From an uncultured Cytophagales bacterium (GTDB taxonomy: Bacteria > Bacteroidota > Bacteroidia > Cytophagales > UBA9547): a DNA stretch of 37,423 nt. Location of the stretch: positions 1 through 37,423 of the forward strand of contig CAMFLX010000031.1 of the NCBI GenBank assembly GCA_945957555.1. Reading direction: 5' to 3'. Positions 1-37,423 of the stretch are shown one piece after another. The position numbers and the translations under genes were made by a program. Every line of letters begins with the position of its first letter. The stretch's first letter is position 1. The notes beneath the pieces are model-generated. The model had not been told where the DNA came from and did no database searches. It saw nothing but the letters and a program-made list of their open reading frames with translations.

Positions 1-834
1 ATCGTTAGAGGGCATGGAATTTTGCAAAGGGATAGTAAGAACTACGCAATTGTCGGGGTTGGAATCCAGTACCACTTAGGGGTGGTGGTTGATGATGCAT
101 TTTTTCCCTTACAAATGATATTTCCCAAAAGGACCAAAGGGATAAGTGCAGTGCCCGAGACCTCTTTTAATCAGATGCTGATCATGCCCGTTGGTGTATT
201 TGCCTTAGAAAAGCAATACGATGAACAATATGTATTCGTGCCTTTGGCATTTGCTCAAGAATTACTTTCGGCACAAGGGCGAGTATCGAGCCTTGAAATC
301 AAATTAAGACCTGGGGCAGATGTGGAGGAGGTGCGAGAAAGCATCATGGCCGTTGTAGGAAAGGATTGTAAAGTGCTGAATCGCGATGAGCAAAATCAAG
401 TACAACTCAAAGTATTAAAAACAGAGAAGCTGATCGCTTATTTTATTTTAACCGTTATTATATTGATCGCATCCCTAAATATCTTTTTATGTTTGACGAT
501 GCTGGTGATTGAGAAGAAATATGATATTGCCATTATAAAATCTTACGGGGGAGATGCTAAATTTATTTTTAGGATCTTTATGTATGAAGGGTTCATTATG
601 TCATTATTAGGAGGATTTTTTGGGGTCATACTTGGCTTAGCCGTATGTTTTGTTCAAATAAAATACCAATTGGCAAGGTTAGGTGCCGAAACGGCCATAC
701 TAGATGCTTACCCTATTAAGATAGAAGTATTCGATGTCCTGATTGCGTTCATTACTATTCTAGTAATCACCTTACTGGCATCAATCATTCCAGCAGTAAA
801 GGCCTCCAGGGTTCATATAAAAGATTATTTATAG
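1..834 (+). CDS. ABC transporter permease, LolC/LolE/FtsX family (5' partial)
   Basis: This is the C-terminal part of an inner-membrane permease. The reading frame is open from base 1, so the start lies before the window; the TTG at 22 is an internal codon. About 277 residues are visible: an extracytoplasmic segment, then three hydrophobic helices in the last half (around FILTVIILIASLNIFL, GFIMSLLGGFFGVILGL and LIAFITILVITLLASIIPA). Between them lies the EKKYDIAIIKSYGG stretch, which is typical of the FtsX domain in LolC/E and MacB-type permeases. The family extracts lipoproteins from the inner membrane or drives other envelope transport using a separate ATPase. No ATPase gene is visible, and the substrate cannot be told from the sequence. 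Confidence 0.85.
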   Translation: MVRGHGILQRDSKNYAIVGVGIQYHLGVVVDDAFFPLQMIFPKRTKGISAVPETSFNQMLIMPVGVFALEKQYDEQYVFVPLAFAQELLSAQGRVSSLEIKLRPGADVEEVRESIMAVVGKDCKVLNRDEQNQVQLKVLKTEKLIAYFILTVIILIASLNIFLCLTMLVIEKKYDIAIIKSYGGDAKFIFRIFMYEGFIMSLLGGFFGVILGLAVCFVQIKYQLARLGAETAILDAYPIKIEVFDVLIAFITILVITLLASIIPAVKASRVHIKDYL

Positions 835-875
835 TCTTTCTTGGTATTTTAATACGGCTATTTGCCGAAAAACGC

Positions 876-883
876 TACCTTTG
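876..883 (+). promoter_or_regulatory. Bacteroidota-type -7 element (TACCTTTG) upstream of nusB
   Basis: TACCTTTG matches the Bacteroidota promoter consensus TAnnTTTG and ends 22 bases before the nusB ATG. A TTTG occurs at 861-864, but the spacing (11 bases) is too short for the usual -33 partner, so only the -7 element is supported. Confidence 0.45.
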
Positions 884-905
884 CAAAAACGTTCTTTTCA
901 AAATA

Positions 906-2045
906 ATGCTCAATCGTAGAATTCTCAGGTCAAAGGCAGTTCAGTACTTATATGGATTGCTCCAGTCTCATACAGCCAATTATCACCTCGCAATAGAACA
1001 TATAAAAGATCATTTTGCTCCAGATTTAAATTCAATGGAGCCTCAAGACAAAGTAAAATTATTAGCTGATTCGGAAATTGCAGTCGCTGCATTTGAAGAG
1101 CTTATTAATCATGATAAACCACTTCCTGATGATTTATCCCCAATGATTAAGAAAGCGGTAAATTCAGCCAACCTTTATTTGCTCAATGCGATTAAGAAAG
1201 ACAACAGTCATATCTCCTCAACTTTAGTGCAAAATACAGAGGCCGTTCATGATAGTTATGTACTCACCCTTCAGATGCTCGTAAAAACCTTGAGTTTCTT
1301 AGAGGAAGATTTGATCAAGAAATTCCACGTTGATGCCAAAATATTCTCTGTGAAAGCTAAGCTGCTGGAGTCTTTGGCAGTTCGCTCCAATAAGTCTAGT
1401 AAAGAGACCAATGATAATATCAATGACTTAACTTATGAGATCTACAGAGACATATTGGCAAAAGATCAAGCTGTGATTGAGGTTTTCAAAAACAAGCTAG
1501 GCGATTTCGAGGCAGAAAAGACTCTTTTAAAAGATGTCATTAAAGCTGAGCTACTTAAACATCCTTATTACGAAACGTTAATGGAGGAGGAAGATTTTGA
1601 TTGGTCGGAAAATAGGGTAGCGGTGAAGGATTTGGTAAATAAGACCTTGAAGAATCTTACGGAAGATACTGCGCCTGCACAAATTCTCATCAGTATTTCG
1701 GCCAACTGGGAAGAAGACAAATCATTCATGAAGCAACTATTTATGAATGCCTTAGACAATAAGGATAAATACATGAAGTTTGTTTCCGGCAAACTTCAAA
1801 ATTGGGATTTGAATAGGGTATCTGAAATAGATATGGCCATATTGCTGATGGCTATTGCAGAACTGATTACTTTTCCGTCGATACCAGTAAAAGTAAGTAT
1901 CAACGAATATTTGGAGATTGCCAAAGAATACAGTACGCCTAAGAGCAAGGAGTTTATTAACGGTGTATTAGATAAAGTCTCTTTAGATCTTCAAGACAAG
2001 GGTATCATTAAGAAGTCGGGTAGGGGACTTATTGATAACAAGTAG
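906..2045 (+). CDS. nusB: Transcription antitermination factor NusB, long Bacteroidota form
   Basis: NusB binds boxA RNA with NusE (S10) in rRNA antitermination complexes. The C-terminal 80 or so residues carry the NusB signature: SEIDMAILLMAIAEL, then VSINEYLEIAKEYS, then KSKEFINGVLDK. The start RRILRSKAVQYLYGLL also resembles the first NusB helix. At 379 residues it is far longer than proteobacterial NusB (about 140). The extra length is a helical, charged middle section, as in other Bacteroidota NusB proteins. The ATG at 906 is the first in frame. A promoter-like TACCTTTG lies upstream and an intrinsic terminator follows, so the gene appears to be monocistronic. Confidence 0.9.
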   Translation: MLNRRILRSKAVQYLYGLLQSHTANYHLAIEHIKDHFAPDLNSMEPQDKVKLLADSEIAVAAFEELINHDKPLPDDLSPMIKKAVNSANLYLLNAIKKDNSHISSTLVQNTEAVHDSYVLTLQMLVKTLSFLEEDLIKKFHVDAKIFSVKAKLLESLAVRSNKSSKETNDNINDLTYEIYRDILAKDQAVIEVFKNKLGDFEAEKTLLKDVIKAELLKHPYYETLMEEEDFDWSENRVAVKDLVNKTLKNLTEDTAPAQILISISANWEEDKSFMKQLFMNALDNKDKYMKFVSGKLQNWDLNRVSEIDMAILLMAIAELITFPSIPVKVSINEYLEIAKEYSTPKSKEFINGVLDKVSLDLQDKGIIKKSGRGLIDNK

Positions 2046-2060
2046 AGCCCTGAAACCCAA

Positions 2061-2104
2061 ACAAAAAAGGGAGTCTTCAACCGTGACCCCCTTTTTTGTT
2101 TTTT
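2061..2104 (+). terminator. Intrinsic terminator after nusB
   Basis: A hairpin pairs AAAAAAGGG-GTC with GAC-CCCTTTTTT around a short loop, and the descending arm runs into a T-tract. It starts 15 bases after the nusB stop codon. Confidence 0.8.
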
Positions 2105-2361
2105 ATTGAAAGACTATACCGTTTCGTGTAGCACTTGTTGCAAGTTCCTTTCGTTTTCAATTAATTCTAGTGGTTTTCTATCTCAGATAGACTTTCCAAG
2201 TTTTGAAAAACGTGGAAAATCTGTCACAGTCCAGCCATACATTTGCTAGAAAGTCCTTGAGTTGAAAACTATATTGCTTCTTATCTTGTTGAGGATAAAA
2301 AATAAGGTCAGCGAAGTTTTGAATCTCGCAGGCCAAGATAAATACCTACATGATCCAAAAA
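2105..2361. other. Gene-free stretch between nusB terminator and channel-gene stop
   Basis: No convincing gene or RNA was found. There are two small inverted repeats: the 13-bp palindrome CTATCTCAGATAG at 2178-2190, and TTTCCA/TGGAAA arms at 2193-2198 and 2213-2218. The second could serve as a weak terminator for the minus-strand gene that ends at 2362, but it lacks a T-tract. Confidence 0.4.
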
Positions 2362-3339
2362 TCAATACATAGCCTTAGTAATGAGTATGATGTTGATGAC
2401 TACATAGGTTGTAAATATGGAGATGCCGCCCCATTTGTCAAAATTATTACTTCTTTTCAGATCATCCTGGCCATAAAGAATCAAACTAATGGAAGAAATA
2501 GCTATGGTGAAAAATATAGCGATGAATGTGGTGGTATGCAGAGAGTCAACCAGTGTGAACTCATTGGTTTCGGGGAGTATGGAGTCGATGATATATTTAT
2601 TACCAACTGAGGCAAACAAGCCTCCTACAGGAAGTGCGAATCTTGGTTCTACGTGGTCTGCATGTACTAAGAAACTGACACAGGAAATGAGAAAAGCAAT
2701 GTACATACCCACAAAAAGTTTCATAAATAGGCCTGAAGCGTTTCGTGCCAGTTCAAACTCCAAGTTGAAAGTCGCATATATGGAATTCTTAAGAGGGGCA
2801 AGGCTCACATCTCCAAAATTGGTGTTGTATTTATGAGCACTTAAATGTGTATTGAATTTCCTAACTTGCCATCCATCTACATTGAATAATGGGTCAAAAG
2901 ATTCACCATGGGTAGTATCAGCTATAAATACCAGATACCGAGTGTCAAACTTGTTGTTTTCTATTCTTAATTGTAGGTTTTGAGTGTCAAATGGGTAGTC
3001 AGATACGTTCCAACACTGGGACATTTTACAGTTGAGTTTAATGAGTGTCCAGATCTCACCAGAGGCTGAGTCTTTATATGACATTACATCAGGTTTTTGG
3101 ACATCCTTGCTTCCTGGGATCTCTATAGTGTTTAAGAAATCTATTTCAGGATTTTTGTATTTCATCCATACCCAAAACTTGATACTATATTCTTTGTCTC
3201 TAAAGTTGATGTCGTAGATGTTCATGACATAAGCTCCGATTTTTACAGTATCAGGTGTGGTCGGAGAGGTTTCATTTGACACAGTGAGAGCCTTGGAAAC
3301 AAAAGACAGCGTGATCAAAAAGCATATTATTTTTTTCAT
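2362..3339 (-). CDS. Putative pentameric ligand-gated ion channel (Cys-loop receptor family, prokaryotic)
   Basis: The 325-residue protein has the full layout of prokaryotic channels such as GLIC and ELIC (about 320 residues). It has a signal peptide (1-20), a beta-rich extracellular domain (about 30-200) with the family motif YPFD at 115-118, then four membrane helices at about 203-225 (M1), 234-254 (M2), 264-288 (M3) and 304-322 (M4). M2 ends in ILP at 254-256. Aligning this with NLP of GLIC and ILP of ELIC, without gaps, puts Glu231 at -2', where GLIC also has Glu, and Arg233 at 0'. Cysteines 104 and 109 do not form the classical Cys-loop pair, as usual in bacteria. The gene follows the HtrA-type protease after one base, so the two are probably co-transcribed. 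The ligand and ion selectivity are unknown. The alternative is a related channel-like protein that does not conduct. Confidence 0.78.
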   Translation of the reverse strand: MKKIICFLITLSFVSKALTVSNETSPTTPDTVKIGAYVMNIYDINFRDKEYSIKFWVWMKYKNPEIDFLNTIEIPGSKDVQKPDVMSYKDSASGEIWTLIKLNCKMSQCWNVSDYPFDTQNLQLRIENNKFDTRYLVFIADTTHGESFDPLFNVDGWQVRKFNTHLSAHKYNTNFGDVSLAPLKNSIYATFNLEFELARNASGLFMKLFVGMYIAFLISCVSFLVHADHVEPRFALPVGGLFASVGNKYIIDSILPETNEFTLVDSLHTTTFIAIFFTIAISSISLILYGQDDLKRSNNFDKWGGISIFTTYVVINIILITKAMY

Positions 3340-3340
3340 C

Positions 3341-4756
3341 TTAGAAAAAGTATGAATAGTAGCCCCTTGATCCCTGCGTGCTTATGCCCTCAATGGTTAC
3401 ACGTCCTCTCGCTTTTTTCAGTTCCTCTTCGAGATTCTGTGGCGTCGTTATTTTTGTAGTGTTTATAGCAGTAACAATGAAGCCCTCTTCTATACCTAAA
3501 CGGCCCATGAGTCCCCCTGTTATTTTTACGATCCTCACACCAGCGTCTATTCTGAGCTTATCTCTTTCCAGTTTTGATACTTTTTCAAAGTCCGCTCCTA
3601 GTAACTCTGAAGTATACACTTCGTTTTTAACCACCGAGGTACCCCCATCAATATTTGTAAGGGTCGTTGCACCTTCTATTTGTTTTTCTTCCCTTTTAAA
3701 TAGAACCTTTACTTTGTCGCCTGGCCTGTAATAACTAATCTGTTCATCAAATTCTGATTTAGAATTTACCAAAACACCATTGATAGAAAGAATGATGTCA
3801 CCTTTCTGTATTCCTAATTTTCCGGCGGCCCCTTCTTTATCCACAAATGTTACAATAACACCACTTAGATCTTTATTGGCTTCTGCATCTATTTCGGCAT
3901 TGATATCACTTACGTTGACCCCTAAAAATGCTTTTTGAACGATTCCATATTCAATAATATCCTTAACGACTTTATCTACTATATCTATCGGGACCGCAAA
4001 GCCATATCCTGTATAGCTACCAGTTCTTGATAAAATGGCAGTGTTTACACCTATAAGTTCTCCATTAATGTTCACCAGTGCTCCACCACTATTACCAGGG
4101 TTGATGGCAGCATCAGTTTGGATGAAAGATTCAAGCGGGAAGCGACTCTTTACTACATTGATATCTCTGCCTTTTGCGCTGATGATCCCTGCGGTAACAG
4201 TTGAAGTAAGGTTGAAGGGATTCCCTACTGCTAGCACCCATTCTCCAACATATATTGATTTTGAATTACCAAGTTTGATGGCAGGGAGGTTATTGGCTTC
4301 AATTTTAACCACGGCAAGGTCTGTAGAAGGGTCTGTACCTATGATTTTTGCGGAATAAGTTCTTTTGTTATGGATTACTTCTATCTTACTGGCATTGTTG
4401 ATCACGTGATTGTTTGTGACTATGTATCCATTTTGGGAATAGATCACTCCAGAACCTGAATTGATCTCTTGTCCAGAGCGATTGTTGAAAAAATAATCCA
4501 TCCAGTTTGAGGCATCTTGATCGCTGCCTGTTACCGTTTTGATATAAACTACTGAAGGGGTAGATAATGCAGAGGCTTTTACAAAGTTCTCGGTACCGAA
4601 TGAGCCAGCGCCATTATTCATAGACTGAAACTGTGGCATTGCACTATCATTGCTAATATAGATCTTTTCGTTCTTGCCTTTTATTTGGTCAAAAATATAA
4701 GCACCCATGAGTCCCCCAAGGATGCTGCATCCTCCTATGACTAAGTATTTTTTCAT
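3341..4756 (-). CDS. HtrA/DegP-type periplasmic serine protease with two PDZ domains
   Basis: This is an envelope quality-control protease (family S1C). The catalytic triad is visible: His117 in TNNHVI, Asp146 in STDLAVVKI, and Ser223 in NPGNSGGAL. An N-terminal hydrophobic segment (about 4-22) is either an uncleaved anchor or a signal peptide. A glycine/serine-rich linker precedes the protease domain (about 60-265). PDZ1 covers about 275-360 (GVIVTFVDKEGAAGKLGIQKGDIILSING read in parts), and a shorter PDZ2 covers about 395-460. The length of 471 residues is normal for DegP/DegQ relatives. The stop codon lies one base before the ATG of the channel gene, which it probably co-expresses. The AT-rich 462-bp region upstream should contain its promoter. 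Confidence 0.93.
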   Translation of the reverse strand: MKKYLVIGGCSILGGLMGAYIFDQIKGKNEKIYISNDSAMPQFQSMNNGAGSFGTENFVKASALSTPSVVYIKTVTGSDQDASNWMDYFFNNRSGQEINSGSGVIYSQNGYIVTNNHVINNASKIEVIHNKRTYSAKIIGTDPSTDLAVVKIEANNLPAIKLGNSKSIYVGEWVLAVGNPFNLTSTVTAGIISAKGRDINVVKSRFPLESFIQTDAAINPGNSGGALVNINGELIGVNTAILSRTGSYTGYGFAVPIDIVDKVVKDIIEYGIVQKAFLGVNVSDINAEIDAEANKDLSGVIVTFVDKEGAAGKLGIQKGDIILSINGVLVNSKSEFDEQISYYRPGDKVKVLFKREEKQIEGATTLTNIDGGTSVVKNEVYTSELLGADFEKVSKLERDKLRIDAGVRIVKITGGLMGRLGIEEGFIVTAINTTKITTPQNLEEELKKARGRVTIEGISTQGSRGYYSYFF

Positions 4757-5218
4757 ATTCTTTAGATTGATTCTATTTCAGCTTACAAATTAACAACAAA
4801 AAATATTTTAATAAAATAGTTGAATCATCTTCATATACTTTAGATGGATTCACAAAATACATAATGATTTAGTTATACAAAGAGGATGAATGTTTAAAGT
4901 ATTTCATACTTATATATGACAAGTATTATTGATACTCTGTTTTTGATTCATAAAAATACTGATTTGTTAAACGGTGTTGCGCTTACTTAAGAGTGTATAA
5001 TGGTATTAACTATAGGATAAAAAGTTGTGTATTTTGTACTAATTCGATATTTTTCTTGAATTTTAATCAAGAATGTTTCATTTTTGTGTTGCATCCATTT
5101 TTTAAGTAGAACTTTTTTTGTGTTGTAGCGTTTTATTTTTTACAACATTCACTCTATATATATTTTAATATGTCATCAATCTCAATAAAATAGTAACAAC
5201 ATTTAAATTATCCATAAT
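4757..5218. other. Long AT-rich divergent intergenic region
   Basis: These 462 bases separate the divergent protease and TPR genes, so they should hold both promoters. No clear TAnnTTTG element with a -33 partner was found. One inverted repeat stands out: TTCTTGA and TCAAGAA arms separated by 7 bases at 5053-5073, a possible operator. No open frame or structured RNA was recognised. Confidence 0.4.
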
Positions 5219-6226
5219 ATGAAAAAAATAGTCTCCAGTATTGTAATGCTTTATTTCATGTCGTTTACATCATTTTCTCAAGATGTATTCGCAGAAGTTG
5301 AATCCCAGATTAAAGCAAAAGATTATGTATCAAGTCTTGAAAAGCTCAATCAGGTAATTGCAAAGGATGCCAATTCGGACAAGGCGCTCACCTTAAGAAG
5401 CCAGATATACAATTTTACGGGTAAATATAAGTTAGCGCTTATTGATGCCACAAAGGCCGTAGCTATCAATTCTAAATCAGAAAAAGCTTATTATCAGAAA
5501 GGCTTTGCTGAGGATATGACTGGTGACTTTAAAAGTGCGATCAACTCCTTTAATGCAGCTTATAAGTTAAATCCTAAATATTTGGATGCTAAGGTCATGT
5601 TGGGTTATTCAAAAATCAATACACAACTGTACAAGGAAGCAATTTCTGATTTAAATGAAGTAATCAGTTCTGATCCTAAAAAGTATGATGCATATCTTTA
5701 CAAGGGCTTGGCATTATATTACTTAAGTGATTTCAAAGGTTCGGTGAGTACTTACAATGAGGCGATTAAAATAGATCCTGCTGATGAAAGAGCATATTTC
5801 AATATGGCAAATACAAAAGTTCTTATGGGGAAAAATGCCGATGCTTTGGTTGATATCAATAAAGCCTTAAATTTGAGCCCTAAAGATTATGATGCTTTGT
5901 TATTGCGTGCACATATTCATATGAATCTTAAAAAAGATCAAAATGCAATTGACGATTGTACCAATGCTATTGCGTTTGGCAAGGATAATGTAGATGCGCA
6001 CATTACTAGAGCTCTTGCTTATTCTCATGGTAAAAAATATGCAGAAGCCGTGAAAGATATGGATAGGGCTATTGAGCTTGATGAGATGAATGCTACTGCG
6101 TATTTATATAGAGGCTCCTTTAAAAAAGAGCTAAAGGACGAAAGTGCATGTGCTGATGTAAAAAGAGCGGCTCAATTGGGTGATCAAGAAGCAGTACAGT
6201 TAGTAGAAAGGTTTTGCAAGAAATAA
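5219..6226 (+). CDS. Secreted TPR-repeat protein
   Basis: The 335-residue protein has a signal peptide (about 1-20, cleavage likely near SFSQ). The rest is about eight to nine tetratricopeptide repeats of 34 residues. Repeat signatures include YYQKGFAEDMTGDFKSAINSF, AYLYKGLALYYLSDFKGSV, AYFNMANTKVLMGKNADAL and AYLYRGSFKKEL, each followed by an NP/DP-type turn. TPR arrays are protein-binding scaffolds, and nothing here identifies the partner. Two late cysteines (in ESACADV and RFCKK) resemble the end of Bacteroidota TPR proteins with a capping helix. The gene is divergent from the HtrA-type protease and lies 39 bases upstream of the Maf-type gene. Confidence 0.85.
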   Translation: MKKIVSSIVMLYFMSFTSFSQDVFAEVESQIKAKDYVSSLEKLNQVIAKDANSDKALTLRSQIYNFTGKYKLALIDATKAVAINSKSEKAYYQKGFAEDMTGDFKSAINSFNAAYKLNPKYLDAKVMLGYSKINTQLYKEAISDLNEVISSDPKKYDAYLYKGLALYYLSDFKGSVSTYNEAIKIDPADERAYFNMANTKVLMGKNADALVDINKALNLSPKDYDALLLRAHIHMNLKKDQNAIDDCTNAIAFGKDNVDAHITRALAYSHGKKYAEAVKDMDRAIELDEMNATAYLYRGSFKKELKDESACADVKRAAQLGDQEAVQLVERFCKK

Positions 6227-6240
6227 TCAGTTTTATTTTA

Positions 6241-6248
6241 TAGCTTTG
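6241..6248 (+). promoter_or_regulatory. Possible -7 element (TAGCTTTG) for the Maf-type gene
   Basis: TAGCTTTG fits TAnnTTTG and ends 17 bases before the chosen ATG at 6266. The nearest TTG upstream is 24 bases away, longer than the usual spacing, so this is only tentative. Confidence 0.35.
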
Positions 6249-6265
6249 GGGTCAAATATTTGTGT

Positions 6266-6844
6266 ATGTTTGACCTCAAGCTTTTATTAGGCTCCAATTC
6301 CCCAAGAAGAAAACAATTACTTGCCGAAGCTGGCTTTGTTTTTGAAACTCTAAGCCCTGATATCGATGAAGAAATACCTGAAGATGTTGTCTTGGAGATG
6401 GTTCCTGTGATTCTATCTCAACAAAAGGCAGAGAAAATTTTGAAAGTAGCAACCGATGGCAGATCCTATACGATTATCACTGCTGATACTGTAGTCATTC
6501 ATAAAAGCAAGATTCTCAATAAACCTATGTCTAAAGAAGAAGCATTCTCAATGTTGACTTCACTTTCTGGGAATGAGCACAAAGTGGTTACAGGCTTTAC
6601 CATAGTACACAAAGGGGAGTTCGTTAGTGACTTTCAACTTACCAAGGTGCACTTCAAAGAACTCTTGCCTCAAGAGATCGAATATTATATCAACAACTAC
6701 CATCCTTTTGATAAGGCTGGAGCTTATGGCATTCAAGATTGGATAGGCCTTATAGGTATCGATAAAATAGAAGGCTGTTACTATAACGTAATGGGATTGC
6801 CTGTGTCAAAAATTCATGATCATCTGACAAAATTGACAAAGTAA
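6266..6844 (+). CDS. maf: Maf/YhdE-family nucleoside triphosphate pyrophosphatase
   Basis: Maf enzymes hydrolyse dTTP, UTP or modified nucleotides to monophosphates and are regarded as house-cleaning enzymes. The N-terminal signature [14 protein letters not shown] is intact. The catalytic ITADTVV segment (Asp near 74) and the later [10 protein letters not shown] motif are also present. At 192 residues the length is typical. The ATG at 6266 is preferred over the in-frame TTG at 6260 because it directly precedes the conserved [12 protein letters not shown] block. The YhdE (dTTP/UTP) subgroup is likely from the overall sequence, but this is inferred. Confidence 0.92.
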
Positions 6845-6907
6845 CAAAACTGTCAAGCGTGCATTTCTGCCAAAATTTCATGAAACTGCTTTTGGCATAC
6901 TTAATGA
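6833..6907 (+). promoter_or_regulatory. groESL upstream region with two inverted repeats and a sigma-54-like element
   Basis: Two inverted repeats precede groES: TTGACA-N12-TGTCAA at 6833-6856, which overlaps the end of maf, and TGCCAAAA-N14-TTTTGGCA at 6868-6897 with perfect 8-bp arms. The right arm of the second continues as TTTGGCATACTTAATGAT. That resembles the sigma-54 consensus TGGCA-N7-TGC, except that the -12 C is A here. No CIRCE (HrcA) element is present. The regulatory role is inferred from position. Confidence 0.4.
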
Positions 6908-6947
6908 TGAATACACTAATAGAAAAAAACTTCAAATATTTTTATAC

Positions 6948-7226
6948 ATGGCAAAAGTTAGTGTAAAACCATTGCATGACAGGATTCTGGTAGAACCTGC
7001 AGCAGCAGAAACTAAAACAGCATCAGGTCTTTATATTCCTGACACTGCAAAAGAAAAACCTCAGAGAGGAACAGTGATTGCAGTAGGCAGCGGTAAAAAA
7101 GATGAGCCTATTACTGTTAAAGTTGGTGATACGGTGTTATACGGAAAGTACTCTGGTACAGAACTACAAGTTGATGGTAAGGACTATTTGATCATGCGTG
7201 AGTCGGATATCTTTGCAATTGTTTAA
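6948..7226 (+). CDS. groS: Co-chaperonin GroES (Hsp10)
   Basis: GroES caps the GroEL folding chamber in the cytoplasm. The 92-residue protein starts with [12 protein letters not shown]. It has the mobile-loop region [21 protein letters not shown], the [20 protein letters not shown] core and the C-terminal [13 protein letters not shown]. All are standard for GroES, and the length is normal. It lies 48 bases upstream of groEL in the usual groES-groEL order. Confidence 0.98.
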
Positions 7227-7274
7227 TTTCTTTTTAAACTCTATTCAATTACAAACATTTTAAATTTTTAAAGT

Positions 7275-8912
7275 ATGGCAGCAAAAAAGGTATTATTCGA
7301 TACAGAAGCAAGAGAAAAACTAAAGAAGGGTGTAGATACTTTGGCTAATGCCGTGAAGGTAACACTAGGCCCAAAAGGAAGAAACGTAATCCTCGATAAA
7401 AAATTTGGTGCACCAGCAATTACAAAAGATGGTGTTACTGTAGCTAAAGATATAGAGTTGAAAGATCCTATGGAAAACATGGGTGCTCAACTAGTAAAAG
7501 AAGTTGCTTCTAAAACTGCTGACAACGCTGGTGATGGTACTACCACTGCTACAGTGTTGGCACAGGCGATCTTCAATGCTGGTTCTAAAAACGTAGCAGC
7601 GGGTGCTAACCCAATGGACCTTAAAAGAGGTATTGACAAAGCGGTTGAGCTTATCGTAAGTAACTTGTCTAAAATGTCTAAGCCAGTAAAGGGTAATGAC
7701 GAAATTGAGCAAGTAGCTACTATTTCTGCTAACAACGACAGCGAAATCGGTAAAATGATTGCTGACGCGATGAAGAAAGTCGGTAAAGATGGTGTGATCA
7801 CTGTAGAAGAGGCGAAAGGTACTTCTGATGAAGTGAAAACTGTAGACGGTATGCAGTTTGACAGAGGTTATCTGTCTCCATATTTTGTGACCAATGCTGA
7901 GTCTATGGAAGCAGAGTTGGATAGACCATACATCTTGATCTACGACAAAAAAATCTCTTCAATGAAAGAATTGCTTCCTATCCTTGAGCCAGTAGCTCAG
8001 ACAGGTAAGCCATTGGTGATCATTGCCGAGGATGTAGACGGTGAGGCTTTGGCTACATTGGTAGTAAACAAAATCAGGGGTGCATTAAAAGTTGCGGCTG
8101 TTAAAGCTCCAGGTTTTGGTGACAGAAGAAAAGCTATGTTGGAAGACATCGCGATCTTGACTGGTGGTACTGTAATCTCTGAAGAAAGAGGTTTCAAACT
8201 TGAAAACGCAACTGTAGAGTTTTTAGGAACTGCTGAGAAAGTGACTATTGACAAAGATAACAGTACAATTATCAACGGTGCTGGTAAAAAGGATGCAATC
8301 AAAGGTCGTGTAAGTGAAATCAAAAGTCAAATTGAGAAAACAACTTCTGATTATGACAAAGAGAAACTTCAAGAAAGACTTGCCAAATTGGCAGGTGGCG
8401 TAGCTATCCTCTATGTAGGTGCTGCTACTGAAGTAGAGATGAAAGAAAAGAAAGACAGAGTTGACGATGCGCTTCACGCAACTCGTGCTGCTGTAGCTGA
8501 AGGCGTGGTACCTGGTGGTGGTGTAGCATTGTTGAGAGCTGGTGAAGACCTAGATAAAGTTAAGACGATCAACGAAGATGAGAAAACTGGTGTTGATATC
8601 ATCAGAAGAGCTATCGAGGCTCCATTGAGAACTATTGTTGAAAACTGTGGTCTCGAAGGATCTGTGATCGTAAATAAAGTAAAAGAGTCTAAAGGTGATG
8701 AAGGTTACAACGCTAGAACTGACAAGTTTGAAAACTTGGTGAAGGCTGGTGTACTTGATCCTGCTAAAGTAACTCGTTTGGCTTTGCAAAATGCAGCCTC
8801 TATCTCTGGTTTGTTATTGACTACTGCTTGTGTAATAGCAGATGAAGAAACAGAATCAGAAGGTGGTCATGGTCATCCTCCAATGGGTGGTGGCATGGGC
8901 GGCATGATGTAA
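7275..8912 (+). CDS. groL: Chaperonin GroEL (Hsp60)
   Basis: The 545-residue protein matches GroEL along its full length. It has the ATP-binding segments [10 protein letters not shown] and [11 protein letters not shown], the apical domain, the [18 protein letters not shown] segment and the GGM-rich tail ([16 protein letters not shown]). Within the tail, HGH adds two histidines before the Gly-Met run. Codon use looks more biased than in neighbouring genes (for example many GGT, GCT and AAA), as expected for a highly expressed gene. The ATG at 7275 follows groES in the same operon, and a terminator follows the stop codon. Confidence 0.98.
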
Positions 8913-8943
8913 TCAGTCATTCCATCAAAATAAAGTTTAGAAA

Positions 8944-8966
8944 GACCCGCTATATGCGGGTTTTTC
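8944..8966 (+). terminator. Intrinsic terminator after groEL
   Basis: The hairpin CCCGC-TATAT-GCGGG is followed by five Ts. It sits in the short space between groEL and the convergent membrane-enzyme gene, and on the plus strand it clearly serves groEL. Confidence 0.85.
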
Positions 8967-8971
8967 TATTT

Positions 8972-9913
8972 TTAATCAGTTGTAGCCACACTGTCCTCTT
9001 GTTTGTTCAATTCAGGCACTATAGATGCAGTATTAGGTCTCTTATATGCGCCAGGCCTTCCAAACACTGCCGTCCATTTCTCTTTCCAAGTCTGAGCGCT
9101 GTATACATCCTTTATGATATCAATATATTCATGAAATACCAGATATGCGGGGTTGTATGAATTTACAGGTTCTGTGATTCCGTATACTGGTCTCTCTGTA
9201 GGTGCAATATAAGTTCCGAACAGCCTATCCCAGATGATAAAAGTGGAGCCATAGTTTTTGTCAATAAAGCATTCGTTTTTGCCATGGTGAACCCTATGGT
9301 TGGTAGGGGTTACAAAAAACCACTCCACCCAAGCAGGAAGCTCTTTTATTGTTTCAGTATGTTGCCAAAACTGATACAATACCGCGATCTGATGCGCTAT
9401 GAAAAAGTGGATGGGGTCAAAACCAAGTACAATAACCGGTAAAAAGAATATGATTTTGACTTGATCAATCCAGCAAAGTCTAAAAGATACGGTAAGGTTA
9501 TAATATTCGGAGGAATGATGTGTAACGTGCGATGCCCACCAGATCCTTTGCTCGTGTGCGATTCTATGTGCCCAATAGCGAAGTAGGTCATACACTACAA
9601 AACAAAGTAAAAAGGACCACCATGTTTTTGGTAATATTAGTGCGGGAGGGCAGATATAATAATAGGTACCCCATATCAGTTTAATAGTAATTAAAGAAGT
9701 GATAGATGTAACGATTAAATAACCGCTCCCTATGCCAATAGAGGCCCAAAGGTCTTTCTTTTCATAAGCTTTGATGTTTTTTGATTGTGTATATCTGTAT
9801 TCAAGAAACACAAATAGTAACATAAGCGGTGAACAGATAAGTAAGTATTTGGGAGAGTTGTGATACTGGTTCAGTAGTTGCTCGTAGTTGAGTTTGTGGG
9901 TAGTAAAATCCAT
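8972..9913 (-). CDS. Fatty-acid hydroxylase / sterol desaturase family membrane protein
   Basis: This is a di-iron membrane oxygenase family member, 313 residues. The family's histidine boxes are visible: HRIAH at 116-120, HVTHH at 129-133, His residues at 174 and 185, and NHRVHH at 205-210. Several hydrophobic helices lie at about 23-40, 58-80, 98-112 and 155-180. Family members hydroxylate or desaturate lipids, sterols or carotenoids; the substrate cannot be read from the sequence. The position next to a divergent alpha/beta hydrolase suggests lipid metabolism, but only as an inference. The C-terminal tail after about residue 280 is not conserved in the family. Confidence 0.88.
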   Translation of the reverse strand: MDFTTHKLNYEQLLNQYHNSPKYLLICSPLMLLFVFLEYRYTQSKNIKAYEKKDLWASIGIGSGYLIVTSITSLITIKLIWGTYYYICPPALILPKTWWSFLLCFVVYDLLRYWAHRIAHEQRIWWASHVTHHSSEYYNLTVSFRLCWIDQVKIIFFLPVIVLGFDPIHFFIAHQIAVLYQFWQHTETIKELPAWVEWFFVTPTNHRVHHGKNECFIDKNYGSTFIIWDRLFGTYIAPTERPVYGITEPVNSYNPAYLVFHEYIDIIKDVYSAQTWKEKWTAVFGRPGAYKRPNTASIVPELNKQEDSVATTD

Positions 9914-10050
9914 ATTAAAAAATTAAATGTTATATTGGTGTTCAACATCTTTGGTTTTCAATTTGTTTTTAGGTTCTAATTACAAATAAATATATTCTTA
10001 ATAAATGAAAACCTAAAGTATTTACTCGATTTATTCTTTAAATATTGTCT

Positions 10051-10710
10051 ATGAAGGTGCATTTTATTTCAGGTCTTGGTGCCGATGAGCGTGTATTTGA
10101 ATATTTAAGCTTACCTGGCCTTGAACGGATCTATGTCAAATGGATTATACCCATATCTGGTGAATCTATTTCTCAATATGCACGCAGACTTCTACCGCAA
10201 ATAGATACAGAAGGAGAAGTGATCTTGGTGGGCATGTCATTTGGTGGTTTGATGGCACAAGAAATCGCAAAGCTTATTCCTTGCAAAAAAATCATTTTGA
10301 TATCTAGTGTGAAATCGGAACAAGAATACGATTGGAAACTGAATATGATTAGATATACCAAGGTGTATAAACTTATACCTACTTATGTGGTCAGGAAAGC
10401 CTCTTTACTAGTAGGGGGCTATTATTTCAGTATTCAGAATAGGAGAGAGGCTGAGTTGTTGAGGGAGATCATTCGTCAAACAGATTCTCATTTTTTAGAA
10501 TGGGCTATTGGGCAGATCATGACTTGGAAGAATAATGCTTCAAATCCCAATCTCGTACATATTCATGGAGCTTGTGATCGCATATTTCCTCCTTATAAAA
10601 TTGATAGGGCTATACTGATTCCAAATGCTGGTCATTTTATGGTAGTAAATAAGTGTAATGTGCTCAGTTCTTCTTTAATGCGACAAATTGGAGGCTCCAA
10701 TACAGATTAA
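10051..10710 (+). CDS. Alpha/beta hydrolase
   Basis: The 219-residue hydrolase has the nucleophile elbow GMSFG (Ser63), an oxyanion-side motif ISGLGADERVF near the N-terminus, and candidate acid Asp176 (HGACDRIFPP) and base His195 (NAGHFMV). Together these form a plausible Ser-Asp-His triad. There is no signal peptide, so it is probably cytoplasmic. The ATG at 10051 is chosen over the in-frame TTG at 10045 because the conserved beta strand KVHFISG starts right after it. The gene is divergent from the fatty-acid hydroxylase-family gene. The specific ester or lipid substrate is unknown. Confidence 0.85.
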   Translation: MKVHFISGLGADERVFEYLSLPGLERIYVKWIIPISGESISQYARRLLPQIDTEGEVILVGMSFGGLMAQEIAKLIPCKKIILISSVKSEQEYDWKLNMIRYTKVYKLIPTYVVRKASLLVGGYYFSIQNRREAELLREIIRQTDSHFLEWAIGQIMTWKNNASNPNLVHIHGACDRIFPPYKIDRAILIPNAGHFMVVNKCNVLSSSLMRQIGGSNTD

Positions 10711-10917
10711 TCAATACGATTGCTTATGGATAGAATAAATTGGGAATTTTAGTCTATTCCTATCTACAATGTTGCTTATATATACCAACACAGTTTATAA
10801 AACCTTTTCCTGTAATTTAACACTTTCCAGTCTTTTGTTGATTTTTAGTACAGACTGGTATGGGTTTAGTATGTTTTATAGCCTTTTCATTAGAGTATTG
10901 TATTTAAATATATTCAT

Positions 10918-11000
10918 GCTATTATAATGAGACACGTAGTGCTATTATAATAACATGTTCAACACTATTATAATAGCAGATTTAATGTTATTATAATAGC
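10918..11000. repeat. Four palindromic 14-bp boxes at an exact 23-bp period
   Basis: The core ATTATAAT occurs at 10921, 10944, 10967 and 10990, spaced exactly 23 bases apart. Each is the centre of a 14-bp box related to the perfect palindrome GCTATTATAATAGC. Boxes 1 and 2 keep the left arm (GCT), boxes 3 and 4 keep the right arm (AGC). The 9-bp spacers between boxes are unrelated in sequence. The regular spacing with variable spacers is typical of arrays bound by a dimeric protein. The protein is not identified. Confidence 0.8.
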
Positions 11001-11302
11001 AATTAATATTTGTGCATAGGGAAATCGATTATCACAAAGCAAGAAATTCTACTTTCTGGTCTATGTGGTAAGATTTAGTAAATGGCCCCATAAATTGTAT
11101 TGTAGAATAAGCCAATCGATGATTAGATTGTGAATAGTTCTGGTTTTTATTTTAAAATGGATAATGATGGTAATTTGTTTTATATATGTAACTGTGGTAC
11201 TTGCATTTGTCGATCAAGACTAAGGCTTTAGTAGGATTCTATGGTGAATGTATGACCACATTCTAATGGTGCAATAGGTTTGGAGTCGATGTGCTATAAT
11301 CA

Positions 11303-11344
11303 TAGTGAAAGAGCTCTGTTATTACGATCAAAGCTCTTTTACTA
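11303..11344 (-). terminator. Hairpin terminator at the end of the ahpD-like gene
   Basis: A 13-bp stem (TAGTGAAAGAGCT with AGCTCTTTTACTA, one G-T pair) surrounds a 16-base loop just past the minus-strand stop codon. The T-tract is weak on both strands, so termination may depend mainly on the stem. Confidence 0.55.
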
Positions 11345-11351
11345 TTCCTTA

Positions 11352-11939
11352 TTAGCTGAGGACCGCCAATCCTTTAATAATGGCAACGAGTCTGATGGCA
11401 TCGTAAATCCTTGCCTCGGAAGTACCTAGTTTTATCAAAGAATCCTCATGGGAATTTACACAGAGTTCACAACCATTGAGAGCCGAAATGGCCAGACTGA
11501 CCAATTCGAAGAACTCCTTCCCAATCACAGGATTCATCATGATTGACATCTTAATTCCTGCCGGTGTTGTCTCATAGTATTCCTTCTTGGTGAAGTGGCG
11601 AAACCTGTAAAATATATTGTTGGTGCTCAATAGAGATACACAAGCATATATATCAGCTATTTCTAATTCATTTGCGCCGTTTTCTCTTGCCAATTGTTCA
11701 AAGGAGCCAATAAGAACTTTATTTTTCTCATTGATAGAGGCTCCTAGTGCTAATAATGTACTTTCTTTTCTATTAAGATTAGGAAAGTTAAGTGCATTAG
11801 AAACATTTACCTTAAGGTCTTTTATATATTTGTGTTCATTAAGGGCAACTGTAGCCAGACCTTGGCCTATATCCTGATGCTCAATTTTTAAAAGTTGAGC
11901 AAGGCTAATTAATGTTTCATTTTGAATGGTCGTCTCCAT
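11352..11939 (-). CDS. ahpD: AhpD-like alkylhydroperoxidase (carboxymuconolactone decarboxylase family)
   Basis: In mycobacteria AhpD passes electrons from lipoamide to AhpC and has weak peroxidase activity itself. The active-site block reads FELVSLAISALNGCELCVNSHE: Cys157 and Cys160 form the CxxC, with Glu145 and His164 at the spacing of Mtb Glu118, Cys130, Cys133 and His137. The residue that matches Mtb His132 is Leu159 here. The length of 195 residues is close to Mtb AhpD (177). The gene lies directly downstream of ahpC on the same strand, separated by a perfect hairpin. Function with AhpC is inferred from the neighbourhood and the motif. Confidence 0.85.
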   Translation of the reverse strand: METTIQNETLISLAQLLKIEHQDIGQGLATVALNEHKYIKDLKVNVSNALNFPNLNRKESTLLALGASINEKNKVLIGSFEQLARENGANELEIADIYACVSLLSTNNIFYRFRHFTKKEYYETTPAGIKMSIMMNPVIGKEFFELVSLAISALNGCELCVNSHEDSLIKLGTSEARIYDAIRLVAIIKGLAVLS

Positions 11940-11966
11940 ACGTATTTGTTTTTAATATTTGAGAGA

Positions 11967-12001
11967 GCATCATCTAATGACTAACAGTCATTAGATGATG
12001 C
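11967..12001 (-). other. Perfect 16-bp stem hairpin between ahpC and ahpD
   Basis: The arms GCATCATCTAATGACT and AGTCATTAGATGATGC pair without mismatch around the loop AAC. On the transcribed minus strand it follows the ahpC stop and precedes ahpD by about 28 bases. No T-run follows on that strand, so it is not a classical terminator. It could stabilise the ahpC end of the message or attenuate ahpD. Confidence 0.75.
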
Positions 12002-12034
12002 ATATTTGAATTGTATAACTTCCTTTTTTAGTGA

Positions 12035-12586
12035 TTAAGCGCTGAGCGTGGCCTCACCTTTGGTCCAGTTACATGGGCAAAGTTCATCGGTCTGTAGCGC
12101 ATCCAATACTCTGAGAACTTCTGGTACGTTTCTTCCTACCGAAAGATCATTCACAGCGACCCATCTTACGATACCTTGTGGGTCTATGATGTATGTTACC
12201 CTATAAGCAACTTTCTCGTTCGCTTCCAATATACCTAACTCTTCTGCCAACGACTTTGAAGTGTCTGCGAGCATCGGAAACTTCAAATCTTTTAAGTCAT
12301 TATGATCTTTTCGCCAAGCCAAATGCACATATTCGCTATCAGTAGAAGCACCGATGAGTGTTGTGTCTCTATCGCTGAAATCTTGGAAATGTTTGTTGAA
12401 CTCTGCGATTTCAGTAGGACATACAAATGTAAAATCTTTTGGCCACCAAAACATTACGGTCCATTTGTCGCCATTGATGACCTCCTCAGAGCTAAGTTCA
12501 TAGAACTCTTTATTTTTTTCTATCGATACTACTGCTTGTTTTTTAAATGTAGGAAACTGCGAACCCACTGAAACTATTTTATTCAT
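12035..12586 (-). CDS. ahpC: Peroxiredoxin AhpC, mycobacterial-type with two resolving cysteines
   Basis: This cytoplasmic 2-Cys peroxiredoxin reduces hydrogen peroxide and organic hydroperoxides. The peroxidatic Cys56 sits in FTFVCPTE. Near the C-terminus, DELCPCNW provides Cys170 and Cys172, matching the Cys174/Cys176 pair of M. tuberculosis AhpC (ELCACNW); enterobacterial AhpC has one resolving cysteine. Length is 183 residues, normal for the group. It is divergent from oxyR, with tandem near-palindromes between the starts, and is followed by the ahpD-like gene. OxyR control is therefore likely. Confidence 0.95.
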   Translation of the reverse strand: MNKIVSVGSQFPTFKKQAVVSIEKNKEFYELSSEEVINGDKWTVMFWWPKDFTFVCPTEIAEFNKHFQDFSDRDTTLIGASTDSEYVHLAWRKDHNDLKDLKFPMLADTSKSLAEELGILEANEKVAYRVTYIIDPQGIVRWVAVNDLSVGRNVPEVLRVLDALQTDELCPCNWTKGEATLSA

Positions 12587-12627
12587 ATCTGTTATTATTT
12601 AATTGTTATTGATGTTACAAAAATCGA

Positions 12628-12655
12628 TATCAAATTGATATATATCAAACTGATA
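12628..12655. promoter_or_regulatory. Tandem near-palindromes in the ahpC-oxyR divergent region (probable OxyR operator)
   Basis: TATCAAATTGATA (12628-12640, a perfect palindrome) and TATCAAACTGATA (12643-12655, one mismatch to it) lie 15 bases apart centre to centre, between the ahpC and oxyR starts. LysR-type regulators bind such partly symmetric repeats in divergent promoters. The sequence does not match the E. coli OxyR consensus, so assignment rests on position. Confidence 0.6.
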
Positions 12656-12660
12656 TTTAT

Positions 12661-12668
12661 TATGTTTG
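12661..12668 (+). promoter_or_regulatory. -7 element (TATGTTTG) for oxyR
   Basis: TATGTTTG matches TAnnTTTG, begins 5 bases after the tandem palindromes and ends 19 bases before the oxyR ATG. A TTG lies 23 bases upstream, inside the first palindrome. A regulator bound there would compete with RNA polymerase, which fits autorepression. Confidence 0.5.
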
Positions 12669-12687
12669 TATAGATAAAATCTATTTT

Positions 12688-13626
12688 ATGAATTTTCAGC
12701 AATTGGAGTATATCGTAGCTGTAGACGAAGAGCGGCATTTTGTGAAAGCTGCAGAGCGGTGTTTTGTAACACAAGCGACTTTGAGTATGATGATAAAGAA
12801 ACTTGAAGAAGAGTTGGGTTGCATAGTGTTTGACCGTAGTAAACAACCTGTAGTGCCTACCGAGGTCGGTGAAAAAGTTATAGCACAAGCTAGGATTGTA
12901 TTGTTAGAAAGCAAGAAACTTGCAGAGATAGTGAAGGAGAGTGATACCAATATTACTGGAGAAGTCAAAATTGGGATTATTCCCACGGTGGCACCCTATT
13001 TACTTCCGTTGTTCCTACAAGATTTTTTGGAAAAATATCCAAGTGTAAAAGTAGTCATTAGAGAAATGACTACTTCGGAAATAGTGGAGCAGTTGCAGAA
13101 GGGCACCATTGATCTTGGAATTCTTGCCACTCCATTGAAGATAGAAGGATTGATGGAACATGTTCTTTATCATGAGAAATTCAAGGTGTTTACATCAAAG
13201 ACCGAAACGGAACTTGTGAACCAGTATATATTGCCGGAGGAAATAGATGCATCTCGTTTGCTACTACTAGAGGAAGGACACTGTATGAGAAGTCAGATGT
13301 TGAACATCTGCGAACTTCAAAAAAGGCAATTGTCGGGGCACAATCTTGACTATGAAGCGGGAAGTATTGAAAGTTTAGTAAATTTGGTAGAAGCCTATAA
13401 TGGCATTACCATAGTCCCAGAACTATGTTTGTTACACTTTAATGAAGAGCGACTCATGCAAATAAAAAGCTTCGTGTCACCAGAGCCAGTAAGGGAGATC
13501 AGTATGGTGTCGTATCGGCATTTTGCAAAGAAGAGAATCAGGGAAGCGCTCGTCTTTGAAATTAGTCAAAAGCTCAAGACCTTATTAAGCACAGATGGTT
13601 CGATACTCAATGTTATCGGTATCTAA
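12688..13626 (+). CDS. oxyR: Hydrogen-peroxide sensor regulator OxyR (LysR family)
   Basis: OxyR activates peroxide-defence genes once a disulphide forms. The N-terminal helix-turn-helix is intact (FVKAAERCFVTQATLSMMIKKLEEELG in parts, residues about 18-45). The redox motif GHCMRSQMLNIC places Cys199 and Cys208 at the same residue numbers as E. coli OxyR, and this separates it from other LysR regulators. Length is 312 residues. The gene is divergent from ahpC, with a candidate operator between them, and converges on hemE with only 22 bases between the stops. Confidence 0.93.
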   Translation: MNFQQLEYIVAVDEERHFVKAAERCFVTQATLSMMIKKLEEELGCIVFDRSKQPVVPTEVGEKVIAQARIVLLESKKLAEIVKESDTNITGEVKIGIIPTVAPYLLPLFLQDFLEKYPSVKVVIREMTTSEIVEQLQKGTIDLGILATPLKIEGLMEHVLYHEKFKVFTSKTETELVNQYILPEEIDASRLLLLEEGHCMRSQMLNICELQKRQLSGHNLDYEAGSIESLVNLVEAYNGITIVPELCLLHFNEERLMQIKSFVSPEPVREISMVSYRHFAKKRIREALVFEISQKLKTLLSTDGSILNVIGI

Positions 13627-13648
13627 TTCCTTGGTAGTTTTGAGGCAA

Positions 13649-14674
13649 TTAAGCTTTGCCAAAATCTTTTATGGCATCAACAAATGCTTTTGCTTTTTCT
13701 CTTTCAATGTCAGGATAAAGGCCATGGCCAAGATTGGCAATGTATTTTTGAGTGCCAAATTCAGAAACCATGGTTTTTACCATTTTTTCTATATCTGTAA
13801 GAGGAGCATACAATGCACAAGGGTCAAAATTGCCTTGGAGAGTTTTATTGGGTGCCATCAGTCGGGCTTCTTTAGCATTGATGTTCCAATCCAGACCTAT
13901 GACATTGCAAGAAGTATTGTTTAGTTCAGGCAATGAGAAATGAGCTCCTTTTGCAAATAAAGTTACAGGTACACGTTTGCTCAAGCTGTCTGAGATTTGA
14001 TTCATATATGGGATCGCAAACTCAGTATATTGCTGTGGAGACAAGACACCCGCCCAAGAGTCAAATACCTGTAATAAATCTGCGCCAGCATCCACCTGTG
14101 CATGCAAATAAGTGATGGTAGCGTCCGTTATCCTTTGCAAAAGCCTATGCGAAGCTGTGGGATTTTTGTAGAGCCAAGATTTTGCCTTTGAAAATGTCTT
14201 TGATCCAGATCCTTCCGTTACGTAAGAAAATATAGTCCAGGGAGCGCCTGCAAAACCAATAAGAGGAACCCTTCCTGCCAAGGCTCTTTTTGTAATGGTT
14301 ATGGCATCTGTTACATAACGAAGATCATTGAGAACATCGAGGTTTGTATTGTCTATATCGTTTTCTGATTTGATCGGGGTAGGGAATACAGGCCCCTTAG
14401 CTTCTTCCATGATATAGTCTATCCCCATTGCTTCTGGTACTACTAGTATGTCAGAAAAAATAATAGCGGCATCTACTCCGAAGATATCGACAGGTTGTAT
14501 AGTTACTTCCGCGGAAGCTTCAGGATTCTTTACAAATTCCTTAAAGCCTGAAAATTTGGATCTTACCGCTTTGTATTCTTCGAGAACCCTCCCTGCCTGA
14601 CGCATCATCCATACAGGTACTCTCTCTACTGTTTCGCCTTTAGCAGCCCTTAAAATCAAATCGTTTTGTAACAT
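13649..14674 (-). CDS. hemE: Uroporphyrinogen decarboxylase
   Basis: HemE decarboxylates uroporphyrinogen III to coproporphyrinogen III in haem synthesis. The N-terminal signature [12 protein letters not shown] with the substrate-binding arginines is intact, followed by [33 protein letters not shown] and the C-terminal [12 protein letters not shown] segment are also typical. The ATG at 14674 is taken as the start; the frame also runs to a GTG at 14680, but the ATG gives a normal N-terminus ([14 protein letters not shown]) and length (341 residues). The haem link with the nearby peroxide genes may be coincidental, since hemE is a housekeeping gene. Confidence 0.96.
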
Positions 14675-14740
14675 GAGCACAAAATTAACGATTGTTTTAG
14701 TATTTTTATAAATAGTATAACAATTAGAAAGAATTAGTAG

Positions 14741-15463
14741 ATGAAAAAACAGATTATAGCTTTTGGTGCTTTATTGTTCTTGGCAAGTTCTTGCGCGGAA
14801 TTGTTGAGTATGCAACAGTCTACAGGTATAGGTACCACAACTTCGAAGGCCCCTTTGTCAGAAAGCGAAATAGTGCAGGGGTTAAAGGAGGCGTTAAAAG
14901 TAGGTTCTCAAAACGCCTCAAGTAGTCTCAATGCTACTGATGGATTTTATAAAAATAGCTTAGTACGGATCCCATTTCCTGCCGAAGCGCAAGTCGTGGC
15001 CGACAAATTGCGTAGCATTGGTTTCGGAAGTAAGGTGGATGAGTTTGAGTTGACACTCAATAGGGCAGCAGAAAAGGCTTCAAAAGAAGCAGCTAATGTA
15101 TTTGTAAATGCAGTCATGTCTATGACAATTCGTGATGCAGTACATATTCTAAGAGGTCCAGACAATGCAGCTACTGAATATTTGAAATCGAATACAAGTA
15201 CTCAGTTAACTTTAGCATTTAAACCTCATATTGAAAACGCTTTGAATAGTACCTTGGCTACTAAGAAATGGACGGAACTTACGACTATTTACAACAAAAT
15301 ACCATTAGTGAAACCTGTAAATACGGATTTGGTTGCTTACACCAATGAAAGAGCGCTCCAGGGATTATTTACTGTAGTGGCTCAAGAAGAATTGAAAATC
15401 AGGAAAAATCCTGTAGCGAGAGTTACCGAAATATTGAAAAGGGTTTTTGGCGCTAGTAATTGA
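14741..15463 (+). CDS. DUF4197 lipoprotein
   Basis: The 240-residue protein has a lipoprotein signal (LASSC, Cys18), so it should be membrane-anchored in the envelope. The rest matches the DUF4197 pattern: [16 protein letters not shown], then [16 protein letters not shown], then [20 protein letters not shown] and [13 protein letters not shown]. The function of this family is not known. A terminator follows directly and is shared with the convergent barrel gene. The gene is divergent from hemE, with a 66-base gap. Confidence 0.85.
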
Positions 15464-15482
15464 GGATTTGGCTGCTTGTTTT

Positions 15483-15528
15483 AAAGTAAAAGGTCCTTGG
15501 TTGTGAACCAAAGACCTTTTACTTTTTT
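15483..15528. terminator. Bidirectional terminator between DUF4197 gene and barrel gene
   Basis: A long stem pairs AAAGTAAAAGGTC-TTGGTT with AACCAA-GACCTTTTACTTT around a 3-base loop, with a T-tract on the plus side and A-rich DNA on the other. It can stop transcription from both convergent genes. Confidence 0.85.
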
Positions 15529-15543
15529 ATAAGAATTTACAAA

Positions 15544-16185
15544 TTAAAACTTACCTGTTAAGCCTAATTGTAGGTATGACTTCGCTAAACCAGCTTCTGC
15601 GTACACGGCTAGGCTTGGTATTATGAAGTATCTCACTCCTGCAGTTGTCTCAAATCCTAAAGGAAATGTTCCTCCTAGGGTTACTGTTGTAGGTGCTACT
15701 GTATTCGCAGAGTTTGTAGATACCACTTCATACGAAGATTTCCAGTTTGCAGTTCTATAACCTACGCCAAAACCCCAATATGGATCAAACTTTTCATGAT
15801 CACCAAAGTGAATGTTCATTCTTGCCAAGAAGCTCACGGTAGTACGGTCTAACTTCCATTTGTAAGTGTCAACATTTCCGTTGCCATCATCTTCGGTTTT
15901 TTCGTAGGAAATTTTATTTCCCAAATATGCAAAATTGATACCTAACCCAATATGCTCAGAAACAGCATATTCATATTTCCCATAAATAGGACCTAGGGAG
16001 GTTACTTTATAACCAGTTACACCTGTTGAATTTTTGATAGAATTATATAAACTTGCAAAATAAGATCCGATTCCGTATCCTGCTGATACGTAACTCTTAC
16101 CTTCATCAAAGGCTTGTGCGTTAGCTAAATTACTAGTTAAAATTAAGCTAAGTGATAGAATTGTACTGTACAGTGTTTTTTTCAT
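15544..16185 (-). CDS. Small outer-membrane beta-barrel protein
   Basis: The 213-residue protein has a signal peptide (cleavage near LANA, residue 23) and then alternating hydrophobic beta strands rich in Gly and aromatics (SAGYGIGSYFASLY, GLGINFAYLG, FDPYWGFGVGYRTANW, GVRYFIIPSLAVYAEAGL). It ends with phenylalanine (LTGKF), as outer-membrane barrels usually do. It resembles OmpW/OprF-like eight-strand porin-type proteins common in Bacteroidota, but no specific function can be assigned. It faces the DUF4197 lipoprotein gene across a shared terminator. Confidence 0.75.
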   Translation of the reverse strand: MKKTLYSTILSLSLILTSNLANAQAFDEGKSYVSAGYGIGSYFASLYNSIKNSTGVTGYKVTSLGPIYGKYEYAVSEHIGLGINFAYLGNKISYEKTEDDGNGNVDTYKWKLDRTTVSFLARMNIHFGDHEKFDPYWGFGVGYRTANWKSSYEVVSTNSANTVAPTTVTLGGTFPLGFETTAGVRYFIIPSLAVYAEAGLAKSYLQLGLTGKF

Positions 16186-16249
16186 GTTTTTTAATTAATT
16201 TTTAGATATGTTATACATTCGTACAACAATATTAGACAAAAAAAATTAA

Positions 16250-17326
16250 TTACAAATACTTATTACCAAATTTTGCTTTTGCATCAGCAACAAACTCTTT
16301 AACACGTTGCTCTTCGTCTTTATTGCAAATCATCAAAACTCCATTAGATTCAGCAATAATATAGTTCTCTAAGCCATGTACTACAACAAGCTTGTCTTGA
16401 GGCATTTTTATAATACACTTTGACGTTTCGTAAGTCACAATATTTCCATCCAATACATTTGAGTCAGTATTTTTCTCTGAGAGTTCATAAAGTGACTTCC
16501 ATGTTCCCAAATCTGACCAGCCAAATTCTGAAGGCAGGACATAAACATTGTCAGCTTTTTCAAATATTGCATAGTCTATTGATATATTGTTACAATTTGG
16601 ATATACTTTGTCTATGAAGTTCTGTTCTTTTTCCGTCCAATAGTAGTTTTCCCCTGCCTCGAATATTTCGTGTAAGTCAGGTGAATATTTTTTAAATCCG
16701 TCAACAATTGATGATGCAGAAAATAGAAAGATGCCTGAGTTCCATAGGTACCCACCATCTGATAAGAATTTTTTTGCGGTCTGTGTATTTGGTTTTTCCT
16801 TAAAAGCAATTAATTTTTTGATGTCGGAATTACCCTCTACATCATATTGTATATATCCGTATCCAGTGTCAGGTCTATTAGGCTTGATTCCTAATAGGAA
16901 AAGTTCTTTTTTTTCGCTTACGTTACTGAAGACTTTTTGTACTATTTTCTGGAATGAAATTTCATTAGTAATAATGTGATCCGAAGGAGCCACTATTATT
17001 TTAGAAATTGGATTTTTTTTATAAATTTTATAACAGGAATAAGCAATGCAAGGCGCTGTATTACGACCTTCTGGTTCCAAAAGTATTTGGTCGTTGCTTA
17101 AAAATGGCAAGTCTCTAAGGACTAAATCTTTATATTTTTTATTTGTAACAACTAAAATGTTTTCGTTTGGAATGATACCGTTAAATCTATCAACAGTTTG
17201 TTGCAATAATGTTTTTCCCGTATTAAAAAGGTCGTGGAATTGTTTTGGGTAATTATTTCTACTGAATGGCCAGAATCTGCTACCAACTCCGCCAGCCATC
17301 ACCACCAAATAGTTGTTTTGAATCAT
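16250..17326 (-). CDS. manC: Mannose-1-phosphate guanylyltransferase
   Basis: The enzyme makes GDP-mannose, a precursor for polysaccharide and glycan synthesis. The nucleotide-binding signature AGGVGSRFWPFSRNNYPKQF (residues 11-30) is complete. The metal/substrate segments IIVAPSDHII and GFGWSDLGTW-type (EFGWSDLGTWKSL) are also present. At 358 residues it has the guanylyltransferase domain alone, without the C-terminal isomerase domain found in bifunctional AlgA/ManC. It is divergent from recQ; the 129-base gap holds promoter-like motifs for both. Confidence 0.93.
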   Translation of the reverse strand: MIQNNYLVVMAGGVGSRFWPFSRNNYPKQFHDLFNTGKTLLQQTVDRFNGIIPNENILVVTNKKYKDLVLRDLPFLSNDQILLEPEGRNTAPCIAYSCYKIYKKNPISKIIVAPSDHIITNEISFQKIVQKVFSNVSEKKELFLLGIKPNRPDTGYGYIQYDVEGNSDIKKLIAFKEKPNTQTAKKFLSDGGYLWNSGIFLFSASSIVDGFKKYSPDLHEIFEAGENYYWTEKEQNFIDKVYPNCNNISIDYAIFEKADNVYVLPSEFGWSDLGTWKSLYELSEKNTDSNVLDGNIVTYETSKCIIKMPQDKLVVVHGLENYIIAESNGVLMICNKDEEQRVKEFVADAKAKFGNKYL

Positions 17327-17342
17327 AATGTTCTATTTTTTT

Positions 17343-17350
17343 CAAATATA
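17343..17350 (-). promoter_or_regulatory. -7 element for manC (TATATTTG on the minus strand)
   Basis: Read on the minus strand, TATATTTG fits TAnnTTTG and ends 16 bases before the manC ATG. A TTG lies 21 bases further upstream (17372-17374 on plus), close to the spacing expected for a -33 element. Confidence 0.5.
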
Positions 17351-17422
17351 TACCAAAAACGGCTATTTAATCAATATTTTTTACACTTACTATTTGATGA
17401 TTACTGAAAATTGGATTAATTT

Positions 17423-17430
17423 TATATTTG
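17423..17430 (+). promoter_or_regulatory. -7 element (TATATTTG) for recQ
   Basis: TATATTTG matches TAnnTTTG and ends 25 bases before the recQ ATG. No well-spaced -33 TTG is seen. A purine-rich GAGAAGGAA directly precedes the ATG. Confidence 0.45.
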
Positions 17431-17455
17431 TGAAAACAACATAAGTGAGAAGGAA

Positions 17456-19636
17456 ATGTCAGAGGTAGTAGATCAGTTAACAGAGTTGAGAAATAAACTT
17501 AAAGAAGTATTTGGATATGATAACTTTCGGGGTACTCAGGAAGCTATCATTAATAACATAATGGAGGGGAAAAATACTTTTGTAATTATGCCAACCGGTG
17601 CTGGTAAATCATTGTGTTATCAGCTCCCTGCACTTATGAAAGATGGAACTGCAATAGTTATATCTCCGCTCATTGCTTTGATGAAAAATCAGGTGGATCA
17701 ATTGGTGGCATTTGGTGTAAATGCACAATTTCTGAATTCCACTCTTAATAAGACCGAAATAGCAAAAGTAAAAAAAGAGACATTGGATGGTAGTATCAAA
17801 TTGCTTTATGTTGCCCCAGAGTCTCTTACTAAAGATGAAAACATTGAATTTTTGCAGAAAGCCAATATTAGTTTAGTTGCTATTGATGAAGCACATTGTA
17901 TATCAGAGTGGGGCCATGATTTTAGACCTGAATATCGGAAAATCAAAAATATTGTAGAAAGACTTGGCCCTAAGATACCAATAATAGCCCTTACTGCTAC
18001 AGCTACACCCAAGGTGCAGTTGGATATCATCAAGAATTTACAAATGGATGGTTCCACAGTATTCAAGTCTTCTTTTAACAGGAAAAATTTGTATTATGAG
18101 ATTAGGCCTAAGAAAGATGATATTGATAAACAGATCATTCGCTACATCAAAGAAAACTCTGGTAAGTCGGGGATTATTTATTGTTTGAGTAGAAAGAGGG
18201 TTGAAGAGGTTGCGGACCTACTTACATTGAACAACATAAAGGCATTGCCATATCATGCTGGATTAGATTCTAATGTTAGAATAAAGAATCAGGATGCATT
18301 TTTGAACGAAGAAGTGAATGTTGTTGTAGCAACGATAGCTTTTGGTATGGGTATTGATAAGCCCGATGTACGGTTTGTCATACATTATGACGCTCCTAAA
18401 TCGCTAGAAGGCTACTATCAGGAAACAGGTAGGGCGGGACGTGATGGGCTTGAAGGCAAATGTATTATGTTCTTCAATCAGGACGATATTGATAAATTAG
18501 ACAAGTTTAATAAGGATAAACCAGTTTCTGAGAGAGATAATGCAAGACATCTTCTTCTTGAAATTACCTCATATGCAGAGTCTTCCGTTTGTAGGCGAAG
18601 ATTATTATTACATTATTTTGGCGAACATCTTGACAAAGATTGCGGATATTGCGATAATTGCATGAAACCAAAAATAAAGTTTGAAGGAATGGAAGAAGCA
18701 CTCTTGGCACTAAAGGCAGTTGTACAGACCGAGAATCGTTTTGGAGTTAGTCATCTTATCGATGTTTTGAGAGGTGAAATGAACGAATATGTCGAAAGTT
18801 ACAAACATGATGATTTAGACCTGTTCGGGGAAGGTGATGAAAAGGACGAAGAATTTTGGAACTCTATCTATCGCCAACTTTTGGTGATGGAATTTTTAGA
18901 GAAAGATATCGATAATTATGGAGTTGTAAAAATTACAAAAAAAGGTCTTGATTTTATTAAAAAACCACATCCTATCTCCTTGACAAAGGATTCTGCTGAA
19001 TCTACAGAAGCTGATGATAAGGATCCTGTGGTTGGGTCAAAGGCTTACGATGCAGAGCTTTTAAATCTTTTGAAAGCATTGCTGAAGAAAAAGGCGAAAG
19101 AAGAAGGTATTCCTCCTTATGCGATTTTTCAGGAAACGTCTTTAGAGGAGATGGCTACTACCTATCCAACGAAGGAAGAGGATCTTTTAAGGATTAATGG
19201 AGTAGGTTTGGGTAAGGCCCAGAAGTTTGGCAAAGATTTTATAGCCCTGATCTCTAAGTATGTTAAAGAAAATGATATCATAACTGCCTCAGATGTTACG
19301 GTTAAATCTAATGCGAATAAATCTAAACTCAAAATTTATATCATTCAACAAATTGATAGAAAAATAGATTTAGAAGAGATTTGTGAATCTAAAGAGTTGG
19401 GGCCAGATGAGCTTATCGGTGAGATCGAGAACATTTGCTTTAGTGGTACAAAATTGAATTTGGACTATTATATAGACCAGATACTTGATTCAGAGAAGCA
19501 AGCTGAAATTTATGAGTACTTCATGAATGCTGAGAATGATAGCATCGCTGCTGCCTACAAATATTTTGATGGCGATTATCTCGAAGAAGATTTAAGATTG
19601 ATGCGTGTGAAGTTTATGTCAGAAGTGGCAAACTAG
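17456..19636 (+). CDS. recQ: ATP-dependent DNA helicase RecQ
   Basis: RecQ is a 3'-5' helicase in recombination and fork repair. Walker A is MPTGAGKS at 45-52 and the DEAH box is at 144-147 within AIDEAHCISEWGHDFRPEY. The motif QETGRAGRDG is also present. The zinc site is CRRR...DCGYCDNC, followed by a winged-helix RQC domain and an HRDC domain at about 525-600 (ELLNLLKALLKKKAKEE, then LLRINGVGLGKAQKFG). A further C-terminal part of about 110 residues extends beyond HRDC, a length (726 residues) seen in Bacteroidota RecQ but longer than E. coli RecQ (about 610). The terminator after it ends the unit. Confidence 0.96.
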   Translation: MSEVVDQLTELRNKLKEVFGYDNFRGTQEAIINNIMEGKNTFVIMPTGAGKSLCYQLPALMKDGTAIVISPLIALMKNQVDQLVAFGVNAQFLNSTLNKTEIAKVKKETLDGSIKLLYVAPESLTKDENIEFLQKANISLVAIDEAHCISEWGHDFRPEYRKIKNIVERLGPKIPIIALTATATPKVQLDIIKNLQMDGSTVFKSSFNRKNLYYEIRPKKDDIDKQIIRYIKENSGKSGIIYCLSRKRVEEVADLLTLNNIKALPYHAGLDSNVRIKNQDAFLNEEVNVVVATIAFGMGIDKPDVRFVIHYDAPKSLEGYYQETGRAGRDGLEGKCIMFFNQDDIDKLDKFNKDKPVSERDNARHLLLEITSYAESSVCRRRLLLHYFGEHLDKDCGYCDNCMKPKIKFEGMEEALLALKAVVQTENRFGVSHLIDVLRGEMNEYVESYKHDDLDLFGEGDEKDEEFWNSIYRQLLVMEFLEKDIDNYGVVKITKKGLDFIKKPHPISLTKDSAESTEADDKDPVVGSKAYDAELLNLLKALLKKKAKEEGIPPYAIFQETSLEEMATTYPTKEEDLLRINGVGLGKAQKFGKDFIALISKYVKENDIITASDVTVKSNANKSKLKIYIIQQIDRKIDLEEICESKELGPDELIGEIENICFSGTKLNLDYYIDQILDSEKQAEIYEYFMNAENDSIAAAYKYFDGDYLEEDLRLMRVKFMSEVAN

Positions 19637-19681
19637 GCCACGGTAGGTTTTCTGGATAATAGAATAATAAAATTTTTTTTT

Positions 19682-19722
19682 AAAAAAAGGGTTGACAATT
19701 CACACTGTCAGCCCTTTTTTTA
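19682..19722 (+). terminator. Intrinsic terminator after recQ
   Basis: The stem AAAAAAAGGGTTGACA pairs with TGTCAGCCCTTTTTTT (one T-G pair) around a short loop, followed by the T-tract. A-rich DNA on the left also lets it serve the opposite strand. Confidence 0.88.
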
Positions 19723-19723
19723 T

Positions 19724-19858
19724 CTACCTACCAATAACTATAAGTTTCTTGAAAAATATTTTGTTCCTTTTTTGGCCGTCAATCATTATAGTATCAAAAT
19801 TGAATAATTGTATGGTATCTGTGTTATGTTCTTCTTTTAAAATCTCTGATGTCCCCAT
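19724..19858 (-). CDS. Possible small ORF, 44 residues
   Basis: An ATG-initiated minus-strand frame of 44 codons ends just past the recQ terminator. Its product contains the run QLFNFDTIMIDGQKRNKIFF and ends KKLIVIGR. It is mixed in charge and hydrophobicity, unlike the Phe/Leu/Ile-only products of random AT-rich DNA. No family is recognised and no ribosome binding site is seen. The bidirectional terminator next to its stop codon fits a real transcript, but chance or a decayed gene end remains possible. Confidence 0.3.
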   Translation of the reverse strand: MGTSEILKEEHNTDTIQLFNFDTIMIDGQKRNKIFFKKLIVIGR

Positions 19859-20000
19859 TATAGTGAATCAGTAGTTTTTGGGTCAATCGTTTGATTGTGT
19901 TTGCTTAAGAAAATCATATTTTCTTTAACGGGTAAGTATTGCCTTTTTTGAAATCCTTTTTAAATAAACTCATTTAACAACATTCTGAATTTTAATTATT
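19859..20000. other. Leader region of the gldM-like gene
   Basis: These 142 AT-rich bases precede gldM. No clear promoter element or structured RNA was found. Confidence 0.4.
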
Positions 20001-21608
20001 ATGGCTTCTGCAAAAGAAACACCTCGTCAAAAACTCATTGGAATCATGTATTTGATTTTGTTGGCCTTATTGGCCTTACAGGTTAGTTCTGCAATCATGG
20101 AAAAGTTTAAGTATCTGGACGACAGTATCAGTTTGTCAAACACGAAAATGAATATCAATAGTGACAAATTGGACCAGTCAATCGCAAAGGGAGTTAAGGA
20201 TTTGGGGAACAAACCCTCTGACATGGCTCTACAGGAACAGGGGAGGAGAATACGTGAAGAGGCTGCCAAGGTACGAGTTTATCTTGAAGGTCTTCGACAA
20301 CAGATCATTAAAGAAACAGGAGGCTATGAGGATCCCAATGATCCCAATTCTATGTTCGTAGGTGCAAAGGATGAGGGGAAGATCGAAGATTTGATGATTG
20401 GAGCCAAGAAGGCTATAGAATTACAACATAATATCAATGGGTATTGCGGTAAATTGCGTGAGATTACGGGCAATTCGGAATATTATACCGACATCGCCTT
20501 AGATCCAGTAAAAGACTCCAGGATAAGTAAAAGCTCAGAGCAAAAGAATAAGAGCTTTGCGGAGTTTAATTTTGCAGCGACACCTATGGTAGCTGCTATG
20601 GCGGTCCTGAGTAACATGCAGGCGGAAGTAAATAAGTATGAACTTCATGCATTGGAGATTATTCAAAACAAAGTCGGAGGATATCGGATGGATTTTGATC
20701 GGGTCATACCAATGTATAGGGCAAATGCGAATACCGTTGTTGCTGGGACGAAGTACAAGGCTGAAGTGTTTTTAACGGCAACTTCTTCATCCATAACACC
20801 AGTAATAACTGCTAATGGTAAATCACTAAGCGTTGATAACAATGGTATCGGCAATCTTGAGTTTTTGGCATCGAGTGAGCAATATGACCAATTTGGCTTT
20901 GCCAATAAAAAATGGTCAGGCAAAGTAACCTTTAAAAACAAAGGAAAAGATACCTCCTTTACTATTGAAGGAGAATACCGAGTCGCAAAACCCTATGTTG
21001 ATGTTCAATCATCGGTGCCTCCTTCATTATATCGTAACTGCGCAAATCAGCTCAAATTTAGTTGTCCTCCATTGGGTGCAGAATTTAGTCCTAATTTCAA
21101 TGGATCGTCTGGTGGTGAGATTATAACCTCAAATAGTCCAGGGAAAGTAGTACTGGTGCCTAAAGATCCAGAAATGAAAATTAAAATTGCAAATAATGGT
21201 GCGGCAATCGACCAGAAAACCTTTAGGGTCCAATTGGTACCAAGGCCTACAGTAAAGCTGTATAATGGTGATAGGGAAGTAAATATTAAAGAAGGACTTA
21301 AATTGCCCTTACCCGTAAATTTGAAATTGGTTATTATTCCTGATCCATTATTCAAAAGTGTTTGTCCTGAGGATGCCAAATATAATCCAACAGAAACAGA
21401 AGTTACTGTTATTAGGAGAAGGACTTCAAAGTTAAAGTTCATTGCAAAGAATGGATTGATAAGTATGGCCGATATTAGGAAGTTGGATCTTATGGATGGA
21501 GACAGAATTTATATTGAACCCATAAAGGTACAAAGGGCAAATTTTAGAAATCAGCTTGAAGATGTGAAAGTTAGTGAAATTTTTAACATTTCACTTTATA
21601 CAAACTGA
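20001..21608 (+). CDS. gldM: GldM-family protein (type IX secretion / gliding motor), orphan locus
   Basis: GldM forms, with GldL, the proton-driven inner-membrane motor of the type IX secretion system; its large periplasmic part reaches the GldK/GldN ring. The N-terminus, TPRQKLIGIMYLILLALLAL, gives one membrane helix (about 11-28) with Arg9 just before it, the residue known to interact with the GldL glutamate in F. johnsoniae. The remaining 500 residues form the periplasmic domains, and 535 residues is a normal GldM length. A cluster order gldKLMN is usual, yet here recQ is upstream and a CRD-OmpA gene downstream, with no gldL or gldN. It is either a displaced motor gene or a paralogue. Confidence 0.88.
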   Translation: MASAKETPRQKLIGIMYLILLALLALQVSSAIMEKFKYLDDSISLSNTKMNINSDKLDQSIAKGVKDLGNKPSDMALQEQGRRIREEAAKVRVYLEGLRQQIIKETGGYEDPNDPNSMFVGAKDEGKIEDLMIGAKKAIELQHNINGYCGKLREITGNSEYYTDIALDPVKDSRISKSSEQKNKSFAEFNFAATPMVAAMAVLSNMQAEVNKYELHALEIIQNKVGGYRMDFDRVIPMYRANANTVVAGTKYKAEVFLTATSSSITPVITANGKSLSVDNNGIGNLEFLASSEQYDQFGFANKKWSGKVTFKNKGKDTSFTIEGEYRVAKPYVDVQSSVPPSLYRNCANQLKFSCPPLGAEFSPNFNGSSGGEIITSNSPGKVVLVPKDPEMKIKIANNGAAIDQKTFRVQLVPRPTVKLYNGDREVNIKEGLKLPLPVNLKLVIIPDPLFKSVCPEDAKYNPTETEVTVIRRRTSKLKFIAKNGLISMADIRKLDLMDGDRIYIEPIKVQRANFRNQLEDVKVSEIFNISLYTN

Positions 21609-21644
21609 GTGCCCGATCCATCGCAATGCTTAACTAAATTAACA

Positions 21645-21676
21645 AAGGGCAGCGTATTGCTGCCCTTGATATTTTG
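21645..21676 (+). terminator. Hairpin terminator after gldM
   Basis: AAGGGCAGC-GTATT-GCTGCCCTT is a perfect 9-bp stem followed by GATATTTT. The T-tract is interrupted but the stem is strong. Confidence 0.7.
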
Positions 21677-21738
21677 AATAATGAATATATTTCGCAAAAT
21701 TTGATCCTGTTTTGAACAAATTCAATAAAAAAAACATC

Positions 21739-22464
21739 ATGAGGTTTACGTATTTTATATTAGGTTTTATAACATTGTTTTCTGTATCTGCACAAACAGA
21801 ACTTGAGGCTACCGAAGACACAGCTTTGGTGCATATTAATGTTACCGATAAAAAAGGAATTCCCGAAGAGAATGTAAAAGTAACAGTGACTAGTGAGGAT
21901 GGAAAGATTAAGAAGCAGGTGGTGACAGACATTAGTGGAAAGTTTGATATTTTACTCCCCGAAGGGAAAAAATATAAAATCTTAGCTCGAAAGTACGGGC
22001 TGGATTTCGATTTTGATGGTTATGTCCTGGAAATACCCAAAGAGGACGGTCCATTTGACGTTGATCAAACTTTAGTATTACATGTGAAGCACAATGTAAG
22101 TAACTTGTTTACGCTTAACATACATTTTGAATCGGGTAAGTGGGAACTTACTGATAAAGCCAAGGCTTATATTGATGAACATGTATTGGCAATGTTGGTG
22201 GAAGATAGAGCAATGAAAATTGAGATTGCAGGTCATACAGATGATGTTGGAGACGATGCACATAATTTAAAATTGTCTCAGCAAAGAGCAAGTTCGGTGA
22301 GAGACTATTTGTTTAGTAAAGGTATTGAACATGATAGGGTTGTGGCTAAGGGGTATGGTGAGACTCATCCATTGGTGCCCAATGCTTCTGAAGAAAGTAG
22401 GCTCAAAAACAGGAGGATAGAAGTTAAAGTAATTAAAATAGAGGAAAAAGAGGTTAAGAAGTAG
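21739..22464 (+). CDS. Secreted CRD-OmpA protein
   Basis: The 241-residue protein has a signal peptide (1-18, cleaved after SVSA), a carboxypeptidase-regulatory-like (CRD) beta domain at about 25-115 (VTDISGKFDILLPEGKKYKI), and an OmpA C-terminal domain at about 125-235. The peptidoglycan-binding residues are in place: GHTDDVGDDAHN for the Asp and LSQQRASSV for the Arg. The architecture CRD plus OmpA occurs in the T9SS protein PorE, but PorE also has TPR and beta-propeller parts that are missing here. Being directly downstream of gldM, it may tether something to the cell wall. The start is taken at the ATG (21739), not the upstream in-frame TTG, because it gives a clean signal peptide. Confidence 0.85.
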   Translation: MRFTYFILGFITLFSVSAQTELEATEDTALVHINVTDKKGIPEENVKVTVTSEDGKIKKQVVTDISGKFDILLPEGKKYKILARKYGLDFDFDGYVLEIPKEDGPFDVDQTLVLHVKHNVSNLFTLNIHFESGKWELTDKAKAYIDEHVLAMLVEDRAMKIEIAGHTDDVGDDAHNLKLSQQRASSVRDYLFSKGIEHDRVVAKGYGETHPLVPNASEESRLKNRRIEVKVIKIEEKEVKK

Positions 22465-22490
22465 CTCTTTTTAATAGTGAGAAAACGAAT

Positions 22491-22518
22491 AAGGTCTGTT
22501 GCAAACAGGCCTTTGTTT
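22491..22518 (+). terminator. Terminator after the CRD-OmpA gene
   Basis: AAGGTCTGTT pairs with AACAGGCCTT (one T-G pair) around a 4-base loop, then TGTTT. It separates this gene from fmt. Confidence 0.7.
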
Positions 22519-22596
22519 ATTATAAATCATCTTTGGTGCCGCAGGATGCTAAAAAATTGCTAGAAGTAACAATACTGGAGAAGTTAATTTTAAAGA

Positions 22597-23502
22597 ATGA
22601 GGATCATATTTATGGGTACGCCAGAGTTTGCCGTACCGTCATTGGATATTTTAGTTAAGAACAATTACAATGTAGTGGCAGTAATTACTGCTCCTGATAA
22701 ACCAGCGGGACGAGGCCAAAAGCTTGTTGAGTCGGAAGTGAAGAAATATGCTGTAGCACATGGACTTGAAGTTTTACAGCCTACTAACCTTAAAGATGCA
22801 GACTTTATTGAACAACTAAGGAGCTTTAAGGCTGATTTGCAAATCGTAGTTGCTTTTAGAATGTTACCAGAAGTGGTGTGGGCTATGCCCCCTAAGGGGA
22901 CATTTAACTTGCATGGCTCCTTATTGCCACAATACAGAGGGGCAGCCCCTATTAATTGGGCAGTGATCAATGGTGAAACAGAAACTGGTGTTACTACTTT
23001 CATGCTTAAACATGAGATCGATACGGGTAGTATTATTATGCAAGACAGGGAGATTATAGCTCCAGAAGATACAGTAGGAACCCTATATGAGCGTTTGATG
23101 CACAAAGGGGCTCAGTTAGTTTTGAAAACAGTAAGGAGCATTGAATCTAATAGTTATCAACTATTGCCTCAAGATAACTCAAAGGAATTAAAGCATGCGC
23201 CTAAAATATTCAAAGAAACTTGTCAGTTGGATTTCAAAAAGTCAGCAACAGAAAATCATAATTTAGTGCGTGGTTTATCACCCTATCCAGGTGCTTATTT
23301 TTTGTATCAGGCTAAGTCGTATAAAGTTTACAAGACTGAGATCGTAACAGGTGTGGTTGATACCAAAGAACTGCTCACTGATGATAAAACTTTCGTATAC
23401 TTGAGATGTTTGGGAGGCACCTATCTCTCCGTGTTAGAGATTCAGCCAGAAGGGAAGAAGCGGATGGGCATCGAAGATTTTTTAAGGGGTAATAAGATAT
23501 AA
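22597..23502 (+). CDS. fmt: Methionyl-tRNA formyltransferase
   Basis: Fmt formylates Met-tRNAi using 10-formyltetrahydrofolate. The start MRIIFMGTPEFAVPSL is a family hallmark, and the catalytic block FNLHGSLLPQYRGAAP carries Asn104 and His106. Asp142 in KHEIDTGSIIM matches E. coli Asp144. A C-terminal OB-like tRNA-binding domain follows (about 205-301). Length is 301 residues, normal. No def gene is adjacent. It starts after a terminator, so it has its own promoter in the 130-base gap. Confidence 0.96.
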   Translation: MRIIFMGTPEFAVPSLDILVKNNYNVVAVITAPDKPAGRGQKLVESEVKKYAVAHGLEVLQPTNLKDADFIEQLRSFKADLQIVVAFRMLPEVVWAMPPKGTFNLHGSLLPQYRGAAPINWAVINGETETGVTTFMLKHEIDTGSIIMQDREIIAPEDTVGTLYERLMHKGAQLVLKTVRSIESNSYQLLPQDNSKELKHAPKIFKETCQLDFKKSATENHNLVRGLSPYPGAYFLYQAKSYKVYKTEIVTGVVDTKELLTDDKTFVYLRCLGGTYLSVLEIQPEGKKRMGIEDFLRGNKI

Positions 23503-23714
23503 CTGCCATCTGAGTATGCTTGGTTAACCTTTTTTTTGTTATAACGTAATATTTGCTGTGTCGTCTAAGCGATTTTGATATTATGAAAAGGCCATAATAT
23601 CATTTATTTATTTTGTTTTTGTGTCTGTTTATCTTGTTTTATGGATGATTGGATGGTGATGGGTTAGGTTGTATTTCAAAACTTATTTAGAGGGGGAGTT
23701 GTCCGAATTAATTC
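23503..23714. other. 212-base gap without a gene
   Basis: No gene, repeat or clear promoter motif was recognised. A purine-rich AGAGGGGGAG at 23689-23698 lies 16 bases before the next start. Confidence 0.35.
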
Positions 23715-25322
23715 ATGAGAGTTTCTAGAAGCGTTAGCATACGTCAACGTATGATTTTGGGCTATTCAGTTATAGCCATTGCAGTATCTATCTCTGTCAT
23801 TGTTTCGTTTTTTATTTTTAAAAAGACAAAAGATCTTGATGAGCACATTACAAACGTTCAGATCCCTGCATTGGGTAATCTGAAAAGGATCGAACAATGT
23901 ATCATAGATAGTAGACGATTGAGCAACAATTGGATTTATCAGGCTAATGAAAAGGAAAAAGGAGAGTTTACTGACCTGGTCTTTCACAAAATTCCACTTT
24001 TGTCTGATAGTTTGAATGCTCAATTGTCAGGATGGGCTTCTTCTGAAGATCAGACTTCATTTCAATCATTTAGGCTAAAGTTGGATTCTATAATATATAA
24101 AGAGGCTGCTATTATTAAATTGTTACCTGATGCATTTGACCGTTCCAACGATATGAATAACGAAGCTGCGGGCCAATATCTAGTGCGTTTAGAAAAAGAA
24201 GTGGAAATCGTATTAGGGGATTTAAAGCCTTTAATAGAGCATAGTGAGGAACAATTTTCAATACTGCAAGTGCAGAAGAAGGGCTTGTATAATACCATTA
24301 ACTATATGCTATTATGTCTTCTGATCCTTACTGTGGCGATCAGTGTAGTTTCTGTAAACAATACGATAAAAGGAGTGATCAAGCCTCTTTCTGAATTGAA
24401 AAAGGTAATGTTAGGATTAAGCAAGGGAGAAATTTTACCCATTAAAAGTTTGAATCGAATCGATGAAATAGGTGAAATGAATGAGGCCATGGTAGAAATG
24501 TTGCAAGGAATCAAAGAAAAAACAGATTTTGCGGTACATATTGGTAATGGTAAGTATGATATGGCCTTTAAGCCAAGTAGTGAAAAAGACACTTTGGGCC
24601 TAGCTCTAATAGAAATGAGAACTAAGCTAAAGGAAAACGCAGAGGAAGAAGGAAAGAGGGTTTGGGCTACTTCGGGGCAAGCTCAATTTGGAGATGTGCT
24701 TAGGGCCGAGTATGCTTCTGATAGTGCTTTCTATGCAGCCGCATTGATGTTTATTGTGAAGTATATGAAAGTAAATCAAGGAGGGTTGTTTCTTGTTGAA
24801 GAACAAGAAGGGGAGCGCTCGCTGAACTTGGTTGCTTGCTATGCTTATGAAAGAAATAAACATATTAAAAAAAGAGTTGAAATAGGGGAGGGCTTGTTAG
24901 GGCAGTGTTACTTGGAGAAAGAATCAATATATCTTACCGAAGTGCCTCAAAATTACCTGACGATTACGTCTGGTTTAGGAGATGCTAGCCCTAGGGCTGT
25001 TCTATTGGTGCCCCTGATCTTGAATGAGGAGGTGTTTGGTGTGTTGGAAGTAGCGTCATTCTCACAGATTTTGAATGAAGAGGTGCTATTTATGGAGCGT
25101 ATTGCTATGCTTATGACATCAGCTATTGCGGCGGTAAAAACTAATGGGAAGACAAGGGCCCTATTGGATAAATCTCAATTGTTAGCAGAGCAAATGAAAG
25201 CTCAAGAAGAAGAGATGCGTCAAAATATGGAAGAACTTATAGCTACCCAAGAAGATTGGAAGAGAAAAGAGAAAAAATATTCTGAGATCCTTAAAGAACA
25301 TGGTATTTCAATCATAACTTAA
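23715..25322 (+). CDS. Membrane sensor with HAMP and GAF domains, no output domain
   Basis: The 535-residue protein has helix TM1 (about 13-35), a helical periplasmic sensor of four-helix-bundle type (about 40-190), TM2 (about 194-216) and a HAMP region (about 218-275). A linker follows, then a GAF domain (about 325-465, with NQGGLFLVEE and VLLVPLILNEEVFGVLEVA) and a coiled coil (about 480-525) containing EEEMRQNMEELIATQED. In Bacteroidota that coiled-coil tail usually leads into PAS or kinase domains, but here the protein stops soon after. There is no kinase, cyclase or methyl-accepting domain, so any signal must go through a partner. A universal stress protein gene follows 78 bases later. 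Confidence 0.8.
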   Translation: MRVSRSVSIRQRMILGYSVIAIAVSISVIVSFFIFKKTKDLDEHITNVQIPALGNLKRIEQCIIDSRRLSNNWIYQANEKEKGEFTDLVFHKIPLLSDSLNAQLSGWASSEDQTSFQSFRLKLDSIIYKEAAIIKLLPDAFDRSNDMNNEAAGQYLVRLEKEVEIVLGDLKPLIEHSEEQFSILQVQKKGLYNTINYMLLCLLILTVAISVVSVNNTIKGVIKPLSELKKVMLGLSKGEILPIKSLNRIDEIGEMNEAMVEMLQGIKEKTDFAVHIGNGKYDMAFKPSSEKDTLGLALIEMRTKLKENAEEEGKRVWATSGQAQFGDVLRAEYASDSAFYAAALMFIVKYMKVNQGGLFLVEEQEGERSLNLVACYAYERNKHIKKRVEIGEGLLGQCYLEKESIYLTEVPQNYLTITSGLGDASPRAVLLVPLILNEEVFGVLEVASFSQILNEEVLFMERIAMLMTSAIAAVKTNGKTRALLDKSQLLAEQMKAQEEEMRQNMEELIATQEDWKRKEKKYSEILKEHGISIIT

Positions 25323-25374
25323 AGATTAAATTTATGAAATGATTTTGTTCATTAGGCAATTACAATTAATTTAA

Positions 25375-25382
25375 TATATTTG
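25375..25382 (+). promoter_or_regulatory. -7 element (TATATTTG) for the universal stress protein gene
   Basis: TATATTTG matches TAnnTTTG and ends 18 bases before the chosen ATG. It lies downstream of the sensor gene stop codon, so the stress gene probably has its own promoter. Confidence 0.45.
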
Positions 25383-25400
25383 TTTTATAAATTTTTATTC

Positions 25401-26219
25401 ATGAAATTCTTAGTCCCTACCAATTTTTCAAAAATCGCAGAAGAGGCTCTATCCGCATCGATAGGGTTTACAAAAAAAATTGACAATGCATCAATCATTT
25501 TATTGCATTTTATAAAATCGCATACAAATAATATTGCAGATGTTGAGAAAGACCAATCTAATGTAGATTCTAAAGTTTGGGAGATGTGTACCCAATATCT
25601 TAAAAAAGTAAGAGTCGAAAATCTTGGTATACCTATATCTCTTAGTGTAATCACATATATAAGCGAAGTCGATCTATTTAAACAAATAGAAGGTTTGAAA
25701 AGCGATTTAGTTGTGATGGGTACACAGGAGGTTGAACGTTATGAAAATGAGAAACTTATTGGAGAACATACTCGAAAGTTTATAAGGAATGTAGCAACTC
25801 CAATCTTATGTATTAGAGAAAAGTTACAAAGTTTAGACTTTAAGAAAGTAGTTCTTGCAAGTAACTTAAAACAAACGCAGATTGTAGATTTTAATAAATT
25901 GCAAACTTTTTTTGAAGAGCAAAATGTTCCAGTAGAGATTATATTGGTTGTTACGCCAGAAAAGTTTATTACCACACAAAATGCGTTGAAGGCATTCGAA
26001 GCTTCATCAAAAATGATAAAGTATAACAATATTAGCTTTAAGATTTATAATGAGATTGGTATTGCTGAGGGTATTATTGGTTATTGCAGTCACAACAAGG
26101 TGGATTTATTGGTACTTCCTACTCAGGGAAGAAAAGGTCTAGATTATTTCTTTAATGGTAGTATTGCCGAAGTTGTTTTGGATGAGTTGCGTATACCGAC
26201 TATATCCATCTTGGAATAG
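25401..26219 (+). CDS. Tandem universal stress protein (two Usp domains)
   Basis: The 272-residue cytoplasmic protein holds two Usp folds: FLVPTNFSKIAEEAL starts the first, and FKKVVLASNLKQTQ starts the second near residue 148. Each ends in a strand resembling the family C-terminus (VATPILCI and RIPTISI). The second domain has GRKGLDYFFNGS, similar to the ATP-binding glycine motif but with a shorter spacer, so ATP binding is doubtful. The ATG at 25401 is chosen over the TTG at 25380, which is inside the promoter-like motif. It converges with the DUF62 gene, 5 bases apart, with no terminator visible between them. Confidence 0.85.
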   Translation: MKFLVPTNFSKIAEEALSASIGFTKKIDNASIILLHFIKSHTNNIADVEKDQSNVDSKVWEMCTQYLKKVRVENLGIPISLSVITYISEVDLFKQIEGLKSDLVVMGTQEVERYENEKLIGEHTRKFIRNVATPILCIREKLQSLDFKKVVLASNLKQTQIVDFNKLQTFFEEQNVPVEIILVVTPEKFITTQNALKAFEASSKMIKYNNISFKIYNEIGIAEGIIGYCSHNKVDLLVLPTQGRKGLDYFFNGSIAEVVLDELRIPTISILE

Positions 26220-26224
26220 ATGAA

Positions 26225-26995
26225 TTATCTGAGCAATAGCCTCATCTCTTGTCCTATTTTTACTCCAAGAAGTTTTGAGGCGTTGCCACATTTAATACCG
26301 ACCGTAACATAATTACTATTGTTGATAAAGGCAAATGAATCTCCATGAGATGGGATAGAAAAATTAGAGAAATTTGCAATATGGTGCCTACCGAGTACTA
26401 CTGATGTATTTGCTAGGGAGATGTCGAAATCTAATTCTTTTGTATTGATGTTAGATATAATGTTTCCATAGTTGTCAATATGAACTACCTGTCCAATAAT
26501 TTCATTATTAGATTTAAAGGCCAATGAGAGTAGTAGTTGCTTTATATTTATTACTTGCTTTCCTAGGTCATACACCGAAGCACCAGTTGCCAGTTGTGCG
26601 GCCGCATTAGCCATTATGGTCTTTTCCGAAAAAGTACCCATATTGTTTCTATCGTAGTTTAGTTCACAAATCACCATAGGTTTTTTGTTGCTGATGAGTG
26701 AGAAAATACCGTTATCAAAACCGACAAAATAGTGTTCTTCTAGCCTTAGAGCTATGAGTTTTGTTTCATCTCTATTGTCCCAAGAGTTTACCCCAACAAG
26801 ATGCACTGTACCTATTGGAAAATCCCTGAATACATTTTTCAGAATATAAGACGTCTGAGTAATGTTATGAGGTTCGATTTCATGAGTAATGTCAATGATC
26901 TGTATGTTTTGATTAAATGCAAGCACACGTGCCTTTACAGCAGCCACGTAGTGGTCTCTCCAACCAAAATCAGAAGTGAATGTTATAACAGCCAT
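26225..26995 (-). CDS. SAM hydroxide adenosyltransferase family protein (DUF62), divergent type
   Basis: DUF62 enzymes split S-adenosylmethionine into adenosine and methionine and are related to fluorinase and chlorinase. The N-terminus ITFTSDFGWRDHYVAAVKA and the FPIGTVHLVGV segment fit the family, and the C-terminal half has the beta-barrel pattern (GQVVHIDNYGNIISNI). The usual VDPGVG-type motif after TVHL is absent: here it reads GVNSWDNRDE, so the catalytic Asp position is Asn70, while Arg75 remains. Length is 256 residues. Activity is therefore uncertain. It lies downstream of pdhB, separated by a terminator. Confidence 0.85.
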   Translation of the reverse strand: MAVITFTSDFGWRDHYVAAVKARVLAFNQNIQIIDITHEIEPHNITQTSYILKNVFRDFPIGTVHLVGVNSWDNRDETKLIALRLEEHYFVGFDNGIFSLISNKKPMVICELNYDRNNMGTFSEKTIMANAAAQLATGASVYDLGKQVINIKQLLLSLAFKSNNEIIGQVVHIDNYGNIISNINTKELDFDISLANTSVVLGRHHIANFSNFSIPSHGDSFAFINNSNYVTVGIKCGNASKLLGVKIGQEMRLLLR

Positions 26996-27008
26996 GAAAT
27001 TTCATTAT

Positions 27009-27038
27009 TAAAAAAAAAGCAGGCCAAAACCTGCTTTT
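27009..27038 (-). terminator. Terminator after pdhB
   Basis: AAAAGCAGG pairs with CCTGCTTTT around a 6-base loop. On the minus strand the stem runs into a long T-tract, so it ends the pdhB transcript before the DUF62 gene. Confidence 0.88.
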
Positions 27039-27061
27039 TCTGTCTAAAAATCTAGACAAGA

Positions 27062-28042
27062 TTAATCTCTGTATAATACTTTTTTGACCGCTTTTATTGT
27101 TTTTGGGATATTTGGAAGGATCTCGTCAATAAGAGTGGGAGCGTATGGTAGTGGAAGATCCACGCTGTTTACTCTAATAACTGGTGCATCCAAATGATCG
27201 AAAGCATGTCTTTGTACATGATATGCAATCTCTGTAGAGATTGATCCTAGTGGCCAACATTCTTCAACGATCACCAATCTATTGGTTTTCTTTACGGAAT
27301 TTACCACAGCATCATAGTCAATGGGTCTAATGCTTCTAAGGTCTATTACCTCAGCATTGATACCTTCTTTTTCCAATTCTGAGGCTGCACCAAGTGCAAC
27401 TTTCATCATTTTTCCAAAAGAAACAATAGTAACGTCTTTACCTTCTTTTTTGATGTCTGCAAGCCCGATCGGGATGATATATTCACCTTCTGGTACAGCT
27501 CCTTTATCGCCATACATCAACTCTGACTCACAGAAAATCACTGGATCATTGTCCCTGATAGAAGCCTTAAGCAATCCTTTTGCATCATAAGGATTTGAAG
27601 GTACTACTACTTTTAAGCCAGGAGTATTTGCATACCAGCTTTCAAAATTTTGGGAGTGTTGAGAACTCAACATGCCAGCATTACCAGTAGGCCCTCTAAA
27701 TACTATTGGGCAAGAGTACTGGCCACCAGACATGGACATCATCTTTGCCGCACTGTTTATAACTTGGTCAATGGCTACAAGAGAGAAATTGAATGTCATG
27801 AATTCGATGATAGGACGAAGACCATTAGCCGCAGCTCCTACTCCAATACCTGCAAAGCCTAATTCTGCGATAGGGGTATCGATGATCCTTTTGGCGCCAA
27901 ACTCCTCCAGCATTCCTTGACTTACCTTGTACGCCCCGTTGTATTCGGCAACTTCTTCGCCCATTAAGAAGATACTAGAGTCTCTTCTCATCTCTTCTTG
28001 CATTGCCTCACGAAGTGCCTCTCTGAATTGAATTTCTCTCAT
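27062..28042 (-). CDS. pdhB: Pyruvate dehydrogenase E1 component, beta subunit
   Basis: The beta subunit forms, with the alpha subunit, the thiamine-diphosphate E1 enzyme that decarboxylates pyruvate. Recognisable parts are [54 protein letters not shown] and [18 protein letters not shown], and the C-terminal transketolase domain with [12 protein letters not shown]. At 326 residues its length is typical. No alpha-subunit gene or E2/E3 lies next to it, which is common in Bacteroidota. A related branched-chain E1 beta subunit is the alternative, but the sequence fits PdhB best. Confidence 0.93.
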
Positions 28043-28132
28043 TACTTTTAGAAAAGAATATAAGTGTTTTTATTGATTATGAACCTCTGTCACAATGAAG
28101 TTCAAAATTAATACCTTTTTAAAAATGGACAA

Positions 28133-28164
28133 TAAAAAAGCCCGATTTTTATCGGGCTTTTTTG
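28133..28164 (-). terminator. Terminator after the OmpA-TPR lipoprotein gene
   Basis: AAAAAAGCCCGAT-TTTT-ATCGGGCTTTTTT is a perfect stem with T-tracts on both sides. It stops the lipoprotein transcript just before pdhB on the minus strand. Confidence 0.9.
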
Positions 28165-28170
28165 TAAATT

Positions 28171-29976
28171 TTATTTTACTGCGTCTTTAAAATTACTGTT
28201 GTTCCAGAAGTTCAGAAACTCCAGATCTTCTAGAGCTTTGGCTCTTAGTTTTTCGTCTAATTGAACTGCAGATTTCAATCTAGCAACTAGTATGTCTATA
28301 TTATTTTGTCTTGCAGCGGTAACAGCACTTCCGTAGTAGGCAAGAGCATTTTTAGGATCAGCTGTAGTAGCTTCGTCAAATGCAACTTTGGCTTTCTCTA
28401 AATCTTTCTTTAATAAGTATGTCAATGCAAGATTGTATTTTACCAAAGAATTATCAGACACGCCATTCTGTAAGCTAGCTACTGCATCGTCATAAAGGCC
28501 TTTTTTGATTTTCCAAACTCCGATTACACTGTTAGCGATTTTCTTAACATCGCTATCCTTGGCTAAATCATTTGCTTTTGTAGCAGCATTCATTGAGTTT
28601 GTGTAGTCATTTTTGATCAAATAAGCAGATGCAAGGTTCGCATAAGCGATTGCACTTTCTTCTTTTTGATTTGCAAGCGTTAATTGAGCGATTGATTTGT
28701 CAGCAAAGGATTGTTTGTCTTCATCTTTGTATGATGCAATAGCCTTATCTAAGTAGATAGCTCCTAAGTTGTTATAAGCCTGCCATTTGTCTGCATCAAC
28801 AGAAGCAGCTTTGTAGATAGCTTCTTTTTCGTCAGCTATTGGAGTAAGTGTAGCACTGTACAAGAGTTCTTCGCCTGTAAGTGTATCTTTCTTCACTTTG
28901 CCTTCAGAGATTTGTTTGCCCAATACCGAGATTAAAGCATCTGGCTTCTTATATTTTACAGTTAAGATTTCAGTTTTAGCTGTCCTTAATTTTGGGTAAA
29001 TTTCTTTTACTAAGTGTTTGTACGAATTTGTAGTTTGGAGCAGTTTTTCTTTTTGTTCAAAGTCGCCAGCAGGTGCGTTCACAATGTCAAGAATTTCAGT
29101 CTTTTGCTCTGGAGTTAACTTAGTATCTGCATTTACCAAATCTTTGAATGCAACCCAATCCTTAACTTGTGCCTTAAGTACAAATTGGATTGAATCCATA
29201 GTTCCTTTGTTGTACTTAAACTTAGCCATGTTTTCTTTGTAGAACTTCTCAATAACCTTCGCTCTGTCGTCAGACAGGTAAGTATTTATGGTTTCTGTAC
29301 CTTCAGGAGAGTGAGAACCTGTAATGGTAACAACTCTTGTTACGTTTTTCTTAGCAATAAATGCCTCGAAAAATTTGCCGTTTTCACCTTTAATTTCACT
29401 TTTTCTAAGAGTAGACTTTCCTTTTTCAAAGAAGAAGCCAACGTTAGTTGGTTCAAGTTCTTCCTTATTATTATAACCATGGTCTGCATACAATGAGAAG
29501 TAGTTGTTTTGAACTAATCTCGATGTAGTGATGATCCCTTTAGCTATCGGAAGCTCCTCAGTAGACTTGCTCTTGGACTTGGAAATATTGGAAGCAGTTC
29601 CAACTACTTTAAGTTCACCTCTTTTGAGGTTCTCATTGAATCCGAAAGCTATATTTTTAGAAAGTTTTGGCTGTTCTTTCTTAGCATTTGGGAAGTCGGG
29701 ATTTTGATTGAATTCTATTGTTCCTAAGTCAACAGAATTATCACCAGAGACATATCTCGATTTAACCGAGTATATCTTGTTTTTTTTCAGCATTTTAACA
29801 GGGAGTTGCGCTGAAATAGTTGCTTTTACAGAGTCACCGTGAAGTTCTAGAGGGGAAGGACTGACAGTAAGTTGTTGGTCTTTAGCCATCTTCACCATTT
29901 GTTTTAGAGTGCAACCTCCTAAGACCACAGCTCCAGATACGGCTAAAAAATAGAAAGAGTTTTTGTTAAAAATCAT
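28171..29976 (-). CDS. Outer-envelope lipoprotein with OmpA-like and TPR domains
   Basis: The 601-residue protein has a lipobox (LGGC, Cys22) followed by a beta-rich region (about 35-165). An OmpA-like segment covers about 185-265, with GFFFEKGKSTLRKSE and then SHSPEGTETINTYLSDDRAKVIE. The Asp of the peptidoglycan motif is replaced within SHSPEG, while the Arg is kept. TPR units follow at about 395-590 (WQAYNNLGAIYLDKAIA, AIAYANLASAYLIKNDY, ALAYYGSAVTAARQNN). The combination suggests an envelope scaffold; the partner is unknown. A TATATTTG element lies upstream on the minus strand. Confidence 0.82.
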   Translation of the reverse strand: MIFNKNSFYFLAVSGAVVLGGCTLKQMVKMAKDQQLTVSPSPLELHGDSVKATISAQLPVKMLKKNKIYSVKSRYVSGDNSVDLGTIEFNQNPDFPNAKKEQPKLSKNIAFGFNENLKRGELKVVGTASNISKSKSKSTEELPIAKGIITTSRLVQNNYFSLYADHGYNNKEELEPTNVGFFFEKGKSTLRKSEIKGENGKFFEAFIAKKNVTRVVTITGSHSPEGTETINTYLSDDRAKVIEKFYKENMAKFKYNKGTMDSIQFVLKAQVKDWVAFKDLVNADTKLTPEQKTEILDIVNAPAGDFEQKEKLLQTTNSYKHLVKEIYPKLRTAKTEILTVKYKKPDALISVLGKQISEGKVKKDTLTGEELLYSATLTPIADEKEAIYKAASVDADKWQAYNNLGAIYLDKAIASYKDEDKQSFADKSIAQLTLANQKEESAIAYANLASAYLIKNDYTNSMNAATKANDLAKDSDVKKIANSVIGVWKIKKGLYDDAVASLQNGVSDNSLVKYNLALTYLLKKDLEKAKVAFDEATTADPKNALAYYGSAVTAARQNNIDILVARLKSAVQLDEKLRAKALEDLEFLNFWNNSNFKDAVK

Positions 29977-30021
29977 ACAATTACAAGATTTATTTTAAAA
30001 TCAAAACAATACAGTTTGACG

Positions 30022-30029
30022 CAAATATA
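30022..30029 (-). promoter_or_regulatory. -7 element (TATATTTG) for the OmpA-TPR lipoprotein gene
   Basis: On the minus strand TATATTTG matches TAnnTTTG and lies 45 bases before the ATG. No clear -33 TTG was found. Confidence 0.4.
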
Positions 30030-30112
30030 AATAAAATTTTGACTTATATAAATTTATCGGAACTTTTAGTGTAATTTCGTGGTATAAATTACTCAGACAA
30101 AACAGATTTGGT

Positions 30113-30331
30113 ATGAAAAAAATACAGCAATTGTTGGAGATACAACTTTTTGGTGTGTGTAGCAAACTTGGTGAGGTTATGGGGATTTCCTCTGGCGGTA
30201 TCAAGTTAGCATTTGTATATCTTAGCTTTTTTACGTTTGGTTCACCAATCATTATGTATTTAGCTCTGGCTTTCTGGATGAACATTAGGAAATATCATAG
30301 GGCTAAGAGGAGCACTGTTTGGGATTTCTAG
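30113..30331 (+). CDS. Small PspC-domain membrane protein
   Basis: The 72-residue protein matches the PspC domain: LFGVCSKLGEVMGISSG, then a membrane helix around FVYLSFFTFGSPIIMYLALAFW. In proteobacteria PspC senses membrane stress with the Psp system. No other psp gene is present here, so a role in membrane stress is only suggested. The C-terminal RRSTVWDF-like end (KRSTVWDF) is typical of the Bacteroidota version. Confidence 0.8.
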   Translation: MKKIQQLLEIQLFGVCSKLGEVMGISSGGIKLAFVYLSFFTFGSPIIMYLALAFWMNIRKYHRAKRSTVWDF

Positions 30332-30378
30332 ATGGCATTGTTTTTGCAAGCGTTCTGGAAATACCCCATAATTGAGTT

Positions 30379-31500
30379 ATGAACAAATATAAAATCTTAT
30401 TTTTTTTAGCGTGTGGCTTACACGCTTCTTTTTGCCAAATTGAGGTTTGGGGAGGAGCAGGGTTAGACGCAGGCATTCCTATTGCTAGCTCTTATCAAGG
30501 AAACAAGTCTATTTTAAAACCTCGATTGAATTATCTATTCAATGAAAATTTGTATTTACAATTAAGGTTTTTTAGAAGAATAGGGATCGAGGCTTATGTG
30601 ACTCAAAATACCCAATCATACAAATATTTGGATAAAACCTTTTATCACACTACAGGTGATAAGTATGATGCTGTTATTAAATCAAAAAATAATTTCACGA
30701 GCTATGGTTTGAACCTTATTTATAGACAACCTTTAGTGGGGAGTTATGCTGGTATTTATGTTTCTGCTGGCTATAGGATTAACAATGTAGGCAACTCTAC
30801 AGTTTCTCAAACCCAAACTTTTAAGTTAAATAGCCAAGAGTTCGAATTTGTATCGAGGAGCTATGGGTCAGGAGGAGCTTTGTTGTTTGAGGGTGGTTGC
30901 CAAGTGGTGACAGATGACGAAAAGAATATGTTTACAGTTGGACTACAGTACCATAATGGTTTATCTAAACTATATGACGGCGATTTGACTACCAGACAGA
31001 ACGGGACAGTATTATATTCAGATAGGGTTAGTTCTGCATTGAGTTATTTTGGACTTACAGTTAAATACCATTATAGATTATTTGGTTATGATAAGTCAGA
31101 AAAGATTCCTGTGGAAGAACCAGTTGGAGACATTAATAAGCATTCTGAGTATGTACATCCTGCACAAAGAAAAGTAGAGCTTAAGGATAAAATTGAAGTT
31201 AAGAATAAGAAGATTACTATAGCTATATACGACCCTTATCGTGAGGATAATGATAGAGTATCTATTAGTATCAACGGGAAATTTGCACTTGAAAACTATA
31301 CTGTTACCAATAAGCAATATCAGTTCGATGTGGAATTGTTTCCTGGAGTAAACACCTTAATATTTCAGGCTGAAAACCTGGGGGATATTCCCCCAAATAC
31401 TGCGACCATTTTTGTGATTGAAAATGGTAAAAAGAAGAAGTTTGATATGACAGCCAATTTAAATACGAGTCAATCCTTAGAAATTGATTATAAACCGTAG
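30379..31500 (+). CDS. Envelope protein with barrel-like N-terminus and a repeat C-terminal domain
   Basis: The 373-residue protein has a signal peptide (1-19, cleaved near SFC). A beta-barrel-like region follows (about 20-240, for example YAGIYVSAGYRINNV and MFTVGLQYHNG), then a linker with charged residues. The C-terminal domain (277-373) contains ITIAIYDPYREDNDRVSI, SINGK and VNTLIFQAENLGDIPPNTAT. This last domain recurs in the next gene (residues 180-271 there). No named family is recognised. The next start lies four bases after this stop codon, so the two are in one operon. Function is unknown; outer-membrane location is inferred. Confidence 0.75.
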   Translation: MNKYKILFFLACGLHASFCQIEVWGGAGLDAGIPIASSYQGNKSILKPRLNYLFNENLYLQLRFFRRIGIEAYVTQNTQSYKYLDKTFYHTTGDKYDAVIKSKNNFTSYGLNLIYRQPLVGSYAGIYVSAGYRINNVGNSTVSQTQTFKLNSQEFEFVSRSYGSGGALLFEGGCQVVTDDEKNMFTVGLQYHNGLSKLYDGDLTTRQNGTVLYSDRVSSALSYFGLTVKYHYRLFGYDKSEKIPVEEPVGDINKHSEYVHPAQRKVELKDKIEVKNKKITIAIYDPYREDNDRVSISINGKFALENYTVTNKQYQFDVELFPGVNTLIFQAENLGDIPPNTATIFVIENGKKKKFDMTANLNTSQSLEIDYKP

Positions 31501-31504
31501 TTTT

Positions 31505-32320
31505 ATGAAGAAGATTGTAACATTAGTATTGTTTGTATTTATACTTTACAGTTCTTGCCAAAGTAAGAAAGTAAAGATTGATTTTCAACAAACGGAGTGT
31601 AAAAATTTGGTCTTAAAGAACGCTGTATATTCACTTGAAAAGCCTCCATGTGATAACGGCAAAAAACAATCTTATTTGCAAAATACCATAAGAATTAAGG
31701 TAGATCACAACAATAAGCAACCATGTTTGGAGTTTTTCAAGATCAAGGCTGCTTTTTTAAGAAGTGATGGGACGGAAATTTCGGGAGTTTCTTACAAGAG
31801 CGATTATAAATATACAGATCCTGAGGTTACTCTGACGAGTTCTTATATTGAAATAGCATTTAAGTATACACTTGCGACAACAGATGATGCGGATAATTTG
31901 TCAACTATTAAAATAGATCTGAGTTTGGAAAACGAGCTCAAGGATGTATCTAAGTTTTTTACTTTGACGGTTCCTTTGAGCTGTGTTACAAGTTCTTCTA
32001 ATGGTAGTTATCAGGTGGTTCAAGATGTACATGTTAATAGTAGTACTGTTACTTTGGGCTTTAGAGATTATTCTAGTATTGATGGGGATATTATTTCCGT
32101 TTATTTAAATGGTAATGTAGTTGTAAGTAATTTGACCCTTACTGGATCTTTTCAGAATTTTACTGTAACGGTTAATTCGGGAAGTAACCAGTTGGTGGTG
32201 ATTGCAGAAAATGAAGGTAGCAGTAGTCCGAATACTTGTGAAGTAAAGGTAAACAATAGTAGTGGGATTGATTTAACCCCAGGACTGAATACTGGTCAAG
32301 GGATCAATATTATTTTTTGA
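31505..32320 (+). CDS. Lipoprotein sharing the C-terminal domain of its neighbour
   Basis: The 271-residue protein is a lipoprotein (YSSC, Cys18). The middle part (about 25-175) has beta-rich segments and several cysteines (for example Cys32, Cys48 and Cys74) but no recognised family. The C-terminal 92 residues align with the end of the preceding protein: STVTLGFRDYSSIDGDIISV, then NQLVVIAENEGSSSPNT, then GLNTGQGINI. The ATG at 31505 is chosen because it sits four bases after the upstream stop codon and gives a lipobox; the TTG at 31484 would overlap that gene. Partner of the barrel-like protein is a reasonable guess. Confidence 0.78.
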   Translation: MKKIVTLVLFVFILYSSCQSKKVKIDFQQTECKNLVLKNAVYSLEKPPCDNGKKQSYLQNTIRIKVDHNNKQPCLEFFKIKAAFLRSDGTEISGVSYKSDYKYTDPEVTLTSSYIEIAFKYTLATTDDADNLSTIKIDLSLENELKDVSKFFTLTVPLSCVTSSSNGSYQVVQDVHVNSSTVTLGFRDYSSIDGDIISVYLNGNVVVSNLTLTGSFQNFTVTVNSGSNQLVVIAENEGSSSPNTCEVKVNNSSGIDLTPGLNTGQGINIIF

Positions 32321-32353
32321 TAGGTCTTACTGTTTATTAACCATATAATCTGT

Positions 32354-32378
32354 AGGGTCTGCATTAGCAGACCTTTTT
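32354..32378 (+). terminator. Terminator after the lipoprotein gene
   Basis: GGTCTGC-ATTA-GCAGACC is followed by five Ts, 33 bases after the stop codon. Confidence 0.85.
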
Positions 32379-32524
32379 GTAGAACATCTGTTGTTATTGA
32401 GGCTCCTTTAGGAAGCTTATTGAATACATATTTACTGTTCCTGAATGGCTTAGGAACATTCGACATGATTGAGGTCTGTGTGAAGTCTTTGCTCTTTGGT
32501 CTTTCCTCTTTTCTCTAAAAAAGT

Positions 32525-32532
32525 TACCTTTG
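32525..32532 (+). promoter_or_regulatory. -7 element (TACCTTTG) for tatD, nearly at the start codon
   Basis: TACCTTTG matches TAnnTTTG and ends only 4 bases before the tatD ATG. If active, the message would be almost leaderless. Confidence 0.45.
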
Positions 32533-32536
32533 CGGC

Positions 32537-33304
32537 ATGGAATTTATCGATTCGCACGCACATATCTACCAATCGGAGTTAAAAAGCCAGCTCCAGGATG
32601 TACTTTTTAGGGCTAAAGCCAATGGGGTTCATAAGATCGTAATGCCTAATGTGGACAGTTCGTCTATAGCGGATATGCTAGACTGCGAGGCTCAGTATCC
32701 TGAGCATTGCTTTGCCACTATAGGCTTACATCCTTGTTATGTAAAGGAGAATTACCAAGAGGAGCTGGACATTGTAGAGGGCTGGCTCAACAAAAGAAAG
32801 TTTTGTGCCATAGGGGAGATCGGGATCGACTTGTACCATGATACGACTTTTAAGGAGCAACAGGACCTGGTGTTTATCAAACAGGTAGGCTGGGCTTTGG
32901 AGCGGGACAAGCCGATCATCATCCATACGAGAAACGCATTTTATGAAGCGATCCGCTGCTTGAAAACGTTTAAGAATGCGAAGTTTAAAGGAGTCTTTCA
33001 TTGTTTTGGGGGCTCGGTGCAAGATGCACAAACGGCGATCCATTTAGGATTTAAACTGGGGATAGGGGGGACGGTGACCTATAAGAACTCAGGACTCAAT
33101 CTCGTGCTGGCTGAGATCGGTTTGGAGCACCTGATCTTGGAGACGGATGCACCTTATTTAACACCTGTGCCTTATAGGGGGAAACAAAATGAGTCTTCTT
33201 ATATTCCTTTGGTGGCACAGAAGATCGCTGAGATCAAAAACATATCCGTAGAGGAAGTTGCTGCCGTGACTACTCAGAACTCGGTAGCTTTATTCGGGAT
33301 TTGA
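32537..33304 (+). CDS. tatD: TatD-family metal-dependent deoxyribonuclease
   Basis: TatD enzymes are metal-dependent 3'-5' exonucleases of the amidohydrolase fold. The metal ligands are visible: His7 and His9 (DSHAHI), Glu94 (GEIGID), His130 (IIIHTRNA), His155 (VFHCFGG) and Asp204 (LETDAPY). Length is 255 residues, typical. The stop codon overlaps the next start (TGATG), so the pseudouridine synthase gene is translationally coupled. The sequence from about 32530 on has noticeably higher GC than the preceding genes. A YcfH/YjjV-type assignment is possible instead of TatD proper. Confidence 0.93.
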   Translation: MEFIDSHAHIYQSELKSQLQDVLFRAKANGVHKIVMPNVDSSSIADMLDCEAQYPEHCFATIGLHPCYVKENYQEELDIVEGWLNKRKFCAIGEIGIDLYHDTTFKEQQDLVFIKQVGWALERDKPIIIHTRNAFYEAIRCLKTFKNAKFKGVFHCFGGSVQDAQTAIHLGFKLGIGGTVTYKNSGLNLVLAEIGLEHLILETDAPYLTPVPYRGKQNESSYIPLVAQKIAEIKNISVEEVAAVTTQNSVALFGI

Positions 33305-33996
33305 TGCTAGAGATTGTATATCAAGATGCGTATTTGGTGGCCATCAATAAACCGCATGGCTTGCTGGTGCACAGAAGTAGCATTGCGGCAGATGTGGAAG
33401 TCTTTGCCTTACAGTTGCTCAGAGATCAGTTGGGGCGCAAGGTCTATCCCATCCATAGGCTAGACAGGAAGACTTCGGGAGTGTTGCTGTTTGCCTTGAG
33501 CGAAGAGAGCGAAGTGGCCTTTAAAAAGATGATGGAGCTGCGAGGTTTTGAAAAGAAGTATTTAACTATAGTGAGAGGCTATACGCCTGAGGCGGATACC
33601 ATAGATTACCCCTTGAAAAATGAGCGCGGCAATAGCAAGGAAGCGATAACTCAGTACAAAACCTTACAACATACAGAAATTCCGTTGGTTTTTGGAAAAC
33701 ATAGTACCTCTCGGTACTCTCTGGTGGAGGCAAAGCCTCTTACTGGCAGGATGCACCAACTCAGGCGGCATTTTGCGCACATCCTGCACCCGATCATAGG
33801 CGATAGACCCTATGGCTGTAATAAGCAAAATAAGCTCTTTTTGGAGCAATTTCAGATGTCGAACATGCTTTTACATGCAAGATCTGTCACATTTGCACAT
33901 CCCTTTACGGGTGGTTCTGTTTTGATTGAAGCAAAAACCAGTGAAATATTTGATTTAATGCTCCAGCGACTTGGCTTTGACTCTTGTATTTTATAG
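33304..33996 (+). CDS. truC: Pseudouridine synthase, RluA family, TruC-like
   Basis: TruC isomerises uridine 65 in tRNAs. The catalytic motif IHRLDRKTSGVLLF places the Asp at residue 54. The start IVYQDAYLVAINKPHGLLVHRS and the later GRMHQLRRHFAHILHPIIGD segment are also typical of TruC. There is no S4 domain, as in TruC and RluA, and length is 230 residues. The ATG at 33304 overlaps the tatD stop codon by one base. The related RluA subfamily cannot be fully excluded from sequence alone. Confidence 0.85.
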   Translation: MLEIVYQDAYLVAINKPHGLLVHRSSIAADVEVFALQLLRDQLGRKVYPIHRLDRKTSGVLLFALSEESEVAFKKMMELRGFEKKYLTIVRGYTPEADTIDYPLKNERGNSKEAITQYKTLQHTEIPLVFGKHSTSRYSLVEAKPLTGRMHQLRRHFAHILHPIIGDRPYGCNKQNKLFLEQFQMSNMLLHARSVTFAHPFTGGSVLIEAKTSEIFDLMLQRLGFDSCIL

Positions 33997-34134
33997 ATTT
34001 GTGGTTGGCGGTCCCGAAATATTGGTATTAGATTTTTTAAATGACCATATAATTGTCTGTAAAGAAACCTAAACGCATATTTTTCGTAATTGCTATGGAA
34101 TATAACTGGCTAAATACAGTTGTTTTATTTAAAA
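33997..34134. other. 138-base gap before the giant gene
   Basis: AT-rich, with no recognised motif or gene. It should hold the promoter of the next gene. Confidence 0.35.
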
Positions 34135-37100
34135 ATGAAGAAATTATACCTTCTTGTTATATTTTGTGTTGTTTCCTTGGCTACCAGGGCTCAGATTACG
34201 ATTACTTCGCAGACCACCGCGGAAAGTTGTAAAGGTGCCAAGGATGGTAAAGCAAAGGTGTTTTTAAAGTTCCCGGCCGGTTATTCTAAATTTGTTTATT
34301 ATAGACTTAATCCTCTTGCGGTTCCGGTTTTAGATACGGTCACGCATTACACTACATTAACAGCTACATCTGATAGTATAGAATTCCTTAACTTGCCAGG
34401 GGCAATTTCTTCAATTACTGTATTCCCTACGGGACCTACTATGAATGCTGAAGCAACTGGTGTAAATGTTGGAAGTGGCTATGATGTTCAAGAACCCCAA
34501 GTTGGCGTGGGCGCCTTGAATCAAAATATTACAGTATGCGAAGGTGCTCAACTAAAATTGTTTTCCCAAAGTGAATCAGGTGCGGGCTATTCATGGATTG
34601 GTCCTAATTCGTTTATCTCCGCCGTTCAGAATCCTGTGATTAATAATGCACAAGCTATTAATGCAGGTACTTATAAAGTTGTTGCCAGTCATTTAGGGAA
34701 TCAGAGTAAAACTTGTTACAGTGATACAGTATCGATCACACCTACGGTTATAGATGTGCCCAATCCTTCATTTACAATACCCGTTGGTATTTGTCAAAAC
34801 GATCCTTTGAGTTTGGTAGCAGATGCACCCACTTCGGGAGTTGATAGTTATGATTGGAAAATGCCAAATGGTTCTCCTGCATTTAAAAACAATAATCAAG
34901 GACCATTTAACGTAAATTATAATTCTTCTACAGGTGCAAGTCCAAATACTATAACATTAACGGTTACCAAAAGTGGTTGTAAGGACAGTGTGAAGCATGA
35001 TTTGCAAGTGAGGCCAAAGCCTTCAGCATCTCTTTCTGCAATACAAAACAAAATTTGTTCGGGTACCAATGCACAATTGACAATAACATTTGTAGGAACT
35101 GCTCCTTGGGATTATTCTTATTCTGATGGTACCACTACATTTTCGGGTACAGCCAATACTTCTCCCCTGAATTTAAGTGTTGTTGTTAATAGTAACACCA
35201 CTTATACATTGACTTCAGTTTCCTCGTTTGCTTGTACAGGAACCGTTACGGGAAGTCCGGTAACTATCACAGTAGATCCTTCTCCAACTGCAACCCTTGA
35301 TCCTTTACCTGCTACTATATGTGAGAATGGGACTCCAATAACACTGACGGGTTCCCCAATTTCTCCTGGCACAGGAGTGTTTTCTGGCTCGGGTGTTTCT
35401 GGCTCTACGTTTAATCCTGCAAATGCAGGTGGGGCAGGTGTAAAGACCATTACTTATAAATATACGGACTTGAATGGCTGTTTTGGTACAGATAGTAAAA
35501 CTATAACAGTACAAGCTAAACCCGTAATAACAGTAACTTCAGTTCCTAATCAGTGTAAAAATGGAGCCCCTGTTACTTTAAATGCAACTCCGGCTGGAGG
35601 TACATTTTCGGGGTTGGGAGTTTCAGGAAATACATTCAATCCTGCTACTGTGGGGCTTCCAAGTTCTGTTAAAATATACTATACAGTACTTGGTGCCAAT
35701 GGTTGCACTAACAAAGATAGTAGTGTTACGATTGGACTAATTACACCTCCCAATGCTGGTATTACAGCATTTAAGACGTCAATTTGTGCGGGGCAAAGTA
35801 CTACTTTGCTTATTGGTTTTAATGGTACTAAGCCCTGGAATTATACCTATAATAACGGTGTATCCAATATTTCTGCCACAACAAATTCTACGACTGTAAG
35901 TATTCCAATAAGTCCAGCATCTACAACGACCTACTCAATGGTTTCTGTTTCTGATGCGAACTGTCCCTCAGGAACTTTATCACCTTCAAGTGTAAAGGTA
36001 ACAGTTAACCCCCTTCCTGTCATCAATTTCACTTCTCCTGGAGGCCCTTTTTGTGAAACAGCAAGTCCAGTCACTTTAGTGGCGACACCTGCGGGAGGTA
36101 CCTTTAGTACTACGCCAGCGGCGGCGATTACGGGTACTCAATTTGATCCCACAAAAGCAGGTTTTGCTGCGCCTTCGGTTACGAGGACCATTACGTATTC
36201 TTATACTGACCCATCAACAACTTGTGCGAATACGGCAACTCAAAATGTGACGATTATGCCGCAGCCTACAGCTACCTTTACGGCATTGCCAAGTCCTGTG
36301 TGTCCGAATACGAACGTAGCTGTGACTTATACGGGTAATGGGAGTGCTTCGGCAGTGTACAATTGGAATTTTGACAGCCCTAGTACTACAACGGGCTCAG
36401 GCAAGGGGCCTTATACCTTGCAGTGGAATACTGGAGGGACTAAAAATGTTACCTTAACAGTAACCGATTACTCATGTACCACTGCATTGATCACCAATTC
36501 TGTAGTGGTGAAACCTGCGGCTACGGCTACGATTTCAGGAACGCAAGGGATCTGTACAGGTAATAATGCTCCTTTGACTTTTAACTTTACAGGTACAGGA
36601 CCTTGGAACTTTACCTATACGGATGGTACCACCAATGTTTCCACAAGCACTAATGTGAGTCCTTTTACGGTGAATGTAAGCCCCGCAAGTACAAAGACCT
36701 ACAGCTTGGTGAGTGTTACCGATGTAGGTGCTTGCCCAGGAACGGTTTCTGGCAGTGCTGTAGTCACAGTGGTTACGAAACCTAGTAGTAATTTTACGCT
36801 TGGGTCGAGCGTTTGTCAAGGAACGAGCACACCGATCTTAGCAAGCGTAAATTCCCCAACGGCCACTTATACTTGGAACTTTGGCGGTGGTACACCTGCG
36901 GTGGTGGCGGGAGCAGGTACACATAATATTTCATGGGCAAGTTCGGGTTCAAAACAAGTTTCTTTGGTGATCAATGAGTCTTCTGGTTGTATTTCTGATA
37001 CCACGAGGAAGACCATTACGGTGAATCCTTTACCTACTGCAACGATCAGTAATGATACTACAGTCTGCCAAGGCAATTCTGGTAAAGTGAAAATTACCTT

Positions 37101-37423
37101 TACTGGCACTGCACCTTTTACGGCCCAACTCAAGGATCAAAACAATACGATTTATAATGTAAACTCTCCAACTAATGTCATTTACTTCCCTGTCACTGTG
37201 GCTACGACTTCTACTTTCACGGTAGTGGCTAATTCGGTAAAGGATGCAAATAATTGTACTGGTACAGGAAGTGGTACGGTGGTGGTGACTTTACAACCCT
37301 TGCCAACGGCTACAATTTCGAGTAATTCGCAGATTTGTGCAGGTGGATCTAGTTCTATTAAGATTGATTTTACGGGTACACCGCCATTTGATTATACCTA
37401 CCAACTCAGTACTGGAGGCACAG
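34135..37423 (+). CDS. Giant secreted Ig/PKD-like repeat protein (3' partial)
   Basis: The frame is open from the ATG at 34135 to the window end, 1,096 codons with no stop. It starts with a signal peptide (about 1-20, cleaved near TRAQ). A unique N-terminal part is followed by repeated beta domains of about 75-90 residues in three kinds. Kind A has FxGTxPW(D/N)(F/Y)xY (about 35025, 35755, 36529, 37039 and 37309). Kind B has GGTFSGxGVSG then FNPAT (about 35284, 35524 and 36019). Kind C is PKD-like, with YxWxF and GPY (about 34765, 36265 and 36784). Each has paired Cys. Such proteins in Bacteroidota are usually T9SS-secreted surface or adhesion proteins with a C-terminal sorting domain, which would lie outside the window. 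Confidence 0.88.
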   Translation, partial: MKKLYLLVIFCVVSLATRAQITITSQTTAESCKGAKDGKAKVFLKFPAGYSKFVYYRLNPLAVPVLDTVTHYTTLTATSDSIEFLNLPGAISSITVFPTGPTMNAEATGVNVGSGYDVQEPQVGVGALNQNITVCEGAQLKLFSQSESGAGYSWIGPNSFISAVQNPVINNAQAINAGTYKVVASHLGNQSKTCYSDTVSITPTVIDVPNPSFTIPVGICQNDPLSLVADAPTSGVDSYDWKMPNGSPAFKNNNQGPFNVNYNSSTGASPNTITLTVTKSGCKDSVKHDLQVRPKPSASLSAIQNKICSGTNAQLTITFVGTAPWDYSYSDGTTTFSGTANTSPLNLSVVVNSNTTYTLTSVSSFACTGTVTGSPVTITVDPSPTATLDPLPATICENGTPITLTGSPISPGTGVFSGSGVSGSTFNPANAGGAGVKTITYKYTDLNGCFGTDSKTITVQAKPVITVTSVPNQCKNGAPVTLNATPAGGTFSGLGVSGNTFNPATVGLPSSVKIYYTVLGANGCTNKDSSVTIGLITPPNAGITAFKTSICAGQSTTLLIGFNGTKPWNYTYNNGVSNISATTNSTTVSIPISPASTTTYSMVSVSDANCPSGTLSPSSVKVTVNPLPVINFTSPGGPFCETASPVTLVATPAGGTFSTTPAAAITGTQFDPTKAGFAAPSVTRTITYSYTDPSTTCANTATQNVTIMPQPTATFTALPSPVCPNTNVAVTYTGNGSASAVYNWNFDSPSTTTGSGKGPYTLQWNTGGTKNVTLTVTDYSCTTALITNSVVVKPAATATISGTQGICTGNNAPLTFNFTGTGPWNFTYTDGTTNVSTSTNVSPFTVNVSPASTKTYSLVSVTDVGACPGTVSGSAVVTVVTKPSSNFTLGSSVCQGTSTPILASVNSPTATYTWNFGGGTPAVVAGAGTHNISWASSGSKQVSLVINESSGCISDTTRKTITVNPLPTATISNDTTVCQGNSGKVKITFTGTAPFTAQLKDQNNTIYNVNSPTNVIYFPVTVATTSTFTVVANSVKDANNCTGTGSGTVVVTLQPLPTATISSNSQICAGGSSSIKIDFTGTPPFDYTYQLSTGGT

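Follow-up and report, generated by a model that had tools for sequence, protein, structure and literature searches.

T9SS C-terminal domains are divided into three classes, types A, B and C, and the type A domain is Ig-like, as set out in the part of PMC10202324 available to us. Types A and B are also treated in the available parts of PMC12618676 and PMC10994853. The domain analyzed here, which ends two adjacent envelope proteins of an uncultured Cytophagales bacterium and is called the tail domain below, is not described in those parts of the three papers. It was likewise absent from the titles and abstract openings of the literature searched, in which subscription journals are thinly covered. 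Like the T9SS domains of types A (TIGR04183), B (TIGR04131) and C (NF033708, ChiA), the tail domain is C-terminal, similar in size and attached to varied exported proteins of Bacteroidota. Unlike them, it is also found on probable barrels, lipoproteins and phage-type tail proteins. The beta-sandwich is shared with ChitinaseA_N (PF08329) and with other Ig-like or cadherin-like sandwiches, but the tail domain differs from ChitinaseA_N in that it is not N-terminal and belongs to no chitinase. An acidic loop is shared with the calcium-dependent modules CBM60 and CBM36, which formed the top rows of a structural search (VIA) with Z scores only at the level seen without a clear match. In phrog_12858, a PHROGs family of unknown function, the matched stretches listed lie at residues 387–459 of 514, and the remainder of the protein is of another kind than the carriers of the tail domain.

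We analyzed a window of 37,423 nucleotides (contig CAMFLX010000031.1 of assembly GCA_945957555.1, forward strand). The two tail-bearing genes and their parts are listed below by position in the window.

30379–31500, + strand: exported protein of 373 amino acids (open reading frame), with a signal peptide recognized by eye, a probable barrel at about residues 20–240, a linker and the C-terminal tail
31165–31497, + strand: tail domain of the barrel-like protein, 111 residues modeled with nine strands (AlphaFold2, pLDDT 94.3, pTM 0.85), supported by homology
31231–31254, + strand: acidic loop D-x4-D-x-D of the barrel tail, model residues 23–30, from conservation among 79 sequences
31372–31401, + strand: ENLGDIPPNT stretch of the barrel tail, model residues 70–79, from the same conservation analysis
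31505–32320, + strand: lipoprotein of 271 amino acids (open reading frame from an ATG seven codons past the listed TTG), with lipobox Cys18 recognized by eye, an Ig-like front domain with conserved cysteines and the C-terminal tail
32003–32317, + strand: tail domain of the lipoprotein, with the strand order of the barrel tail and a score above the PF08329 gathering score
32066–32089, + strand: acidic loop of the lipoprotein tail, D188 to D195; D188, D193 and D195 are invariant in the 32 rows of alignment A4
32207–32236, + strand: ENEGSSSPNT stretch of the lipoprotein tail, residues 235–244; G238 and T244 are invariant in the 32 rows of A4

The stop codon of the barrel gene occupies 31498–31500 and the ATG of the lipoprotein gene begins at 31505, which confirms the four-base spacing counted in an earlier reading made from the letters of the window (the sequence-only reading). 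The front part of the first protein is a probable outer-membrane beta-barrel. Of the 12 barrel regions aligned in A6, 4 matched PF13505 (OMP_b-brl; best E 3.4e-7) and that of the window's protein did not; a profile search with the front part matched no solved barrel. In the lipoprotein, Cys18, 32, 49 and 74 were invariant in alignment A5 (12 rows, window included). Promoter-like sites numbered 13, compared with 10.3 (sd 3.1) in shuffles. Upstream of the pair, the other strand encodes a lipoprotein in which an OmpA-like part and repeats of TPR type were recognized by eye (28171–29976). Downstream, a large exported protein runs past the window end (34120–37423); by eye it contains many PKD-like repeats, and it is perhaps a T9SS cargo.

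The sequence-only reading had claimed that these adjacent envelope proteins share a C-terminal domain marked by one residue pattern. A single BLASTP comparison aligned residues 272–369 of the barrel-like protein with 175–269 of the lipoprotein at 32% identity over 98 columns (E 4e-11), and the two C-terminal ends scored 131 when aligned, compared with an average of 27.9 (sd 5.0) and a highest score of 47 among 500 shuffles. Judged by these comparisons, the two tails are beyond doubt one homologous domain, as had been claimed; it spans about 105 residues. The pattern was present in both window tails; the wider family retains the acid turn, NG, A-x-N-x-G and PNT, and LNTxQ is not retained. A search of the organism's own genome with the barrel tail recovered the lipoprotein tail (E 1.2e-9) and one further copy, on contig C363 (E 4.5e-9). 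This third tail is the end of a barrel-like protein of 437 amino acids. That protein, the second tail-bearing barrel-like one of the genome (L003:1480–2808, − strand), falls in a different BLAST cluster and is followed by a tail-less barrel-like protein.

The barrel tail was predicted by AlphaFold2 from 79 rows to form a nine-strand beta-sandwich. A model of the whole lipoprotein (pLDDT 85.5, 32 rows) contains an Ig-like front domain followed by tail strands ordered like those of the barrel tail. The strand order is identical in both predicted tails, and their predicted folds do not differ. Conservation was read from 79 sequences, namely the two window tails and 77 of 83 stretches kept in alignment A3, from which L075, L088, L109, L114, L115 and L122 were excluded by hand as truncated or divergent. 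Near-invariant model residues were D23, D28, D30, S33, N37, A69, G73, P77, N78 and T79. The three aspartates of the acidic loop were found in 77 (D23), 78 (D28) and 78 (D30) of the 79 sequences, and in the ENLGDIPPNT stretch the counts were 78 for G73, 76 for P77, 75 for N78 and 78 for T79. Loops 23–30 and 70–77 were among the most conserved parts in the 79 sequences, together with strand 3 and the NG turn (residues 37–38), which was the most conserved single element. An arginine at model residue 2, just ahead of the domain, was present in 64 of 74. Loop 23–30 follows strand 2 and loop 70–77 follows strand 6, and the strand order of the model would place both at one end of the sandwich. By the same order the NG turn would lie at the opposite end, where it may be structural. 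With its most conserved element predicted at the end opposite the loops, conservation would not be restricted to one face.

We compared the tails with family libraries. At E 0.01 or less, Pfam matches among the 79 tails were Cadherin-like (2) and ChitinaseA_N, GbpA_D3 and DUF7320 (1 each), and NCBIfam gave five scattered families with 1 or 2 members each. At E 0.1, the 14 members of alignment A1 matched Cadherin-like (3), RhaB_D2 (3) and ChitinaseA_N (2) in Pfam. No family of either library was matched by more than 2 of the 79, and the profile search was thus not confined to one known Ig-like family. These results support the view that the tail would be a domain without a name in the libraries searched (Pfam and NCBIfam). 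The window's lipoprotein tail scored 23.9 bits for ChitinaseA_N, above the gathering cut-off of 21.2, which a curator might read as an assignment. We rejected this assignment, as only 1 of the 79 members matched PF08329 at E 0.01 or less even though the lipoprotein tail passes the cut-off. The suggestion of a previously unnamed envelope module is supported as far as Pfam and NCBIfam reach, with the caveat that the window's lipoprotein tail by itself passes the cut-off of one Ig-like family.

In the second structural comparison (VIA), the barrel tail matched CBM60 (2xfd; Z 7.1, rmsd 2.8, 83 aligned), a best Z of 7 to 8 being usual without a clear match, and 2xhh (Z 6.7, rmsd 3.1, 87 aligned), which is also within the range usual without a clear match. 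The CBM60 model of Pfam (PF16841) matched none of the 79 tails at E 0.01 or less, and no CBM60 was found in 61 genomes of the phylum, in a search that matched no positive control. Neither a T9SS type A signal nor CBM35 was among the 50 VIA matches listed for the tail, which excludes neither. Using Foldseek, the best match of the tail in the PDB had E 0.041, with none at 0.001 or less (CBM35 4qb1, E 0.26). In BFVD the best was 0.0014, again with none at 0.001 or less, and a viral protein named caspase gave 0.0076 at probability 1.00. Solved structures were also searched by sequence, where a single tail reached a best E of 0.42 and the profile a best E of 0.0033, to Xyn30D. The Xyn30D match, a weak lead to a carbohydrate-binding module, was not relied on. 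The whole lipoprotein gave 11 PDB matches at E 0.001 or less, the best of which was a multi-Ig adhesin (E 9.7e-6, TM 0.24), and its front domain had a best VIA Z of 7.5; these whole-lipoprotein matches would say only 'Ig-like'. Weak matching to generic sandwich families, together with the turn and core positions among the conserved residues (NG and two tryptophan positions), would suit a tail that is a structural cap or spacer only, that is, an ordinary Ig-like domain with no ligand of its own. Yet the presence of D23, D28, D30, G73, P77, N78 and T79 in 75–78 of the 79 sequences and the fixed terminal position seem to exceed what a spacer needs, and we consider the spacer quite unlikely.

The tail domain is widespread. 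With the barrel tail alone as query, 14 of 59 genomes matched, own included, which corresponds to 13 of 58 relatives. With a 14-row profile, at least 56 of 395 genomes of the phylum, own included, carried the tail; at most 12 candidates were scored per genome, and the counts are lower bounds. All 56 belong to the window's own class, and none was found outside it among the candidates scored in the 395 genomes. When a collection holding a single genome for each species was scanned with two peptide patterns, a method limited to tail copies in their vicinity, 68 loci were obtained, of which 66 are titled Bacteroidota. Translation of 125 loci and a profile search yielded 157 matching frames, of which 140 were distinct, with 133 distinct tails. 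The tail ended within 35 residues of the stop in all 133 and within 10 residues in 114, and one frame held an extra inner copy. The front parts (longer than 40 amino acids) formed 41 clusters by single-linkage BLAST at 1e-5, a procedure that may split distant relatives; 18 clusters held two or more distinct genes, and 5 of the 41 contained only frames below 200 amino acids, where L114 and L115 are cut by the locus end. Front types recognized with Pfam or by eye included barrel-like parts, L-type lectins, WD40/PD40 propellers, one CBM_4_9, helical parts and short lipid anchors. Six of ten full proteins scanned had no or only weak Pfam domains. At one locus (L094:2099–8635), five tail-ended genes follow one another, with WD40-like and other propeller-like fronts.

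In some proteins (L036, L074 and the proteins of family f26, 191–248 amino acids), the tail is the sole part of folded appearance, and the tail should thus act on its own. The f26 frames (L184–L201) have fronts that look disordered, and among the neighbors of their 18 tail genes no other protein of at least 110 amino acids occurred in more than 6 of the 18 loci. We infer that this family is perhaps of Flavobacteriaceae. The L074 protein (L074:5773–6324), on a contig of a Gemmatimonadetes MAG, is a lipoprotein made of a lipid anchor and the tail with little else. The G+C content of this locus (63.6%) and its neighbors, judged by eye, fit a Gemmatimonadetes genome, and this occurrence outside Bacteroidota may therefore be real. 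The other locus outside Bacteroidota, L104, belongs to a Thermoanaerobaculia MAG; it groups with Saprospiraceae proteins and is probably a binning error.

Distant copies were found in proteins of phage type. PHROGs was the sole library with a consistent match to the tails: phrog_12858 was matched by 53 of the 79 at E 0.01 or less (best 8.7e-9) and by 3 of six single tails. The family had no match in the organism's own genome at E 0.001, in a search that matched no positive control. Two Bacillales loci were read.

L202:1262–2860 (CP063417.1): phage-type tail protein with a distant domain copy near its end, behind a proline-rich linker
L203:2759–4366 (NZ_CP073756.1): phage-type tail protein of the same layout

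In Parageobacillus phage JGon-2020a, the domain lies at residues 414–492 of a 532-residue protein (53 bits), unannotated in the record and a tail protein by eye. On an Exiguobacterium plasmid it lies at 415–482 of a 535-residue protein annotated 'phage tail protein' (38 bits). Both copies retain the acid loop, and the PPNT loop is absent. In tblastn searches, one lipoprotein tail matched both the phage (E 1e-5) and an Anoxybacillus plasmid (E 1e-4); a barrel tail matched the phage at 4e-3, and a third tail at only 0.6. A plasmid search with the window's barrel tail gave no match at E 0.001, and none of 88 pattern-matching stretches in viral contigs was confirmed. Binding domains are common near the end of phage tail proteins.

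We compared the tails with the T9SS models. Types A (TIGR04183) and C (NF033708) each matched 0 of the 79 tails at E 0.01 or less, and hhalign of the tails with 21 type A signals of the own genome gave a probability of 1.2%; by sequence, the tail was thus rejected as a type A or C sorting domain. Type B (TIGR04131, PF13585) was absent among the Pfam and NCBIfam matches of the 79 tails, these models having no positive control, and the Pfam matches included no T9SS family, PF18962 being likewise without a positive control. The organism's own genome encodes SprA at C26:14730–21839, which is only a necessary condition for T9SS cargo. It also holds at least 150 type A signals in 6.2 Mb, a very large T9SS cargo set. 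SprA was present in 56 of 56 tail-positive genomes, and the tail was found in 0 of 92 SprA-negative ones (395 genomes, candidates scored). This co-occurrence proves little because it follows ancestry: the window's class contributes just 6 of the 92 SprA-negative genomes, and it is the only class in which a tail was found.

A T9SS C-terminal sorting signal of a new type would explain the terminal position of all 133 distinct copies, their size of about 100 residues, the beta-sandwich and the varied cargo (lectins, a CBM), and it agrees with SprA in every tail-positive genome and with the many type A signals of the own genome. It is opposed by the absent relation to types A and C, by the relatives in phage-type proteins of Bacillales and by the confounding of the SprA result by ancestry. 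The domain is also carried by probable outer-membrane barrels and by near-bare lipoproteins, some with little beyond anchor and tail, which makes a new sorting signal less likely. We regard it as improbable.

The two-gene unit itself is conserved. All 16 distinct tail-bearing lipoproteins of the window type are encoded immediately after a tail-bearing barrel and in the same orientation. When the window was compared with 11 other loci, all 12 had only the barrel and the lipoprotein in common, and no other protein of at least 110 amino acids occurred in more than 3 of the 12, some contigs being short. A search of 148 genomes of the order found the lipoprotein front domain in 8, the own genome among them, with the tail attached in all 8. 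The analysis extends the sequence-only reading: the tail is a C-terminal module of wide occurrence, carried by many unrelated proteins, and the pair is a conserved unit. In a tree of tails, the 12 barrel tails formed one group (support 0.95) with L084 as the single intruder, and the 12 lipoprotein tails formed another with weak support (0.44). Barrel and lipoprotein tails were 31.5% identical within a genome and 30.9% between genomes. The grouping and the equal identities indicate that the barrel and lipoprotein tails most likely diverged earlier than these lineages did and have stayed separate ever since.

Two tails within one conserved unit, the five consecutive tail genes of L094 and tandem tails elsewhere could also reflect a dimerization or assembly domain, in which binding of tail to tail joins the barrel to the lipoprotein. 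However, just one tail gene is present in 56 of the 68 pattern-scan loci, many of which lie on short contigs, and tails are no closer within a genome than between genomes, a result that neither requires nor excludes pairing. We judge assembly through the tails to be rather unlikely.

A domain that follows the last strand of a barrel behind a linker is located in the periplasm. An adjacent pair of acids within five residues behind the lipid cysteine was absent, by eye, in 12 of 12 lipoproteins of A4. Such adjacent acids mark surface lipoproteins in Capnocytophaga, according to the available part of PMC5080379. From the barrel topology and the absent acid pair, both tails of the pair would most likely face the periplasm. 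In two further lipoproteins with the tail, L016 and L036, acidic stretches follow the cysteine, and a periplasmic orientation is thus not general for the tail domain.

The reading we favor, for which the balance of evidence is about even, is that the nine-strand C-terminal cap is a ligand-binding or docking head, and that the periplasmic tails of the pair are held to a common ligand or to each other. It builds on the homology of the tails, the predicted fold, the terminal copies behind 41 front clusters, the conserved loops, the conserved pair and the copies in phage tail proteins, to which the weak carbohydrate-binding leads (Xyn30D and CBM60) may be added. The NG turn predicted at the opposite end, the weak structural matches, the phage copies without a PPNT loop and the slight proline enrichment of the linker (0.074 vs. 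0.049, n = 37, p = 0.02) count against it. Docking, one of the roles suggested by the sequence-only reading, is plausible. According to the binding-head reading, the domain would cap the C-terminus of many exported envelope proteins, and the acidic loop D-x4-D-G-D and the loop A-x-N-x-G-x2-P-P-N-T would form its binding face. A calcium ion may perhaps sit within this face, although such a site is a guess. The barrel and its partner lipoprotein would then be tethered either to each other or to one ligand, which may be a glycan of the cell wall or a protein common to both.

A broader reading, which is speculative and rather unlikely, is that the tail is a general attachment or sorting module of Bacteroidota, comparable in function to the T9SS domains and unrelated in sequence to types A and C. 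It would tether exported proteins of dozens of kinds, among them barrels and lipoproteins, to a single envelope ligand, and phage tail proteins would have acquired or supplied its relatives.

In Bacteroidota, C-terminal domains address the cargo of the T9SS, and the tail is a further widespread C-terminal domain. As it occurs on barrel-like proteins, lipoproteins and soluble proteins, it would help to interpret many 'hypothetical' envelope proteins together, and one binding assay could account for all carriers of the tail.
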